Origin: Hydrogenimonas cancrithermarum
GTDB taxonomy: Bacteria > Campylobacterota > Campylobacteria > Campylobacterales > Hydrogenimonadaceae
Assembly: GCF_030296055.1 (NCBI RefSeq)
Contig: NZ_AP027370.1
Location: forward strand, 1,068,501 to 1,132,500
DNA: 64,000 nucleotides
Reading direction: 5' to 3'
The notes beneath the pieces were generated by a model. It was not told the DNA's origin. It was given only the letters and a program-made list of their open reading frames with translations, and searched no databases. The position numbers and the translations under genes were made by a program. The stretch's first letter is position 1. The number at the start of each line of letters is the position of its first letter. Of the stretch, positions 1-64,000 are shown in pieces.

Positions 1-1177
1 TGCGTGCCGCCTGACGGATGCGCTTTTCGTTTTCGATCAACGCGATGCGGACATACTGGTCGCCATACTCGCCGAATCCGATGCCGGGGCTGACCGCCAC
101 CTTCGCTTCGGTCAGCAGTTTTTTGGAAAACTCCAGGCTCCCAAGATGCAGTGCCTCTTTGGGCAGCTTGGCCCAGACAAACATACTGGCATTGGGCTTT
201 TCGATCGGCCAGCCCGCTTTGTTGAAGGTGTCGATCAAAACGTCGCGGCGTTTGCGGTACTTTTCGATCGTCTTGTCGACTTCGCTTTCCAGCTCGTTGA
301 TAGCGATCGTCGCAGCCACCTGAATCGGTGTGAACATTCCGTAATCGAGCCAACTCTTGATCTTCTGCAGCGCACCGACCATCTTCGGATTCCCGACGAT
401 AAACCCGACGCGCCAACCGGCCATGTTGTAGCTTTTGGAAAGGGTAAAGCTCTCGACCGCCACATCCTTCGCCCCCTCGACACTCAGAATCGACGGCGTC
501 TTGTAGCCGTCGAAGGTGATGTCGGCATAGGCGATATCGCTGATGATGTAGAAACGCTCTTTTTTGGCCATATCGACGAGCCGTTCGTAAAAGGCCGGTG
601 TCACCGTCGCCGTCGTGGGATTGTGCGGAAAATTGACGACGACGAACTTCGGACGGGGCACCGACTCGATCAATGCCTTTTTGAGGTTGATGAAGAAGAG
701 ATCCTCATCCACTTCGTAATGGTCATTGAATACCAGTTCCATCTTGCGGACCGCGCCCCCCGCCAGCATAAAGGCATAGGAGTGGATCGGATAGGTCGGA
801 TCGGGAACGATGGCCGTGTCGCCGGGATTGGTGATCGCCTGTACGAGATGGACATATCCCTCTTTGCTTCCCATCGTCGCGACCGCTTCGGTCTCGGGAT
901 CGAGCGCGACGCCGTAGCGGCGCTCGTACCAGTTGCAGATCGCCAGGCGAAGCTTGTAGATGCCCTTGCTGGCGGAATAACCGTGTGTTTTTGGCTTTTT
1001 GGCCGATTCGACCAGCTTTTCGATAATTTTTTCACTCGGAGGCCCGTCCGGATTGCCCATACTGAAGTCGATGACATCTTCACCGGCACGCCGTGCCGCC
1101 ATTTTGAGGTCGTTCACTTCGGCAAAGACATATTTCGGAAGCCGTTTCAGTTTTTCAAACTCTATTTCGTCAAACAT
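1..1177 (-). CDS. alaC: AlaC-like alanine transaminase (PLP aminotransferase class I), C-terminus cut by the window edge
   Basis: Fold-type I PLP aminotransferase that would transfer an amino group between glutamate and pyruvate in the cytoplasm. The first 392 codons are present; the family is about 400-410 long, so only a few residues are missing. The PLP-lysine motif SKSYNMAGWR lies near residue 246, and an early segment reads KMAARRAGEDVIDFSMGNPDG, which closely resembles E. coli AlaC (YfdZ) as I remember it. LL-diaminopimelate aminotransferase is the main alternative name. The next gene upstream ends 4 bp before this start, so the two are probably co-transcribed. Confidence 0.85.
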   Translation of the reverse strand, partial: MFDEIEFEKLKRLPKYVFAEVNDLKMAARRAGEDVIDFSMGNPDGPPSEKIIEKLVESAKKPKTHGYSASKGIYKLRLAICNWYERRYGVALDPETEAVATMGSKEGYVHLVQAITNPGDTAIVPDPTYPIHSYAFMLAGGAVRKMELVFNDHYEVDEDLFFINLKKALIESVPRPKFVVVNFPHNPTTATVTPAFYERLVDMAKKERFYIISDIAYADITFDGYKTPSILSVEGAKDVAVESFTLSKSYNMAGWRVGFIVGNPKMVGALQKIKSWLDYGMFTPIQVAATIAINELESEVDKTIEKYRKRRDVLIDTFNKAGWPIEKPNASMFVWAKLPKEALHLGSLEFSKKLLTEAKVAVSPGIGFGEYGDQYVRIALIENEKRIRQAAR

Positions 1178-1180
1178 CTT

Positions 1181-2002
1181 TTATCTTTCACCTTTGGCGG
1201 TCAGTTTGAGGCCGCTTCGAAGATTTTCCAGGGTAAAACGATCGCTGATTTTTACATAGACTGCATCGGGCGGCAGTTTGAGGCTCAAATAGCGTGTGCG
1301 CGTATCGTTCTGTTTCATGGATAAAATATGCAGCATTTTATCATAAACTACGACATCTGCATACCAGTGGCTGCCAGGTAATTCACGTACAATCAACCGT
1401 TTGATACGGGAAACGTCGATCCAGACAGGACGTACCGGCCGGACGATCTTCTCCACACTTCCGGCCTCCATCATCTTCGCATCGATGCGGGCATTGCTCA
1501 TATCGATTCTGTAGCGCCATCTGGCCGCATCGAGACGTTCGAGTTCCGTGATCTCGACACGGTTTTTCTCCAGACGCTTCGCGACGAGTACAGGATCGGG
1601 AACCATTTTCGACTCGAACATCACGGTCCAGACAAATCCGTTCTTGTCCAGGACGGCTTTTTTCGTGAGCACGAAAGAGAGGCCCATATTGCGAAGCGTA
1701 TCTCCCATCAGTTTCATAAAGAAGAGCGGATTCTCTCCGCCATATTCGAAGGTCAGCTCGATCTGCCGTGCAGCAGGAAGCGTCAGATTCAAAAGGCCGT
1801 TCTCTTCCAGCGTCGTCGCAACTTTGACCATATCGAAGCGGGAACCTTTTCGAAAAGCTTCTTCATCCTCGAAAAGGAGCGCGATCAGTTTTTTATGGGA
1901 GTTGTAGCTGTTTTCATCCATCAGTGAACGAGCCCGGTCCATCAAGCCTTCGGCACAAAGGAGCGAAGAAAAGAGCAGCGGCAACAGAACCTTTTTTACC
2001 AA
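1181..2002 (-). CDS. Conserved hypothetical exported protein
   Basis: A 273-residue protein that I do not recognise. It begins with a clear secretion signal (MVKK, a Leu/Phe stretch, then a Cys-Ala-Glu end near residue 18), so it is probably periplasmic. The rest is mixed alpha/beta with no metal-binding or catalytic motif visible. Its start overlaps the end of the upstream membrane-protein gene by 7 bp, and it stops 4 bp before alaC, so it sits in a tight leftward operon with both. The overlap suggests that it works with the upstream protein in the envelope; that is inference. Confidence 0.7.
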   Translation of the reverse strand: MVKKVLLPLLFSSLLCAEGLMDRARSLMDENSYNSHKKLIALLFEDEEAFRKGSRFDMVKVATTLEENGLLNLTLPAARQIELTFEYGGENPLFFMKLMGDTLRNMGLSFVLTKKAVLDKNGFVWTVMFESKMVPDPVLVAKRLEKNRVEITELERLDAARWRYRIDMSNARIDAKMMEAGSVEKIVRPVRPVWIDVSRIKRLIVRELPGSHWYADVVVYDKMLHILSMKQNDTRTRYLSLKLPPDAVYVKISDRFTLENLRSGLKLTAKGER

Positions 2003-2853
2003 CCCTTGCCTCCGTTGAGACGTTTGAATTCGTCGGACCCGATCTCTTTGACCATGCCGTCATCGATTAGAAAATAGTGCTTTTTCGCATCGTTGAACTT
2101 GAAGAGGTTGCCGAACGCGTCACTGATCTCGAAACGTCCGTGGCCCGTGACGAGCAGTTTTTTCCCCGTGGAATCGATCTCGTATGGTTTGTCCGTCACT
2201 TTGGCGATACGTTTTTTCGTCTTGAGATCGATCACGCCGAACCAGAGTTTTACCAAAGGGGTGATCACGGCATTCTCCACAGGAACGTAGGGTTCGGATG
2301 CGGCACGCTTCTCTTCCTCTTTCACTTCTGTGCCCATGACGGAACTCCCGCTCTGCTCAGCCGCCGATGCAGGACGCTTCTGTGTTTCGTCGGTACCGGA
2401 ACTGCCGTTCTCTTTTTCCACTGCCCCCTCTGGAAGCACGCCTTCCTTTTCAGGCTTTACCACCTGGGCCTTTTCCTGAGTGGAAACGGATAGAGCCTTT
2501 TCCTCCCGGGACGAAAACTCCTGCCGGAAAAGATAGAGTGCAAGAAAGAGAACCACTGCGGCCAGTGCCAGAACGATCCAAATCTTGCTTTTTGCCGGTT
2601 CACCCCTCTCTACGGCGACAAAGACCTCTTCGCTGCCCGTCCCGCTTTGTGAAAACCACGCATCGAGTGCCGATTTCAGATCACTGAAATCTTCATCGAA
2701 CTCGCGTTCCAGAATTTTGACGAAGCCGTAGGCCTGGGGTTTCGTAAATCCTTCAAAGTCACCGCTTTGCAGTTTTTCGAGATTTTTCTTCGAGATCTTT
2801 GTACGATTGACCACCACCTCGATGCTGTACTGTTCCACTATCCGCTCAAACAT
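1996..2853 (-). CDS. Hypothetical single-pass membrane protein with N-terminal helix-turn-helix-like region
   Basis: A 285-residue protein in three parts. Residues 1-70 are a helical segment resembling a helix-turn-helix. One membrane helix lies near residues 92-111 (IWIVLALAAVVLFLALYLF). A Glu/Lys/Ser-rich linker of about 75 residues is followed by a C-terminal globular domain of about 90 residues ending in LNGGKGW. Cytoplasmic HTH, one helix and a periplasmic domain is the layout of RodZ, but I see no sequence match strong enough to use that name. It overlaps rlmB upstream by 8 bp and the exported protein downstream by 7 bp. Confidence 0.65.
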   Translation of the reverse strand: MFERIVEQYSIEVVVNRTKISKKNLEKLQSGDFEGFTKPQAYGFVKILEREFDEDFSDLKSALDAWFSQSGTGSEEVFVAVERGEPAKSKIWIVLALAAVVLFLALYLFRQEFSSREEKALSVSTQEKAQVVKPEKEGVLPEGAVEKENGSSGTDETQKRPASAAEQSGSSVMGTEVKEEEKRAASEPYVPVENAVITPLVKLWFGVIDLKTKKRIAKVTDKPYEIDSTGKKLLVTGHGRFEISDAFGNLFKFNDAKKHYFLIDDGMVKEIGSDEFKRLNGGKGW

Positions 2854-3529
2854 GTCCCATCCTGTAGATCAATATCGCAGCCGCCGCACTGACGTTCAGA
2901 GAGTCGAAGGGCCTGGCCATTTCGACCGTGACGATTTTATCCATCTTTTCCATTGCACGTTTCGGTATGCCCGTTCCTTCACTGCCGAGAACCAGCACCC
3001 GTTTTTTATCGATCTTCACATCCTCGATCGCTTCGCCCTCCATGCCCGCGCCGTAAAGAGTGAACCCCTTCTGCTTCAGCTCGTTCAAAAGGTCCAGCAG
3101 ATTGGGAGCGATCGCGACAGGCAGGTCGAACATCGCACCGGCGCTCGTACGTACCACCGCTTCGCTCTGCAACTGCTTGATGCCGCTGACGATCACACCG
3201 TCGGCACCGAGCGCATAGGCGCTTCGGATGATCGCCCCGATGTTGCCGACATCGGTAAGACCTGCCAGAACCACCAGGAAACCGGCCTCTTTCAACTCAC
3301 TCGGGTCCGCATATCGGTAGGGCCTGATATCGCAAAGCCACCCCTGATGATTGCCCCCGCGCGCCAACGCCTGCGCCTTTTTCGGATCGACCTTTTCGAT
3401 CGGTTTGCCGATCTGCCTCACCTTCGCGAACTCTTTTTTGTCGAGCTCTTTCGCCAGAATAAAACGTTCGATCAACTCCGGATGACGCTCGATCAAAATA
3501 TTGCATATCTGTTTTCCATAAACTATCAT
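2846..3529 (-). CDS. rlmB: 23S rRNA (guanosine-2'-O-)methyltransferase, TrmH/SpoU family
   Basis: SPOUT-class RNA 2'-O-methyltransferase that would methylate a guanosine of 23S rRNA using S-adenosylmethionine. Length 227, against about 245 for E. coli RlmB. The three SpoU motifs are present: an Asn/Asp-containing motif 1 near residue 95 (LTDVGNIGAIIRSA), motif 2 (LGSEGTGIP) and motif 3 (DSLNVSAAAAILIYRM) at the C-terminus. The exact target (G2251 in E. coli) is assumed from the family. It is probably co-transcribed with rsmI, which ends 65 bp upstream. Confidence 0.85.
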   Translation of the reverse strand: MIVYGKQICNILIERHPELIERFILAKELDKKEFAKVRQIGKPIEKVDPKKAQALARGGNHQGWLCDIRPYRYADPSELKEAGFLVVLAGLTDVGNIGAIIRSAYALGADGVIVSGIKQLQSEAVVRTSAGAMFDLPVAIAPNLLDLLNELKQKGFTLYGAGMEGEAIEDVKIDKKRVLVLGSEGTGIPKRAMEKMDKIVTVEMARPFDSLNVSAAAAILIYRMGHV

Positions 3530-3594
3530 AGGATGATAATATCGAAAGTTTGATTAATTTTTATCGTCGATACCGGGCAACGGGGTGTACTTCG

Positions 3595-4422
3595 TCAGTT
3601 GTTCGCTTTCGTTAAAAGATTTCGATAGCACTCCTTGACCGGTTGGCCGGTGAGCTTCGCGATCAGTTTCGCTTTCTGCTTGGGTGGCAGATCGAGTGCT
3701 TCGATCTCTTTGAGGGAGATAGCGGAGGTCTCCGCCTCGATTTCGGCCGGGGAGACAATGACGACCCACTCCCCTTTCAAAAGCGGGCCTGTGATCTCGC
3801 TTTTCAGTTCCGAGGGGGTGCCTTTGAAAAATCTCTCATGTTTTTTCGTGATCTCTTTGGCGGCGAAGATGATACGTTCCGGCACAGCCTTCTCGAGTTC
3901 TTCAAGCAGTTTTTCGAGACGGTGCGGCGCTTCGTAGAGGATGACGGGCCACCTCTGGCCCAGAAGGTGCTGCAAGGCATTCTCACGCTCTTTGCCTTTG
4001 TGGGGCAAAAACCCGTAAAAGGTGAAGTGTGTCTGTGTAAAGCCGCTTGCGGCAAATGCCGTCGCAAACGCACTCGGTCCCGGCAAAACCGTATATTCGA
4101 CCCCATGCTTCTGGCAGTAAGCCACCAGAAGCGCGCCCGGATCGCTGATGCATGGCATGCCCGCATCACTCATATATACGACGTTCCGCTCAAAAAAAGT
4201 TCTGTCGAAGGTTTCGAGTGTTTCCGCTTCGTTATGGCTGTGAAGTGAAATGAATTTTTCAATGGAGTGCTTCAGGCCGTGGCGTTCGGAAAGAAGATGA
4301 AGAAGTTTTTTGGCGACGCGGGTATCTTCACACAGAAGCACGTCGGCCTCTTCCAGAACCCGAAGCGCACGAAGCGATATATCTTCGATATTTCCGATCG
4401 GGGTTGGAAGAAGTGTGAGCAA
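3595..4422 (-). CDS. rsmI: 16S rRNA (cytidine1402-2'-O)-methyltransferase
   Basis: Tetrapyrrole-methylase-fold enzyme that 2'-O-methylates C1402 in the ribosomal decoding centre. Length 275, normal for the family. It opens with LLPTPIGNIEDISLRAL and carries the RsmI signature MSDAGMPCISDPG near residue 90. The C-terminal segment (LPPKQKAKLIAKLTG) is the usual short helical extension. It begins 13 bp after the rpmE stop, so rpmE, rsmI and rlmB form a translation-related leftward operon. Confidence 0.93.
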   Translation of the reverse strand: MLTLLPTPIGNIEDISLRALRVLEEADVLLCEDTRVAKKLLHLLSERHGLKHSIEKFISLHSHNEAETLETFDRTFFERNVVYMSDAGMPCISDPGALLVAYCQKHGVEYTVLPGPSAFATAFAASGFTQTHFTFYGFLPHKGKERENALQHLLGQRWPVILYEAPHRLEKLLEELEKAVPERIIFAAKEITKKHERFFKGTPSELKSEITGPLLKGEWVVIVSPAEIEAETSAISLKEIEALDLPPKQKAKLIAKLTGQPVKECYRNLLTKANN

Positions 4423-4434
4423 AGGTGTGGGGTG

Positions 4435-4638
4435 TTACTTGCCCAGTTTGTATTTGCTTTTAAATTTCTCTACACGTCCGGCTGCATCGACGATCTTCTC
4501 GGATCCCGTGAAGAACGGATGGCACATGTTGCAGATATCGATTCGCATTTCAGGCTTGTTGGAGAGTACGGTAAAACTGTTGCCGCATGCGCAGCTGACG
4601 TGGCATTCGACATACTCAGGATGGATCCCTTTTTTCAT
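4435..4638 (-). CDS. rpmE: 50S ribosomal protein L31 (zinc-binding form)
   Basis: A 67-residue ribosomal protein of the large subunit. It keeps the cysteines of the zinc-containing L31 type (CxxxCxC, then CNMC before HPF), so it is the zinc-replete form and not the Cys-free paralogue. It starts MKKGIHPEY with a weak ribosome-binding site (AAGGACAC) upstream. A hairpin about 40 bp upstream of the start could be either the terminator of the pilus operon or an rpmE leader structure. Confidence 0.96.
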
Positions 4639-4676
4639 AACTGTGTCCTTGTGTATTGATTTGGCGTCATATACAA

Positions 4677-4706
4677 CAGCGGCTTCGGAAATTTACGAAA
4701 CCGCTG
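4677..4706 (-). terminator. Hairpin between the pilin gene and rpmE: terminator or rpmE leader
   Basis: The arms CAGCGG and CCGCTG are perfect, with a second inner pairing TTCG/CGAA separated by a short AT-rich loop. It lies 68 bp past the stop of the small prepilin gene and about 40 bp before rpmE. There is no clean U-run on the minus strand, so a simple intrinsic terminator is doubtful. rpmE leaders with autoregulatory hairpins are known in other bacteria, so a leader role is possible. Confidence 0.4.
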
Positions 4707-4774
4707 CTACATAGGGGGAGGGTTGAAATTATACTTGAATTGCAGAAAAATTGCAAGAAGAGATCGTCAACCGC

Positions 4775-5362
4775 TTAAAAAGCGAACCAGTAAATATCGG
4801 CATACGCGTTGTTCTGCGTATTGTAATCGGTCGGCGACTGGATGTCTCCGGCATTGTATTGGCCGTCGTCATACTTTTCGTCGAGTGCCTTGATGACATC
4901 GGTCGGAATGTTTTCGACATAGATATAATTGCCGGACTTCCCATTGTAATTGTTGCGATACCTGAACAGATATCTTCCCCCAAAAGGCGTACGCTTGGGA
5001 TTGGTCGCTTCATCGTTGTCCGTTGGGTCTCCGCTAATGAATCCAGCACCGACCAACTCCTGCCATGCGCAGGCATACTCGATCGCCCCTTGGTCGAACA
5101 AACCGTTTCCATTGCCTCCCGTACATCCTGTCGCTCCAAGATCTGTAGTTCTGTCGTTTCTGTCATCTCCGGGAAGATAGCTATATTTGTCCTGATAGCT
5201 GTAAACCGCCGCGACAATCGAGTCTATATCGCTTTTAACCCTTTTGATCTTCGCATTCTCGATCATCGCTTTGCCTTTCAGCACTCCACCGATCAGAAGT
5301 CCGATGATCACCAAAACGATCGAAAGTTCGACCAACGTAAATCCACTTCGCATTTTGCTCAT
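4775..5362 (-). CDS. Type IV prepilin-like protein (small/major pseudopilin of the MSHA-like locus)
   Basis: A 195-residue prepilin. A short basic leader ends at Gly7, followed by the methylated-Phe motif FTLVE (Glu at +5) and a hydrophobic helix to about residue 30. Prepilin peptidase would cut between Gly7 and Phe8, but no such peptidase gene is in the window. Two cysteines (near residues 80 and 97) could form the usual disulphide loop. It is last in the leftward pilus locus, separated from the inner-membrane platform gene by 115 bp and possibly expressed from its own promoter, as expected for an abundant subunit. Confidence 0.85.
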   Translation of the reverse strand: MSKMRSGFTLVELSIVLVIIGLLIGGVLKGKAMIENAKIKRVKSDIDSIVAAVYSYQDKYSYLPGDDRNDRTTDLGATGCTGGNGNGLFDQGAIEYACAWQELVGAGFISGDPTDNDEATNPKRTPFGGRYLFRYRNNYNGKSGNYIYVENIPTDVIKALDEKYDDGQYNAGDIQSPTDYNTQNNAYADIYWFAF

Positions 5363-5393
5363 AGCAACTCCCTTTAAATTAAGTTTTCACTAG

Positions 5394-5399
5394 AGTATA
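5394..5399 (-). promoter_or_regulatory. Possible -10 box of the small prepilin gene
   Basis: Reads TATACT on the minus strand, 32 bp before the prepilin start, in the only gap over 100 bp inside the pilus locus. A good ribosome-binding site (AAGGGAGT) precedes the ATG. No convincing -35 box is seen, which is common in Campylobacterota. Confidence 0.35.
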
Positions 5400-5477
5400 T
5401 CGGCCCTTTTCAAAGCCATTTAACCCTTTGGCGGAAATTTTACACGCCCTTTTATAAAAAGCCTCTGACATACCGTT

Positions 5478-6689
5478 TCATTTGATACTGGAGAGCATAT
5501 CGTACAAGGGGCCCATGATACTTATCATCACCAGAGCCATGAAGCCTCCGACCACGATGAGGATGACCGGTTCGATAATCTTGCCGATATTTTCGGCATA
5601 GTACTCGACCCTTTCATAATAGTAGTCCGATACCGTTTCCAGCTGCTTGTCCAGCGAGCCGGACTCTTCCCCCATGGTCAGCATCCGGATCACGAAAGGG
5701 GTCATGATACCGGTCTTTTTCAGACTTCCCGAGAGTTGATGCCCCTGCTGGATGCTTTCGAGCGTCGAATCGAGTGCCCGCTTGAAGACTTCGTTGGAGA
5801 TGTTTTTCCGCAACGAGTCCAAGTTGTCGACGATCGGGATGCCCGATTCGATCCCGATTCGCAGATACTCCGAAATAAACGCGATGTTGAACCCTTTGAC
5901 GATCTGGGAGACGATCGGTATTTTCATCACCGCTCGGTCGAGATAGAAACGAAACTGCGAAGATTTCCGATAGGCGGCGATCACCAAAACGGTCACGGCG
6001 GCGATCCCTGCGATCAGATAGAGAATATACTCCTGCAGAAAATCGGACGCGGCCATCACCGCAAGCGTAATACCGGGCAGTTCGATATCCATCTCTTCGA
6101 AAAGCTGCGTCATCTGCGGCAAAACGTAGATCATCCAGACAAGCATGGCGGAAAAAACGGCGATAAAGGCGAAAGAGGGGTAGATGAGTGCCTGTTTGGC
6201 TTTTCTTTTGAGCGATGTCGTCTTTTTTAAAAATTCGGCTGCGCGCCTGAGCGTCATTTCGAGCTGTCCCGTCCTCTCCCCGATGCGTACGAGATTGAGA
6301 ACCACATCGCCGATGGAGCGGCGATAGGGCTCCATCGAGGATTCCAGCGAATGGCCGCTGTTGATCTTCTTCGCGATATGTTTGAGCATCGTTTTATAGC
6401 GTTTGTCGGATGCATCCTGTGCCAGATCCATGATTCCGCGGTAGAGCGGCAGGCCAGATTTGACGACGAGATGGACATTTTCCAGAAGTTCGATGACATT
6501 GTCGGTAGAGACCTTCCCGGTTTTTCCGACCAGAAGTTTCCCCAAAGCGGGAGGCAGTACGGCGATCTTTTGGGGAATCAACTCTTCGAGTGCCAGTTCC
6601 TCCAGGAGCGTTTCGAAGTTTTCGACTTCGAAAACGGAGAAAACCGTTTTCCCGCTTTCCGTTTTGGCATGAACGAAAAAGTAGATCAC
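5478..6689 (-). CDS. mshG: Inner-membrane platform protein, GspF/PilC/MshG family
   Basis: Polytopic inner-membrane protein that couples the cytoplasmic ATPase to pilin assembly. Length 403, typical. It has two repeated T2SF domains, each carrying a Gly-Glu motif (IGERTGQLEMTLRRAAEF near 135 and MGEESGSLDKQLETVSDYY near 335), with membrane helices near 170-195, 220-240 and 370-395. Its start overlaps the end of the ATPase gene by 4 bp, so the two are translationally coupled. Confidence 0.92.
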   Translation of the reverse strand: MIYFFVHAKTESGKTVFSVFEVENFETLLEELALEELIPQKIAVLPPALGKLLVGKTGKVSTDNVIELLENVHLVVKSGLPLYRGIMDLAQDASDKRYKTMLKHIAKKINSGHSLESSMEPYRRSIGDVVLNLVRIGERTGQLEMTLRRAAEFLKKTTSLKRKAKQALIYPSFAFIAVFSAMLVWMIYVLPQMTQLFEEMDIELPGITLAVMAASDFLQEYILYLIAGIAAVTVLVIAAYRKSSQFRFYLDRAVMKIPIVSQIVKGFNIAFISEYLRIGIESGIPIVDNLDSLRKNISNEVFKRALDSTLESIQQGHQLSGSLKKTGIMTPFVIRMLTMGEESGSLDKQLETVSDYYYERVEYYAENIGKIIEPVILIVVGGFMALVMISIMGPLYDMLSSIK

Positions 6690-8341
6690 GTGACGACCCT
6701 GTAAACCTCTTCGATCGTCGTGACCCCTTCAAGTACCTTTCTGAACCCATCTTCCTTCATCAGGTGCATCCCTTTGCTTATCGCTTTCTGCTGAATGTTG
6801 AGGACCGATTCGCCGGCTGCGATCATCGCTTCGATATCCTTGTCGACCTCGAGAATCTCGATGATCGCTTCCCTTCCGGCGTATCCGGTATACCGGCAAT
6901 GCTCACACCCCACCGCTTCGTATATTTTGACCGTATCCTGCCCTTTTAGCATCGATTCGGGGATACCGAGTGCCACGAGATCCGCTTTCGGAACCTCGAC
7001 GGGATGCTTGCAGTAACGACAGAGTTTTCTCACCAGCCGCTGTGCGAGAATGGCCAGAAGACCGGAGCCGACGAGATAGGGCGGAACCTGTAGGTCGATC
7101 AACCTGGGAATGGCACCGACGGCATCATTGGTATGCAGTGTCGTCAAAACCAGGTGGCCCGTGATCGACGCACGTATCGCCAGTTCGGCCGTTTGGGGGT
7201 CACGAATCTCTCCGACCAGCATGACGTCGGGGTCTTGGCGCATGAAGGCGCGGATGGCCGCATCGAAAGTGTATCCCGCTTTGTCATTGGCCTGCGTCTG
7301 TTTGATAAAGGCGAATTTGTATTCGATCGGGTCTTCGATCGTCAGGATGTTCTTCTTTAACGAATCGACCTTTCTGAGTGCGGAATAGAGTGTCGTCGTC
7401 TTACCGCTTCCGGTAGGCCCCGTTACGAGAATGATGCCGTAAGGCTTGGAGAAGTAATACTCGATCTTGTTTTTGTTCTCTTCGGAGAAACCGAGGTGGT
7501 GGAGGCTGAAGAGCGAACCGCTCTTTTCAAGCAGGCGCATCACGATATTTTCGCCATAATTCGTTGGAAGTGTCGAGATACGCAGGTCGAACTCTTCTCC
7601 GAGGAAGGTGTAGGTAAACCCGCCATCCTGCGGTTTTCTCTGCTCCGCAATATCGAGATTGCTCGCGATCTTGACCTTCGCGACGAACTGCTGATGAATC
7701 GATACCGGAAGGGCGTAATAATGCTTTAGCACACCGTCGAGGCGGTAGAAAATGTGCAGCGTCCCGGCCTGCGGCGTGATATGGATGTCGGTCGCTTTGT
7801 CTTTGATCGCATTGTTCAGGATCATATTCAGCAATGTCTCGATATTGATCGTACGTCCCGCCTTGACATCTTCGATGATCGCGGCGATCTTCTTCTCGAT
7901 CGGGTTTTCGAGCTGATAGTAGTAGATCTGGGCATAGTGGATGATTTTTCGTTTGTCCGCCACCCGGTACTCGATCGTACGTCCCGCCGTCTTTTGAAGA
8001 AAGTCGGTCAGCATCAGGTCGTTGACATCCTGCGTCGCCACGACCAGGCTCCCATCCCTAATTTCGAGCGGGAGCACCGTTTTGGAAAGCGCGATATCGT
8101 GGGGAATCGATTTGAGTGCCTCTGTCTCGGGAACGATCGTATCCAGATCGATATATTCTACATTATACTGCAGTGCCAGTACTTCCGCGACTTCGCTGCT
8201 ACTTACAAAATCGAGCTCCTGGAGGATCTCTCCGAAAAACTTTTTTTCGACTTTCTGAACAGCCAGCGCCACTTCGATCTGCTCTTCGTTGATATAACCT
8301 GCCTCTTCGAGCAGTTTTCCTATCGGTTTGTTCTCTGCCAT
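6686..8341 (-). CDS. mshE: Pilus assembly ATPase, GspE/PilB/MshE family
   Basis: Cytoplasmic hexameric ATPase powering pilin assembly. Length 551. An N-terminal MshEN/GspE-N domain (residues 1-140) carries the Ile-Gly..Leu...Gly pattern that in MshE binds cyclic di-GMP. Walker A (GPTGSGKT) is at 308-315, the Asp box and Walker B around 340-380 (MLVGEIRD), and two CxxC pairs at 441/444 and 479/482 form the zinc motif of secretion ATPases. Cyclic-di-GMP control is a family inference. It lies between the Ig-domain prepilin and mshG. Confidence 0.93.
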   Translation of the reverse strand: MAENKPIGKLLEEAGYINEEQIEVALAVQKVEKKFFGEILQELDFVSSSEVAEVLALQYNVEYIDLDTIVPETEALKSIPHDIALSKTVLPLEIRDGSLVVATQDVNDLMLTDFLQKTAGRTIEYRVADKRKIIHYAQIYYYQLENPIEKKIAAIIEDVKAGRTINIETLLNMILNNAIKDKATDIHITPQAGTLHIFYRLDGVLKHYYALPVSIHQQFVAKVKIASNLDIAEQRKPQDGGFTYTFLGEEFDLRISTLPTNYGENIVMRLLEKSGSLFSLHHLGFSEENKNKIEYYFSKPYGIILVTGPTGSGKTTTLYSALRKVDSLKKNILTIEDPIEYKFAFIKQTQANDKAGYTFDAAIRAFMRQDPDVMLVGEIRDPQTAELAIRASITGHLVLTTLHTNDAVGAIPRLIDLQVPPYLVGSGLLAILAQRLVRKLCRYCKHPVEVPKADLVALGIPESMLKGQDTVKIYEAVGCEHCRYTGYAGREAIIEILEVDKDIEAMIAAGESVLNIQQKAISKGMHLMKEDGFRKVLEGVTTIEEVYRVVT

Positions 8342-8364
8342 CGTCTATCCTCGCTCCATCGCAT

Positions 8365-9666
8365 TTACGGCCGCGGCCAGGGCCAGGGCCATCCGCCGCC
8401 GTTGCCGCCTCCGCCGTTTCCACCGCCATTTCCTCCGCCATTTCCTCCGGAACCGCCGCCGCTGCCGCTGTCGACGGTCAATACGAGCGTGCGTTTCGCG
8501 CTGCGCCCCGTCCCGTCGACAACCTGGAACGTCAGCGGATAGCTTCCGGCGGTACCGGCGTTTGGCGTACCGGAAATATTATTGTCGTTATCGCCACTGA
8601 AAGAGAGCCCTCTGGGCAAGTTTCCGGTCAGCGAAATGGAGTAGTTTCCGTCACCGCCGGTCGCCGCCAGCTGTGCCGTATAAGGTATCCCCTCCGTTGC
8701 TCTCGGCAATTCGGTATTGGCGATTTCTGGATAATCGGGTTCCACGACGACCGAATACTCTTTTCTGGCGATATTGTCGTTGCTGTCGTGCAGATAGAAC
8801 CGCGCGGTAAAGATGTTCTGCGTACTCGAACCGGTCGAACCCGACAGAATCGGTCTGGTGCACTGCCCCCAGGTAGCCGCACCGTTTTTCGTTCCGTCAC
8901 TTTGCAAACAGGAGGAACTCACTGCCAAAGTCCCATTGCACGAGACCGAAATCCCGGGAGGAAGAGAGCCCTCCCAACACCACTCGGCATCCTCTTCCGT
9001 ATCGCTGTCGCCTCCGTCGGGGTAGGGCACGCCCCCCGCAAATGAAAGCGATGCTTGATATCCGTGATTTTCATATGCTTTCGGAAGTTCGGGCGTAATG
9101 ATCTCTATCTGTCCGCTTTTACACCCCATTGCGATACGAAGTTGCTGCAGCGTCATCCATTCGGCCAAATCGTCGTAAGGCTCCAATCTCGAAACCGAAT
9201 CGCCCTGTGCCGTCTGGTTGTCGTCGACGTTCGGTTTGCCCTGTTTGTAAATTTTGACTTCGCTGCCGCTGCGTGCCGTCTGCATATTGTAGTTGCCGCC
9301 ACCGCTGACAATGACGAACGCCACATCGCTGACATTTTCGTCACCCCCGATCCTGAGCTGCGTCGTACGGTAGTAGCAGACGTCATCGTTCATCAATGCC
9401 GAATCGGCAGTGTACAAAAGCGGTTTGTCCCAGCTGTCTCTGTTCTGCTTTACCAAAGAGGAAAACTCGGCTCCATTCGGAAGATAGCCGTGCGTCTGGG
9501 CAAAACCCGTAACCGCCTCTTTCGCCGCTGCGAGAGTCTGTTTCGTCTCGGTCACTTTCGCCCGTTTGCTCAAAATCTGCATCGTTTTGAATCCACCGCC
9601 GACCAACAGGCCGATAATGATAAGGACAATCGCCAATTCGATCAGCGTAAAGGCTCTTCTTCCCAT
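8365..9666 (-). CDS. Large prepilin with Ig-like domain and Gly/Asn-rich C-terminal tail
   Basis: A 433-residue prepilin-like protein. The leader ends at Ala5, followed by FTLIE (Glu at +5) and a hydrophobic helix to about residue 25, so it should be processed at Ala5/Phe6 and enter the pilus. Residues 30-320 form a Cys-containing head. Residues about 325-405 resemble a putative-Ig (He_PIG) domain (LPRATEGIPYTAQL, then LPRGLSF). The last 30 residues are Gly/Ser/Asn repeats ending WPWPWPRP. The size and Ig fold suggest a tip or minor pilin that binds surfaces; this is inference. It occupies a slot between mshN-like and mshE where Vibrio has no gene. Confidence 0.8.
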   Translation of the reverse strand: MGRRAFTLIELAIVLIIIGLLVGGGFKTMQILSKRAKVTETKQTLAAAKEAVTGFAQTHGYLPNGAEFSSLVKQNRDSWDKPLLYTADSALMNDDVCYYRTTQLRIGGDENVSDVAFVIVSGGGNYNMQTARSGSEVKIYKQGKPNVDDNQTAQGDSVSRLEPYDDLAEWMTLQQLRIAMGCKSGQIEIITPELPKAYENHGYQASLSFAGGVPYPDGGDSDTEEDAEWCWEGSLPPGISVSCNGTLAVSSSCLQSDGTKNGAATWGQCTRPILSGSTGSSTQNIFTARFYLHDSNDNIARKEYSVVVEPDYPEIANTELPRATEGIPYTAQLAATGGDGNYSISLTGNLPRGLSFSGDNDNNISGTPNAGTAGSYPLTFQVVDGTGRSAKRTLVLTVDSGSGGGSGGNGGGNGGGNGGGGNGGGWPWPWPRP

Positions 9667-9667
9667 C

Positions 9668-10609
9668 TCACTCTCCTATCTGCTGCAATCTTCGCAGCGC
9701 ATACGCCTGCAGATCTTTTTGGGCGAACGGCATCTGCACGATACGCGCATAGATCTTTGCGGCCTCTTTTTTACGGTTCTGCATATCCAAAATTCTGGCG
9801 TAGGCATACGCGACATAGGGATCGCCGGGATTGGCCGCATATCCTGCCGAGTACCACCGAAACGCTTTCTGCATCTCTCCTTCTCTTTCGTAAAATGCAC
9901 CGAGAAGAAGCATGAGCCGGCCACTTCTGTCGAGTCTGGCGAAAGGGGTGATATGCTCGATCTCGTTCCTGCGGAAACCATGCATCGCTCCCAGTGCATA
10001 CGCATAGACCAGTGCATCGAGACCGTGCCGCTTTTTCATCAGTTCCCTGGCACTCACCCAGTTCCCCTGCAAGCCATAGAGATATAAAAGGTTCGACAAC
10101 GCCCTTCTGTTTTCCGGCTCCGCCCCGTTGACCAGAAGTTCGTAAATTCTGACGGCCTGCGGGATATCTCCCTCCTCGAACGCCCTGTCGGCTTCTGCCG
10201 CCAGCACCATCTTTTTCCCTCTGTCAAGCGAAAAAGGGACCTTCCCGTCTCCCGGCCTCTTCTCCTCTACCGGAACCGCTTCGGATTCTTTCATCTTTCT
10301 CATCGGTTTCGACTTGACGAACGCATCGTGAAAATAGTTTTTCCGAATCATGGAAAGTATCTTTTCGAAACTCTTTGGGGTGGCGGCTCTTCCATACTCT
10401 CCCACATAGTAGCCGCCGAGCTTGATGATTCTCGTATCTTCGACGAATGGTTCGGGCAGTTTTCGGACCAGCTCTTCGGCCTTCGACTCCTTTTTGACAC
10501 TGAAAAGCTGTATCGTATAGAATTTTTGGGTTTTACTTAGCGAAATCGTATGCTCTTCTGCCTGCAACAACAGAAAAAAAACCGAGAGCAGAGCGATATA
10601 TTTTCCCAT
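9668..10609 (-). CDS. MshN-like periplasmic protein with SPOR-like and TPR regions
   Basis: A 313-residue exported protein. The signal peptide ends near residue 17 (LLQAEE). Residues 28-95 look like a SPOR-type fold (FYTIQLFSVKKESKAEELVR), and the second half consists of TPR-like helices with alternating Ala/Tyr/Leu patterns (DPYVAYAYARILDMQNRK). In the Vibrio MSHA operon the equivalent slot is mshN, also a TPR protein. The start codon overlaps the stop of the secretin gene by one base (TAATG), which indicates coupled translation. Confidence 0.7.
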   Translation of the reverse strand: MGKYIALLSVFFLLLQAEEHTISLSKTQKFYTIQLFSVKKESKAEELVRKLPEPFVEDTRIIKLGGYYVGEYGRAATPKSFEKILSMIRKNYFHDAFVKSKPMRKMKESEAVPVEEKRPGDGKVPFSLDRGKKMVLAAEADRAFEEGDIPQAVRIYELLVNGAEPENRRALSNLLYLYGLQGNWVSARELMKKRHGLDALVYAYALGAMHGFRRNEIEHITPFARLDRSGRLMLLLGAFYEREGEMQKAFRWYSAGYAANPGDPYVAYAYARILDMQNRKKEAAKIYARIVQMPFAQKDLQAYALRRLQQIGE

Positions 10610-12129
10610 TATCTAACCACGTTTATTTTCAGGAGTATGACCATTTCGCGCTTTTCGAGACTCTTCTGCTCGTTTCTGAAAAGGGCTCCGACTCCGGGGA
10701 TTTCATCGAGAAAAGGGACACCCTCGACGATATTTTTCTCGGTCGTGTTGATAAGCCCCCCGATGACGACGATTTCGTTGTCGTTCGAGAAAACCGTCGT
10801 GCCCGCCTCTTTCATATTGATAATCGGAGCCGTCGCCACCGTATTGCCCGCTTCATCCTTGTACTCGACGATATCCTCTATCGAAGAGTTGATCGGAACG
10901 ATATTGAGCATGATACGGCCGTCGGTCATGATGACAGGCGTCACTCCGATTGCGATACCGTCGAGAACATCACGTCTGTTATAGGTGATCTGGGGAACCG
11001 CGACCGTGTTGGACCCTCCACTCGAAACGGCGGTATACTCGACCTCCTTCTCCCAAAAAGGCACCAGTTTTCCGGAAGAAAGAAGTGCCGATTGACCGTT
11101 GAGTACCTTGATTCTGGGGTTCGAGAGGGTTTCGACATCGCCGGCGTTGTGAAGGACTGAGAGAATCACGTTCCAGTTGTCGCTGGTATACTGGATCGCT
11201 CCGGCGACGGCCCCCTGAAGGCCGAGTGATTGGGAAAAGGTCAGTTTCCCGTTGTTCGCGAGATTGTCAAAGACCCTTTGCCATTCGACACCATACTGAT
11301 GATTATGGTTCAGAACCACTTCGAGGATCTTCGCTTCGATGAGAATCTGTTTACCTGTTCGGTCCATGACCGATTTGACGAGCGACTCGACCTCCTCCAC
11401 CCTCTTTTTGGTGTCATGTACCGTCAACACCCCGCTATAACGGTTCAGCGTGTAACGCCCCTCTTCGCTCAATGTCTTTTGTACATTCTCCTCGAGTTGC
11501 GCGTAAAAATCGTTGGCCTCTTCCGGATTGCTGTACTTCAACGTACGCTTGCCGGAAACTGCGGTTTGTCCGGAGCCCCCTCCAGAACCGCCCGAAGAGG
11601 ATGAAGAAGAGCCTGTCTGTGCGGAGCCGAGAATGTCCCCTCCGAGTTCCGTCACGGAAGAGGTCTGCATATGGACATACGGAACGATAAAGGTTTTCGT
11701 CACCATCCTTTTGACATGAAGGATCGACCCCTTAAGCTCGTAGTAGCAGCCGGAGATATCCATCACCACACCGAGCGCCTCTTTCAAAGAAGCGTTTCTT
11801 AGTGTCAGCGTCACCGGCATTCCGGCGGGAACGTCCTTGTCGATGACGAGATTCAATCCCACACTTTTGCTGATGGCATAAAGAAGTTTGGAGAGTGCCA
11901 CGCCTTCACCCGTGAACGAAACAGTCCGATCGGCCAGTGGGTCCAGAGGCTGGTACACGGGTGGCAGAACGAGCGGTGGCGGCGGAGACGAAACGGGTCT
12001 TTCGTTCGCCGCCGCGATCTCCTTTTTTACGGCCTGCGTCCCGTAATCCGGTGTCGTAATCTTTCGCTGCTGCTGACTACATCCTGCAAAAAGAAGAAAT
12101 ATTAATACTATTTGAACAATTCCAACCAT
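10609..12129 (-). CDS. mshL: Outer-membrane secretin, MshL/PilQ family lipoprotein
   Basis: Outer-membrane channel through which the pilus exits. Length 506. The lipobox LFAGC puts the lipidated cysteine at residue 17. An STN domain (about 70-140, with YAISKSVGLNLVIDKD) is followed by a Ser/Gly-rich spacer near 180-200, an N-domain and the secretin core (VVIGGLI, then DEIPGVGALFRNEQKSLEKR) to the end. It overlaps the mshK-like gene by 22 bp and the mshN-like gene by 1 bp. Confidence 0.93.
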   Translation of the reverse strand: MVGIVQIVLIFLLFAGCSQQQRKITTPDYGTQAVKKEIAAANERPVSSPPPPLVLPPVYQPLDPLADRTVSFTGEGVALSKLLYAISKSVGLNLVIDKDVPAGMPVTLTLRNASLKEALGVVMDISGCYYELKGSILHVKRMVTKTFIVPYVHMQTSSVTELGGDILGSAQTGSSSSSSGGSGGGSGQTAVSGKRTLKYSNPEEANDFYAQLEENVQKTLSEEGRYTLNRYSGVLTVHDTKKRVEEVESLVKSVMDRTGKQILIEAKILEVVLNHNHQYGVEWQRVFDNLANNGKLTFSQSLGLQGAVAGAIQYTSDNWNVILSVLHNAGDVETLSNPRIKVLNGQSALLSSGKLVPFWEKEVEYTAVSSGGSNTVAVPQITYNRRDVLDGIAIGVTPVIMTDGRIMLNIVPINSSIEDIVEYKDEAGNTVATAPIINMKEAGTTVFSNDNEIVVIGGLINTTEKNIVEGVPFLDEIPGVGALFRNEQKSLEKREMVILLKINVVR

Positions 12130-12578
12130 TTGACAACATTCCCTTTTTTTAGTTTGACACTATCGTTCGTAATTTTCGCAATCGTGTAACCATCGACCTT
12201 TTCGCCGATTTTATAAATGCGATCATCGATGATCACATATCCACTCCCGGGAATAACCATCTGCAACGTAAGCGTACGATTTTTCGCCGAGGGCCGGTGC
12301 CTCGACGCTTTCGGCCGATAGAGATAGCGTTCGACCAACCATTTCGATTTTCCGGGTCGCGATTTCACCTTTTTGTAGATTTCATCGAACGCCTTTCTCT
12401 TTTTGGCGATTTCCGTATAGACCTTGATCTTCTGCTCGAAATCCACGTTTCTGTAAAGCTGGTACTTCGGCAAGAATGCATCGAAAGAACCGACGAAATA
12501 TTCACTCACCGTCCCTATCGCCAAGGCCAGTACCAGGGGAGAGGCCAGCAGCGTCCACTCCTTAGTGCGCAGATACAT
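12108..12578 (-). CDS. MshK-like membrane-anchored pilus assembly protein
   Basis: A 156-residue protein with one N-terminal membrane helix (about residues 9-27) and a C-terminal PilP/MshK-like segment (GSGYVIIDDRIYKIGEKVDGYTIA cut short: the key part is IIDDRIYKIGEKVDGY) that would contact the secretin. An upstream in-frame ATG exists, but starting at MYLRTKEW gives only a 17-bp overlap with the previous gene and leaves the membrane helix at the N-terminus. Assignment depends on position between mshJ-like and mshL as much as on sequence. Confidence 0.65.
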   Translation of the reverse strand: MYLRTKEWTLLASPLVLALAIGTVSEYFVGSFDAFLPKYQLYRNVDFEQKIKVYTEIAKKRKAFDEIYKKVKSRPGKSKWLVERYLYRPKASRHRPSAKNRTLTLQMVIPGSGYVIIDDRIYKIGEKVDGYTIAKITNDSVKLKKGNVVKWLELFK

Positions 12579-13053
12579 TCCCGTCCCTTTCCGCGAAGAG
12601 TCGGTAAAGGCGCAACTCTCCTTCGACCATCCCCTCGCCCACATCGAACGCAAAGAAACCTATCATACCGTTTTCGAATGTATGGTTCAAGAGACGGTAT
12701 AACCTTTTTTTATCTCGACGAGGTACTCCGAACCGATAGTCCATCTGGGCATTCTCTCCGTCGAAATAGATGAATCTCTCCAGTTCGAGGCCGAAAGGTG
12801 CTCTATAGGTATCGAAATATCGCAACATCTGCAGATCGTACGCTCCTGTAGATTTGATCTTTTCCACATAAGGAAAGACCTCACGTTCGAGAAAGTCGTT
12901 GATACGCTGTGTCTCTTTGATCTCTTGTATATCCCTCAAATGTTGACGATTGATCTTTTCCAGTTCGAGACGTTTGCCATCGAGCCATGTCGAAAGTGGG
13001 AGGAAAAAAGCCCCCATCGAAAAAAGCAGAAGCGCCACCCAGAACCGTCTCAT
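12562..13053 (-). CDS. MshJ/PilO-like bitopic membrane protein
   Basis: A 163-residue protein with a membrane helix at residues 4-23, a charged coiled-coil stretch (25-60) and a small C-terminal alpha/beta domain. This is the layout of PilO/GspM/MshJ, which form the inner-membrane alignment complex. It overlaps both neighbours (4 bp and 17 bp). Sequence similarity is too low to be sure by eye, so the call rests mainly on order and architecture. Confidence 0.65.
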   Translation of the reverse strand: MRRFWVALLLFSMGAFFLPLSTWLDGKRLELEKINRQHLRDIQEIKETQRINDFLEREVFPYVEKIKSTGAYDLQMLRYFDTYRAPFGLELERFIYFDGENAQMDYRFGVPRRDKKRLYRLLNHTFENGMIGFFAFDVGEGMVEGELRLYRLFAERDGNVSAH

Positions 13054-14459
13054 CGATGCCTCCTTCTTCTGCCAACGCCGGAGACGCTCTTACGCTCCTT
13101 CTCGCCCAAATCGACTCTCATCGAAAAACGCCCCATCTTGTAATCGGTCGTGGAGATGAAACGCAACTTTTCATTCTCCTTTTTCAGTCGCTCCGCTATC
13201 CGTTCGAACGACTTTTCGAAAAGATAGAGATCGGAGAGATTCTTGAAATCCTTTTCGAAAAGGAAAGTAGCATAGGCACCCGCCGTTCCATTCCGCTTCC
13301 AGCTGCTCTTTTTTGGCGGAAGCAGTGCGATCAGTCTGTGCAAAGCGAAGTAGTCGTCGACCGGATGGTGTTTCATTACTTCCATATAGGTACCGATATA
13401 ATCCCTGCTGTGAAGAAGTTTCGGCAGCGGATAGGTCTTGGCCTGCCGAACCGTTCTTTGCAGTCTGTTTTGAATCGTCTCATACGCTTCGACGGAACTT
13501 CGAAAATCGAGGGCCGAGAGAGCGAGATTGAATGAAGCATAAAGGAAAAAAAGGGCGGCACCAAGTGCCACGATACCGAGACCGGCATAGAGCTCTCCGG
13601 CCCGCAGAATTTTAGGTGGAAGAAAGTTTTTCTCTTTTGTCAGGCCCTGAACGCCGAAAAGGAAAATAGGTTCGTATCGCTCCTCCTCTTCGGAAAACCC
13701 TGCCGATGCAGGCATCAGGACAGCCGAAACCGGCAACCCCGAAAGCATAAAGACTCTTTGCGCGGCCTCTTCCCTCTCCGCCACCCCGCCGGCGAGTATC
13801 AGATGGGAATACTCCCGTTCCCGCTGATACTGCTGAATATAGAGGATCGTCTTTTCGACTTCGGAAAGTGCCCTATCCCTCTCTTCGCGTATGGGTATCA
13901 CTCGTTGAAAAGTGATTTCACCCTCGGCGAGGGCAAGCACGATCACTTTGTTCTCATCGGTATAGACGGCCAGAACGTTCCCCTCAACGGCACGCTGGAC
14001 GAAATTTGCGAAGGCATACTCTTCGAACGTCACAAAAGAGACGGCATAGAGTTTTTTCAAAGATTTCGTAATTTCATAAAAACGGGAGTCGTTGATGAGA
14101 AACACTCGGTAAACCGACTCTTTCGTCTCCGTATCGGTGGAGAGATGCGTAAACGTGAAAACATCGCTCGCGATCTCGGCGTGCTCTTCATCCAGCCTCT
14201 GGCGGATCAGTTGGCGAATCATCGCATCCGAAGTGACGAGCGAAGAGAGCGTCACGTCGATCTCGAGCTTCGATTCCGATGGAAGGACCAATCCGATGCT
14301 CTTCTGGGTATTCAGATATTGCACCGCGTCTTGTATCGAAGCGAAACGTTTCGTTTCGATACACGTTCCGTCCGCCTTGAACTTCCCTGCATAAAAAGTC
14401 CCCTCTTTCATATGCAGGACGGTCAGGGCCCTGACGCTTCGGTGCGACAATGTCATCAT
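13050..14459 (-). CDS. MshI-like protein (actin-like domain plus PilN-like membrane helix)
   Basis: A 469-residue protein. Residues 1-280 form an actin-like/PilM-type cytoplasmic domain, a membrane helix lies near 286-310 (LGIVALGAALFFLYASFNLA), and a PilN-like periplasmic coiled coil and small domain follow. MshI is a natural PilM-PilN fusion, which fits. The start at MMTLSHRS lies 24 bp after the rsmE stop. A longer ORF reaching 14600 would run deep into rsmE and is unlikely. First gene of the pilus block. Confidence 0.7.
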   Translation of the reverse strand: MMTLSHRSVRALTVLHMKEGTFYAGKFKADGTCIETKRFASIQDAVQYLNTQKSIGLVLPSESKLEIDVTLSSLVTSDAMIRQLIRQRLDEEHAEIASDVFTFTHLSTDTETKESVYRVFLINDSRFYEITKSLKKLYAVSFVTFEEYAFANFVQRAVEGNVLAVYTDENKVIVLALAEGEITFQRVIPIREERDRALSEVEKTILYIQQYQREREYSHLILAGGVAEREEAAQRVFMLSGLPVSAVLMPASAGFSEEEERYEPIFLFGVQGLTKEKNFLPPKILRAGELYAGLGIVALGAALFFLYASFNLALSALDFRSSVEAYETIQNRLQRTVRQAKTYPLPKLLHSRDYIGTYMEVMKHHPVDDYFALHRLIALLPPKKSSWKRNGTAGAYATFLFEKDFKNLSDLYLFEKSFERIAERLKKENEKLRFISTTDYKMGRFSMRVDLGEKERKSVSGVGRRRRHR

Positions 14460-14482
14460 TCCCAATCCGTCACTCCTCTCTT

Positions 14483-15154
14483 CTATCGCATCAACGTTAG
14501 AGATGCGACCGCTATCGCGGCACTTTCGCTTCTTAGAACCAGCGGTGTTTCCATGCCATAAATCGGCCGATTTTCGAAAAGTTTTCGCTCCTCTTCGCAA
14601 AATCCCCCTTCCGCTCCGATGAGAATCGATTCGAACGGCGTTTCACACTGCAAAGACGCACCTCCGAAATCGAGTATCGCACTCTTTGGATAGGCTTCAA
14701 GATAGGAAGCGGCCGAATCGAACGTCTCGAGCGACATCATCTCGCTACGGCCACACTGCTGAGAGGAGTTGACGAGAATGCGGTGAAGGCGTTCGAAGTC
14801 CGGCTTGAAGTTTTTCTGACTTCGGTCACAGTAGACGAAAGAGATCTTCGTAACACCCATTTCGTTGAGCATCGGAAGACTCTTTTCGACCGTTTTCGGA
14901 TCGACGACGCACCATCCGATATGCAGCCGTCGGCGAGGCATGACGATGCGCGCCTCCTTTTCCTCCAAAACGAGCTCCGCCTCTTTTTTCGTCACCCTGT
15001 CGATACGATAGAAATAGAGATATTCATTCGTCAGATTGCGTAAGGCGATACGTTCGCCCTCATTATGGCGGCGTACTTTGAAGATGTAGCGGTAGGCTTC
15101 GCCTTCGATCGTGATATCGGGCAAACCGGCATCGGGATGGTAAAGAAACTGCAT
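14483..15154 (-). CDS. rsmE: 16S rRNA (uracil1498-N3)-methyltransferase
   Basis: SPOUT-family enzyme making m3U1498 in 16S rRNA. Length 223 from the start MQFLYHPDAG, slightly shorter than the 240 usual. Recognisable segments are YIFKVRRHNEGE (substrate-binding N-domain), LGWCVVDPKTVEKSL-like core, CDRSQKNFKPDFERL, the SAM-knot motif LIGAEGGFCEEE and LRSESAAI at the end. A 36-codon extension upstream overlaps the previous gene and is not supported. It is followed closely by mshI, so the pilus genes may share its transcript. Confidence 0.9.
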   Translation of the reverse strand: MQFLYHPDAGLPDITIEGEAYRYIFKVRRHNEGERIALRNLTNEYLYFYRIDRVTKKEAELVLEEKEARIVMPRRRLHIGWCVVDPKTVEKSLPMLNEMGVTKISFVYCDRSQKNFKPDFERLHRILVNSSQQCGRSEMMSLETFDSAASYLEAYPKSAILDFGGASLQCETPFESILIGAEGGFCEEERKLFENRPIYGMETPLVLRSESAAIAVASLTLMR

Positions 15155-15165
15155 CGGCTTTCTCC

Positions 15166-15576
15166 TTACGGCAGCTGTGGCACGAAGCCCCCGATCATCA
15201 GGATCCAGAGGAGCTGGAAGATGTAGTAGCGTAGAACTTTTTTTCTTGCATCCGAAAAACATTCGTTACCGGGACGCGACCGTTTTATCAGATAGTGCCG
15301 GCGTATCTCGAGCGACGAAAGGGCGACAGCCGCGACGATCATCAAAATAATCTTGACCGAAAAACCGATGTGCAGATAGGCCATCACGGCAGCCCCGGTA
15401 AAGAGAATCATACTCATCAGCGTTGTCCATGCCGTCGCCTGGATACGCAGATACTTTTTCAGTTTGCGGTCGTCTTTTTGCATCAGAATCACCACGATAT
15501 TGAGAGCGATCAGAAAAGCTAGCGCAACCACTGGCCAAATGTGCAGCTGAATCATCATATTTTCCATAGTTTCCAT
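15166..15576 (-). CDS. Small integral membrane protein of unknown function
   Basis: A 136-residue protein with four predicted membrane helices (about 10-31, 47-68, 70-88, 114-132) separated by basic loops. I do not recognise a family. It ends 11 bp before rsmE and begins the leftward transcript, divergent from moeA. Several in-frame ATGs at the 5' end leave the exact start uncertain by a few residues. No catalytic or metal-binding motif is visible. Confidence 0.65.
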   Translation of the reverse strand: METMENMMIQLHIWPVVALAFLIALNIVVILMQKDDRKLKKYLRIQATAWTTLMSMILFTGAAVMAYLHIGFSVKIILMIVAAVALSSLEIRRHYLIKRSRPGNECFSDARKKVLRYYIFQLLWILMIGGFVPQLP

Positions 15577-15590
15577 AAGTTCGATTGTAC

Positions 15591-15596
15591 TATAAT
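15591..15596 (+). promoter_or_regulatory. -10 box upstream of moeA
   Basis: A perfect TATAAT on the plus strand. Transcription would start near 15603, giving a leader of about 75 nt that begins with the inverted repeat at 15608-15642. No good -35 box is visible. Confidence 0.5.
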
Positions 15597-15607
15597 CACT
15601 TTAAAAA

Positions 15608-15642
15608 AAGACCTTGACTCTCCGGATGATATATAAGGTCTT
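15608..15642 (+). promoter_or_regulatory. Inverted repeat at the 5' end of the moeA leader
   Basis: Perfect 8-bp arms, AAGACCTT and AAGGTCTT, separated by 19 bp. The element lies between the -10 box and the moeA start, so it could be a repressor operator or an RNA hairpin. It does not show the longer conserved layout of the Moco RNA motif. Confidence 0.35.
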
Positions 15643-15679
15643 CTTAAACACTGCCGTTACGCGGTTAAAAAGGATTGGT

Positions 15680-16897
15680 ATGGTTTCGATCACGGAAGCA
15701 CTGGAGCGCATTCATGCAAATGTCAAAGCGGCGGGAACCGAAATCCTGCCTATCGAATCGGCAGTCGGATACGTCAGCGCCGAACACCTCCATGCACGAT
15801 TCGATTTGCCGCGGTTCGACAACTCCGCGATGGACGGGTATGCGGTCACGATGGCGGATGCCGGGGGAATCATCGCTTCGCAACCGACCATTTTCGCCGG
15901 TGATGAGAGTGACGTAAAAGTACGTCCCGGATACGGAGTGAAGATCATGACGGGCGCCGTGATGCCCAAAGGCGCGGATGCCGTCATTCCGGTCGAGAAC
16001 ACGATTGAAACTGCCGAGGGCATCTCTCTTCCGGATACGATAAAACGGGGGGCACATATTCGCAAAAAGGGTGAAGACATCACGAAAGGCGAACGCATTC
16101 TCTCGGCAGGCGAAACGATTACCGCATACGCCCTCACCCAGCTTGCCAGTCAGGGTATCACCCATGTGAGGGTCTTCCAAAAACCGCGCGTTACCGTTTT
16201 CGCCACCGGCCATGAACTGCGAATGCACTACGAACCGATCGAAGCGCACCAGATCTACAACTCCAACGCCCCGATGTTCATCGCCAGATCTCTGGAGCTC
16301 GGATGCGATGCCAGATTTACGGGAGCGACTGCCGATACGATGGAGTCGATCAAAGCCCATATCGCTGCGGCACTCGATGCCGATCTCATCATCACCAGCG
16401 GCGGCGTCAGCGTAGGGGATGCCGACTTTACCAAAGAAGCGTTCGCCGAACTGGGCATGGAGACACTTTTCAGCAAGGTGGACATCAAACCGGGAAAACC
16501 GACCAGTGTCGGACGCATCGGAAAGACGTGGGTCGTCAACCTTCCAGGGAACCCCTCTGCCGCAGCCGTCAACTTCGAGATCTTCGCCCGCTCCATCATC
16601 AACCGGCTTCACGGCATGCAGGCACCCTATATCGCACCGATCGTTACCCTATGCGCTGAGAGCAAAAAGATCAAACCGGGAAAGTACAGCGTGCTGATGG
16701 GCAGATTTGACGGAGAGGGATTCGAGATTCTGGAGAAACAAGGACCGGGCATGGTCAGTCCCCTCAAAGAGGCGGACGGTCTGATCATCGTCACACCAAA
16801 GGTAGAGTGCCTCGAGAAAGGGCAGCGGGTCCGGATGATTCCGCTGCGATGCAATCAGACGGCCGAAAGCGCCGTGGAACTCTTTACTTCAGTTTAG
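15680..16897 (+). CDS. moeA: Molybdopterin molybdenumtransferase MoeA (first of two paralogues)
   Basis: Inserts molybdate into adenylylated molybdopterin, the last step of cofactor synthesis. Length 405 from the start MVSITEALER, which has a nearby ribosome-binding site; a 22-codon upstream extension is less likely. Typical MoeA motifs are SAMDGYAV near residue 50, MTGAVMPKGADAVIPVE near 95 and SGGVSVGDADF near 245, with the PGNP loop (LPGNPSAAAV) near 290. Its 3' end overlaps the convergent cytochrome gene by 14 bp. The second copy is at 60060. Confidence 0.92.
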   Translation: MVSITEALERIHANVKAAGTEILPIESAVGYVSAEHLHARFDLPRFDNSAMDGYAVTMADAGGIIASQPTIFAGDESDVKVRPGYGVKIMTGAVMPKGADAVIPVENTIETAEGISLPDTIKRGAHIRKKGEDITKGERILSAGETITAYALTQLASQGITHVRVFQKPRVTVFATGHELRMHYEPIEAHQIYNSNAPMFIARSLELGCDARFTGATADTMESIKAHIAAALDADLIITSGGVSVGDADFTKEAFAELGMETLFSKVDIKPGKPTSVGRIGKTWVVNLPGNPSAAAVNFEIFARSIINRLHGMQAPYIAPIVTLCAESKKIKPGKYSVLMGRFDGEGFEILEKQGPGMVSPLKEADGLIIVTPKVECLEKGQRVRMIPLRCNQTAESAVELFTSV

Positions 16898-17447
16898 CGA
16901 TATAACCGGCGAGTGCCTCGATCTGACCGGAGGTGAGTGAACGGACCTGGCCGGCCATCAACCCTTTCATCGGGCCGCCGTAGGTGCCGTTTTTATACCC
17001 CTCCATCTTTTTGACGAGGTCGGCTTTGGACTGCCCGGCGATAATGTTGCTCTTGCCGAGCGCATGTTTTTCGCCTTTGAGGCCATGGCAGCCGGCACAC
17101 TTGGTGAACAATGCGGCCGCATCGACTTTGACCTCTGTCTCTTCGGCTTTCGGCTCAACCGCTTTGGGTGCCTTTTGCGCCTCCGCCTTCACACTCTCGG
17201 AGATCGCTTCCACTTTTTTCGCAGCCTCTTCTTTCGCCACTGTGGCACTTTCGGTAACCGGTTGTGACGCAGGCGACGCCGCCGATTCTCTCTTCTCGGC
17301 CGGTTTGACAGCAGGTGCTACTGCCGCGGATTCGACCTTGGCCGAAGGTTGTGCAGCCTCATGCTGCACAGAGTCACTTTTTTTCTCTCCGCATCCGCTC
17401 ATCATCACCATTGCGGCAACCGCCATCGACAATGCAATTCGTTTCAT
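16884..17447 (-). CDS. Monohaem class I cytochrome c lipoprotein
   Basis: A 187-residue electron carrier. The lipobox MMSGC puts the lipidated cysteine at 19, so it is tethered to a membrane facing the periplasm. Residues 25-110 are a flexible Ala/Glu/Lys/Pro-rich linker. The haem domain has CAGCH at 117-121 and a Met-containing loop (GPMKGLMAGQ) as sixth ligand. It ends in LAGYIAKLK like many small epsilonproteobacterial cytochromes that serve bc1 or oxidase. It converges on moeA with a short overlap. Confidence 0.88.
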   Translation of the reverse strand: MKRIALSMAVAAMVMMSGCGEKKSDSVQHEAAQPSAKVESAAVAPAVKPAEKRESAASPASQPVTESATVAKEEAAKKVEAISESVKAEAQKAPKAVEPKAEETEVKVDAAALFTKCAGCHGLKGEKHALGKSNIIAGQSKADLVKKMEGYKNGTYGGPMKGLMAGQVRSLTSGQIEALAGYIAKLK

Positions 17448-17523
17448 TCGTTCACTCCTTGAATTTCTGCCATCTTAGTCCTCCCGTGCTTAAAAAGGAC
17501 TTCATCGATTTTAAACACCGGTG

Positions 17524-18105
17524 TTAAACGATATCCGGATTGAGAAACCTCTTTCCGGCCAACAGCTCCTCGAACATCTCCGGGTTGGACCACTCCGCCT
17601 TGACCCGTTCCGAGAAGACAATTCTATCGAGTTCGGTGGGGCCCATCGTGGAGTTGTAAGCATCCTCCCTCTTCGCTTTGGCGTATCCGGTTTCCGTTTC
17701 ATGGACGATGACACCCTCGAGCATGACATCCGATTCACCGTTGATCATCTCGGTCTGCTGGAGTACTCTATCGACGAGAAGGAAGATCGTGCGGGCGAAC
17801 TGCTCCGCCGAGGGGTTGACGGGCAGCTCCACCCAGCGCTCGCTCCACTTTTTCATATCGGCGAGATAGGCCGGATCGTCGCCGCTCCATAGCGTTATAG
17901 CATGATCGAACGCATCGATAAACTCTTTGATCATTCCCTTCGTGAGGCCGAAATCGTAGACCATCTGTCCGCGATCGAGAGAGGGTGCGGTAAAGAGAAG
18001 CTCCACCTTGTAGGAGTGTCCGTGAATGCTTCGACTGCAGCGCCTCGATGTACACTGCCGCACAATGTGTGCGTTCTCGAATTTGTAAAGCTTACGAATG
18101 AGCAT
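17524..18105 (-). CDS. queD: 6-carboxytetrahydropterin synthase QueD
   Basis: Makes 6-carboxy-tetrahydropterin from 7,8-dihydroneopterin triphosphate in the queuosine (preQ0) pathway. Length 193 from MLIRKLYKF, longer than the 120-residue minimal QueD but usual for Campylobacterota. Zinc ligands are visible as FENAHIV and HGHSY, with a Cys-rich stretch between them (CTSRRCSRSI) holding the catalytic cysteine. It lies 45 bp after queE in the same orientation, so both belong to one queuosine operon. Confidence 0.9.
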   Translation of the reverse strand: MLIRKLYKFENAHIVRQCTSRRCSRSIHGHSYKVELLFTAPSLDRGQMVYDFGLTKGMIKEFIDAFDHAITLWSGDDPAYLADMKKWSERWVELPVNPSAEQFARTIFLLVDRVLQQTEMINGESDVMLEGVIVHETETGYAKAKREDAYNSTMGPTELDRIVFSERVKAEWSNPEMFEELLAGKRFLNPDIV

Positions 18106-18114
18106 GAGCCCCTC

Positions 18115-18144
18115 CCCAATGTTCAACGTCCAACGACCAACGAC
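18115..18144 (-). repeat. Degenerate 7-bp repeat tract between queE and queD
   Basis: The tetramer CAAC/CAAT recurs at exactly 7-bp steps at 18117, 18124, 18131 and 18138 (plus strand). On the coding strand this reads as CGTTGnn units right after the queE stop. It resembles the heptamer tracts downstream of mnmG and beside moeA2. Confidence 0.6.
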
Positions 18145-18150
18145 AGATTC

Positions 18151-18906
18151 TCATCGTTTCTCCTCTCTGTTCCACAATCGCACATGCAGCCTGTCGCTGT
18201 AGCGATAGCCGGACCGCAGGCAAAACTCTGCCACAACCGGGGCGTTCGCTTGCAGTTGCCGCACATTGTCCCCCAGCGGCATACAGTAGATCTCATTCTC
18301 GAACGGCTCGCAAATTTCGCGAATCTCCCGCTCGACCTCCTTTTCTATCGAGGTAGAGTCGAGCGTAAACTTGAAAAAAGAGTCGTTCCCCTCCTCCGCC
18401 AGGCGCCGAATGATCCCGGGAACCACTCTCTTCGCTTTGGGTTCGCCGCTATTGGAAAGCTTGACCGCCATCGCGAAGGTTACGTCACGATAGGCAGGAT
18501 AGGCTTCAAACGGAGGTGCCAGCGTGGCATTGGTTTCGATCGTTACGCGAAACCCATGTTCCAACATCCATACGACCGTTTCGTAAAATATCGGATCTTC
18601 CGCATAGATCATCGGCTCTCCGCCGGTCAGAATGATATCGGGGCGATATGCAACTCTATCGACATATTGCATGACCACGCTTTGCAATGCCCCCTCATCG
18701 TCCACGCTCTTCCACATATGCTTGAAACGCTTTGTGTGTACTGCGCGTATCGTGTCGCATCCTGCAATCCTTTCCCCACCGATCTCATAGGCCCCGAAGC
18801 CCCGACATCGAAGATTGCAGCCGCCAAAACGCAAAAATATGGAAGGCACTCCGCTGTAGCGCCCCTCTCCCTGAATGGAAAAAAAGTGTTCGACCAGATA
18901 GATCAT
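18151..18906 (-). CDS. queE: 7-carboxy-7-deazaguanine synthase QueE (radical SAM)
   Basis: Converts 6-carboxytetrahydropterin to 7-carboxy-7-deazaguanine using an iron-sulphur cluster and SAM. Length 251. The N-terminus has the QueE signature SIQGEGRYSGVPSIFLRFGGC. The cluster cysteines appear to be Cys30, Cys34 and Cys50, that is Cx3C followed by a 15-residue insertion before GCDT, instead of the common Cx3Cx2C. TGGEPM near residue 85 is the SAM-binding GGE motif. The start is supported by AGAGG upstream. The 84-bp repeat array lies just upstream. Confidence 0.88.
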   Translation of the reverse strand: MIYLVEHFFSIQGEGRYSGVPSIFLRFGGCNLRCRGFGAYEIGGERIAGCDTIRAVHTKRFKHMWKSVDDEGALQSVVMQYVDRVAYRPDIILTGGEPMIYAEDPIFYETVVWMLEHGFRVTIETNATLAPPFEAYPAYRDVTFAMAVKLSNSGEPKAKRVVPGIIRRLAEEGNDSFFKFTLDSTSIEKEVEREIREICEPFENEIYCMPLGDNVRQLQANAPVVAEFCLRSGYRYSDRLHVRLWNREEKR

Positions 18907-18970
18907 CGATGCCTCTTGGCTTTCATCTGTTTCAATCTTGAAAACTTCCTTTTATTTCACTTCCGGCTAT

Positions 18971-19437
18971 CCGGACCATGCGGCTGCAAGTTTGCAGACC
19001 GCACGCTCGTAAATCGCCGTACGATTCAGCCTGGCCGTTCTTCCTTTGGCCCACCCGGACCATGCGGCTGCAAGTTTGCAGACCGCACGCTCGTAAATCG
19101 CCGTACGATTCAGCCTGGCCGTTCTTCCTTTGGCCCACCCGGACCATGCGGCTGCAAGTTTGCAGACCGCACGCTCGTAAATCGCCGTACGATTCAGCCT
19201 GGCCGTTCTTCCTTTGGCCCACCCGGACCATGCGGCTGCAAGTTTGCAGACCGCACGCTCGTAAATCGCCGTACGATTCAGCCTGGCCGTTCTTCCTTTG
19301 GCCCACCCGGACCATGCGGCTGCAAGTTTGCAGACCGCACGCTCGTAAATCGCCGTACGATTCAGCCTGGCCGTTCTTCCTTTGGCCCACCCGGACCATG
19401 CGGCTGCAAGTTTGCAGACCGCACGCTCGTAAATCGC
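18971..19437. repeat. Perfect 84-bp tandem repeat array (five full copies plus 47 bp)
   Basis: Full units start at 18971, 19055, 19139, 19223 and 19307, and a partial one at 19391. All copies are identical base for base as far as I can read. Each carries a near-perfect palindrome (TGCGGCTGCAA against TTGCAGACCGCA). Because 84 is divisible by three, several frames stay open through the array on both strands, giving spurious 28-residue peptide repeats. The 568-bp gap 18907-19474 between moaA and queE holds only this array and the moaA terminator. Continuous units without unique spacers rule out CRISPR. Confidence 0.97.
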
Positions 19438-19439
19438 TA

Positions 19440-19463
19440 AAAAAGGCAAGCAGTTGCCTTTTT
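19440..19463 (-). terminator. Intrinsic terminator of moaA
   Basis: Perfect 10-bp stem, AAAAAGGCAA with TTGCCTTTTT, around a 4-nt loop, 12 bp past the moaA stop. On the minus strand it runs into six U residues. Its symmetry would also allow it to work from the other side. Confidence 0.85.
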
Positions 19464-19474
19464 CTTTACGCGAT

Positions 19475-20440
19475 TTACCCACCCGTTTCGTAAAATGCAC
19501 GGGTCGACTCTTCGCCGTTCTCTTCATCCCATCGGTTTTTCTCCGGCTTGTTGCGAAGTACTTCACGAAGCACCTCGCTCGCTCCTTCTATGTCACCGGC
19601 TTTGACGGCATCCCGGATACTCATAGCTTCATCAAAATAGAGGCAAGGAATTAGAAATCCCTCGGCCGTAAGACGAATACGGTTACAGCTTTCGCAAAAA
19701 TCGTGTTTATGCGGATCGATGACTCCGAACTTGTAACCGTCATCCGTCAGGTAGTTGAACGCGGGACTGCTTCCCTCTCGACCCACTTTTTTTATGACAT
19801 ACTTCTCTTTCACCCTTTCGAGAATCTCTTTGCCGCTCAAGCCTTTCAACCCTACCTTGGCATGAACGTTCTCCATATATTCGATATAACGAATCGTCAT
19901 GCCACGCGCTTTGGCGTACTCCATCACATCGACGATCTCGTCGTCGTTGATTCCCTTCAGGGGAACCATGTTGACTTTCACTTTCAAGCCAACTTCAAGT
20001 GCTTTTTCAACACCTGCGAGTACTTTGTCCAATACATCTTTCTGGGCTATTTTTGCCGCAACTTCGGGTTTGAGCGAGTCTATGGAGATGTTGATTCGCT
20101 TGAGGCCCACCTCTTTCAGCCGCTCCGCCACGTCAGCGAGGAGATACCCGTTGGTCGTAAGCGCCAGATCGATATCGGGTTTATGGTCGTGAATCATTTG
20201 AACAAAACGATCGAGATCTTCACGCAGAAGCGGTTCGCCTCCCGTGATACGGATCTTGTCGACCCCTTCGTCGATCGCGACGCGTACAAAGCTGAAAAGC
20301 TCTTCGAAGCTGAGAAGATTCTCACGCGGAACCCATGAAAACGGTTTCTCCGGCATACAGTATTGGCAACGGAAATTACATCGTTCCGTCACGGAGATTC
20401 TAAGATAATTGACCGTTCGGCCATGTCCGTCTATTAACAT
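19475..20440 (-). CDS. moaA: GTP 3',8-cyclase MoaA (radical SAM)
   Basis: First step of molybdenum cofactor synthesis, converting GTP to 3',8-cyclo-GTP. Length 321. The N-terminal cluster motif is Cys21, Cys25, Cys28 ([10 protein letters not shown]) and the C-terminal second cluster is Cys249, Cys252, Cys266. It ends in Gly-Gly, the tail needed for catalysis in MoaA. It is transcribed alone: no moa gene is adjacent, and a strong terminator follows directly. Confidence 0.96.
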
Positions 20441-20511
20441 TGCAACTCTTTGAAGAGAAATTTACTCTTATTTTACTGCAAATACTAAAAAAGAAGTTTA
20501 ATCGTAGAAAG

Positions 20512-20539
20512 AATCCGCAAAGCCGAAGCTCCGCGGATT
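20512..20539 (-). terminator. Terminator of the petABC operon
   Basis: A 12-bp stem capped by a UUCG tetraloop on the minus strand (AATCCGCGGAGC paired with GCTTTGCGGATT, including two G-U pairs), followed by CUUUCU. It begins 21 bp after the petC stop. Confidence 0.75.
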
Positions 20540-20559
20540 ATAGAAGAGGAAAAGAGTTC

Positions 20560-21492
20560 TTAGTGAAGCTCTTTCCAGATGCTCTGTTTCCAGAGGTAGG
20601 CGAGGAAAGCGAAGATGAAGAGATAGATCATCACTTTTTTCCCGACACTGTCGCGCTCGGCATGTTTGCTGTCGCCGACTTCCGTCAGATACTCGAGGAC
20701 TTTCTCGGCGCTTTCGGCCGTTACACCGACACGCGGCATCGCGGTACCCGGAAGAAGGTTCTGTGGATTTTCCATGAATGTCTTGATGTAGTGCTCGCCG
20801 CGTGAGCGGATATACATCGAAAGATCCGGCGGAAGTTTACCCATATACTTGGTCAGGTGATCCTGATAGTCGAGTACTTTCGCATCGTAAAGAAGCTCGT
20901 CTTTTTTATACTTGAACTTCGGCTTTTCACCCATTTGCGTCCAGTTGTCGTAATGGACGGCATGACAACGTCCACACGCTGTTTCAAACGCCATTTTAGG
21001 CGTAATTTCTTCAGCCTTCGGAGCGATCGATTTCAGATAAGCTACGATATCTGCAACTTCCTGATCGATATCCCCGCCAAGACCGTAGAAAGCTGTCATA
21101 GGATGTTGTCGCCCGCCGGTAAATTTGTGTTCAACTTTCAGAGCGTGCGCAGGATTTTTAATCAGTGCTGAAAGAAACTTTTCGTCAAAAATCGCACCAG
21201 CCTCACTGAGATCCGGAGGATTGACACCAAAACTTTGTGCTGCTGCAATAGGATCCATTGGCGCGGGCATACCTTGAGATTTGACACCATGGCACCCAAT
21301 ACATCCAGCATTCATAAAGGTTTCGGCACCTTTGGCCGCATCACCTTTCTTGCCTGTATCTTTCAGATCGTTGTAGGCAAAGTTTTCACTCTCGACATGC
21401 GGATGCATGACAGAGTGCGCATATGGCTCGACACCCCAATAGGTCAGCAGTGTAAAGAATACGACTACCGCTAAAATTTTCAATTCTTTCAT
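20560..21492 (-). CDS. petC: Di-haem cytochrome c1 subunit of the bc1 complex
   Basis: Membrane-anchored cytochrome receiving electrons from the Rieske protein. Length 310 from MKELKILA. It has an N-terminal helix (5-20), haem sites CIGCH (64-68) and CGRCH (173-177), and a C-terminal membrane anchor (about 285-303). Two haems in a fused c4-like subunit is the epsilonproteobacterial and H. pylori type of bc1. A 30-codon upstream extension overlaps petB and is not supported. Third gene of petABC, 10 bp after petB. Confidence 0.93.
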   Translation of the reverse strand: MKELKILAVVVFFTLLTYWGVEPYAHSVMHPHVESENFAYNDLKDTGKKGDAAKGAETFMNAGCIGCHGVKSQGMPAPMDPIAAAQSFGVNPPDLSEAGAIFDEKFLSALIKNPAHALKVEHKFTGGRQHPMTAFYGLGGDIDQEVADIVAYLKSIAPKAEEITPKMAFETACGRCHAVHYDNWTQMGEKPKFKYKKDELLYDAKVLDYQDHLTKYMGKLPPDLSMYIRSRGEHYIKTFMENPQNLLPGTAMPRVGVTAESAEKVLEYLTEVGDSKHAERDSVGKKVMIYLFIFAFLAYLWKQSIWKELH

Positions 21493-21502
21493 TTCAGCCC
21501 CC

Positions 21503-22717
21503 TCACACTGCTTTTTCTTTTTTGGTAATAAACGGTAAAAGTATCCAAAGAGCGATGAACACGACTGCCGCAACCAAACCAATTGTACTATAAATGCCCT
21601 GTGGAGGCAGTTTACCCATCACTGTCAACACGATCATATCAAGTAAAAGTACCCAAAACCATACCGCAAATATACCACGTCGACTCGCCGGTGCAACGTT
21701 CGGACTCTTATCGAGGAACGGAAGCAGGAAGAAGATAACCTGTGCAAACCCGAATGCGACAAGGCCCGGATCTTTCGGGAACGGACGCAGAATCTCGTAA
21801 CTCCAGAGGAAGTACCACTCAGGATAGATGTGCGGCGGAGTTTTCAGACCGTCAGCAGGATCGAAGTTAATCGGGTCCATAGCGAAATCGAAATGCCAGA
21901 AGACAAGATAGAAGTAGAAGATCAGAAAAATACTGACGACAAACATATCTTTACTCAAGAAGTCATTCGCGAAACGGATAACTTTCGCCTCTTTCGTCTT
22001 ACCTGCAAGATACTTTTTCGCTTCCTCATCAAAGTCGATCTCTTCACCGTCTTGGTTGTTGACATGCGGGATACGCAGCGTACCGAAGTGCAGACCGATC
22101 AGCGCCATGATCACAAGCGGTAGCAAAAAGACGTGAAGCATAAAAAATCGTGTCAGGAATGCCTGTCCCGGAACATAGTCACCGCGAATCCACTCGACCA
22201 GGCCATTGAGCTCCAGAGAGCCGAGGCTGAAGAGGTTGGTGATAACCATACCGGCCCAGTAGCTCATCTGTCCCCACGGTAACATATAGCCACTGAACGC
22301 CTCTGCAGAGAAGCTGACAAACAATAGCATGCCCGAAATCCAAATAAGCTCGCGCCCTTTTTTATAGGAACCGTAATAGATACCGGTAAACATGTGGATA
22401 TAGATGATCAAAAAGACGACCGATGCCGCGACCGCGTGCATATGGCGCCAGAGCCACCCGAACTCCACTTCCTGCATGATCGTATAGTTGACGCTGTCGA
22501 ACGCCAGATCGACGTTCGGCTGGTAATACATCAAAAGGAAAATTCCGGAAACGACCAAAATGCCGAACGTGAAGGCGAGGACCATTCCCATCGCCCAAAG
22601 GAAGTTGATGTTTTTCGGAATCCAGTACTCCTCCGCCAAGACACGCCGCAGTGTCTTGATCGCAAGACGCTGGTCGAGCCACTCTTCTAAACTGTGTGCT
22701 TTTTCAAAATGTGCCAT
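21503..22717 (-). CDS. petB: Cytochrome b subunit of the bc1 complex
   Basis: Polytopic inner-membrane subunit holding both b haems and the quinone sites. Length 404. His pairs for haem ligation are seen in helices B (WLWRHMHAVAAS, region 90-105) and D (FFMLHVFLLPL with GLHFGTLRIPH, region 190-215). The Qo motif appears as PEWYFLW near 295. It starts 12 bp after petA, and quinol oxidation here would use menaquinone. Confidence 0.95.
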   Translation of the reverse strand: MAHFEKAHSLEEWLDQRLAIKTLRRVLAEEYWIPKNINFLWAMGMVLAFTFGILVVSGIFLLMYYQPNVDLAFDSVNYTIMQEVEFGWLWRHMHAVAASVVFLIIYIHMFTGIYYGSYKKGRELIWISGMLLFVSFSAEAFSGYMLPWGQMSYWAGMVITNLFSLGSLELNGLVEWIRGDYVPGQAFLTRFFMLHVFLLPLVIMALIGLHFGTLRIPHVNNQDGEEIDFDEEAKKYLAGKTKEAKVIRFANDFLSKDMFVVSIFLIFYFYLVFWHFDFAMDPINFDPADGLKTPPHIYPEWYFLWSYEILRPFPKDPGLVAFGFAQVIFFLLPFLDKSPNVAPASRRGIFAVWFWVLLLDMIVLTVMGKLPPQGIYSTIGLVAAVVFIALWILLPFITKKEKAV

Positions 22718-22729
22718 TTATCTGCTCCT

Positions 22730-23254
22730 TTAGGCGATAACGCCGGCTTCTTTCATCTTTTTATACTCAGGTCCCTCTTCACCGAGAACAATCGTCGTCC
22801 CTTCTATTTTGAACGGAGGGATAACCATCGGGCTTGGTGGCGGTGGAAGGGTATTAATTCCACTTACATCGAACTCCCCTCCATGGCAGGCACATTTGAA
22901 ATCATGTCTATCGGGGCGATAGGCTGGAATACATCCAAGGTGTGTACAAAGACCGATACAGACAAGAAAGTGATCCTTTCCAACAACAACATCACGTGCT
23001 GTCTCTTCTTCACTTTGTTTTGCCACCATTTCCGGGGTTTTCTTAAGGATAAAGATGGGTTTTCCGCGCCATTTTTCAACGTTAAGTACGTTGGGTTCCG
23101 CAGCGGAAAGATCCACTTTTGTAAATCCTGCCGCTTTAACGCTTGGAAGGGGGTCCCAGGTCTTCTTGGCCGCGTAAAGCGCACCAAGGCCACCAAGAGC
23201 CGCCCAACCGCCAAAGACTTTACCCATAAAGTCGCGTCGGCTGCTATCTGCCAT
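22730..23254 (-). CDS. petA: Rieske iron-sulphur subunit of the bc1 complex
   Basis: Length 174. A twin-arginine signal (SSRRDFMGK) precedes the single helix, as expected for a folded 2Fe-2S protein exported by Tat and left anchored. Cluster ligands by family comparison are Cys103, His105, Cys121 and His124, in CTHLGC and CACHGG, with Cys108 and Cys123 forming the disulphide. First gene of petABC, with AAAGGATCAGCT before the ATG. Confidence 0.95.
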   Translation of the reverse strand: MADSSRRDFMGKVFGGWAALGGLGALYAAKKTWDPLPSVKAAGFTKVDLSAAEPNVLNVEKWRGKPIFILKKTPEMVAKQSEEETARDVVVGKDHFLVCIGLCTHLGCIPAYRPDRHDFKCACHGGEFDVSGINTLPPPPSPMVIPPFKIEGTTIVLGEEGPEYKKMKEAGVIA

Positions 23255-23288
23255 AGCTGATCCTTTTGTAGAGATTTTAAATCAGCTT

Positions 23289-23294
23289 ATTATA
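23289..23294 (-). promoter_or_regulatory. -10 box of petABC
   Basis: Perfect TATAAT on the minus strand; a start about 7 bp downstream would give a leader of roughly 28 nt before petA. No clear -35 box. Confidence 0.55.
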
Positions 23295-23323
23295 GGGCTT
23301 AAAAGGTTAATTTCTTATAAATA

Positions 23324-24199
23324 TTACCTGAGATTATCTTTAATATAGGTCGCAACTTCTGAAGCTGCTTCTTTTCGTAGCACTTTCTTTCGATAAACCA
23401 ATGTTGCGGAGAGCGCTTGCTCTATCGCATCCTTGTCGAAGGAAGAAAGTACGGGAATTCCAAGACTCTCCATCTTCGCATCCCATGCAACCGAAATGCC
23501 GCTTTTTTTAAGATAGAGAGGGTTCGAACCCGCTGCAAGCGCTTCGAGCACACTCTGCGGTGACGACGAAAGGAACCGTCCCGCATGCATCAAGACCTCA
23601 TCATAGTTTTCCGAATCTTCGACGCTCTTGAATTTTCCGGCGAGTTCGCTCCCGTACTGCATGAAGAAGTAGTACCCCTCGAGCAGGGTGATATCCAACC
23701 CTTCAAAGGCGTCGGCAACTCTCAAAAGTTCCTGGTCGTAATCGTCGTCACCCCAGAAATAGATCCTCTCGTCGCCGTGATCGGTCGCTTCGAAATAGCG
23801 TGGATCGACAATATCCGCCTTTGGCGCATCCCCGATGGATTTCATGCTCGAAATCAGAATCTCGCCGGCTTCCGCAAAATCGTCCGGATTGTCGCTGATA
23901 CGGATGAAACTTCGAAAATAGGTCGCCATATCCGCCCACATCGCACGACTCTCCTCTTCGGAATCGAACACCAGTGCATCGGCAGGTGTCGCGATATTGG
24001 CGATATTACGGACCACATCGACACTCACGTATTTCCTGATACCGAATTGCTCTTTGGCATATTCACCGGCCCGAAAATCGTTCGTCAGCATCGATACCTC
24101 GATGCCCATGTCGCTCAATGCATTGATGACCGGTGCGCTTCGGCGAAGCCTGTCGAGTCCGATTCTGTGACCGGTATTGATATAATAGTAGAGTTTCAA
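23324..24199 (-). CDS. Glycosyltransferase-like / PseG-like protein of unknown function
   Basis: A 291-residue cytoplasmic protein with no signal or membrane helix. The opening MKLYYYINTGHRIGLDRLRR, with strands and Gly-His near the start, and a second half containing DEVLMHAGRFLSSSPQSV and ALAAGSNPLYL resemble a GT-B or UDP-sugar-hydrolase fold (the phosphate-binding end of PseG/MurG-type proteins). Substrate unknown. It stands alone between the bc1 operon and a 271-bp inverted-repeat element. Confidence 0.5.
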   Translation of the reverse strand: MKLYYYINTGHRIGLDRLRRSAPVINALSDMGIEVSMLTNDFRAGEYAKEQFGIRKYVSVDVVRNIANIATPADALVFDSEEESRAMWADMATYFRSFIRISDNPDDFAEAGEILISSMKSIGDAPKADIVDPRYFEATDHGDERIYFWGDDDYDQELLRVADAFEGLDITLLEGYYFFMQYGSELAGKFKSVEDSENYDEVLMHAGRFLSSSPQSVLEALAAGSNPLYLKKSGISVAWDAKMESLGIPVLSSFDKDAIEQALSATLVYRKKVLRKEAASEVATYIKDNLR

Positions 24200-24217
24200 A
24201 TGGATTCCTTTTTAATA

Positions 24218-24488
24218 ACTGACGTTACGCACCCTATGCCGCCATCTGTCGAACGAGAACGGATGCAATGCAAGGCGGAGGACTTCGGGCGTAGCCGTAG
24301 CTACGTTCGGAGTTCTCCAACGAAGTCAGTGTGTGCGTTATCGTTCGACCCCATAGGGGCGGCGTTATCGCCATACGATTGCCGCGTTACGACGGCATCG
24401 GTGTAGCTTCGGCTACACCTCACCACCGTGCCTTGCACTCCCACGACGCTAAAGCCGCAGATGGTGGCATAGGGTGCGTAACGTCAGT
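24218..24488. mobile_element. 271-bp long inverted-repeat element (MITE-like, no coding capacity)
   Basis: The ends are 31-bp inverted repeats with one mismatch (24218-24248 and 24458-24488; the left end opens ACTGACGTTACGCACCCTAT). Weaker inverted similarity continues inward for about 65 bp on each side, so the whole resembles two diverged copies of a roughly 100-bp module facing each other. Inside are hairpins: GGTGTAGC-TTCG-GCTACACC at 24400-24419 and CGTAGC/GCTACG near 24289-24304. No ORF and no clear target duplication were seen. It fills most of the 329-bp gap between mnmG and the glycosyltransferase-like gene. Confidence 0.7.
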
Positions 24489-24525
24489 GAATGAGAAATA
24501 TTCCCCGCGAAGCGGTTCAGACTCA

Positions 24526-24551
24526 TTTTTAGTTTTTAGTTTTTAGTTTTT
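24526..24551 (-). repeat. Heptanucleotide tract covering the mnmG stop codon
   Basis: Three full TTTTTAG units plus TTTTT (plus strand), which on the coding strand read as CTAAAAA repeats with a TAA every 7 bp. The last few codons and the stop of mnmG are encoded by the tract. Confidence 0.9.
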
Positions 24552-26415
24552 CATTCCTCTCGGCCATCTTGATATAGATATGCAAAATATCGATCGCAGC
24601 CGGTGTCATACCGCTGATCTGGCTCGCCGCCTGCAACGTCGGAGGTTTGAAACGGGCCAGTTTCTCCTTGATTTCGTTGCTGAGACCGGAGATGTGTTCG
24701 AACGTCATCCCTTCGGGAATCTTCACTTCGAGCATTTCGTGCATCTTGTCGATCTGCTCTTTCTGCTTCTGGATATATTTGTCGTATTTGGCGTGAATCA
24801 GCAGCTGTTCTTTGACATCGTCAGGAAAGTCGGCCACTTCCGGGATCAGTTTTCCGAGTTTCTCCATCGTAAAATCGGCCCGGCCGACAATCAGCTTCAA
24901 CGGCGTCTTATCGGTGATCTTTTCGACCCCCAACGCTTCGAGCAGCTTCAGCCCCTCTTTGCTCGGTGTCAAAAAGCGCTCTTCCATCAGCTTCAGCCCT
25001 TCGTCGATCATCTGCTTCTTCCTGAGAACTTTCGCATAGGTCGCTTCATCGATCAGCCCGAAGGCGTGGCCGTACTTCATCAGGCGCAGGTCGGCATTGT
25101 CCTCGCGCAGGATAAGGCGGTATTCCGCTCGGCTCGTAAACATACGGTAAGGCTCTTTGGTCCCTTTCGTCACCAGGTCGTCGATCAGAACCCCGATGTA
25201 CGCCTCGTCGCGCCCCAGTACAAAGGGCTCACTCCCCTCTGTCGCCAGTGCCGCGTTGATACCGGCCATCAGACCCTGTGCCGCCGCCTCCTCATAGCCT
25301 GTGGTACCGTTGATCTGCCCTGCCAGATAGAGCCCTTTTATCTTTTTCGTCTCCAGCGTATGTTTCAGCTCCGTCGGATCGACATAGTCATACTCGATCG
25401 CGTAGCCGTACCGTACGATCTTGGCATTCTCCATCCCCTTGACGGAGCGGATCATCGCGAGCTGCACATCGGTCGGAAGCGAGGTGCTCATGCCGTTGAT
25501 GTAGTACTCCGTCGCTTCCAGCGTCTGCGGTTCGACAAAGAGGTGGTGCCGTTCTTTGTCCCGGAAGCGGTTGATCTTGTCTTCGATGCTCGGGCAATAG
25601 CGCGGCCCCACGCCTTCGATCTGTCCCGAAAAGAGCGGCGCACGATGGAAGTTGCCTTCGATCAGCGCATGGGTCCGCTCGTTCGTATAGGCAATGAAAC
25701 AGGGCAGCTGTTTTGGATGGAACGACGCACGGTCGGTACGGAAACTGAAGGGTTTCGGCGGTTCGTCGCCAGGCTGCGGTTCCATCTTCGAAAAGTCGAT
25801 ACTCGACCCGTCGATACGAGGGCAGGTTCCCGTTTTGAGCCGGCCGACATTCAGCCCCAGCTGCTTCAGGTTCTCCGCCAGCGCCGTCGATGCGAACTCT
25901 CCGGCCCGGCCCGCCTCCTGGGTCACCTCGCCGATATGAATGACCCCGTTAAGAAAAGTCCCTGTCGTCAAAATCACTTTCCCGCCATGGAACGTTTCGC
26001 CAAGCTCCGTCTTCACGCCGACCACTTCTCCGTTTTCGACGATCAGCTCTTCAACCATCCCCTGCAGAATGTCGAGATTCTCCGTTCCGAGGCAGACGGT
26101 ACGCGCCTCGATACGATAGCGATCCATGTCGATCTGCGCACGGCTTCCGCGTACGGCCGGCCCTTTGGTTTCGTTCAGAATGCGGTACTGCAGTCCCGCC
26201 TTGTCGGTCAGAAGCCCCATCTCGCCGCCCAGCGCATCGAGCTCCTTGACCAGGTGCCCCTTCGCCAGTCCGCCGATCGCTGGATTGCAGCTCGCCGCGC
26301 CGATCTGTTCGGCCAATATCGTGATCATCAACGTTTTGAGCCCCATGCGTGCAGGCGCCAGCGACGCCTCGATCCCTGCATGCCCTCCGCCGACTACGAT
26401 TACATCATATTTCAT
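24529..26415 (-). CDS. mnmG: tRNA U34 carboxymethylaminomethyl synthase subunit MnmG (GidA)
   Basis: FAD enzyme that, with MnmE, modifies wobble uridine 34 of several tRNAs. Length 628, normal. The FAD-binding motif is at the N-terminus ([19 protein letters not shown]); the family signatures [12 protein letters not shown] (near 270) and [14 protein letters not shown] (near 365) are present. The extreme C-terminus (NEKLKTKN) lies in a 7-bp repeat tract and may vary in length between strains. A TTG-started 65-codon ORF overlaps its start by 4 bp. Confidence 0.97.
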
Positions 26416-26618
26416 ACATCCATTCCTGTCGATTTCAAATACGTTTCAACGAATATCTCCGATGAAACGGGACCGGTCGCGGTTTTCGAGAAACGGAGCG
26501 TTTGCCAAAAAAGCGAACCGTTTCCAAATCTCTGAAAAATATCGGGAGGAAACTCCGAAAAACAAGCAGCCAGTTCCCATTTCATCACAGCTCGGTGGCA
26601 ACCATACAATAATGCGGG

Positions 26619-26624
26619 ATTATA
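26619..26624 (-). promoter_or_regulatory. Candidate -10 box upstream of mnmG
   Basis: Perfect TATAAT on the minus strand, about 200 bp before mnmG, in the divergent gap 26416-26680. Apart from this box and a doubtful 65-codon ORF, I see nothing else in the gap. Confidence 0.35.
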
Positions 26625-26680
26625 GCTTTTTGAGGTTAAAAAAGATATGATAATATCAATCTAAACCAAAAGGCGGAACG

Positions 26681-28189
26681 TTGCAGGGGAAAATCGTCGT
26701 CTACTCCGATCAGACCGGTATCGGAAAGATCATCACTCCCGAGCATAAAAAGTACAACTTCACAATCGACGAATGGAACGAATACGAAACCATCCCGCAG
26801 ATCGGTCAAACCATCACCTTCGATCCGGAAGGCATCGATGCGAAGAACATTCTCCTCTCGTCGGCAGATGCACCGCCCCGGACACCTGCTCCCACCGTAG
26901 AGGAGCGCTTTGCGCCGCATACAAACGACGAAACACCGCTCGAAACATCGAAAGAGGAGCCGGTGGAAGAGGATTACGGGCTGGAGCCGAGTGTAGATGT
27001 CGACACTGCCATTCAACTCCATTTCAGCGATATCCAAAAGAGAATTTCAGACAACAAAGAGCTCATCAAAGAGAATCGAAAGCTCGATTTTATCCGGATG
27101 AACCGTTTTTTGACGACCGCCTACAACAATCTCATCGAGATTGACCACGGTTTCGAAAACCATGCTCTGACCGAACTCAGAATAGAGCTTCTGGAAGCCT
27201 ATGAAGCCTATCAGAATTTCAAATCGAAAACCTCCTATCTCCAGAACGCCTATGAAGATGTCTTTTTGAGCAAACAGATACGCTACAAGGAGTTGCGTGC
27301 GAAACTGGAGCTCAACAAAACCCAGATTGCCAATCTCAACGAAAATGCCACCAAACGAGAGATCGAGATCAAGGAGAAGAGCGGAAAACTCGCGGCACTG
27401 GGTTCGCAAAGCGATGAGTACATCTACCTTTCCAACGAAATTAAAATATTGAAGCGGACGATGGTCGATGCGATTCACGAAGTGGCGAAACTGAACGAAG
27501 AGAATCGTCTCTATATCGATCTTCTGGACAACTTTTACAAAATGCATTATGAAAGATTCAAAGCTTCGTTCGAAGAGTTCGTCCAGACCCATGACTCCCT
27601 TCTTCGCAAGATACAGGATGTTCTGGCCTATCGATTCGACGCACTGATCTGGCAAAAAGCGAACTGCTCCAAACCGATTCAGAATTTTTTCGTCCAGGCC
27701 GGGATTGCCGACGAGTTCAGCTCCATTACCTATCTAAAATACTACCTCAAGACACTCGATGCCTCCAAACTGAACCGGCAGAACAAAGAGCTTATGGATC
27801 TACTTCAGTATCTCGAACAGCAGGCGAAAAAGAAGATCGTCTGCATCGACGACGACACGGAATTTCTCGGCATGGTCAGAGAGGTTGTGGGGGAGATCGA
27901 CAGAGAGATCAAAGTGACACTGACGACACGGCCCGAAGCGACACTGCCCGATCTCAAAAACATCCAGCCCAATATTCTCATCATCAATCCCGATATGCGC
28001 AACATCCATATCGAAGCTCTCCTCGAATATGCCAGAAAAATCGTCCCCGAGATCGAAGTGGCTTTTTTTGCCAAGCGGATCAGCCGGGAACTCCTGCTTC
28101 AGGCCAAACGCTATAATGTCGCAGCCATTATTCCAAAAAGCGTTCACAAACAGGAACTTTTGGAACAGTTCAAACAATATATCGATTAG
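26681..28189 (+). CDS. Coiled-coil protein with cold-shock-like N-terminus and degenerate receiver domain
   Basis: A 502-residue cytoplasmic protein starting at TTG with AAAGGCGG nearby. Residues 1-60 resemble a small cold-shock/OB-fold domain (GIGKIITPEHKKYNF, then GQTITFDPEGIDAKN). Residues 60-110 are an acidic linker and 110-380 a largely helical coiled coil. The last 120 residues look like a response-regulator receiver: it begins KIVCIDDDTEF, but the usual phospho-Asp position reads Asn (LIINPDM) and the Thr is missing, while the Lys (IIPKS) remains. A phosphorylation-independent regulator or scaffold is likely; function unknown. Confidence 0.65.
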   Translation: MQGKIVVYSDQTGIGKIITPEHKKYNFTIDEWNEYETIPQIGQTITFDPEGIDAKNILLSSADAPPRTPAPTVEERFAPHTNDETPLETSKEEPVEEDYGLEPSVDVDTAIQLHFSDIQKRISDNKELIKENRKLDFIRMNRFLTTAYNNLIEIDHGFENHALTELRIELLEAYEAYQNFKSKTSYLQNAYEDVFLSKQIRYKELRAKLELNKTQIANLNENATKREIEIKEKSGKLAALGSQSDEYIYLSNEIKILKRTMVDAIHEVAKLNEENRLYIDLLDNFYKMHYERFKASFEEFVQTHDSLLRKIQDVLAYRFDALIWQKANCSKPIQNFFVQAGIADEFSSITYLKYYLKTLDASKLNRQNKELMDLLQYLEQQAKKKIVCIDDDTEFLGMVREVVGEIDREIKVTLTTRPEATLPDLKNIQPNILIINPDMRNIHIEALLEYARKIVPEIEVAFFAKRISRELLLQAKRYNVAAIIPKSVHKQELLEQFKQYID

Positions 28190-28198
28190 GGGAGCAAC

Positions 28199-28816
28199 AT
28201 GTTTACGGGACTGATACGGGAGATGGCCGAAGTCGTCTCTTACGAGAACAATGTTTTGACACTCAAAGCTTCCTACCGTCCGAATATCGGAGACTCCATC
28301 GCCGTCAACGGTGCCTGCCTTACGGTCGTAAAACTCGGAGAGGGAACGTTCAGTGTCGAACTGGCCGATGAAACACGTAAAGTCATCGCCATGGAAAATC
28401 TCAAAGGGAGGGTCCATATCGAACCTGCCATGCAGATGGGAGAGCGATTCGAGGGGCACATCGTTCAAGGGCATGTCGATACCGTCGGCACCGTCACGCG
28501 AATCCAAAAACGTACCAACGGCACCGATTTTTTCATCACCATTCCCGGAGAGTTCCTTCAGTACGTTATCCCAAAAGGCTCCGTCACGGTCGATGGTGTA
28601 AGCCTGACCGTCAATGAAGTGACGGACGATGGATTTCGGCTTACGATCATTCCCCATACACTCAAAGAGACACTTTTTGGAAACTACCGCATCGGTACCC
28701 GCGTCAACGTGGAAACCGACCTTTTCGCCCGCTATGTCGCCAACATTTTAGAAAAGCGGGAAACGGCGAAGCGGAGCGGATGGGATACCATCGAACGGAT
28801 CCAGGCACTCTACTGA
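28199..28816 (+). CDS. ribE: Riboflavin synthase alpha subunit
   Basis: Dismutates two 6,7-dimethyl-8-ribityllumazine molecules to riboflavin. Length 205, normal. The two internal lumazine-binding repeats are visible, each opening with the MFTGLI/HIVQGHVDTVG type motif (residues 1-10, and about 85-100) and containing a VNGACLTV / VDGVSLTV segment. It follows the coiled-coil gene by 9 bp, and its stop overlaps the next start (TGATG). Confidence 0.95.
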   Translation: MFTGLIREMAEVVSYENNVLTLKASYRPNIGDSIAVNGACLTVVKLGEGTFSVELADETRKVIAMENLKGRVHIEPAMQMGERFEGHIVQGHVDTVGTVTRIQKRTNGTDFFITIPGEFLQYVIPKGSVTVDGVSLTVNEVTDDGFRLTIIPHTLKETLFGNYRIGTRVNVETDLFARYVANILEKRETAKRSGWDTIERIQALY

Positions 28817-29316
28817 TGCGCCTCTTTCTCGGAAGTTTCGCGACGGTTGAGTTTTACGACGATATCCGCCGTGATCTGCAACCCTTCTTCGAAGGCAGAT
28901 GGGTCGCCCCCCAGCATCTGCACATGACATGGTTCTTTCTCGGAGAAAGAGAGTCACCCGAAAAAATTGTCGATGCCCTTCAGCCGCTCAAAACCATCGG
29001 CAGACGGCCCCTCGCCATTCAAGGGTTTGGAATGTTCGGCAAGCCGGACCCGAAAATCTTCTACCTCAAAACTTCTACGAAGGCGCTGCTTCCGATCTAT
29101 CGCCGTATCGAAGAGCTGCTCGGAGAAAGAGTCCGAAGCCCCTTTCGCGCCCATGTGACACTGGCCCGTATAAAACGTTTTCGCTCGTTCGGATTCAGAC
29201 ATCTGGAGCGCCCATGGATGAGTGAACCGCTCGGGACCATCGAACCGACGATCCGTCTCGTCGAAAGCCGGCTCACCCCTTCCGGCCCTGTCTACATTCC
29301 CCTGGAGACGTTCTGA
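28816..29316 (+). CDS. thpR: RNA 2',3'-cyclic phosphodiesterase (2'-5' RNA ligase family, ThpR)
   Basis: Two-histidine phosphoesterase acting on 2',3'-cyclic phosphate RNA ends. Length 166 from MRLFLGSF. The two HxT catalytic motifs appear as HMTWF (about 36-40) and HVTLARI (about 113-119), in the spacing of the family. Start at 28816 gives a one-base overlap with the ribE stop, better than the 12-codon extension upstream. Confidence 0.85.
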   Translation: MRLFLGSFATVEFYDDIRRDLQPFFEGRWVAPQHLHMTWFFLGERESPEKIVDALQPLKTIGRRPLAIQGFGMFGKPDPKIFYLKTSTKALLPIYRRIEELLGERVRSPFRAHVTLARIKRFRSFGFRHLERPWMSEPLGTIEPTIRLVESRLTPSGPVYIPLETF

Positions 29317-29317
29317 C

Positions 29318-29626
29318 ATGAAAAATCTGCTGAGTATCCCTATCCCGAAAGTTGGAGAGTTTTTCGAAACGCTTCTTTGCAATGCACACGTGACGATCGA
29401 AACGATCGTCAGCAGCGATACACCTGAACCGAAACTCTACAAGCAGCCTCACGATGAAGCGGTTCTTCTGATCGAAGGGGAAGCGGCGTTGGAAATAAAC
29501 GGAAAAACCATCCTTTTGAAAGCCGGAGATTTCCTTCATATTCCCGCCCATACGCCGCACAAAGTTTCAAAAACGAAAAACGGAACCCGCTGGCTCGCGA
29601 TTCATTCAAAGGAGCCGCTGTGCTGA
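29318..29626 (+). CDS. Small cupin-domain protein
   Basis: A 102-residue single-domain cupin. The motif 1 region reads KQPHDEAVLLIEGEA (His and Glu ligands) and motif 2 GDFLHIPAHTPHKV (His ligand), so it probably holds one divalent metal. Substrate unknown. It begins one base after the thpR stop and overlaps flhX by 7 bp, so all four genes from ribE are tightly coupled. Confidence 0.8.
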   Translation: MKNLLSIPIPKVGEFFETLLCNAHVTIETIVSSDTPEPKLYKQPHDEAVLLIEGEAALEINGKTILLKAGDFLHIPAHTPHKVSKTKNGTRWLAIHSKEPLC

Positions 29627-29889
29627 CCCCCAAGGCGGCCGCACTCAAATACAATGCCGACATACAAAACGCACCCAAAGTGGTGGCGGCCGGCCGAGGG
29701 AAGATCGCACAGAAGATTCTCGAAAAAGCGAAAGCCTTCGATGTGCCACTTTTTCAGAACGAAGCCCTCGCGGAAGCGCTTCTACAACAAGAGGTCGGTA
29801 CGGAGATCGATCCGCAACTCTTTCAGGCGGTTGCGGAAGTCTTTATCTGGCTTCTGGAAAGCGAAGAGAACGCCGAACTCTCCAAATAG
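29620..29889 (+). CDS. flhX: FlhX: FlhB C-terminal-domain homologue
   Basis: An 89-residue protein that matches only the cytoplasmic C-terminal domain of the flagellar export protein FlhB (AAALKYNADIQNAPKVVAAG, residues 6-25 region, then IDPQLFQAVAEVFIWL). H. pylori has the same stand-alone domain. The NPTH autocleavage site of FlhB is absent, so it resembles a preprocessed fragment. It starts at GTG inside the cupin gene. The next gene converges after 3 bp. Confidence 0.85.
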   Translation: MLTPKAAALKYNADIQNAPKVVAAGRGKIAQKILEKAKAFDVPLFQNEALAEALLQQEVGTEIDPQLFQAVAEVFIWLLESEENAELSK

Positions 29890-29892
29890 ATT

Positions 29893-30462
29893 TTACGCAC
29901 CGCATCCGGAATTGTCACACTCCTTGAACTTTTCGACCTGATAAACGAAAATCTGCGGATGATACGCCAGGCAGTTTTGCGGTAGCCCCGCTTTGAGACA
30001 CAGGTGGGCGAAAAAGTGGTCGAAATCGTTCAGCTCTTCCCACACCTGCGGCAAGAAAGTCGCTTGGCGGCCATCAAGCTGCAAAATCACGCCATCGACA
30101 CCGGGACGGATTTTACGACGCAAATCATCGATATCGTCATACTCCAACGAATGCGGTACCGTTAGAAGGGAAACTTCGATATCGACCTTTTCGAACTCTT
30201 CCGGTGTCAATGGAGAAAAGCGTGGATCGTCGAACGCCGCCGCTTTGGCATTGGCGACCAAATCGTCTATCAGACGGCGATGCGGAATGATCGATCCGAT
30301 GCAGCCGCGAAGGTTGCCGTTGATCGTCAATGTCACAAACGTAGCCTGCTCTTTCGCCAATTCCGGGAATTGAGCAACCAACGCCTCTTTGTCCACTTCC
30401 GGCGTCAAGCCGAATGACGCGGCAATCGATTGGCGCGCGATTTTAAGTAAAAGCTCTCCCAT
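29893..30462 (-). CDS. AMMECR1-domain protein (AmmeMemoRadiSam system protein A)
   Basis: Length 189. It carries the AMMECR1 motif GNLRGCIGSIIPHRRL near residue 50 and VEVSLLT-type core (DIEVSLLTVPHSLEYDD). The family often travels with a MEMO protein and a radical SAM enzyme as an RNA or protein modification trio, but neither partner is next to it here. Cytoplasmic; molecular function unknown. Good ribosome-binding site (AAGGAGG). Confidence 0.88.
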   Translation of the reverse strand: MGELLLKIARQSIAASFGLTPEVDKEALVAQFPELAKEQATFVTLTINGNLRGCIGSIIPHRRLIDDLVANAKAAAFDDPRFSPLTPEEFEKVDIEVSLLTVPHSLEYDDIDDLRRKIRPGVDGVILQLDGRQATFLPQVWEELNDFDHFFAHLCLKAGLPQNCLAYHPQIFVYQVEKFKECDNSGCGA

Positions 30463-30492
30463 ATGAGCCTCCTTGTATAAGCTTTATTGAGC

Positions 30493-30498
30493 ATTATA
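30493..30498 (-). promoter_or_regulatory. Extended -10 box of the AMMECR1 gene
   Basis: TGGTATAAT on the minus strand, the TGn extended -10 form, 31 bp before the start; leader about 24 nt. Confidence 0.55.
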
Positions 30499-30512
30499 CC
30501 ATATTTTAAGAT

Positions 30513-31262
30513 TTATTTAAAATCTTTGTCTCGCAGCGAGGCGGCGTTTGGATTGCGCTCTTTTTTGAGTTGCATGTCGATGGAATCGAGAGGAAGTTTC
30601 GAAGAAGGTGATGCGATCGTTCCACTTCGCACACCCGTTTTTGGGGGTTCGTAAACGTAAAGCCCATTTTCGACCATTCCCATGCGAACCGGTGTCGCCG
30701 ACGAATAGGTCGTAACGACAGCATCCTTCTTTAGATGCTTCACAAGGTCGGCAAAATACTCTTTGGTCCAAAGCAGCGGGTTTTTTTTGGGGCTGAACGC
30801 ATCCTGGTAGGCGATGTCGAATTTCAGATCGGTCGTTTTTAGAAAATCTCGGGCATCGCCGAAGACGACATCCACACGGACTTTCTCGTCATCGTAGTAT
30901 CCGTGTGCCGCAATCGCGTCGACCACCCGTTTGAATGGCTGCAGCGCCTCGGGATAGGGAAAATCGACAAGCGAATGCACCAGCGCTTCGTCGAATTCCG
31001 GTGAGACGATACGAAGTTTACAGCGAAGATCGTGTTGCCGGGCGTAATAGAGCGTCGTCAATGTATTGTACCCCAACCCGAAGCAGATATCGAGAATCGT
31101 CAGCTCTTTTTTGGAAGTATCGATCAGAGAAAAAGCTGGCTCGATATGCTTTTTGAGCGACTCCTGCAGCGCCCCGTCACGCGTCGAGTGATAGCACTCG
31201 TCGAACCGTTCCGAGCGACAGGTATAACTGCCGTCTTCGGTTTCAATCAACTGTTTAGCCAT
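30513..31262 (-). CDS. MnmD-like tRNA 5-aminomethyl-2-thiouridine methyltransferase
   Basis: A 249-residue SAM-dependent methyltransferase of the DUF752/MnmD kind that would complete mnm5 at wobble U34, downstream of MnmG. The opening (ETEDGSYTCRSERFDECYHS, then GALQES) and the motif ILDICFGLGYNTL near residue 55 are characteristic; DIAYQDAFSPKKNPLLWT near 155 is the typical post-II motif. The FAD oxidase domain of fused MnmC is absent. The gap to luxS-linked genes is 83 bp with nothing recognisable. Confidence 0.82.
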   Translation of the reverse strand: MAKQLIETEDGSYTCRSERFDECYHSTRDGALQESLKKHIEPAFSLIDTSKKELTILDICFGLGYNTLTTLYYARQHDLRCKLRIVSPEFDEALVHSLVDFPYPEALQPFKRVVDAIAAHGYYDDEKVRVDVVFGDARDFLKTTDLKFDIAYQDAFSPKKNPLLWTKEYFADLVKHLKKDAVVTTYSSATPVRMGMVENGLYVYEPPKTGVRSGTIASPSSKLPLDSIDMQLKKERNPNAASLRDKDFK

Positions 31263-31345
31263 AAATATCCTGCACCCGAAAATTAAAGCAAGTGTGGTTT
31301 GTCTTCACATGATCTCTCTGGGAGAATTTCGGCATCGGCATATCG

Positions 31346-31648
31346 TCAATAACTCGCTTCATGAAGCTCTTTGAACTTGAACCCTTCCATCACTTCATCG
31401 AGGTCCGCTCCCTCTCTGGCGACGAGTACGAAAATATTCTCCTCGACCATTGGCCAGATCGGCTCGCCCTGCTTGGCAACGATGGCATAGTCGACGAAAT
31501 CGTCGATCTCCTCCCGCGTATCGTAGAAGTCGATCTTTTTCACCTCTCCTTCGTCGAATGTAATGAGCCCCCACACCGCAGCACTCTCCATCGCGACGAG
31601 TTTCGCGTTTTCGGGATCTTTGCTGTCAAGCGGCAGTTCGATCAGCAT
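31346..31648 (-). CDS. Small acidic hypothetical protein linked to luxS
   Basis: A 100-residue acidic protein (many Asp/Glu, few basic residues), with no signal or membrane helix. The pattern of strands around [18 protein letters not shown] resembles a NifX/dinitrogenase-cofactor fold, but that is weak. It overlaps the luxS stop by 7 bp, so it is translated from the same message. Confidence 0.6.
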
Positions 31649-32157
31649 GTCGCTCCTTTCAGTTTTTCGGGGTCGAGTTTCAGCTCTTCGTTGTGCATGA
31701 TGCCGATGCCTCGATCGAGTACCCCTTTGGCAATCGCTTTGGCTTCGTCGAGAGAGTGCATTTTACAGCTCCCACACTGGTAGATGTTAAGCTCCGGGAT
31801 ATCCGCCATACTCTGCACGTTCAGCACATCTCGCATCGCCGCCTCCCACGCTTTGGCGACACGTATCTCCTCCGGCTCGCCGATGAGACTCATATAAAAG
31901 CCCGTACGGCACCCCATCGGAGAGATATCGATGATCTCGACATCTTCGCTGTTCAAGTGGTCACGCATGAAACCGGCAAAAAGATGCTCGAGCGTGTGAA
32001 TCCCTTTTTCGCTCATCATCTCTTTGTTGGGACGGCAGAATCGCAGATCGAAAACGGTGATGGTATCACCGCACGGTGTCTTCATCGTTTTCGCTTTGCG
32101 TACGGCAGGTGCCGGCATAATCGTGTGATCGACGGTAAAGCTCTCGAGTAGCGGCAT
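31642..32157 (-). CDS. luxS: S-ribosylhomocysteine lyase LuxS
   Basis: Splits S-ribosylhomocysteine into homocysteine and the AI-2 precursor DPD in the activated-methyl cycle. Length 171. Zinc ligands His54 and His58 in [14 protein letters not shown] and Cys128 in QCGSCK; Glu57 and Cys84 region (MGCRTGFY) match the catalytic residues. Whether AI-2 is used as a signal cannot be told here. Upstream gap of 215 bp to porB contains a hairpin. Confidence 0.96.
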
Positions 32158-32330
32158 GGTATAGACCTTTTTTCTTTGCAGTGTACATCAAAAAGGGTTA
32201 GGAAAAAATTGAAAGGAAAAAGTTATAAAGAAGTCGAAGGGTTTACGAAAGATGACCTGGTGTCTTGATGATATCCAACGGTTTAATTGTGTGTAGACCT
32301 GCTCCTCGAACGAACTCTACATCGATCTAT

Positions 32331-32353
32331 CCCAAGGAGCTTGGCTCCTTGGG
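32331..32353. terminator. Perfect hairpin between porB and luxS
   Basis: Stem CCCAAGGAGC with GCTCCTTGGG around a 3-nt loop, 20 bp past the porB stop on the minus strand. There is no U-run on either side, so it may act as an mRNA 3'-end stabiliser as well as a terminator. The rest of the 215-bp gap shows nothing else recognisable. Confidence 0.5.
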
Positions 32354-32372
32354 CATAAAACGAAAATGGCTG

Positions 32373-33335
32373 TTAAACACCCGCCTCTTCGCGTCTTTGG
32401 AGATACTCCCAGTAATCATCGACTCGCTTTTGCCACTCGTCGATCAGATACTCGTACTCCGGTTTGAAAAGATGCTTGAAGCGTCCCTGTGCGCCGAGGT
32501 AGTCACGGACCGGAACTTTGTTCTTCGGCCGGTAGGTGATTGTCAGTTTCGTACCGTTTTCGATCTCGTAAAGGGGGAAAACGAGCGAATCTGTCGCGAG
32601 ATCGGAGATCGCGATCGTATCGTCCGGTGCAAACTTCCACTCGGTCGTACAAGCACTCATGGCATTGATGTAGACAGGACCTTCGGTCGCCAAACCTTTC
32701 TGGATCTTTTTAACCATGTCTTTCCACTTGTTTGGAGCGACCTGTGCAACATATGGAGCCCCATGCGCAGCCATGATCTGAACCATATCTTTTTTATTTT
32801 TCTTCTCACCATAACTGACGCGTCCAGCAGGAGAAGTCGTCGTGCTTGCACCGATAGGCGTCGATGAGCTTCTCTGCCCGCCAGTATTGGCGTAAACTTC
32901 ATTGTCGAGACAAACATACATCATGTCATGCCCACGCTCGAAACAGCCGGAGATCCACTGGAACCCGATGTCATACGTAGCGCCATCACCGCCGAATGCA
33001 ACGAATTTCGGGGTTTTGCCTTCGCATGAAGCCGGCAGTTTCCCTTTTCTTTTCAGCGCCTGATACATCGCTTCGGCACCGGCAACGGCCGTAGAACCGT
33101 TTTCAAAACCGATATGAATCCATGACGCGTCCCATGATGTGTAGGGGTAAACGGCGGTACAGACTTCAAGACATCCGGTCGAAGCGGCAAGGATCAGCGG
33201 GTCATTGGTTGCATTCAGAACTTCTCGAACGATAATCGAGTGTGCACATCCCGGGCACAAAAGGTTCGCACCCTCGAATCGGTCGGCAGAGGTCGAGAAC
33301 TCTTTAAGGTTTTTTATCTTTTTCATTTCACTCAT
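32373..33335 (-). CDS. porB: Pyruvate:ferredoxin oxidoreductase, beta subunit
   Basis: Thiamine pyrophosphate-binding subunit of the enzyme interconverting pyruvate and acetyl-CoA plus CO2 with ferredoxin. Length 320. It has CPGCAHSIIVRE at the start, Cys ligands of a 4Fe-4S cluster (CPGC, and CLEVC near 55), and the TPP motif GDGATYDIGFQWISGCFERG. It is last of four por genes. In this phylum the enzyme often works in the reductive direction to fix CO2, which the window cannot prove. Confidence 0.93.
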   Translation of the reverse strand: MSEMKKIKNLKEFSTSADRFEGANLLCPGCAHSIIVREVLNATNDPLILAASTGCLEVCTAVYPYTSWDASWIHIGFENGSTAVAGAEAMYQALKRKGKLPASCEGKTPKFVAFGGDGATYDIGFQWISGCFERGHDMMYVCLDNEVYANTGGQRSSSTPIGASTTTSPAGRVSYGEKKNKKDMVQIMAAHGAPYVAQVAPNKWKDMVKKIQKGLATEGPVYINAMSACTTEWKFAPDDTIAISDLATDSLVFPLYEIENGTKLTITYRPKNKVPVRDYLGAQGRFKHLFKPEYEYLIDEWQKRVDDYWEYLQRREEAGV

Positions 33336-33347
33336 CGTGCACTCCTC

Positions 33348-34571
33348 TTAATAAAACGACAGTTTTGGACCGCGAAGGCCTACAAACTGCTGCAATGGTG
33401 TCGTCAATTTGCCCTCTTTGGCATTGGCATCCAGCTCGTTATAGATCTCTTTGGCGTGATCGATCGTAAAGTCACGTCCGCCAAGACCATAAATATAGTT
33501 CGAAATAACCGGATGGTTATCGCTTTGATAGAGTGATGCCGCAACTTCGTTGTAGAGCATTCCGAGTGCACCGTTTGGACTACTGCGATCGAGGCAGGCG
33601 ATCGCCTTGACTTTTCCAAGCGCTTTTTTGATCTGCTCATGTGGCCATGGACGAATCAGACGAGGAGAAACGACACCAGCCTTGACACCCTCTTCGCGCA
33701 TCATCTTCGCGACCATGACGGCCGTTTCGACTGTCGTACCGAGTGCGACGATCGCCACTTCCGCATCATCCATCAGATACTCTTCGACGATATTGTATCT
33801 GCGTCCCGTTTTCTTTTCGAACGCGTCAAACGTCTCTTCGACTTTTCCAAAGACTTTGGTCATCAAGTCCGCATGCTGACGCGCTTTGTGTTCGAAATGC
33901 CAATCCTCTTCCGTCTGTACACCGTAGGTAACCGGTTTCGCCAGATCGAGCATCGCGTTCATCGGCTTGTATTCGCCGACGAATTCATACGCTTCATCGT
34001 CGCTGAGAGGCCGGACGTTCTCTGCGGTATGCGACGTGATAAACCCATCCTGATGGACCATCACGGGAAGACGAACGGCATGATCTTCACCGATCCTGAA
34101 CGCCATCAACGTCAAGTCGTACGCCTGCTGTGAATTGTAGGCATCCAGTTGAATCCATCCGCTGTCGCGTCCGAGATACATATCCGAATGGTCACCGTTG
34201 ACATTCAGTGGGGCTGCAAGTGCGCGGTTGACGACCGTTAGCACGATCGGCAGACGCATACCACTCGCCTGATAGAGAACTTCCGTCATCAGTGCGAAAC
34301 CCTGCGAACTCGTCGCCGTCGCGACGCGGCCGCCGGCTGCCGCTGCACCGACACATCCGCTCATTGCGGCATGTTCCGACTCCACCATGACGAATTCGCC
34401 ATCGATATATCCGTTCGCCAAAAACGAACCATAGTTTTGTACGATCGGAGTAGACGGGGTGATCGGGTACGCCGCGACGACATCGATTTGTGCCTGGCGC
34501 AACGCCTGGCTCGCGGCCATGTTACCGTCCCAAACCTCTACTTCATTCAATTCCATTTTTTCAGCCATCAA
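33348..34571 (-). CDS. porA: Pyruvate:ferredoxin oxidoreductase, alpha subunit
   Basis: Length 407. The segment AAYPITPSTPIVQNYGSFLANG near residue 35 forms the pyrimidine-binding part of the thiamine site, and the C-terminal domain starts around VEEYLMDDAEVAIVALG. It begins 9 bp after porD and ends 12 bp before porB, with AGGAG-type ribosome-binding sites between. Confidence 0.94.
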   Translation of the reverse strand: MMAEKMELNEVEVWDGNMAASQALRQAQIDVVAAYPITPSTPIVQNYGSFLANGYIDGEFVMVESEHAAMSGCVGAAAAGGRVATATSSQGFALMTEVLYQASGMRLPIVLTVVNRALAAPLNVNGDHSDMYLGRDSGWIQLDAYNSQQAYDLTLMAFRIGEDHAVRLPVMVHQDGFITSHTAENVRPLSDDEAYEFVGEYKPMNAMLDLAKPVTYGVQTEEDWHFEHKARQHADLMTKVFGKVEETFDAFEKKTGRRYNIVEEYLMDDAEVAIVALGTTVETAVMVAKMMREEGVKAGVVSPRLIRPWPHEQIKKALGKVKAIACLDRSSPNGALGMLYNEVAASLYQSDNHPVISNYIYGLGGRDFTIDHAKEIYNELDANAKEGKLTTPLQQFVGLRGPKLSFY

Positions 34572-34580
34572 ACTCTCCTC

Positions 34581-34967
34581 TTACTCTTTCTCGGGCCACT
34601 GTGCAAGAGCTTCGTCGTTATCGACGCGCTCTTCGAACATCAGAAGCGATTTCGGGTTGGTCGGGCAGACTTCCACGCAGATGCCACACCCTTTGCAGTG
34701 GTCGTAATCGACACCGATCATCTTTTTGTCTCGTGAAATGATCGAAATATCGGGGCAATAGATCCAACAAAACTGGCAGTCGATGCACAGGTCGCGATTG
34801 TAGACAGGCTTCAGAACCCGCCAATCTCCGACATACGCTTCATGTGAGTTGGTTTCCGCATAAGGTCGCTCTTCAGGTAAAATCTCCGCCGCATCCTTCT
34901 CCAGCTCTTCATCGAACGAAAAGAGAATCGCTCCCGGGAGCAGTTCATCCCATCCAAGATATTTCAT
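34581..34967 (-). CDS. porD: Pyruvate:ferredoxin oxidoreductase, delta subunit (ferredoxin-like)
   Basis: Length 128. A C-terminal bacterial-ferredoxin domain has two 4Fe-4S motifs, CIDCQFCWIYCPD and CKGCGICVEVCPTNP, which would pass electrons from the catalytic core to ferredoxin. Residues 1-60 are a Glu/Asp-rich N-terminal extension. It lies 10 bp after porG and 9 bp before porA. Confidence 0.94.
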   Translation of the reverse strand: MKYLGWDELLPGAILFSFDEELEKDAAEILPEERPYAETNSHEAYVGDWRVLKPVYNRDLCIDCQFCWIYCPDISIISRDKKMIGVDYDHCKGCGICVEVCPTNPKSLLMFEERVDNDEALAQWPEKE

Positions 34968-34977
34968 CGTCTCTCCC

Positions 34978-35535
34978 TTACTTTACTGAATTGTACGCAC
35001 GTTCGATCGCAGCCATGTTGGCGTCAATGATCTTTTGCGGGAACTTTGCAAGAACCGACTTCATCGCATTCAAGAAATAGTCCAGATCGAACATTCCGGA
35101 GACTTTCATCAACGCTCCCAACATCGGCGTATTCGGAATGGCCCGGCCGATTGTATCGAGAGAAATCTGCATACAGTCGACAACGTAAACCTCTTTGCCT
35201 TTGAGTTTGGGTTGACTCTCGATCAACTCCTCTTTGCTCAAGTGTGTCGTAATGATATATTTCGTCGTATCTTTTTCATGCGCCGTAATGTCGGCCGTAT
35301 AGGTAAGAGCCGGGTCGATAACCAGTACATAATCCGGATGCATGAATTTTTCATGATTCAAAATCTCTTCGTCATCAACACGGTTGTAGGCTGTCATCGC
35401 CGCACCGCGCTTCGCCGATCCGTAAAATGCAAATGCCTGCACATACTTTCCGGTTCGCGAGACGACATCCGCCAAACCTTTGGCGCCAGTAACCGCACCC
35501 TGCCCTGCACGAGAGTGCCAGCGAATTTCCAACAT
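34978..35535 (-). CDS. porG: Pyruvate:ferredoxin oxidoreductase, gamma subunit
   Basis: Length 185. The opening EIRWHSRAGQGAVTGAKGLA and AFYGSAKRGAAMTAYNRV are the gamma-subunit signatures that help bind coenzyme A. First of porGDAB. The start is supported by GGGAGAATCG upstream. The 90-bp gap before it holds an inverted repeat. Confidence 0.94.
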   Translation of the reverse strand: MLEIRWHSRAGQGAVTGAKGLADVVSRTGKYVQAFAFYGSAKRGAAMTAYNRVDDEEILNHEKFMHPDYVLVIDPALTYTADITAHEKDTTKYIITTHLSKEELIESQPKLKGKEVYVVDCMQISLDTIGRAIPNTPMLGALMKVSGMFDLDYFLNAMKSVLAKFPQKIIDANMAAIERAYNSVK

Positions 35536-35553
35536 CGATTCTCCCTTTCAAAA

Positions 35554-35579
35554 CGCAAAAACCAAATGGCTCTTTTGCG
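35554..35579. promoter_or_regulatory. Inverted repeat upstream of porG
   Basis: Arms CGCAAAA and TTTTGCG, 12 bp apart, about 20 bp before the porG start. It could be an operator controlling por, or a weak terminator for gph. No regulator is identified. Confidence 0.35.
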
Positions 35580-35625
35580 CTTATTATTAAACTTGTAAGG
35601 TAGCCTAATTGTAATCAAGCCGCTC

Positions 35626-36273
35626 TTAAAGCAAGCTTTTTTTCATCGCGATGTTTTCGATAGCGGTTTTCACGTCTTTGGCCACGTGTTCGCACGCATC
35701 CGACAGCTCCTCTTCGCTTCCGTAGCCACATGTCAGTGCGTAAGGCGTCACACCGGCTGCATGGGCAGCATGGACATCCAGAAGCGTATCGCCGATCATC
35801 CACGTGTTTGCGGGAGACGCCTCCATAGATGCCAACGCTTTATGGATCGGCTCGGGATGTGGCTTTGGATGTGTTACATCCTCTCTTCCGATCAAGACTT
35901 CGAAGTGGTGCATCAAGCCCATGTGCTCGAGAAGTTCTCTGGAGTAGCGGCCGGTTTTCGTCGTCACGACCCCGAGTCGCGCAAACCCGGAAGCCCGTTC
36001 GACAGCTTCCTTCGCACCCGGAAGCAGTACGGTCTTTTGCCGGCTGATCTTTCGATAATGCATTTTATAGGCCTGCACAAACGCATCGACCTTCGCGGAA
36101 TCCACGCCAAGACGAACAAACATCACGTCGAGCGGATATCCAATCAGGGCCTTGATCTCATCCGCTTCCGGCGTGTTTTGCGAAAAAGTATCGTAGGCGA
36201 CTGAAAAACTCTCCAGAATCGCTTCCGTCGAATCGATCAGCGTCCCATCGAGATCGAAAAGTATGGTGGTCAT
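35626..36273 (-). CDS. gph: HAD hydrolase, phosphoglycolate phosphatase family
   Basis: Length 215. Motif I FDLDGTLIDS at the N-terminus holds the catalytic Asp pair, motif II VVTTKTGR is near 105, the motif III Lys is in HPKPHPEP, and motif IV is WMIGDTLLDVHAA. In autotrophs this family removes phosphoglycolate, but close relatives include PPi-dependent and beta-phosphoglucomutase-type enzymes, so substrate is uncertain. It overlaps the upstream gene by 4 bp. Confidence 0.82.
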   Translation of the reverse strand: MTTILFDLDGTLIDSTEAILESFSVAYDTFSQNTPEADEIKALIGYPLDVMFVRLGVDSAKVDAFVQAYKMHYRKISRQKTVLLPGAKEAVERASGFARLGVVTTKTGRYSRELLEHMGLMHHFEVLIGREDVTHPKPHPEPIHKALASMEASPANTWMIGDTLLDVHAAHAAGVTPYALTCGYGSEEELSDACEHVAKDVKTAIENIAMKKSLL

Positions 36274-37769
36274 GGTTTTATCCAGTCGATTTGATTGTGC
36301 ATTATGCCGATAATGGAGGGTTCGATCGGTGCGATCTTCCGGTTGACGACGGTGATCGAATCCGGGATATAGAGAAATATGTACGGTTTCTCTTCGGCAA
36401 TGATTCGAAAGATCTTGCGATAAAGCCTGCCGACTTCTGCCATGTCGGTTATCTTCTCGGCTTTTTTGATAAGGTGATCCACCTCTTCGTTACGATATCC
36501 GACGAGATTGAAACCGCCCAGCTTGTCGGATTCGGAGTGCCACAACGCATAAGCATCGGGAATGAGCCCAAGACTCCATCCCAGAAGAATCGTCTCAAAG
36601 CGGCGGGGCGTCACAACCGTATTCAAAAAGGCCTGCCACTCCATCGCCCTGATCTTGACCCGTATCCCGACCTTTCCCAGTTGATATTGAATGATCTGTG
36701 CCGCATAGAGGCGTGTGCTGTTGTTCGCGTTGGTCGATATCGTAAATTCGAGAGGATGGTGCATGTCATACCCAGCCTCTTTCAGCAAAGCTATCGCCTT
36801 TTTCGGATCATAAACGCTTCGTCGGGGATGCTCCGGATAGGCAAACGTACCCGGCATAAAGGGACCGTTGCATATCTGTCCGTAAGAGAAGAAAAGAATG
36901 CGTATCATCTCCTCTTTGTCGATGGCCAGATCGACCGCTTTTCTGACACGCGGGTCTTTGAACTTTTCGTTGTTCAGATTGAATCCCAGGTAGGTATATC
37001 CATGCCCCGGCAAACGTACGATACGGTAGTAGTCGTTGAAGATTTGGTCGATCTGCTTTTCGATCTGAAGCGGTGTGAGCGCTCCAACATCCAGTTTATG
37101 CGCTTTGAGCGTCATAAACTGCGTCGTCGGGTCCGGAATAAAATGGTAATGAATCGTCTCGATGTTCGGAGTGTGTTCGAAATAATTGGGATTCGCTTTC
37201 AAAATGACATCCCCGGAGTTGGAGATACTTTCGAGCATGTAGGGACCCGTTCCGACAGGATGACGGTTGAGCTTCGATGTCATCGGATCGTCTACCGCTT
37301 TCCACAGATGCTTTGGCACAATACCGAGCATCCAGATCGATAGCGCTTTGTAGTAGGGTGCCTTGTAGCTGACTTCGACTGTATACCGGTCGATGGCGCG
37401 GACCGATTCGACGTAGCGAAATTCACTGCTGTAGGGGGTAAAGAGTTTCGGAGATTGCGAAAGGGTATAGGTGAAAACGACATCTTCCGACGTAAATGGA
37501 TGGCCGTCATGCCAAAGCACGTTTTTTCTGAGATAAAAAAGAAGGTGAGTATCGTCTTTAAATTGGAACGACTCGGCCAAATCCCCGACGATGTTGTCAT
37601 CTTTGTCGAACTTGACGAGGCCGTTGAAGATCCAGTTGGTGATTTCGCCGCTCGCACTGTCCGTAGCGAGTAGCGGATTGATTCGGCTCGGATTGGCTCC
37701 GAGCGATAGGTGGAGCGTCGAGGCGAAAAGAGAAAATGGGAATAAAAAAAGAAAAACGATCCGAATCAT
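36270..37769 (-). CDS. Periplasmic peptide-binding protein, ABC transporter family 5
   Basis: Length 499. A signal peptide (residues 1-16, ending FAST) precedes a full SBP_bac_5 domain with LSLGANPSRINPLLATDSAS at the start, the LAESFQFKDDTHLLFYLRKN segment and the FTYTLSQ region. Members bind peptides, nickel-chelates or opines. No permease or ATPase genes lie nearby, so this one is an orphan or works with a distant transporter. Coupled by overlap to gph and the rhodanese. Confidence 0.85.
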   Translation of the reverse strand: MIRIVFLFLFPFSLFASTLHLSLGANPSRINPLLATDSASGEITNWIFNGLVKFDKDDNIVGDLAESFQFKDDTHLLFYLRKNVLWHDGHPFTSEDVVFTYTLSQSPKLFTPYSSEFRYVESVRAIDRYTVEVSYKAPYYKALSIWMLGIVPKHLWKAVDDPMTSKLNRHPVGTGPYMLESISNSGDVILKANPNYFEHTPNIETIHYHFIPDPTTQFMTLKAHKLDVGALTPLQIEKQIDQIFNDYYRIVRLPGHGYTYLGFNLNNEKFKDPRVRKAVDLAIDKEEMIRILFFSYGQICNGPFMPGTFAYPEHPRRSVYDPKKAIALLKEAGYDMHHPLEFTISTNANNSTRLYAAQIIQYQLGKVGIRVKIRAMEWQAFLNTVVTPRRFETILLGWSLGLIPDAYALWHSESDKLGGFNLVGYRNEEVDHLIKKAEKITDMAEVGRLYRKIFRIIAEEKPYIFLYIPDSITVVNRKIAPIEPSIIGIMHNQIDWIKP

Positions 37770-38173
37770 TGAAGATAGGGCTTCAAGGGCTTACCATGTC
37801 GTTTCCAGTTGAGAATACCCCCGCTTAGATGGTAGACATTTCGATAGCCAAGCTTCTCGGAGAGAAAGTTACCCACCATTCTGGTGCGGCTCGCGGAACG
37901 GCAGACGAGAATAAACGGCTTCTCTTTGTCGATACCCAAAGCGTGAAGCCTGTTCAAAAAATCTTTCACGTCATAGCTTCCATTGGGCCTGAAAAACATG
38001 ACGGTATGACTTTTGTCGATAATTCCTGTCTCTTTCCACTCCTGAGGGGTACGGATGTCGATAACAGGAATACCGTTTTGTTTCAACTTTTCGAATGATG
38101 ATATATTGAGATTTTTGACTTCTGCAAAAAGCAAAGCAGGTAAAAGAAGAATCAGTGCAATGAGTTTTTTCAT
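37766..38173 (-). CDS. Periplasmic rhodanese-like protein
   Basis: A 135-residue single rhodanese domain with a signal peptide (MKKLIALILLLPALLFAEV). The active-site loop is CRSASRT with the catalytic Cys near residue 99. VIDIRTPQEW is the CH2A-type motif. Sulphur transfer or sulphide handling in the periplasm is probable. The start at MKK is preferred because a 38-codon upstream extension would overlap rpsI. Confidence 0.85.
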   Translation of the reverse strand: MKKLIALILLLPALLFAEVKNLNISSFEKLKQNGIPVIDIRTPQEWKETGIIDKSHTVMFFRPNGSYDVKDFLNRLHALGIDKEKPFILVCRSASRTRMVGNFLSEKLGYRNVYHLSGGILNWKRHGKPLKPYLQ

Positions 38174-38185
38174 GGTTGAGGCTCC

Positions 38186-38203
38186 CCCGGGATGGCTCCC
38201 GGG
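38186..38203 (-). terminator. Hairpin after rpsI
   Basis: Perfect 7-bp GC stem (CCCGGGA/TCCCGGG, 4-nt loop) in the 37-bp gap between rpsI and the rhodanese gene. No U-run follows on the minus strand, so partial attenuation or RNA protection is more likely than full termination. Confidence 0.45.
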
Positions 38204-38210
38204 AAAAAGA

Positions 38211-38600
38211 TTAACGTTTGGAGAACTGAGGACTTCGGCGCGCTTTATGTTTACCATATTTTTTACGCTCGACAACACGTGAATCACGTGTAAGAAGTCC
38301 GTGTGGTTTCAGAATTTTTCTGAACTCTTCGTCAAATGCGACCAGCGCTTTTGAGATACCGTGCTTCAGCGCATCTGCCTGTGCAGAGTATCCGCCGCCG
38401 AGTGTCTGAGCGACGATATCGACGCTCGTTTCCTGCTTTGTCAGAAGAAGAGGCTGCATGACTTTGCGTTTGATCGCTTCGTGACCGCCAAGCCATTCGT
38501 CGAGGCCCATGCCGTTGATTGTCATCTTGCCGCTGCCAGGTTTCAGCCAAACCTTCGCGACAGACGATTTACGTTTTCCGGTTGCATAAACATTTGCCAT
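38211..38600 (-). CDS. rpsI: 30S ribosomal protein S9
   Basis: Length 129. It begins [21 protein letters not shown] and ends RRSPQFSKR, the basic tail that reaches the P-site tRNA. It follows rplM by one base, the standard L13-S9 pairing. Confidence 0.98.
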
Positions 38601-38601
38601 C

Positions 38602-39033
38602 TTAGTTTTCCTTTGCTTTTACTTGCGCTGTGTGAGGATGCTCGCTGCCTGCATAGACGCGAAGTTTTTTCAGCATCGCGCGTCCGAGTTTTGTCTTAGG
38701 AAGCATTCCACGCGTTGCAAGTTTGAAAAGTTTTTCCGGGTTTTTATGAACGAGTTCACCCAGTTTTTCGCTCTTGACGCTGCCGAAATATCCGCTGTGT
38801 CGGTGGTACTGCTTGTCTTCGAGCTTGTTGGCTCCGCTGAACTTCACTTTCGACGCATTGATCACGATGACGTGATCGCCGCAATCGACGTGGGGAGTAA
38901 AATATGGTTTGTGTTTTCCGCGAAGATAGGTTGCGATTTCCGTAACCAGTCGTCCGAATGTTTTTCCTTCTGCATCGATAACGATCCAGTCACGCTCTAC
39001 TTGAGCGTTGTTTACCATCTTTGTCATTTTCAT
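38602..39033 (-). CDS. rplM: 50S ribosomal protein L13
   Basis: Length 143. Typical segments are [14 protein letters not shown] near the N-terminus, [13 protein letters not shown] near 48 and [19 protein letters not shown] near 108. An internal ATG three codons in (MTKMVNN) is an alternative start. Confidence 0.97.
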
Positions 39034-39068
39034 GGTAGCTTGACCTTTAAAAAGATTTGAACGAAGGG

Positions 39069-39074
39069 ATTGTA
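39069..39074 (-). promoter_or_regulatory. -10 box of rplM-rpsI
   Basis: TACAAT on the minus strand, 36 bp before rplM; implied leader about 30 nt. Confidence 0.45.
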
Positions 39075-39141
39075 GGGTAAGTTTGTTTAATTATTGCTTA
39101 ATTTCAGTGTTCTATAAGGTTTTTACCAGGAAGGGGGGCTC

Positions 39142-39161
39142 CGTCAAACGCTTATTTGACG
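39142..39161 (-). terminator. Hairpin overlapping the last codons of the cco operon
   Basis: Arms CGTCAAA and TTTGACG around a 6-nt loop that contains the stop codon of the FixH-like gene. Without a U-run, it may be a 3'-end stabiliser. Confidence 0.4.
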
Positions 39162-39646
39162 AAGGTTTTGTAAGTTTTGAAACCATTCGTTCCCTCGATC
39201 GTGACTTTGACCTCTATGTTCCAGCGTCCGCCGCGCTTCAGTTCGAATGGTTCGCTGAGAAACTTCTCTCCCGTCCATTCGAATTCATTCAACCGAATGT
39301 CATCCTTGGATGTTGTCGGCCGGGTAACGATGGCAATGACCTCGGCACCTTCTACAGGATTGCCATTTTTGTCCACAACACGGATCTCGATACGATTTTC
39401 ACCGAGTTTGAGCGTATTGCCGCTCAAATCGATGCGATACTTTTCATCGAACATTTTCTGACTCGCCAGGATCTCGTTGATCTTTTCGTCGACGTCCTGA
39501 TACTTCATCATGTAGCTGTTGTCTTCCTGCACCGGATTGTTGACAGCCACCTTGATCGTCCAGATGCCAAGCATCACGACCGTAAGAATCATACTAACGA
39601 TGGCATAAGGCCAAAAATTGAATTCGTTTTTTCCAGTGTTACCCAC
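39152..39646 (-). CDS. FixH-like membrane protein at the end of the cco operon
   Basis: Length 164 from a GTG start preceded by AGAGGA. One membrane helix (residues 13-34, YAIVSMILTVVMLGIWTIKVAV) is followed by a periplasmic domain with an Ig-like or FixH pattern (GENRIEIRVVDKNGNPVEGAEV). FixH proteins assist copper delivery and assembly of cbb3 oxidases. The position after ccoG supports that role. It overlaps the TPM-like gene by 8 bp. Confidence 0.75.
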   Translation of the reverse strand: MGNTGKNEFNFWPYAIVSMILTVVMLGIWTIKVAVNNPVQEDNSYMMKYQDVDEKINEILASQKMFDEKYRIDLSGNTLKLGENRIEIRVVDKNGNPVEGAEVIAIVTRPTTSKDDIRLNEFEWTGEKFLSEPFELKRGGRWNIEVKVTIEGTNGFKTYKTFVK

Positions 39647-40268
39647 GCTGTTTCCTCTTGTAATAGATATACCGCAAAAAAATAAATGCAAGTATGCCAT
39701 AGAAGATCCAACGTACGATCAAAAAACTATCCTTACTTCCACTTCCTATACTTGAACTAAGCTTTACGCCTTTTGCTTTGGCAACCTGATCGACGATATC
39801 TGCGTAACCGTTAAAAATTGCTACCTCGAGTTTTACCGCTTCATTTTTACTGAATGCGGGACTCATCACTGGCTTGATCGTACCTAGCCATGGCAAAGGA
39901 CTCAAGATCTGATCGAAATCGGCAAGTTTTTTGGCATCATCGCTAGAAAAGATATTCACACTTGTCGGATGCTTCGAAAAGTAAAGAAGAATGTAGGTCG
40001 GATATTCCCGCTCGATCCTTTCGATCAAATCGATGGGTTTGGTCCGATTCAAATCGTCGACGGCAGCCACAAAGACCGGTACATGGGCCTTTTGATAGAG
40101 TTCTCTACCCATTTCATTCAATTTTTCAATCTCTTTATCCGGCATAATAGCGTCATTGGCGATGATCGGGCTAAATGTAGTTCTTGCAAAAAGAGAGGAA
40201 CCTAGAGAGAGTAAAATTAGGAGAAGGGGCACACATGCCCCTTTCCGCATGAAATGCTTCAACATCAT
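39639..40268 (-). CDS. TPM-like membrane-anchored protein in the cco operon
   Basis: Length 209 from the ATG at 40268, which overlaps the previous stop as ATGA; starts at 40265 or 40250 are also possible. A signal peptide (ending GSSLFA) precedes a periplasmic domain of about 140 residues resembling TPM (YgcG/Psb32) in layout (DKEIEKLNEMGRELYQ, then VPVFVAAVDDL), and a C-terminal helix with a basic tail (RYIYYKRKQRG) anchors it. Role in oxidase biogenesis is inferred only from position. Confidence 0.6.
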   Translation of the reverse strand: MMLKHFMRKGACVPLLLILLSLGSSLFARTTFSPIIANDAIMPDKEIEKLNEMGRELYQKAHVPVFVAAVDDLNRTKPIDLIERIEREYPTYILLYFSKHPTSVNIFSSDDAKKLADFDQILSPLPWLGTIKPVMSPAFSKNEAVKLEVAIFNGYADIVDQVAKAKGVKLSSSIGSGSKDSFLIVRWIFYGILAFIFLRYIYYKRKQRG

Positions 40269-40366
40269 CCTACAAAGGCGTGGTTTGCAGTCAATACGGC
40301 CCACAATGTGAAAACCGCTGTTACAACCAGACCCCATGAAAGTACTTTATCCATAATCTGAATCAT
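40265..40366 (-). CDS. 33-residue single-helix membrane peptide in the cco operon
   Basis: A very short gene missed by length cut-offs. ATG at 40366 has a strong ribosome-binding site (AAGGAG, 7 bp away) that overlaps the ccoG stop; the TGA at 40265-40267 overlaps the next start as ATGA. The peptide starts MIQIMDKVLSW, has one hydrophobic helix (about residues 8-27) with two Trp, and ends NHAFVG. Tight coupling on both sides makes it a real gene. It may be a small oxidase subunit or assembly peptide; it is not CcoQ, which is present separately. Confidence 0.8.
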   Translation of the reverse strand: MIQIMDKVLSWGLVVTAVFTLWAVLTANHAFVG

Positions 40367-40367
40367 T

Positions 40368-41825
40368 CTATTCTCCTTGTTTTTTCAAATGTTTTTGCGC
40401 GATGTCCCAACGGGGATAGACGAAGACTGTATGGCGTTCGACGACGATCTTTTCGGGATCGTCCACCGCATAGGCTTTGATCGTGATCGGAATCGGCGTA
40501 TCTTTTCGCGTATCTTTCGCCAGCGGCTTGGTCGCCTCCAGCTGTACGATCTTTTTCGCTTTCTTGCCTGCCGCCAGTTTGAACGGCTTACTCGGCTTGA
40601 CGATCTTGATCTCCGGGTGTCCCTCCACTTCGAAGTAGTACGTGTGCTCTTTGCTATCCGTATTCTGGAAGAGGAACGTATAGTCGTTGACGATCCTTCC
40701 GTCATGGGTGAACCGGTAGAGTTGTGCCGTCTTGTTGATATTGAGCAGCATATGCTCTTTTTTGGTCCCCATCACCAGCAGCGCGACGAAGACGATCGTC
40801 AGGGCCACGGCGTACGCGATCGTCCGCGGCCGTATGTAGTGGGTCTTTTCACCCTGTTCGATCTCTCTCGGGGAACTCCACACCACGAGGCTCGGTTTAC
40901 CCAGTGCGCCCATCACTTTGGTACAGGCGTCGACACATTCGAGGCAGTTGATACATTCAAGCTGCATCCCCTGGCGGATATCGATATGGGTCGGGCAGAC
41001 CTTCACGCAGCTTTCACAAGCCGTACACTCCGCCTCGGGCTCTCTTTCATGCAGCTCTTTGACGTTGTGAACCAGCTTTTTCGCATCCTGCCCCTCATGG
41101 TCGTAGATATGCCCTCCGCGGTGCACATTGTAGATCGCCATGATCGTATCGTCGTCGTACATGACCGACTGCACCCTGCTGTAGGGGCAGATATAGACAC
41201 AGAAATTCTCTTTAAGCCACACCACATCGACGATCAGAAACAGCGCGATACCGATCCAGAAGCCGATGAGCACGGGGTGCTCACCGGGGTTCTGGATATA
41301 CTGGAAAAAATCCTCCGGCGGAACGAAGTACCAGACGAAGTCCGCGGCCGCAATGAGGGCCAGCACGGACCACAACCCGATCGCGATCGCCTCTTTCGCC
41401 TTGTTCTCCGGTTTGGACCAGTCGGGCTCTTGCTGTTTGTTCGTGATACGTTTACGCAGGTGCAGCAGTTTCGTCTCGAACAGGTCACGGTAGATGACGC
41501 GGAAAATCGTCTGCGGGCACGCCCATCCGCACCAGACGCGTCCTCCGAGCGTCGTCATGAAAAAGATCCCCAAAAACAGCAACATCAACAGAAACGGCAT
41601 CAGGTAGAGCTCCTGCATATCGAAGCGCACGAACAGAAAATGGAGCTGCTTGTGGTCGAAGTTCAGCAGGAAAAAGTGGTTGCCGTTGATCTTGATGAAC
41701 GGCAGCACGAGTGCAACGATCGTTACGATACCGAAGAGCCAGTACCGCTTTATTCGGTACGGTACCCAGTTCTTCAGGTACTCTTTGGCTCTGTTTCTCT
41801 TTTTTGCACCCACCGCTCCCGTCAT
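40368..41825 (-). CDS. ccoG: Cytochrome c oxidase accessory protein CcoG
   Basis: Length 485. Membrane iron-sulphur protein needed to reduce copper for cbb3 oxidase assembly. It has five or so membrane helices (about 32-50, 78-97, 150-170, 188-208, 338-356), a polyferredoxin segment (CTACESCVKVCP, then CINCLECVDAC, near 258-302) and a C-terminal Ig-like domain. The membrane Cys motif WCGWACPQ is near residue 100. Position 10 bp before DUF4006 and CcoNOQP upstream confirms the assignment. Confidence 0.95.
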   Translation of the reverse strand: MTGAVGAKKRNRAKEYLKNWVPYRIKRYWLFGIVTIVALVLPFIKINGNHFFLLNFDHKQLHFLFVRFDMQELYLMPFLLMLLFLGIFFMTTLGGRVWCGWACPQTIFRVIYRDLFETKLLHLRKRITNKQQEPDWSKPENKAKEAIAIGLWSVLALIAAADFVWYFVPPEDFFQYIQNPGEHPVLIGFWIGIALFLIVDVVWLKENFCVYICPYSRVQSVMYDDDTIMAIYNVHRGGHIYDHEGQDAKKLVHNVKELHEREPEAECTACESCVKVCPTHIDIRQGMQLECINCLECVDACTKVMGALGKPSLVVWSSPREIEQGEKTHYIRPRTIAYAVALTIVFVALLVMGTKKEHMLLNINKTAQLYRFTHDGRIVNDYTFLFQNTDSKEHTYYFEVEGHPEIKIVKPSKPFKLAAGKKAKKIVQLEATKPLAKDTRKDTPIPITIKAYAVDDPEKIVVERHTVFVYPRWDIAQKHLKKQGE

Positions 41826-41835
41826 TGCCTATGCC

Positions 41836-42099
41836 TTACTTCTCGAATTTATATTTGTGGAGGGTATCTCCACCCACCGGATTACCGTGGATAATGACAT
41901 GCGTCTCGTTCTCGAGGTTAGGTCCAACCATTTTAATACCGAGAGGATCAACGATCTCATACGACTGCTGCGCCGTTGCCTGCTGTGTAGCGATTGCAGC
42001 ATAGGTCAATCCCGCAAGCGTTGAAAGCAATATTCCCGTCGCAATCAAAAATCCGGTAATTCCGTGAATTCCGAATGGGCTTCCTTGTTTTTCCATCAT
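41836..42099 (-). CDS. DUF4006 family protein
   Basis: An 87-residue protein with one membrane helix (residues 14-37, TGFLIATGILLSTLAGLTYA). DUF4006 is specific to Campylobacterota and sits between ccoP and ccoG in many of them. Function unknown; an accessory subunit of the oxidase is likely. It lies 7 bp after ccoP. Confidence 0.85.
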   Translation of the reverse strand: MMEKQGSPFGIHGITGFLIATGILLSTLAGLTYAAIATQQATAQQSYEIVDPLGIKMVGPNLENETHVIIHGNPVGGDTLHKYKFEK

Positions 42100-42106
42100 T
42101 TACTCC

Positions 42107-42925
42107 TTATTCGCCACGTGAAAGGCTGAGGATATAGGTACCGACAGCTTTTTCTTGAATCGGTGTCAATCGGCCTTTGAAACTGACCATCGTACCGATA
42201 AAACCTTTTTTACCACGGTTGAGTACATCCGCGACAAAGTCAGGGGTTCCGTATTTGGACAAATCCGGTGCCATACCGCCCATACCTTTTCCGTCCGCTC
42301 CATGACATCCTGCGCATGTCGCGAACTCGGCAGGCTGCTCGCCTTTCATGCCATTGGCGACATACTCTGCAACTTTCTGAGCCGCGTCACCACTAAGCAT
42401 ACCGGCTGGCATTTCCCCCATAGGATATCCAAGACCTTTCGATCCGTTTTTGATCGTCTCAAGAACTCCTGCAGCGGATCCCCACACAGTCAAGTCTGCC
42501 GCTTTGCCACCCATACCATCACCGGCAATACCATGACACGGTGCACACTGAACGAGGTAAACACCTTCACCCATCTCCTGAAGAGTCTGGCTGTCCGCGC
42601 TGGCCCATTTGCTTTCGAATCTTTGTGTATGTGCAGCGACCTCTTGATTGTATTCACCGATCTGGGAATATCCGTCGACAGGATATCCTGCAATCATATA
42701 CCACATGCCCCAAATGATCGTACCAAGAAACGTATAGGCCCATCCAGCAGGGAGTTCGTTCTTGTATTCACCAATGCCATCCCAATTCTCTTCGGCAAGC
42801 TCACCCGTCGACTTCTCCGTCTTCATCTGTTTGATATATTTACCAGCGACGTAAATAGTCAGGATGAGGATAACGGCTGCACCGATCAGGGCGAGCTGAT
42901 TGACATTATCGCTTAACCAGTTCAT
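42107..42925 (-). CDS. ccoP: cbb3 oxidase di-haem subunit CcoP
   Basis: Length 272. A N-terminal membrane helix (10-28), a second helix near 60-80, and two haem-binding sites CAPCH (127-131) and CAGCH (204-208). It passes electrons from soluble cytochromes to CcoO and CcoN. The 4-bp overlap with ccoQ is typical. Confidence 0.97.
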   Translation of the reverse strand: MNWLSDNVNQLALIGAAVILILTIYVAGKYIKQMKTEKSTGELAEENWDGIGEYKNELPAGWAYTFLGTIIWGMWYMIAGYPVDGYSQIGEYNQEVAAHTQRFESKWASADSQTLQEMGEGVYLVQCAPCHGIAGDGMGGKAADLTVWGSAAGVLETIKNGSKGLGYPMGEMPAGMLSGDAAQKVAEYVANGMKGEQPAEFATCAGCHGADGKGMGGMAPDLSKYGTPDFVADVLNRGKKGFIGTMVSFKGRLTPIQEKAVGTYILSLSRGE

Positions 42926-43146
42926 TTTTGCTCCTTGTTTTCATTCATCTCATCAGAATTCTCATTGGGTTCAACTGGCTTACTGTCGAGTTCATCGTCC
43001 AGCGCCAGATTCCCATATTTCTCATAATTTCTCGTGCCTTTTTTTTCGGCACGGTAGAGATGCAGGATATAGGCGTAAAGAACCACCACCAAAAAGACGG
43101 TGAAGAAAAAGTATCCAAATGCCTGCAATTCTCTAATATTTTCCAT
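42922..43146 (-). CDS. ccoQ: cbb3 oxidase subunit CcoQ
   Basis: Length 74. One membrane helix (about 9-29) and an acidic cytoplasmic tail rich in Asp, Glu and Asn. CcoQ stabilises the complex. It lies 8 bp after ccoO and overlaps ccoP by 4 bp. Confidence 0.9.
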   Translation of the reverse strand: MENIRELQAFGYFFFTVFLVVVLYAYILHLYRAEKKGTRNYEKYGNLALDDELDSKPVEPNENSDEMNENKEQK

Positions 43147-43154
43147 GCCGATCC

Positions 43155-43820
43155 TTAATGAAGGCTGTTCAGATATGCGATCAATGCAACGATTTCAGGA
43201 ATTTCACCACGTGCTACCGCATCTTTGACATCCTGATTTTTCATGTCGTCAGCAACCTTTTTCGCCTCTTCGAGCGCCTCTTTTTTCGCCTCTTCCCATG
43301 TCCCGAGTTTAGTATGGCCCGGCTTGTCATAAGGGACGTTGAAAACTTTCTTGACCGTCAATGCTTCCGCATAAGCCGTCTCAAGATCGACATTTTGATG
43401 AAACATATGTTTATATGCTGGCATGATGGAACCAGGAACGACAGATGTCGGTTCCCACATGTGGTTCTCGTGCCAATCAGTCGTACGATACTCGCCAACA
43501 CGGTGAAGGTCCGGACCTGTACGTTTTGAGCCCCACAGGAACGGTCGATCATACGCATACTCCCCACTTAGGCTGTACGGACCGTAACGGTCGGTTTCAG
43601 ACTTGAATGGACGGATGAGCTGTGAATGACATGCATTACAGCTGTCTTTGATATAGACATGGCGCCCTGCAAGCTGAAGCAGTGTATAGGGTTGTTTACC
43701 TGCCACTGGACGGGAAGCCTGTGCAAAATCAGGCACGATCTCGATAAGTCCAGCGAACGCGATGACGAGGAACAGAACTACCGAAAAGAAAAACGGTCTT
43801 TTTTCTAGCCAATGAAACAT
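43155..43820 (-). CDS. ccoO: cbb3 oxidase monohaem subunit CcoO
   Basis: Length 221. N-terminal membrane anchor (10-30) and one haem site CNACH at 61-65 with the conserved RPFKSETDRYG following; the methionine ligand is probably in SIMPAYKHMF. It starts 12 bp after ccoN. Confidence 0.97.
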   Translation of the reverse strand: MFHWLEKRPFFFSVVLFLVIAFAGLIEIVPDFAQASRPVAGKQPYTLLQLAGRHVYIKDSCNACHSQLIRPFKSETDRYGPYSLSGEYAYDRPFLWGSKRTGPDLHRVGEYRTTDWHENHMWEPTSVVPGSIMPAYKHMFHQNVDLETAYAEALTVKKVFNVPYDKPGHTKLGTWEEAKKEALEEAKKVADDMKNQDVKDAVARGEIPEIVALIAYLNSLH

Positions 43821-43832
43821 TCTACCCTCCTC

Positions 43833-45296
43833 TTATGCGCCCATAGGCGATGCAAATGCAGGCTCTTTTTCAAGCACTTTGTCGCTTTGCATTGTTTTAA
43901 CGAAGTTGTAAGCCCACATAAAGAGACCCACAACAAACAGCAGGCCGCCGATTGCACGAATCGTATAGTACGGATGCAGTACGGTGACCGTATCGATAAA
44001 TGAATATGCCAGGTTTCCATATTGGTCGACCGCTCGCCACATCATACCTTGCGTAATACCAGCAATCCACATACTGGAGAAGTAGAGAACGATACCTGTC
44101 GTTTGAATCCAGAACTGCATCTCCATCAGTTTTTTACTATAAATCTCACGCTTGTAGAAACGCGGAGCCATATGGAGTGATGCGGCGATAATCATAAATG
44201 CAACCCAACCGAGTGTACCGTCATGAACGTGTCCCGGAATCCAGTCAGTGAAGTGTGCGAGTGCATTGACCGACTTGATCGCCTGAATCGGACCTTCGAG
44301 TGTCGAAAGCATATAGAATGTCGAAGCAAGGACCATGAACTTGATAAGCGGAGACTCTTTCAACTGGTTCCATTCACCCTTCATCGTAAGAAGCATGTTG
44401 ATCGCAGAACCCCATGAAGGCAGGATTAGAATAACCGAGAAAATAGATCCCATTGTCTGCATCCAGTCAGGCACTGTCGAATAGATCAAGTGGTGTCCAC
44501 CAGCCCACAGATAGACGAACATCAATCCCCAGAAAGAGAGCAGTGAAAGCTTGTAAGAGAAGACAGGCTGACCGGACTCTTTCGGAAGGAAGTAGTAGAT
44601 GATCGCGATGATCGGCACGGTAAAGACGAATGCGACCGCATTGTGTCCATACCACCACTGAACGAGTGCATCATTGGTACCGGAGTACATGGAAACGGAG
44701 TGCATCCAGCTACCCATACCTGTCACGAAATAGGTCGGGACTTCCATGTTGTTGAAGAGATAGAGCATGGCAACACCGAGGAATGTCGCAATGTAGTACC
44801 ACATGGAAATGTAAAGTGTTTTCTCACGTCGCATACCGATGAGACCGAACATCGCAGTACCCCAAAGAACCCAGACTACGACGGTCAACAGGTCAAGAGG
44901 CCACTCCATTTCGGCATACTCTTTGGATGTCGTAAATCCGAGAAGCTCGGAAACGACCATCCATGCAGCGAGCGCGAGGTAGAGCCAGAAATGAAGTTTT
45001 CCGACGCCATGAACGAATTTCGATTCGGCGATGGAAACTTTCAGAACACGCTGTGCTACATAGTAGAAAGTCGCGAAAATACCGCTCAGCGTAAAGCCGA
45101 ACGCCACCACATTCGTATGGATCGGTCGAAGACGGCTGAATGTTCCATACTGGCCGAACAGATTGTTCAGTTCAGGGAACGCCAGTTCAAACGCGATATA
45201 CGTACCAATTGTCATACCGACAATACCGAAAGTAATGGCCAGATAAGTGAACCATTTCGCGACGGTATAGTCGTATTCCAACGCTGCATTTTGCAT
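43833..45296 (-). CDS. ccoN: cbb3 oxidase catalytic subunit CcoN
   Basis: Length 487. Twelve-helix haem-copper oxidase subunit I of the C family, reducing oxygen at high affinity. His residues for the b haem and CuB centre are seen in IHTNVVAFGF, WYGHNAVAF, GHHLIYS and HVHDGTLGWVAF. First gene of a leftward cco operon that runs to 39152, preceded by AAGGAGG. The 177-bp upstream gap holds the direct repeat at 45346-45364. Confidence 0.98.
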   Translation of the reverse strand: MQNAALEYDYTVAKWFTYLAITFGIVGMTIGTYIAFELAFPELNNLFGQYGTFSRLRPIHTNVVAFGFTLSGIFATFYYVAQRVLKVSIAESKFVHGVGKLHFWLYLALAAWMVVSELLGFTTSKEYAEMEWPLDLLTVVVWVLWGTAMFGLIGMRREKTLYISMWYYIATFLGVAMLYLFNNMEVPTYFVTGMGSWMHSVSMYSGTNDALVQWWYGHNAVAFVFTVPIIAIIYYFLPKESGQPVFSYKLSLLSFWGLMFVYLWAGGHHLIYSTVPDWMQTMGSIFSVILILPSWGSAINMLLTMKGEWNQLKESPLIKFMVLASTFYMLSTLEGPIQAIKSVNALAHFTDWIPGHVHDGTLGWVAFMIIAASLHMAPRFYKREIYSKKLMEMQFWIQTTGIVLYFSSMWIAGITQGMMWRAVDQYGNLAYSFIDTVTVLHPYYTIRAIGGLLFVVGLFMWAYNFVKTMQSDKVLEKEPAFASPMGA

Positions 45297-45345
45297 GCAA
45301 ACCTCCTTTGATTTATTGTCTTGACAGAACTCAAGAGAATATTAC

Positions 45346-45364
45346 AGTGACATCATAGTGACAT
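45346..45364 (-). promoter_or_regulatory. Direct repeat in the ccoN promoter region
   Basis: Two ATGTCACT copies (minus strand) whose starts are 11 bp apart, one helical turn, 50-70 bp before ccoN. The spacing fits a dimeric response regulator or similar activator binding on one face. Further upstream, GTTAA and TTAAC flank 7 bp. Confidence 0.45.
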
Positions 45365-45446
45365 TTTTATGAAGATAGGCTTAAAATCTGTTAACCTTGA
45401 ATTAACTTTTTTATTAAGGCAGATTTTATTAATGTGGTATTTTTCC

Positions 45447-45465
45447 GTCAGGGGAGTGCCCTGAC
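45447..45465. terminator. Hairpin after the TonB receptor gene
   Basis: Stem GTCAGGG/CCCTGAC with a 5-nt loop, 9 bp past the receptor stop. It may separate the receptor from the cco operon, though there is no U-run. Confidence 0.45.
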
Positions 45466-45473
45466 AAGAGGTA

Positions 45474-47489
45474 TTAAAATTGATAAGTTAGATTGCAGTA
45501 GTAGTAGCGGCCCGGTTCGTTCAAAAGCATTGGCTCATCATTCGTGCCCGTAACCAGGATCATGTCGGCATAAGTGTTTGTGATTGCATATGTGTGATCC
45601 AGTATATTGTCGATACCAGCCGTAATCTCGAAATGTCGGCTTACGTCTTTTCTTAATTTAAAATTGAAAACCGCATACCCTGGAAGCTCCTGTTCTCCAT
45701 TTTCGTAATCGACATCTTTCCATCGACTCGCAGCGATCATACTCAGCCTCATCGTCAATGAATCGTCATAATCATAACCCAAGGCGATATTCGCCTTCAA
45801 TGGCAAAATATTCGGCATATTCATTCCGCTTTGCCCTTCCAGAGGATTCTCTTTCTCACCGCGTTGATACGCAACACCGAAATCGGTGTAAAGCTGTTCT
45901 GTAATCAAATATGTACCGTCAAAAGAGACACCATATAATGTAGCATCAACATTTTCATATTTATTCGTTGTCTTCTCTTTATTGAAAGCAATAAAGTTAT
46001 CTAATTTGCTATAAAAACCTTTAAGCCGTAAATGCGCCGAATCGAACAGATCTTTTTCGATTCCTATATCCACTTGATAGTTGGTTGTCTGATCGAGATC
46101 CGGTGTTCCTATATAAACGCCGGTTTTATCCTGAAAATAGAGTTCTTTGCCATCGGGAACACGGGAAGATTTTCCGATTCCTGCGAAAATTTTCGTACTT
46201 TCATCCATAGAATAGGTTCCAAAAACAAAAGCATTTACGGCAGTATAGTCGTTCGAAGCGGCCGTAGGGTCTTCGTTGCTTACAGAAGTGTCGTCATATC
46301 TCAACCCCATTTGAAAATCCATGCTTCCGAAACGTTTGTCATACTCCGCAAAAAGCGCACCGTTTTTGGTTTCGGCATAATTGATACTGTAAATAGGAGT
46401 GGGAATACCGTTTTTGACATAGCGCCCATCCCATTTTCTTTTACTGGCATCGATACCATAAGTCAGTATACCTTCCGCAAGATCCATTTTGTTTTTGATT
46501 TTACCACCATAGATACGGGAGTTCATCACATTCTCAAATACCGTATTCGTCATAACGGCAGAAACTCTGTAATATGTACCCATCGGATGGTAGACCCATG
46601 AGTTGTAAAATTCGAAATCGAGCTCTTTTGAAAAATATCCAAGATTCTTGACAACGTATTTTGCATTGAAAAGGTTGGAATCATCTTTAAGCGCATCCAT
46701 CGGGGAGTTGGGATACAAAACATCTTCACTACGATTTGCCGTATAGCTAAGTTTCAATTCCTGATTATCTGTAATGTTTGCAAATAATTTCAGCATCGCC
46801 GTTTTTTTATTATACGCATCCATATCGTGATAAGGTGTAGAATATTTTCTTCCACCCTGGTCCGGATTGTCCGCGATATAGGCATCGACCTGTTCGGCAA
46901 GTGTAAGGCCATCTCCATCTTCATATTGGCCACTGCTTTCCGTGGAGGCTCCGACAAATACACGGAACTTCTCGTTTCCTCCACTTGCCTGAACTCCGAT
47001 CTTTCTATATCCCCAGCTTCCGATATTCAAGTTTCCTTCACCGTGGAACCCCTGCTCCGGTTCAAGCGTCTCGACCTCGACGAGCCCGCTGAGCGTTCCG
47101 AAATTCTCCACATCGTAAGGTCCCTCTTTGACAACGATCTCTTTCACGTTGTTGGCGAGGACATGGGAAAGAGGAGGGTCCATGCGGTTGGGGCAGCCCC
47201 CATAAATTTTTCCGCCATCGATCAATACATTGATATCGTCTTTGCGCATACCGCGTATGATAATATCGTTGGCGATACCGCTCCGCCGGATCAACTGAAT
47301 GTCTGGATCCAATTTGTAAAGTGAATCTGCCAGATCGGCGGAACGAACCTCTTCACCGGCGACATCTTTGACGATCGTCATATCGACCGTCTCTTCGACT
47401 TCGATTGTTTCCAGTGCCACATCTTCGGCATACAAAGAGAGTGACGCCGCCAACGAAATAGCACCGATGCTCAAGACTTTTTTCATCAT
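45474..47489 (-). CDS. TonB-dependent outer-membrane receptor, probably copper type
   Basis: Length 671 with a signal peptide ending near residue 21 (SLYAED). The plug domain (45-170) contains the segment GGCPNRMDPPLSHV, which resembles the signature of TonB copper receptors such as NosA/OprC, and the remaining residues form the 22-strand barrel ending in Tyr-Gln-Phe. Directly upstream of the copper-requiring cbb3 oxidase, so copper uptake is plausible; this combines motif memory and context and was not searched. It has its own promoter. Confidence 0.8.
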   Translation of the reverse strand: MMKKVLSIGAISLAASLSLYAEDVALETIEVEETVDMTIVKDVAGEEVRSADLADSLYKLDPDIQLIRRSGIANDIIIRGMRKDDINVLIDGGKIYGGCPNRMDPPLSHVLANNVKEIVVKEGPYDVENFGTLSGLVEVETLEPEQGFHGEGNLNIGSWGYRKIGVQASGGNEKFRVFVGASTESSGQYEDGDGLTLAEQVDAYIADNPDQGGRKYSTPYHDMDAYNKKTAMLKLFANITDNQELKLSYTANRSEDVLYPNSPMDALKDDSNLFNAKYVVKNLGYFSKELDFEFYNSWVYHPMGTYYRVSAVMTNTVFENVMNSRIYGGKIKNKMDLAEGILTYGIDASKRKWDGRYVKNGIPTPIYSINYAETKNGALFAEYDKRFGSMDFQMGLRYDDTSVSNEDPTAASNDYTAVNAFVFGTYSMDESTKIFAGIGKSSRVPDGKELYFQDKTGVYIGTPDLDQTTNYQVDIGIEKDLFDSAHLRLKGFYSKLDNFIAFNKEKTTNKYENVDATLYGVSFDGTYLITEQLYTDFGVAYQRGEKENPLEGQSGMNMPNILPLKANIALGYDYDDSLTMRLSMIAASRWKDVDYENGEQELPGYAVFNFKLRKDVSRHFEITAGIDNILDHTYAITNTYADMILVTGTNDEPMLLNEPGRYYYCNLTYQF

Positions 47490-47564
47490 TCGGTTCCTTC
47501 AGATAAAGTACCGCTTCAATAAAGGGAGTAGAAGTGGAGTTTTATGAAGCGGTTCTGAAAGGAA

Positions 47565-47570
47565 ATTATA
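47565..47570 (-). promoter_or_regulatory. -10 box of the TonB receptor gene
   Basis: Perfect TATAAT on the minus strand, 76 bp before the start codon. Immediately upstream, the -35 area carries three TTAAC units (47580-47597 on the plus strand), a possible regulator site overlapping the promoter. Confidence 0.5.
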
Positions 47571-47622
47571 AAACAGTGTTGTTAAGTTAATGTTAACTAC
47601 AAGAAGCGATGGAAGCGGAGTG

Positions 47623-48759
47623 CTATCTCCGCTCGATCATTTGAAGGAATTCGCCGAAAACGTATCGGCTCTCATGTGGCCCGGGTGACGCTTCGGGATG
47701 GTGTTGTACCGAGATGATCGGGCTCTCTTTGTACCGAACCCCTTCGATCGTCCCGTCGAAGAGATTGGTATGGGTCACGTCGGCGATTTCGGTGATGGAA
47801 TCGGGAACGTTGTAGTTATGGTTCTGTGCGGTAATCTCGACAACACCCGTCTCGACATTTTTGACCGGATGGTTTCCACCGTGGTGGCCGAACTTCAGCT
47901 TGAAGGTATCGTACCCGTGCGCGATGGAGAGAAGCTGATGCCCGAGACAGATACCGAACATCGGCACTTTCGCCTCGATAAGTTTTCGGATTTTCACCTG
48001 CTCCTCTTTGAGGATCAGTGGGTCTCCGGGACCGTTGGAGAGAAAAAGGCCGTCGATATCGCCGCTTTCGTAGCGCGCGATCAGTTCATCGGCATCGACC
48101 GTGTTGGGTACCACTTCGACGGCCATACCGGCCTGTGTGAGCTCGTTGAGGATATTCCGCTTGACTCCGAAATCGAGCGCGACGATTTTCGCTTTCGGTT
48201 CGGGAGCTTCGTTGTAACGGTAACGCGAGGCATCGTACTGGCCGGTTTTGTGGAGGTAGGGCTCTTTTGTGCTGACAGCTTCGATATAGTTGACCTCACT
48301 GATATGCGGCGCATCGGAAAGCATTCGTGCAAGCTCCTCTTTTTCGCATACCTCGGTCGATGCGATCATCATCATCGCACCCTCTTCCCGAAGCATTTTG
48401 GTCAGAAACCGCGTATCGATATCGCAAATACCGAGGATTCCGAAACGATTCAGAAGTTCATGCAGCGGCTCTTCGCTCCTGAAATTGGAAGGCTCCTCCT
48501 GGTATTGCCGGACGATAATCCCTTTGCACCACGCCGCTTTCGACTCCATGTCTTCCGCGTTGCAGCCGACGTTTCCGATCTCGGGCATCGTGAAGGTAAC
48601 GAACTGTCCGGCATAGCTTGGATCGGTTACGATCTCCTGATACCCCGTCATCGAAGTGTTGAAAACGATCTCACCGACGCGCGTTCCTTCGGCACCGAAG
48701 CTCTTCGCTTCCAAAAAAGTTCCGTTTTCCAGATAGATATAGATTGGTTGCAAAGTCAT
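47623..48759 (-). CDS. carA: Carbamoyl-phosphate synthase small subunit
   Basis: Length 378. Glutamine amidotransferase subunit that supplies ammonia to CarB for pyrimidine and arginine synthesis. The N-domain has NTSMTGYQEIVTDPSYAGQ; the class I amidotransferase domain has the catalytic Cys in FGICLGHQLLS and His/Glu near the C-terminus (VQHHPEASPGPHES). carB is not in the window. It starts one base after the DUF507 gene. Confidence 0.97.
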   Translation of the reverse strand: MTLQPIYIYLENGTFLEAKSFGAEGTRVGEIVFNTSMTGYQEIVTDPSYAGQFVTFTMPEIGNVGCNAEDMESKAAWCKGIIVRQYQEEPSNFRSEEPLHELLNRFGILGICDIDTRFLTKMLREEGAMMMIASTEVCEKEELARMLSDAPHISEVNYIEAVSTKEPYLHKTGQYDASRYRYNEAPEPKAKIVALDFGVKRNILNELTQAGMAVEVVPNTVDADELIARYESGDIDGLFLSNGPGDPLILKEEQVKIRKLIEAKVPMFGICLGHQLLSIAHGYDTFKLKFGHHGGNHPVKNVETGVVEITAQNHNYNVPDSITEIADVTHTNLFDGTIEGVRYKESPIISVQHHPEASPGPHESRYVFGEFLQMIERR

Positions 48760-48760
48760 A

Positions 48761-49312
48761 TTACATCATCCCCCGTTTGCGAAGCTCCTCTTCGTAGAGG
48801 CGCTCGAAAATAAGATCGTACTCTTCGGTACCCGGATGCAGCTCGCGCTTGTAGTGCGACATTTTCTCGAGTACCGCATCTTCGATCTGCTCGAACGATT
48901 TCATATAATCTTCTATCGCTTTGAAGATCACCCCGCGCACCTGATTTTCACTCACCGTATAGTCGATGAGATCCTCTTCCCAGAGCTCGTTCAGAATCTT
49001 GTGCGAAAGGTCGCTGTAGCGTTCTTCATTATTGAGGATGACACCATATTCCGGAGCCAGCTTCTTTTTGATCATCCAGAAAAGCTGGCGTACATCGGCC
49101 CGCATGAACTCGATCTCGTCCTCTTTCTCTTCCAGCAACTCGTTGACACGCTCTTCGAGTGCGCGCTCGTTCTTGATATCCGCTTCGATCACCTCTTTGG
49201 CTTTTTCGATCACCGGTTCAAGTCCCCGCTTGATCTCCACAAAAGGTGCGTTCGCCAGATCGATCCCGATTTTGTTGGCTATATAGGGAGCATGGGCTAA
49301 ATTCAACTTCAT
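48761..49312 (-). CDS. DUF507 family protein
   Basis: A 183-residue helical, highly charged cytoplasmic protein (about one third Glu/Lys/Arg). DUF507 is common in Campylobacterota and Aquificota and often precedes carA, as here. Function unknown. Upstream of it, a 129-bp gap to motE contains only a short GCCCG/CGGGC inverted repeat. Confidence 0.85.
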   Translation of the reverse strand: MKLNLAHAPYIANKIGIDLANAPFVEIKRGLEPVIEKAKEVIEADIKNERALEERVNELLEEKEDEIEFMRADVRQLFWMIKKKLAPEYGVILNNEERYSDLSHKILNELWEEDLIDYTVSENQVRGVIFKAIEDYMKSFEQIEDAVLEKMSHYKRELHPGTEEYDLIFERLYEEELRKRGMM

Positions 49313-49441
49313 AACGCGCCTTTGTCCTGCCCGCTTCTAAAGATACGGGCATAATTTTTTGATAGTTTATCGAAAGATATGTAAGAGATTGATGAAAGTT
49401 TGATAGTGAGTCATGGAAAAGGCCGAAAAACGCTCCATTTT

Positions 49442-49954
49442 CTACTTTTTCATATCGCCTTCAAGCAGCAGCGTGATCTTTGAAGCCTTTTGCGGATTCA
49501 TTTTCGAAAGAATCTGGCCGACCGTTTTCGGCTTGAGAGTAGCGAGAATGCGAGCTGCCTCTTTCGGTTCCATCTGTTCGAGAATCTGTGCCGCGGCGGA
49601 GGCTTTCATCTTTGCATAGGTCTGGGAAACTTTGCCCGCTTTGGCCTCTTTGATCGCTTTGAGCAACGCTTCGTTTTGCGCAATGAGCTCTTCGATCGCT
49701 TTGCGCTCGGCTTCGAGTTTTTCACGTGTCGCATTGAGCTCACGCTCCTTTTGCCTCAGCATCTGCTCTTTGCGTTTGAACATCGATTCCGTCGCATCTT
49801 TGAGTGCTTCATACGCCTGACGCGCTTCATCGATCTCTTCGAGTTTGAGCTCGAGCTCCTGTTTGCGCTCTTCAAATATTTTGTTGCACTCCAGAAGTTG
49901 AGAGGTCTGGGCGAAGAGTATCATCGGCAGCAGCATAAAAAAGAAGCTCTTCAT
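49442..49954 (-). CDS. MotE-like flagellar motor-associated protein
   Basis: Length 170. A signal peptide (ending LFAQ) is followed by a long coiled coil (residues 25-110) and a C-terminal domain with the repeated pattern MEPKEAARILATLKPKTVGQ, matching the MgtE-N/MotE family that escorts MotC or stabilises the motor. Overlaps the fliJ-like gene by 4 bp; last gene of the purA cluster. Confidence 0.75.
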   Translation of the reverse strand: MKSFFFMLLPMILFAQTSQLLECNKIFEERKQELELKLEEIDEARQAYEALKDATESMFKRKEQMLRQKERELNATREKLEAERKAIEELIAQNEALLKAIKEAKAGKVSQTYAKMKASAAAQILEQMEPKEAARILATLKPKTVGQILSKMNPQKASKITLLLEGDMKK

Positions 49955-50391
49955 TTCCGCTCCTTCTTTCCCATATCCCGGTCACGCCAAAACCGCTGCG
50001 ATGCAATTTCGTCAAGCCGCCCCGCTTCGTCGCGCTTCCGCTTCGCCATCATCTTTTGTATCGCTTGCGATTCGATACTCTTGGCCTGTTCGTAAGCGAT
50101 ATGTGCCGCTTTCAACAACTTTCTCTTCTCCTCTTTGAAGCGCCTTGCCGCATCGATCCGATACTCGAGCGCCTCGAGCGCAGACTTGATCGCACGTTTT
50201 TGATCGAGTAGAGCAGCGAGCTGCCTACCGGTCCCCGAAGCTGGCGGTTCGATCGCTCGTTCGTCGGAACGCAGTGCCTCCTTTTCGTCCAACAGCCGGA
50301 TAAGCGCTCTCCCGGCTGCCGCCATTTCCTGTTCCGCACGTTCGAACTGCTGTCTTCTCAGTTTTGTCAACGCACGGTAATTTTTCGACAC
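49951..50391 (-). CDS. FliJ-like flagellar export chaperone
   Basis: Length 146 from a GTG start. Almost entirely coiled coil, rich in Arg, Lys, Glu and Ala, with hydrophobic heptads (FERAEQEMAAAGRALIRLL), which is the FliJ layout. Sequence divergence is high in this family. It follows purA by 16 bp and precedes motE-like, supporting a flagellar role. No strong ribosome-binding site. Confidence 0.6.
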   Translation of the reverse strand: MSKNYRALTKLRRQQFERAEQEMAAAGRALIRLLDEKEALRSDERAIEPPASGTGRQLAALLDQKRAIKSALEALEYRIDAARRFKEEKRKLLKAAHIAYEQAKSIESQAIQKMMAKRKRDEAGRLDEIASQRFWRDRDMGKKERK

Positions 50392-50407
50392 GAGAGAGGC
50401 CTTACCC

Positions 50408-52520
<2,113 letters not shown>

Positions 52521-52524
<4 letters not shown>

Positions 52525-53633
52525 AGCGTCTCGTTTGCGTAGTAGACTTCGTTGAAGACTTTCGAAGCCAGGCCGTCGTAGGGACGGCGGTCGAGTTTGT
52601 CATAGGCCCACTCGATCGCGTTGACAACCCAGGCACTCTCGTAGACCGGGATCAGCCCCATCTGATTGATACGGAAGAGCTTGCCCTTGAGGTGATCCTG
52701 ACCACCCGCGATATTGACGCCGAACTCCGTTTTGAGAATGGAGCGAACGGCATTGGCCTCCTCGTCGTAGACCGCACTCATGGAGAGCGCCGGTGCCTTG
52801 GGGTAGAGCTGGCATCCGATCGCCTCCAATGCCGCACGTGTCGCCAGCGCACGTGCCTTCGTATCACGGTAGAATGCGTCGTACCCTTCCGCCTCGATGA
52901 GCTCGAGCATCTTGTTCAGCCCGATGATCAACGTTGTCGGTGCCGTGTAGGCAGTAGTGTTCTGGCGCTGCTTCTTGATTTCGGATGCGAGGTTGAAGTA
53001 GTAGCCGCTCCCTTCGCCGATCTTTTTGACCGCCGCGTCGCTGAGGCCGATCATCGCCATCCCCGGCGGCAGCATCAGCGCTTTCTGGCTTCCGGCGATC
53101 AGCGCGTCGATGCACGTCGTATCGATCGGCTCTACACCTACGGCTGTGATACCATCGGCGATCACCATGATCTCAGGGTTGATCGCTTTGATCGCCGCTG
53201 CAATCTCTTCGACCGGGTGGCGCAGACCCCCCGCACTCTCGCTCACCTGGATACAGAAGGCGTCGATAGCGGGATCGTCCGCCAGGGCCGCCTTGACATC
53301 CTCTACATTCGCTGGAGTATCCCAGGCATATTTGAGCTCCACATGCTCCAGGCCGAACGCCTGGACGATCTTTCCGAAACGCTCACCGAACTTTCCGGCA
53401 TTGACCGTCAGCGCTTTTTTTGTGCATAGATTCGACACACACGCTTCCATCGCACCCGTACCGCTCGATGCAAGCATGACACACTCGTCCATGCCGAAAA
53501 GGCGCATCAGCCGTGTTCGTGCCTCTTTGAAGATCGCTTCGAATTCGGGAGTTCTATGGTGAATCGTGGGGCCTGCCATCGCCATGCGGACAGCTTCGGG
53601 AACCGGCGTCGGGCCGGGAGTAAAAAGCAGCAT
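52521..53633 (-). CDS. Class V PLP aminotransferase (serine/alanine-glyoxylate type)
   Basis: Length 370. It begins LLFTPGPTPVPEAVRMAMAG, the family N-terminus, followed by SSGTGAMEA near 55. The PLP lysine is in LIAGSQKALMLPPGM near residue 192. Related proteins act on serine, alanine or aspartate with glyoxylate or pyruvate. It opens a leftward operon with hisZ, purA, fliJ-like and motE-like. Confidence 0.88.
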
Positions 53634-53664
53634 ACGCCTACCTTTAAAACAGAAATTTTGGGTG

Positions 53665-53670
53665 ATTATA
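53665..53670 (-). promoter_or_regulatory. Extended -10 box of the aminotransferase-hisZ-purA operon
   Basis: TGCTATAAT on the minus strand (TGn extended form), 32 bp before the start codon; leader about 25 nt. Confidence 0.55.
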
Positions 53671-53706
53671 GCAAATGTCTACTGAAAGGAGCGTGACCGG
53701 TAAAGA

Positions 53707-53730
53707 GGGCCGCAGAAACGGCAGCGGCCC
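53707..53730 (-). terminator. Terminator of the YceI gene
   Basis: Stem GGGCCGC/GCGGCCC around a 10-nt loop, followed on the minus strand by UCUUU, 17 bp past the YceI stop. Confidence 0.6.
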
Positions 53731-53746
53731 GACAAAGCATAAAAAA

Positions 53747-54301
53747 CTATTGACAGCGTCTCTTCGTCTTGATATCGAACGCGATCTTCACATCCTGCCA
53801 AGTTTTTCCTTTGTGAAGGTCGTAACAGGCTTTGTTGATGCTTTCCAGCGATGGCAGCATATCGAAATCGCCCAGATCGAGGTACCCTTCCGCCTGGACT
53901 TCATCTTCGTCGAATTCGACTTTCATCGGAACGATCTTCGTGATACCGTTCATCGTGACTTCGACATTCGCCACATCTTTTTCGATGCTCTTGATTTCGG
54001 CCGTAATCGTCTCGACACCCTGTATATGGAAGAAAAACTTCACCAGCTTGGCATCACGCCCCTTGTTTTTGGAATCGACACTCCGCGTATCGATCACCAC
54101 TCTCGCACCCTCGAGCAGCCCTTTTTCCGTCTTGTCCGGCATCGCGTTCAGTTTGATCGCGTCGAACGTTCCGCCGACTCCGATTTTGAGCGGTGTTTTG
54201 TAGGCTTTCCACTCGACGTCGATATCTTTGACACTGTAGGTACATTCACCTGCGAAAAGTCCCACCGCCATAACGATTCCCATCACAAAATATTTCATCA
54301 T
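53747..54301 (-). CDS. YceI-like periplasmic protein
   Basis: Length 184 from MMKYFVMGIV. A signal peptide (ending LFAG) precedes a lipocalin-like beta-barrel of the YceI kind (YSVKDIDVEWKAYKTP, then VVIDTRSVDSKNKGRD and MNGITKIVPM). YceI proteins bind isoprenoid or amphiphilic ligands. Cys residues near 24 and 157 might form a disulphide. A 22-codon upstream extension lacks support. Confidence 0.85.
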   Translation of the reverse strand: MMKYFVMGIVMAVGLFAGECTYSVKDIDVEWKAYKTPLKIGVGGTFDAIKLNAMPDKTEKGLLEGARVVIDTRSVDSKNKGRDAKLVKFFFHIQGVETITAEIKSIEKDVANVEVTMNGITKIVPMKVEFDEDEVQAEGYLDLGDFDMLPSLESINKACYDLHKGKTWQDVKIAFDIKTKRRCQ

Positions 54302-54372
54302 CTTCCTTGTTTTATCGATCGAGATATTGCATGGTACTACGATTTGGATGGATGCACCTTTAAACAAAAAAA

Positions 54373-55989
54373 CTATTTCCGCGCATCGACTCCTTTGGCG
54401 CGGATCTTTCTCCCCTCTTCATACCAAACCTGCCGGACAAGCCTGCTGCGCCACCTGCCGTCGACGCGTTCTATGTCGTAACCTTCCCGGTACAAAAGTT
54501 TTCCGGAGGGAAGATAGTCCGTCCGTTCGAGCAAAAGCTCCCTTCGGGTTTTGTCTCTGTCGATTTTTCCGAGAGAAACGAGCTCCACCGTTCCGCCTCC
54601 GGGAAGAAAGTGGGTCGTAATGATCTTGGCGGGGCTGAGCCTGTTTTTCAGATAGATGAAATGCTTGTGCATGCGCATCTCTCCGATGTCGGAGAAGTGC
54701 CAGATGTTGGAAGGGACCGGTATAAAATGGCCGGGTTTGTAGTTGATCAAACGATACTCCATAATCAGCGGTTCGCCGACAAACGAATAGAGTTCGACGG
54801 GATAGTAGCTCTTTCCGTCGCTCAGGTAGAGAATCCTCGACGAAAGAGACTCCTTCGCTTCCATTCTGAATCCTTCCGGAAGCGGCAGAATCTCCGTCTC
54901 GTTTCGATCGCGGATCCGCAGAGGAAGCTTCAGGCCGTGAAGCGAGCCAAGCGCTTCCAGCGAAACCCGCATGGGGCCCGGCAGCTGTGTCGGAGCACGA
55001 AAGATTCCGCTATCCTCATCACGAAGCGATCCTCTTCTTTTCCTGGATACCTCCGGCAGATCGAAAGAAGCTGCCGTCTGCGCGACGATTCGTGATGCGA
55101 AGTCGACTTTCTCGTTCAGACCGAAACGCTCCAGATTTTTCTGCAGAAGTACACGGTTGAGTTCATAGCTCCTTTGCAAAGCGGCGTGTTGCGCGGAAGA
55201 GGTGCCGATTTTCGAAGTTCGGTTCTCCTCGGGCAGGGAAGCCGCAGCGGCCGCCGGGGATGCCTTCGCTACAGAAATTTCCGCAGGGGCCTGCTTGTTT
55301 TCATAGAGCCATTTGGCTGTCAAAAAACCGCTCATGAAGATGAAGGCCACCGTGACCGCCGCACCGAGGATGTAGGCATACCGCTTCAAGGAATCCTCAC
55401 TGGTCGGGTTTTTCGGCGGAATCGGTGCTTGCGGCGATTCGCTCTTTTTGCGATAGGCCAGGTACTTTTCAAGCAGATAGTCCCGTTCGGTCGCCAGACT
55501 CTTTTTGCCGAAATATTTCGAAGCGATGTCGGAAGGGAGATAGGCGTTTAGCAGCAAATCATATACCTTCTCGACAATCTTGACGTTGGACATCAGGGGA
55601 ATGTCGTTGGCGACGAAATGCGATACCAGCCCCAATGCACGCTTCTCGCTGGCACCCCACGATTCATGCTTCAAGACGCGCTGCAGATCTTCCGTATTGG
55701 AAAATAGGGCGATAATCCGCTCCATTTTCGTCTGCAGAGGAATACCTTCTTCCGCATCCGCTTTTTCTCCATCCAAATGAATCCGCAAAATCGCATGTGC
55801 CCATGCGATGAGATTTTCATCGGGTGTGGAGTTTTGGAGTGTTCTGGAAGCATCGAGAAGCAGATACGCCTCTACACCGCTCAGAAGATAGCGCCGTTTT
55901 ATCTCGTCCACCTCTTTTTCGGAGGGGATGGTCTCCATAAGGAATTTTACTTTTTCATCGAACGTCACACTTCTTCCTTTTCGAACCAC
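54373..55989 (-). CDS. Hypothetical membrane protein (cytoplasmic helical domain, one helix, periplasmic domain)
   Basis: A 538-residue protein that I do not recognise. Residues 1-200 are soluble and helical, a single membrane helix is near 205-228 (AYILGAAVTVAFIFMSGFLTA), a flexible Ala/Ser/Pro linker follows, and about 260 C-terminal residues are predicted periplasmic and beta-rich (VELYSFVGEPLIMEYRLINY, then FLPGGGTVELVSLG). The start lies 78 bp after the CiaB-like gene, and the YceI gene follows 71 bp later. It could be an envelope stress or scaffold protein. Confidence 0.6.
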   Translation of the reverse strand: MVRKGRSVTFDEKVKFLMETIPSEKEVDEIKRRYLLSGVEAYLLLDASRTLQNSTPDENLIAWAHAILRIHLDGEKADAEEGIPLQTKMERIIALFSNTEDLQRVLKHESWGASEKRALGLVSHFVANDIPLMSNVKIVEKVYDLLLNAYLPSDIASKYFGKKSLATERDYLLEKYLAYRKKSESPQAPIPPKNPTSEDSLKRYAYILGAAVTVAFIFMSGFLTAKWLYENKQAPAEISVAKASPAAAAASLPEENRTSKIGTSSAQHAALQRSYELNRVLLQKNLERFGLNEKVDFASRIVAQTAASFDLPEVSRKRRGSLRDEDSGIFRAPTQLPGPMRVSLEALGSLHGLKLPLRIRDRNETEILPLPEGFRMEAKESLSSRILYLSDGKSYYPVELYSFVGEPLIMEYRLINYKPGHFIPVPSNIWHFSDIGEMRMHKHFIYLKNRLSPAKIITTHFLPGGGTVELVSLGKIDRDKTRRELLLERTDYLPSGKLLYREGYDIERVDGRWRSRLVRQVWYEEGRKIRAKGVDARK

Positions 55990-56067
55990 GACGACAGCCC
56001 AGAGGAGTGTCGGGATTGGAATTTCAGAAGTGTATCAGCCATGAACTAAAAAAAACTTTTATTGCTG

Positions 56068-57927
56068 CTATGCTTCCTCGAATGGCATCGTCTCCTGCCC
56101 AATTTCCAGATAGCGGTTCCAGTAGTGGTCGACAAAGGTACGGACCGTTTCATTTTTGGGCAGCCAAACACCATCTTTTTTCTCGACATAACTCGCCAGG
56201 AATCCACCTGCATCACGTTTGGGAAGGTAGAACCCGTGCACGAGACGGATATAGCGTGCCCGATAGAGCGCTTTTTGCCTGCGATAGGCTCCGTCACTCA
56301 GATCGATCGAGAGTTTTTCGCCGTCGAACCCCAGTACTCCCGCTTCGAAGAGAATGTCGAGATGCAGCAACCCTTCGACATAATAGGGCTCCACCTCGCC
56401 CGTCTTGCGCCAGCTCATCAGGCTTACCGCACGGGCCACCGTATCGCGCAGGATCTCCTCTTGAAGCGTTTCGTCTTCGTGCATGAAAAATGCCATCAGC
56501 CCGCCTGTCGTCGCCTTGAACTCTTCGACGTTTTTATAGTTCCCGCTGCCGTTCATCTTCGTTTCGGTATCGTCGTCGACCCAGAGTACGTGGCCGTACT
56601 CGTGGCCAATCGTCGTGATCTCGTAAACTTTGTGCCAAAGTTCCGGTTTTTCAAGCATCACGGTACGCTGATGCAGAACAAAATCATCACCGAAGGTTTC
56701 GCGCGCAATGCGCATCACCGGACGCGCCTTTTTGGATTCGAGCACGTTGTCGGCGAACGCGAATATCTTTTTGCCGAGTTCACGGCTCACCTCCGTGTCG
56801 TTGGGGACCACCTGCGCCGAGAAGAGCCCCTGGAACTCCGCTCCGTAAAAGAGTGCCGGAATGCCGATGTAGAGCTGCGTACGCTCCACCTGCCTTGCAC
56901 AGTTTTCATTAACCTCTCTTGCCTCTTCGCCAAATTCGTGGGCCAGCGCTTCGCTCATCTCGAGGATCCGGGCGGGGATCTTCGTCTCCTGCATCAGTTT
57001 CGGCGATGCCAGCCGGACGTCCCATTCCAATGCCACTGCCTTGCGGTAGTGATCTTCATAATACTCGAGAGGATGGCCGATCTGGATCGGTGCCGTGATC
57101 GCCATCCATTTTCGGTCTACTTCGGCCCACTTTTTGATCAGCCCTTCGGTTTCGGTATGGGAAAAAGCGTCGATAAGCGCATCGATATAGGCGAGCCACT
57201 CGGCCTGCTGGCCGAAGACCTCATCCTCCATCGTCGCCAATACGCCGCGCATATTGGTCAACTTGTTCACAACCTCCTGCACCTCCATCCGAAAGGCTTT
57301 CGCGTAAGGGACGCTTTTAAATCCTTTGCGCGTCTTCTTGAGTACCGAATAGCAGCGGTCGCCCACACACCCCTCTTCACGAAGATCGAGCAGATCTTCG
57401 GACTCCAGCATCTCGTAAATCTTCTCTTCATCCCCATTGAAGAGCTCGAAGAGTTCACGGTTGACACCGTGGATAATATGTGCCGTCCAGGCGCTCTGCC
57501 ATGTGCTCATCGCTTCACCCACCCGGTGCGCCTCTTTCAAAATTTCGCGATAAAACGGTGTCAACAGCGCTTCATCCTCGATCCAGTCGAGCAGCTCCAG
57601 ATGACGTTTCAGGTAGAAGTCGGCCACCATCTTGTAGGCACTCTCTTTCGCTTCGATGATCGCCTTTTCCTCGCGCCCCTCTTTTTCCAGCACCTGGGCC
57701 AGTGCATCGTCACGCAGGCCGATCAATCGCGTCAGCGCCGCCATCCGGGTCTCCGGCGTCTCGGGCAACTCGAGGCGTCTCAGGAAATCACCGATCCATG
57801 CCTCCGCCTCGGCATGGCCGCTCCCGAGCAGATCGTAGTAGCTTCCCAGCTCTTTTTGCCGCCGCAGGATTTCGTTATAGAGTGTTTGAAGATCCTCCAT
57901 AAAGACCTCGTAGTAAGTTTCACGCAT
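56068..57927 (-). CDS. ciaB: CiaB-like protein with M3-type metallopeptidase motif
   Basis: Length 619 from MRETYYEV, chosen because AGGAGTCAGC precedes it; an ATG 7 codons upstream has poorer context. It has the zinc motif HEYGH near residue 440, as in oligopeptidase F-type M3 enzymes, and is helical throughout with no signal peptide. Size and phylum match the CiaB family, named after a Campylobacter invasion protein, but most members are in non-pathogens, so a cytoplasmic peptidase role is more probable here. It overlaps rdgB by 8 bp. Confidence 0.65.
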
Positions 57928-58522
57928 GCTGACTCCTGAGCATTTCAATAATCGGTTTCGCCAGTTTCAATGCCTTACTGCGGTGCGAAAGCTCTTTCTT
58001 GATCGCCGGATCGAGCTCCCCGATCGTTTCGTCGAACCCTTCGGGAACGAATATCGGATCGTAACCGAACCCCCCTTCGCCCCGCGGCGTGTCGATCGCC
58101 TTTCCGTGCATCCAACCGTGCACCACATATTCGGCATTTGGCGCGACGATGGCAATGGCTGCCGTATAGAAGGCCGGTGCCTCCTTCATGCCTCTCTTTT
58201 TCAATTCATCGACCAGTTTGCTCAGGTTATCCTTGTCGCTGGCACCTGCACCTGCATATCGTGCACTGTAGATACCAGGTTCACCGTTCACGGCCGGTAC
58301 GGTAATCCCGCTGTCATCACTGATGACGATCGCGTCGTCTCGTCCGAGCTTTTCGAAGATCGTCCTGGCTTTGATCAATGCGTTTTCGGCGAAGGTCGAA
58401 CCGTTCTCCTCGATCTCCATCGGTCCGAGAAGTTCGCTGAAGGGGACCACTTCGTCCTTTTCGAAGAGCGACTGAATCTCTCTTACTTTACCCTTGTTTG
58501 AAGTGGCGAGTATAATTTGCAT
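57920..58522 (-). CDS. rdgB: XTP/dITP pyrophosphatase RdgB
   Basis: Length 200 from [17 protein letters not shown]. It removes ITP, dITP and XTP from the nucleotide pool. Family motifs: [11 protein letters not shown] at the start, SDDSGI near 70, and GGFGYDPIF near 148. It is divergent from the MFS gene with 66 bp between them. Confidence 0.96.
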
Positions 58523-58549
58523 TCTTTTCAATCCTTTTTTAATGATAGG

Positions 58550-58557
58550 AGTATAAT
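58550..58557. promoter_or_regulatory. Overlapping divergent -10 boxes for rdgB and the MFS gene
   Basis: AGTATAAT reads as TATAAT on the plus strand (32 bp before the MFS GTG) and as TATACT on the minus strand (about 28 bp before rdgB). Only one polymerase could occupy it at a time. Confidence 0.5.
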
Positions 58558-58588
58558 TTTTGCAAAATTCTACCATAAGGAAAACAAA

Positions 58589-59917
58589 GTGAAAGAGATT
58601 TTCAAGAAGGTACTCCCTTTAAGTCTCATCGTCGCGCTGAGATTTTTCGGTCTCTTCATCGTATTGTCGGTACTATCGCAGTATGCGGTGGAGCTTCCGG
58701 GCGGTACGGCGTTTCTCGCCGGTGTCGCCGTCGGCGGATACGCCCTCACCCAGGCGGTACTGCAGGTTCCGTTCGGCGTGCTGAGTGACAAGATCGGGCG
58801 TAAAAAGACGCTGCTCATCGGTCTGCTCATCTTCGCGGCGGGATCGGTCATCTGTGCCGTCGCCGACAACATCTACATACTTCTGCTCGGGCGGTTCCTC
58901 CAAGGAGCCGGTGCGATCGGTTCGGTCGTCACGGCGATGATCGCCGACCATGTCCGTGAAGACCAGCGCGCCCATGCGATGGCTGTCATGGGAATGACGA
59001 TCGCGATGAGCTTCGCCGCAGCGATGATCATCGGACCGATCATCGGCGGGTTCTACTCCGTCAGCGCCCTCTTCTGGCTCACGGCGATTCTCGCGATTCT
59101 GGCCCTTGCGATTCTCTTCACAGCCGTTCCGGAACCCCCAAAGATCATTCACAGCTACTCCGAAGAGGAGGCGAAGATCAAGCATGTCTTCAAAGACAAA
59201 GACCTTGTACGTATGTATATCACATTCCTCTTTCACAGTTCGACGATGGCGATCGCCTTTTTCCTGATTCCACTGGTGATGAAGCAGAAGTTCGGCCTGG
59301 AACCGGAGAGCTACTGGAAAATCTACCTGCCGGCCGTCTTCTTCGGCATCATCGCCATGGGGCCGGCGGCGGTATTCGGCGAAAAATATGGCAAAGGCAA
59401 AGAGGTCTTTCTGGTCTCCATCGCATTCATCGCCGCCGCCTTCGCTCTGATGGGATGGAGCAGTTCGGTCGTCTGGTTCGGCGTGGGTGCCACCTTCTTC
59501 TTCATCGGATTCAACATGTTCGAGCCGCTGCTGCAGAGTTTCGTCAGCAAGTTCGCAAAAGTCCATCAAAAGGGTGCGGCACTGGGTGTGGCCAACACCT
59601 TCGCCTATGTCGGGATCTTCCTCGGCGGTGCGATCGGCGGCTGGCTCTACCAAAAATTCGGCGCAAGCGGTGTTTCGATATTCGTCCTGTTCCTCACCAT
59701 TTTCTGGGCGCTCTGGATCTTCACGATGCGAAGCCCCGGCGTGCGCGACAACCTCTTTTTACCGTATGTGGAATATGATAAAGAGAAAGTAGACGGGTTG
59801 AAACTGATCAACGGCGTGACCGATTTCTACCTCAACGAAACCGAGCAGATCATCGTCGTCAAATTCGACAACGAGATTGTCAGTGCGGAAGTGATCGAAA
59901 CGTTTTTGAAGAAGTGA
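58589..59917 (+). CDS. YajR-like major facilitator transporter
   Basis: Length 442 from GTG with AAGGAAAACAAA upstream. Twelve membrane helices in residues 5-385, with the MFS loop motif [16 protein letters not shown] near 63. The last 50 residues form a small cytoplasmic domain with a beta-alpha-beta pattern ([20 protein letters not shown]), similar to the YAM domain of E. coli YajR. Substrate unknown. Its stop runs into a TGAGAA sequence. Confidence 0.85.
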
Positions 59918-59933
59918 GAAATGGGTGGGCTTT

Positions 59934-59950
59934 GCCCACCGTCAGTATTG
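59934..59950 (+). terminator. Hairpin after the MFS gene
   Basis: GGTGGGC-TTT-GCCCACC, 17 bp past the stop. No U-run, so termination would be weak. A second hairpin (GGCGAGC-TAC-GCTCGCC) lies at 60009-60025. Confidence 0.45.
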
Positions 59951-59964
59951 GGTGTTGAGGATTG

Positions 59965-59997
59965 AGTATTGAGCGTTGAGGGTTGAGAATTTAACTT
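59965..59997 (+). repeat. Heptamer tract after the MFS gene
   Basis: TTGAG recurs five times at exactly 7-bp steps (59965, 59972, 59979, 59986, 59993) with variable two-base spacers. Each unit carries TGA, giving stops in all three forward frames. Confidence 0.85.
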
Positions 59998-60026
59998 GAC
60001 CGGAGCTCGGCGAGCTACGCTCGCCT

Positions 60027-60066
60027 ACTTCTCACTTCTCACTTCTCACTTCTCACTTCTCACTTC
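60027..60066 (-). repeat. Heptamer tract covering the moeA2 stop codon
   Basis: Five perfect ACTTCTC units plus ACTTC (plus strand). On the moeA2 coding strand they read GAGAAGT with TGA every 7 bp. The moeA2 stop codon lies inside the tract. Confidence 0.95.
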
Positions 60067-61268
60067 AGCGAAACCACCCGCACACGGTCACCCGCCTCTT
60101 TGTCACCCTCATCGGCATTCAGCCACAATAACCCCACGTCTCCCAGCATATTGGTCATGATGGCACTGCTGCCGCTGCGTTTTCCTTCGAAGTCGCACAG
60201 ATACTCGCCATCTTCGAGCCACAAATTGCACGCTGCGAACTCCGTTTTGTTCTTCGTCTTCTTTCTGTAACCGTCGAGAATGCGGGCCGTCACGACCGGT
60301 ATCGTGTATTCTCGCCCCTGCAAACGATAGAGAATCGGCAGGACATAGAGGATAAAAGTGACGGTGGAGGAGTAGGCGAAGCCGGGGAGTGCCACGATGA
60401 ATTTATTACCTCTTTTCGCCACCATAATATGCTGCCCCGGTTTGATCAGCACCCCCTTGAAAGCGACATCGCACCCAAGCTCGTCGCGTATGACATCCTT
60501 GACGAAATCGTAGTCGCCTACGCTCACACCGCCGGTGGTGACGACGATGTCGGCACTTCGAAGTGCCTCTTTCATCGCGAAGGTAATGGCGGCACGCTCA
60601 TCGTGGACGCTACCCATTTGCACCGGCTCCCCGCCGTGCTGTTTTACGAGCGCTTCAAGTGTGTAGTTGTTGGAACTTCGAATCTGCGCGGGGTTGTCAC
60701 TGCACTCGCCAAGTTCCAGTACTTCACTGCCCGTGGCGAGAATGGCGACTTTGGGCTTTTGTACCACCAAAGGGGCCACGACGTTGAGGCTCGCCATAAC
60801 GCCAACCTCGGCAAAGCCGATCGTACTCCCCTTTTTGACGAGTACTTCGCCTCTTTTGAAGTTCTCACCGACCGGTCGGACCGAAAAGCCCTCCGGCACC
60901 GGTTCATCGATACGTATGGCACCCCCTTCGACCGTCACATTTTCAATGGGAATCAGTGTATCGGCCCCTTCCGGCATCAGTGCACCCGTAAAAGTCTTTA
61001 TGGCCGTTCCGGGTACGACACGCAATCCTTCCGTATCGCTGCCGGCGGGATTCTCTTCGATAATCTCCAGCCGCCCCAGAGATTGGTCGCTTCCGATAAT
61101 CGCATACCCGTCCATCGCCGAAGTCGGATACTCCGGGGAGTTCTCCTGCGCGACGATATTTTCCGCCAGCACACGCCCCTGCGCGTTCGGCAGATAGACC
61201 TTCTCCACGCCGACCGCTTCGACAATCAGGCTATTCAACTTCTCCATTGATTCTTCGAAATCTATCAT
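60060..61268 (-). CDS. moeA2: Molybdopterin molybdenumtransferase MoeA (second paralogue)
   Basis: Length 402. MoeA motifs are present: TSAMDGYAIIG near 50, FTGALMPEGADTLIPIENV near 95, TGGVSVGDYDF near 245 and LPGFAYSSTV near 295 (the first paralogue has PGNP here). It follows moaE by 77 bp, forming moaD-moaE-moeA. The altered loop suggests that this copy may differ in substrate, for example a tungsten or a sulphurylated cofactor; that is speculation. Confidence 0.9.
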   Translation of the reverse strand: MIDFEESMEKLNSLIVEAVGVEKVYLPNAQGRVLAENIVAQENSPEYPTSAMDGYAIIGSDQSLGRLEIIEENPAGSDTEGLRVVPGTAIKTFTGALMPEGADTLIPIENVTVEGGAIRIDEPVPEGFSVRPVGENFKRGEVLVKKGSTIGFAEVGVMASLNVVAPLVVQKPKVAILATGSEVLELGECSDNPAQIRSSNNYTLEALVKQHGGEPVQMGSVHDERAAITFAMKEALRSADIVVTTGGVSVGDYDFVKDVIRDELGCDVAFKGVLIKPGQHIMVAKRGNKFIVALPGFAYSSTVTFILYVLPILYRLQGREYTIPVVTARILDGYRKKTKNKTEFAACNLWLEDGEYLCDFEGKRSGSSAIMTNMLGDVGLLWLNADEGDKEAGDRVRVVSLK

Positions 61269-61345
61269 GATAATGTTGCCTTTTTAATTTCGGGATGTAA
61301 AACACGTGCAATTTATCTGCAATCGGACACCCACAAAGGGGCTGC

Positions 61346-61786
61346 TCATTTGAGCAAAAGCCCACTGCCATTCATGGGGGTCGAGCGTTTTTCGGCATAG
61401 ATACGTTTGCCGTCGATCACGTCATATTTCCAGATCGGAGCGTTGGCTTTGAAATCTTCGACGAAGGCATCGAGCATCTCGAGTGCCACACGCCGCTTGG
61501 GACTGAAAATGGCGCAGGCGAAGGAAGATTTATGCACCGGAACATCGCCTTCGCTATGGGCCATCGCGAGCAACGCACCCTCTTTGGCCAGTTTCTCTTT
61601 CCATCTGCCGAACCACTGTTCGAGCACCGGACGGTAAATATCGAAACTCAGCGCTTCGATACCCCCTTCTTCACGGATCGTTCCAACGAAACTCACCATC
61701 GCACCGAAGTTTTTGTCGTGCTCCGCATCGTACCAGCGGCTCAGCAACTCCTCGACATCGATCGGTCCTTTGTATATCAACACCAT
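61346..61786 (-). CDS. moaE: Molybdopterin synthase catalytic subunit MoaE
   Basis: Length 146. It transfers sulphur from thiocarboxylated MoaD to precursor Z. Motifs: GAMVSFVGTIRE near 30, HSEGDVPVHKSSFACAI near 85 and the active Lys in the C-terminal IWKYDVIDGKRIY. It begins 3 bp after moaD. Confidence 0.95.
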   Translation of the reverse strand: MVLIYKGPIDVEELLSRWYDAEHDKNFGAMVSFVGTIREEGGIEALSFDIYRPVLEQWFGRWKEKLAKEGALLAMAHSEGDVPVHKSSFACAIFSPKRRVALEMLDAFVEDFKANAPIWKYDVIDGKRIYAEKRSTPMNGSGLLLK

Positions 61787-61789
61787 CGC

Positions 61790-62014
61790 TCACCCGCCGC
61801 ATACCGGAGGAAGAAGCGATATTCTATCCCCCTCTTTCAATTCGATATCGAGCGTGTTGACCATCGTGTCGTTGACGGCGACGGCGGACTGCTCGAGCCA
61901 TTTCGCGATCTCGGGGTCCCTCTTCAGGACTTCGGCCACATCGGCGAGTGTTTTGGCGTCTATTTCGATCGGGGCTTTGCCGATTGGCCCCAAAAATTCC
62001 ACTTTGACCATCAT
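61790..62014 (-). CDS. moaD: Molybdopterin synthase sulphur carrier MoaD
   Basis: Length 74. A ubiquitin-like fold ending in the Gly-Gly tail that becomes a thiocarboxylate. FLGPIGKAPIEID is at the N-terminus, and DRISLLPPVCGG at the end. First gene of moaD-moaE-moeA2. Confidence 0.94.
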   Translation of the reverse strand: MMVKVEFLGPIGKAPIEIDAKTLADVAEVLKRDPEIAKWLEQSAVAVNDTMVNTLDIELKEGDRISLLPPVCGG

Positions 62015-62036
62015 TTTCCCTCAATTTTTTGGAACG

Positions 62037-62042
62037 ATTATA
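62037..62042 (-). promoter_or_regulatory. Extended -10 box of moaD
   Basis: TGCTATAAT on the minus strand, 23 bp before the moaD ATG; leader about 16 nt. It faces the mqnA -10 box. Confidence 0.55.
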
Positions 62043-62052
62043 GCACAGTGGG

Positions 62053-62058
62053 TATAAT
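62053..62058 (+). promoter_or_regulatory. -10 box of mqnA (leaderless transcript)
   Basis: TATAAT ends only 6 bp before the mqnA ATG at 62065, so transcription would begin at or next to the start codon. No ribosome-binding site is present. Confidence 0.5.
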
Positions 62059-62064
62059 GGCACT

Positions 62065-62730
62065 ATGATTTTTGGAAAAATAGAATATCTCAACCTGCTG
62101 CCCTTTCATCTCTTTTTGAAACGCGCTTTACGCCACGGTATAGAGAAGAAAGCGTGGCAGAAACGCGGTTCGGTCCCCTCCCGGATCAACCGTGCATTCG
62201 AAGCAAGACGGGTCGATGCGGCCGTCATCTCCAGCATCAAAAGCAGAGGAAGAGAATGCACCGATTTCGGTATCGTCGCTGACGGCGAGGTGATGAGCGT
62301 TCTCGTTCTGCCGGGAAAAAGCCGCCGAGACACGGATTCGGACACATCCAACGCGCTGGCGAGCCTTCTGGGGATCGAGGGAGAGGTGATGATAGGGGAC
62401 AAGGCACTGCGATATCGGCTCGCCAATCCGGGCGAAGGTATCGACCTCGCCGAAGCATGGAAAGAGCGGACTGGCCTCCCTTTTGTTTTCGCGAGGTTGT
62501 GCGCCCATTCCAGACATATCCGGCGTCTCAGACGGCTGACGCAACGCTTTTTCACCTCTCCTCCAAAAATTCCCTACCGAATCCTGAGGAGAGAGGCGAA
62601 GGCCCGCGGATTGAACGCTGCGGAACTTCGGAATTATCTGAATAAAATCTACTACCGGCTTGGCTGGCGGGAAAAAAGGGCGCTCAAACGCTTTTTACGA
62701 AACGAACGAAGAGGCAGAAGAAAAAGATGA
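62065..62730 (+). CDS. mqnA: Chorismate dehydratase MqnA (futalosine pathway)
   Basis: Length 221. It makes 3-enolpyruvyl-benzoate from chorismate, the first step of futalosine menaquinone synthesis. The N-terminus FGKIEYLNLLPFHLFLK matches the MqnA signature; VPSRINRAFEARRVDAAVIS and a MIGDKALRYRL motif follow. It is short for MqnA (230-280) but usual for Campylobacterota. Overlaps the peroxidase gene by 4 bp. Confidence 0.88.
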   Translation: MIFGKIEYLNLLPFHLFLKRALRHGIEKKAWQKRGSVPSRINRAFEARRVDAAVISSIKSRGRECTDFGIVADGEVMSVLVLPGKSRRDTDSDTSNALASLLGIEGEVMIGDKALRYRLANPGEGIDLAEAWKERTGLPFVFARLCAHSRHIRRLRRLTQRFFTSPPKIPYRILRREAKARGLNAAELRNYLNKIYYRLGWREKRALKRFLRNERRGRRKR

Positions 62731-63674
62731 AAATGAAATATACGCTTCTTTTTATACTTTTGATAGGAGGTGCGCTTCATCTATCGGCGGACGAACCGAT
62801 TCAACCCATCCCTAAAACCATTCCCTACGATCACAAAAAAGCGGAACTCGGCAGGCTGCTTTTCATGGATCCGATGCTCTCTTCCGACGGTACGGTTAGC
62901 TGCCACAGCTGCCACGATTTCGACCATGGCGGAGCGGACCCGAGACCCGTTTCGATCGGCGTACACGGGAAGCCCGGCAATGTCAACGCCCCGACGGTCT
63001 TCAACAGCTACTTCAACTTCCGCCAGTTCTGGAACGGCCGCGCCAAAGACCTGAAAGACCAGGCCAACGGACCGCTCCACAATCCCGTCGAGATGGATAT
63101 GATTCCCAAAGAGATCGAAACCTACATATCGAAAAACGGATACTACAACAGACTCTTCCGCGAAGTTTTTCACTCCGAACCCTCCTACCCGAAAGCGCTC
63201 GAAGCGATCGCGGAGTTCGAAAAGGCGCTCATCACGCCCAATTGCCGTTTTGACCGATACATGAGAGGAGAAATTGAACTCTCCGCTATGGAGAAAAAAG
63301 GGTACAGGCTCTTCAAAACCCTCGGATGCATCACCTGCCACAACGGAATCAACGTCGGAGGCAACAGCTACCAGAAATTCGGTCTCATCTTCCCTTACGT
63401 CTGGAGAGCGGAAAATCCCGACAGATATGCCATCACCCACGATCCGAAAGACAAGAATGTCTACAAAGTCCCGACGCTCAGAAACATCGCGCTCACAGCC
63501 CCCTACTTTCACGACGGGAGCGCGAAGAGTCTCGAAGAGTCTCTTCGTAAAATGGGCCACCACAATCTCGGTTTCGAACTGGAAGAGGAGGAGATCACGG
63601 CTCTGAAAGCTTTCTTGAACGCTCTCACCGGCGAAAAACCCGCCATTTTGCGAGAGGGCGGGCGAAAGCGATGA
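62727..63674 (+). CDS. Di-haem cytochrome c peroxidase
   Basis: Length 315. A signal peptide ends near residue 21. Two haem sites, CHSCH (59-63) and CITCH (201-205), and the segment QANGPLHNPVEMDM typical of CcpA/MauG-type peroxidases. It would detoxify hydrogen peroxide in the periplasm using cytochrome c electrons. Overlaps mqnA by 4 bp and the next gene by 4 bp. Confidence 0.93.
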   Translation: MKMKYTLLFILLIGGALHLSADEPIQPIPKTIPYDHKKAELGRLLFMDPMLSSDGTVSCHSCHDFDHGGADPRPVSIGVHGKPGNVNAPTVFNSYFNFRQFWNGRAKDLKDQANGPLHNPVEMDMIPKEIETYISKNGYYNRLFREVFHSEPSYPKALEAIAEFEKALITPNCRFDRYMRGEIELSAMEKKGYRLFKTLGCITCHNGINVGGNSYQKFGLIFPYVWRAENPDRYAITHDPKDKNVYKVPTLRNIALTAPYFHDGSAKSLEESLRKMGHHNLGFELEEEEITALKAFLNALTGEKPAILREGGRKR

Positions 63675-64000
63675 ACCGGCTCTTCGCGAAAGTTGGCATC
63701 GCCCTGACGGCCGCGCTGCTCGGCATCGGCATCATCCTCTATCAGCAAAATTCTCTCAAAGAGAGTTTCGGTCGGATCGAATCGACCAACCAGACCTTCC
63801 AGAAACTCCATACCGACATCGTGACGCTCCAGCATACGGTTCTTCAGGCCAACTATTTTCTCTATTTCAACACCGACAGGATTCTTCAGGAGAGCAAAAC
63901 CATCACAAACGAACTCCAATCGCTCGAAAAAAAGATCCGTGACAACGCCGACTACTATCCCTATACCCTTCACCATTTGCGAAAGACCCAAGCGCTTTTC
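63671..64000 (+). CDS. Start of a membrane sensor protein, cut by the window edge
   Basis: Only 110 residues are in the window. A membrane helix (7-25) is followed by a helical periplasmic segment (SFGRIESTNQTFQKLHTDIV), the layout of the sensing part of a histidine kinase, diguanylate cyclase or chemoreceptor. The output domain lies beyond the edge, so its type is unknown. It overlaps the peroxidase stop by 4 bp. Confidence 0.7.
   Translation, partial: MNRLFAKVGIALTAALLGIGIILYQQNSLKESFGRIESTNQTFQKLHTDIVTLQHTVLQANYFLYFNTDRILQESKTITNELQSLEKKIRDNADYYPYTLHHLRKTQALF

Follow-up and report, generated by a model that had tools for sequence, protein, structure and literature searches.

What is the perfect tandem repeat that separates moaA from queE in Hydrogenimonas cancrithermarum, and does it serve the genes beside it? 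The 64,000-nucleotide stretch of this genome that we analysed (henceforth the window) carries at positions 18971-19437 a tandem array of period 84 and 5.6 copies with 100% matches and 0 indels (TRF, score 934), in agreement with the original prediction of five identical 84-bp units plus a partial one. The units lie at 18971-19054, 19055-19138, 19139-19222, 19223-19306, and 19307-19390 and are followed by 47 bp at 19391-19437; since they are 100% identical, the expansion should be recent, as had been proposed. The array is flanked by moaA (19475-20440, minus strand; TIGR02666, 362 bits, above the cut-off) and, 64 bp beyond its other end, by a queE-like gene (18151-18906, minus strand; QueE families at 44-53 bits, below the curated cut-offs) and a queD-like gene (17524-18126, minus strand; TIGR03367, 63.7 bits, below the cut-off of 89). 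The near-perfect palindrome noticed in each unit is real: TGCGGCTGCAAGTTTGCAGACCGCA, at 18979-19003 in the queE-proximal unit and recurring every 84 bp, forms a stem in which a single base stays unpaired, and the hairpin points the same way as moaA and queE. Folded as RNA, one unit reaches -35.7 kcal/mol on the minus strand (z = -2.7 versus shuffles), against z = -1.15 on the plus strand.

The partial sixth unit proved to be more than its description implied. Its 47 bp are present, but they are not a mere truncated unit: they are the terminal part of a complete, two-domain copy of an element at 19391-19479 on the minus strand, which begins in the stop codon of moaA (covariance model R2, 98.4 bits, E = 3.3e-20; alignment A1). 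The hairpin next to the array at 19438-19479, absent from the earlier description, is part of the same object. From moaA onward the minus strand reads GG-TAA(stop)-ATCGCG-TAAAG-AAAAAGGCAA-CTGC-TTGCCTTTTTT-AG-CGATTTAC-GAG-CGTGCGG-T-CTGCA-AACT-TGCAG-CCGCATG-GTCCGG, and folds into a 9-bp stem 1 that encloses a first hairpin (HP1) and is followed by a second hairpin (HP2) with a bulged U. The left arm of stem 1, GTAAATCGC (19470-19478, minus strand), contains the moaA stop TAA (19477-19475), as judged from the structure line of the covariance model, the ORF coordinates, and covariation. HP1, AAAAAGGCAA-CTGC-TTGCCTTTTT (19440-19463, minus strand; fold and covariance model), is the only HP1 in the window and is terminator-like, with a CUGC loop and a U6 tail. 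The covariance model places the right arm of stem 1, GCGATTTAC, at 19429-19437 (minus strand), followed by HP2 at 19391-19428 (minus strand; GCGG-U-CUGCA / UGCAG-CCGC), on which fold, alignment, and covariance model agree. The five units of the array proper (18971-19390, minus strand) begin at the right arm of stem 1, and in the place of HP1 they hold a mini-stem, GAATCG-TACGG-CGATTTAC; each thus comprises a short left arm GAATCG, a 5-nt loop, the right arm CGATTTAC, the bulged HP2, and a spacer. The array units are therefore HP1-less copies of the element, and model R2 recovers all five of them at 35.5 bits each.

A search with the unit in the same and in related genomes, which the original prediction had recommended, found the array at one locus only in its own genome, whereas the element recurs elsewhere in that genome and in relatives. 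Two further copies reside in the window's genome, one between sucC and sucD and one at the edge of a CRISPR array. Nearly all matches in 10 of the first 100 genomes searched (the window's own counted) were confined to the first 47 nt of the unit, and these first-round matches adjoin fabG-acpP, moaD, and moaA. The first covariance model (R1), built from seven full copies with both partners altered in 17 of 33 pairs, detected the element in 18/18 Hydrogenimonas genomes and in 62 of 150 sampled genomes. In one genome (G010) the fabG stop is TGA, and stem 1 and HP2 are both rewritten with pairing largely kept. An alignment of 128 matches (120 distinct) has 87% of cells paired, compared with no more than 42% after sliding of the partner, and a covariation score of 0.480 for the 120 sequences versus 0.111 for shuffles and at most 0.066 for slid controls, though phylogenetic independence does not hold for the sequences compared, many of which are from MAGs. 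The HP1 pattern occurs in at least 119 stretches of the GTDB collection against a chance expectation of 0.007; among the 80 listed matches 72 are labelled Campylobacterota, the other eight being from Patescibacteria, Beta- and Gammaproteobacteria, a Caldisericaceae-labelled MAG, or unclassified. The element, non-coding, about 90-160 bp long, and with a conserved two-domain core of 89 nt, is scattered through vent-type Campylobacterota genomes, where its start often falls exactly at a gene's stop codon. It is new in the sense that it is missing from Rfam, where searches at gathering and at relaxed thresholds gave nothing but rRNA, tRNA, and a single leader below threshold, and that none of the open-access papers searched describes it. 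It was absent from the phage collection searched and found on one Sulfurovum mangrovi plasmid in the plasmid collection; one viral contig matches the HP1 pattern.

How the copies sit relative to genes bears on what the element is. Besides moaA and moaD, it was found after fabG, sucC, groEL, and argS, as well as in tRNA genes and CRISPR arrays. Where the upstream gene could be classified (104 copies), 77 copies lie in the sense orientation and 27 do not, and the stop codon is exactly 4 nt before CGT in 34 of the 77. Proteins that end at the element have Met as last residue in 19 of 32 cases and Trp in 6 of 32, compared with a background of 40/761 (Fisher p about 1e-23, a value inflated by orthologues). 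At fabG in Sulfurovum-like genomes, the element stands directly after the last ATG codon in 5 of 21 readable sisters, its own TGA serving as the stop; one further sister has a degenerate copy, and in 15 the element is absent and TAA or TAG is kept. As a separate observation, five fabG 3' ends that have no element carry perfect inverted repeats spanning the stop codon, for example TTTATGTAATACGGC-ATAT-GCCGTATTACATAAA at L245; such repeats reach into the coding sequence and differ between sister genomes.

Other copies in relatives interrupt recognizable sequences, namely tRNA genes, three rRNA leaders, the peroxiredoxin gene bcp, and CRISPR repeats. The interrupted stretch is often duplicated and ends exactly at the left edge of the element (61/50, 64, 49, 35, 25, 25, and 19-23 nt). 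These target duplications, of variable length between 19 and 64 nt, occur at bcp, tRNA, rRNA-leader, Betaproteobacteria, and Nitrosomonadales loci. Duplication scores of at least 14 were reached by 24 of 135 observed copies, some of them tandem, versus 3 of 405 mismatched controls. Unlike the tRNA, rRNA, and bcp copies, those at stop codons have no long target duplication, a point against a mobile element. Where there is a target duplication, we rejected the idea that the left arm of stem 1 derives from the target, as the arm of such copies lies within the element. Together, the duplications and the empty fabG sites suggest an element that may be mobile to this day.

Several of these sites merit description in their own right. 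Seven loci have a copy in or at the edge of a CRISPR array, with junctions that fall within the CRISPR repeat, and several of these copies adjoin cas2 and RT-Cas1-like genes. Directly 3' of tRNA genes (five loci), the left arm of stem 1 overlaps the tRNA 3' end; two of these loci are labelled Patescibacteria. One genome (G007) bears the element in three rRNA leaders, where a boxA-like ACGAGATCTTTGACAACCA is duplicated, and at L124 (3107-3140 and 4387-4420) it sits in two RHS/YD-repeat reading frames just before a conserved REYDSFTGKWTAKDP motif.

Tandem modules are likewise not peculiar to the window. Another module follows 26 of 152 copies; some arrays repeat HP1 plus HP2, others HP2 only as in the window. 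The window's array is the longest found, followed by that at L194 (at least four 50-nt units, identical in the 36 nt compared), one of five HP1-less arrays of the same kind (with L180, L098, L121, and L147). We consider it likely that the array is a local expansion of the second module of a non-autonomous mobile hairpin repeat, of BOX-like architecture, inserted at the 3' end of moaA. On this model, a small non-coding element of about 90-160 bp, unable to move on its own, would have landed at the 3' end of moaA, facing the same way as that gene. Its second module (stem-1 right arm, bulged hairpin, and spacer, with a 5-nt loop left of HP1) would then have multiplied head-to-tail into five identical units; slippage during replication or unequal recombination between the hairpins is the probable and simplest cause of the expansion. 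The array itself would be mainly neutral or selfish.

The strong 77:27 sense bias at gene 3' ends speaks against a mobile element and could mean a host function. The element might then be maintained by the host as a transcript-end or terminator hairpin, original or domesticated, that protects or terminates mRNA, with the array as a by-product. The 34 of 77 sense copies with the stop at a fixed distance, the preserved natural C-termini of FabG, GroEL, and ArgS in the presence of the element, and the U6 tail of HP1 in the window would all fit. The window's HP1 does have the intrinsic-terminator layout (GC stem plus U run), but a G breaks the U tract in about 55% of copies (pair 17-45: CG 66, AU 51), so that the majority depart from the canonical intrinsic terminator. 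The element also occurs in tRNA genes, CRISPR repeats, and an RHS gene, and only 5 of the 21 readable sister genomes have the element at fabG. On balance we regard a host-maintained element as unlikely, and a mobile repeat as the better account.

The original prediction had suggested a leader of queE-queD whose hairpin copy number might tune expression. The array does end 64 bp short of queE on its coding strand, where transcription would make it a folded 5' UTR, but relatives mostly lack the element at this position. The moaA-queE junction is free of it in eight genus genomes (L016, L017, L019, L023, L024, L026, L027, and L028), where it is empty down to overlapping moaA and queE genes; G015, the one further carrier that we found, has no array but one truncated copy with a damaged HP2. 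The same element also stands beside unrelated genes, in tRNA genes, and in CRISPR arrays, and hence does not belong to queE in particular. On the transcribed strand, moreover, the U6-tailed hairpin separates moaA from the array, so read-through from moaA is not assured; being terminator-like, HP1 may attenuate it. No promoter-like site was found in 18800-20600, a weak test. We found nothing that links the array to queuosine genes. A tuning role is thus unsupported and, as an explanation of the array, improbable; side effects such as termination after moaA or a folded queE leader are possible, as is some influence on queE confined to this strain. Least probable of all is an assembly artefact or a coding minisatellite: identical units are a classic assembly hazard, an error in their number is possible, 84 is 3 x 28, and ORFs of 155-512 aa run through the array, which is open in four frames, yet many independent genomes contain the element, both dispersed and in module arrays, with unit lengths elsewhere (50, 55, 58, 48, and 56) that are mostly not multiples of 3.

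Among known systems, a mobile hairpin repeat of this kind most invites comparison with the BOX elements of Streptococcus pneumoniae, built as boxA-boxB(n)-boxC (PMC3049150). Both are small, non-coding, interspersed, RNA-foldable, and modular, with one module in variable tandem number (26 of 152 copies here), and both are enriched at the 3' sides of genes and probably move non-autonomously. Our element differs in having two hairpin domains rather than A-B-C, a terminal amplified module, and long variable target duplications; it belongs to another phylum, has its matches outside streptococci, and is likened to BOX by architecture, not by sequence. Variable direct repeats of 8-514 bp are made by IS1549/IS1634 (PMC2266710), which resemble it in their long, variable target duplications but are DDE insertion sequences of 1.5-2 kb, whereas no transposase or terminal inverted repeats were seen in the element. 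The features tested do not establish membership in BOX or IS1549/IS1634. Nor does it look like a MITE of a DDE insertion sequence, having duplications of variable length (19-64 nt) and no terminal inverted repeats that we noticed; RUP, SPRITE, Correia, ERIC, and RU repeats share its nature as short, structured intergenic repeats, but neither terminal inverted repeats nor a fixed short target duplication was found in the element. REP/REPIN palindromes, 20-40 bp long, GTAG/CGTC-tagged, associated with RAYTs, and reported as CGTC repeats from Sulfurovum sp. NBC37-1 (PMC3733652), are likewise hairpin repeats between genes with a bulged stem; by contrast, the element has 90-160 bp, two domains, and no GTAG-tagged foot, its CGTN being part of an internal loop. 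A ToxI-like type III toxin-antitoxin RNA array would be expected beside a toxin gene, but none lies directly downstream, the neighbours being moaA and queE/queD. Attachment sites of integrons were dropped on anatomy, as the arms are not attC boxes, and so were group II intron domains, retrons, TIGR/OMEGA RNAs, and type III antitoxins, for which there were no cognate genes and no spacers.

If the element is moved by an enzyme, the obvious candidates do not track it. Y1_Tnp, the RAYT domain, is present in 33 of 62 element-bearing genomes versus 34 of 88 others (p = 0.10), and the Y1 genes retrieved had no element next to them; RVT_1 is present in 17/62 versus 24/88 (p = 1); and 21 of the 62 element genomes have neither, which also counts against a mobile element. 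A Y1 transposase or a reverse transcriptase as mobilizer was therefore rejected for want of association across genomes, and the reverse transcriptases adjoining copies look like RT-Cas1 fusions beside cas2 at CRISPR loci. The two hairpins differ in their pairs. HP1 has 1180 of 1190 cells Watson-Crick, 0 G-U, and 5 A-C, and although the search pattern had set some positions of HP1 in advance, its variable positions are also free of G-U; HP2 has 30 G-U versus 7 A-C. Selection on HP1 as RNA only is therefore doubtful. From this contrast we take HP1 to be probably maintained as a palindrome of the DNA or mended by template switching (PMC8794818), either of which would be expected to leave Watson-Crick pairs, and HP2 to be a putative fold of one strand, for which G-U pairs would be expected. 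It is tempting, if speculative, to place the element in a hitherto unrecognized, structure-defined class of Campylobacterota mobile elements that would insert exactly behind the last sense codon and ahead of the stop, supplying their own in-frame stop, leave long variable target duplications elsewhere, amplify their second domain, and be moved by an enzyme via a folded single-strand intermediate; we think this rather doubtful.

What looked like an isolated minisatellite is thus a copy from a repeat family that is widespread in an understudied phylum and has gone uncatalogued. Its oddities lend themselves to testing: the element brings its own stop codon, prefers genes whose last sense codon specifies Met or Trp, has inserted into CRISPR repeats and into tRNA genes, and amplifies its own modules. 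The annotation of these genomes would change as well, because apparent gene-specific leaders or terminators would be insertions. Finally, the window also holds short heptanucleotide repeats, ACTTCTC x5.7 at 60027-60066 and TTTTTAG x3.7 at 24526-24551, which are akin to heptad runs between genes in relatives (L017 and L245).
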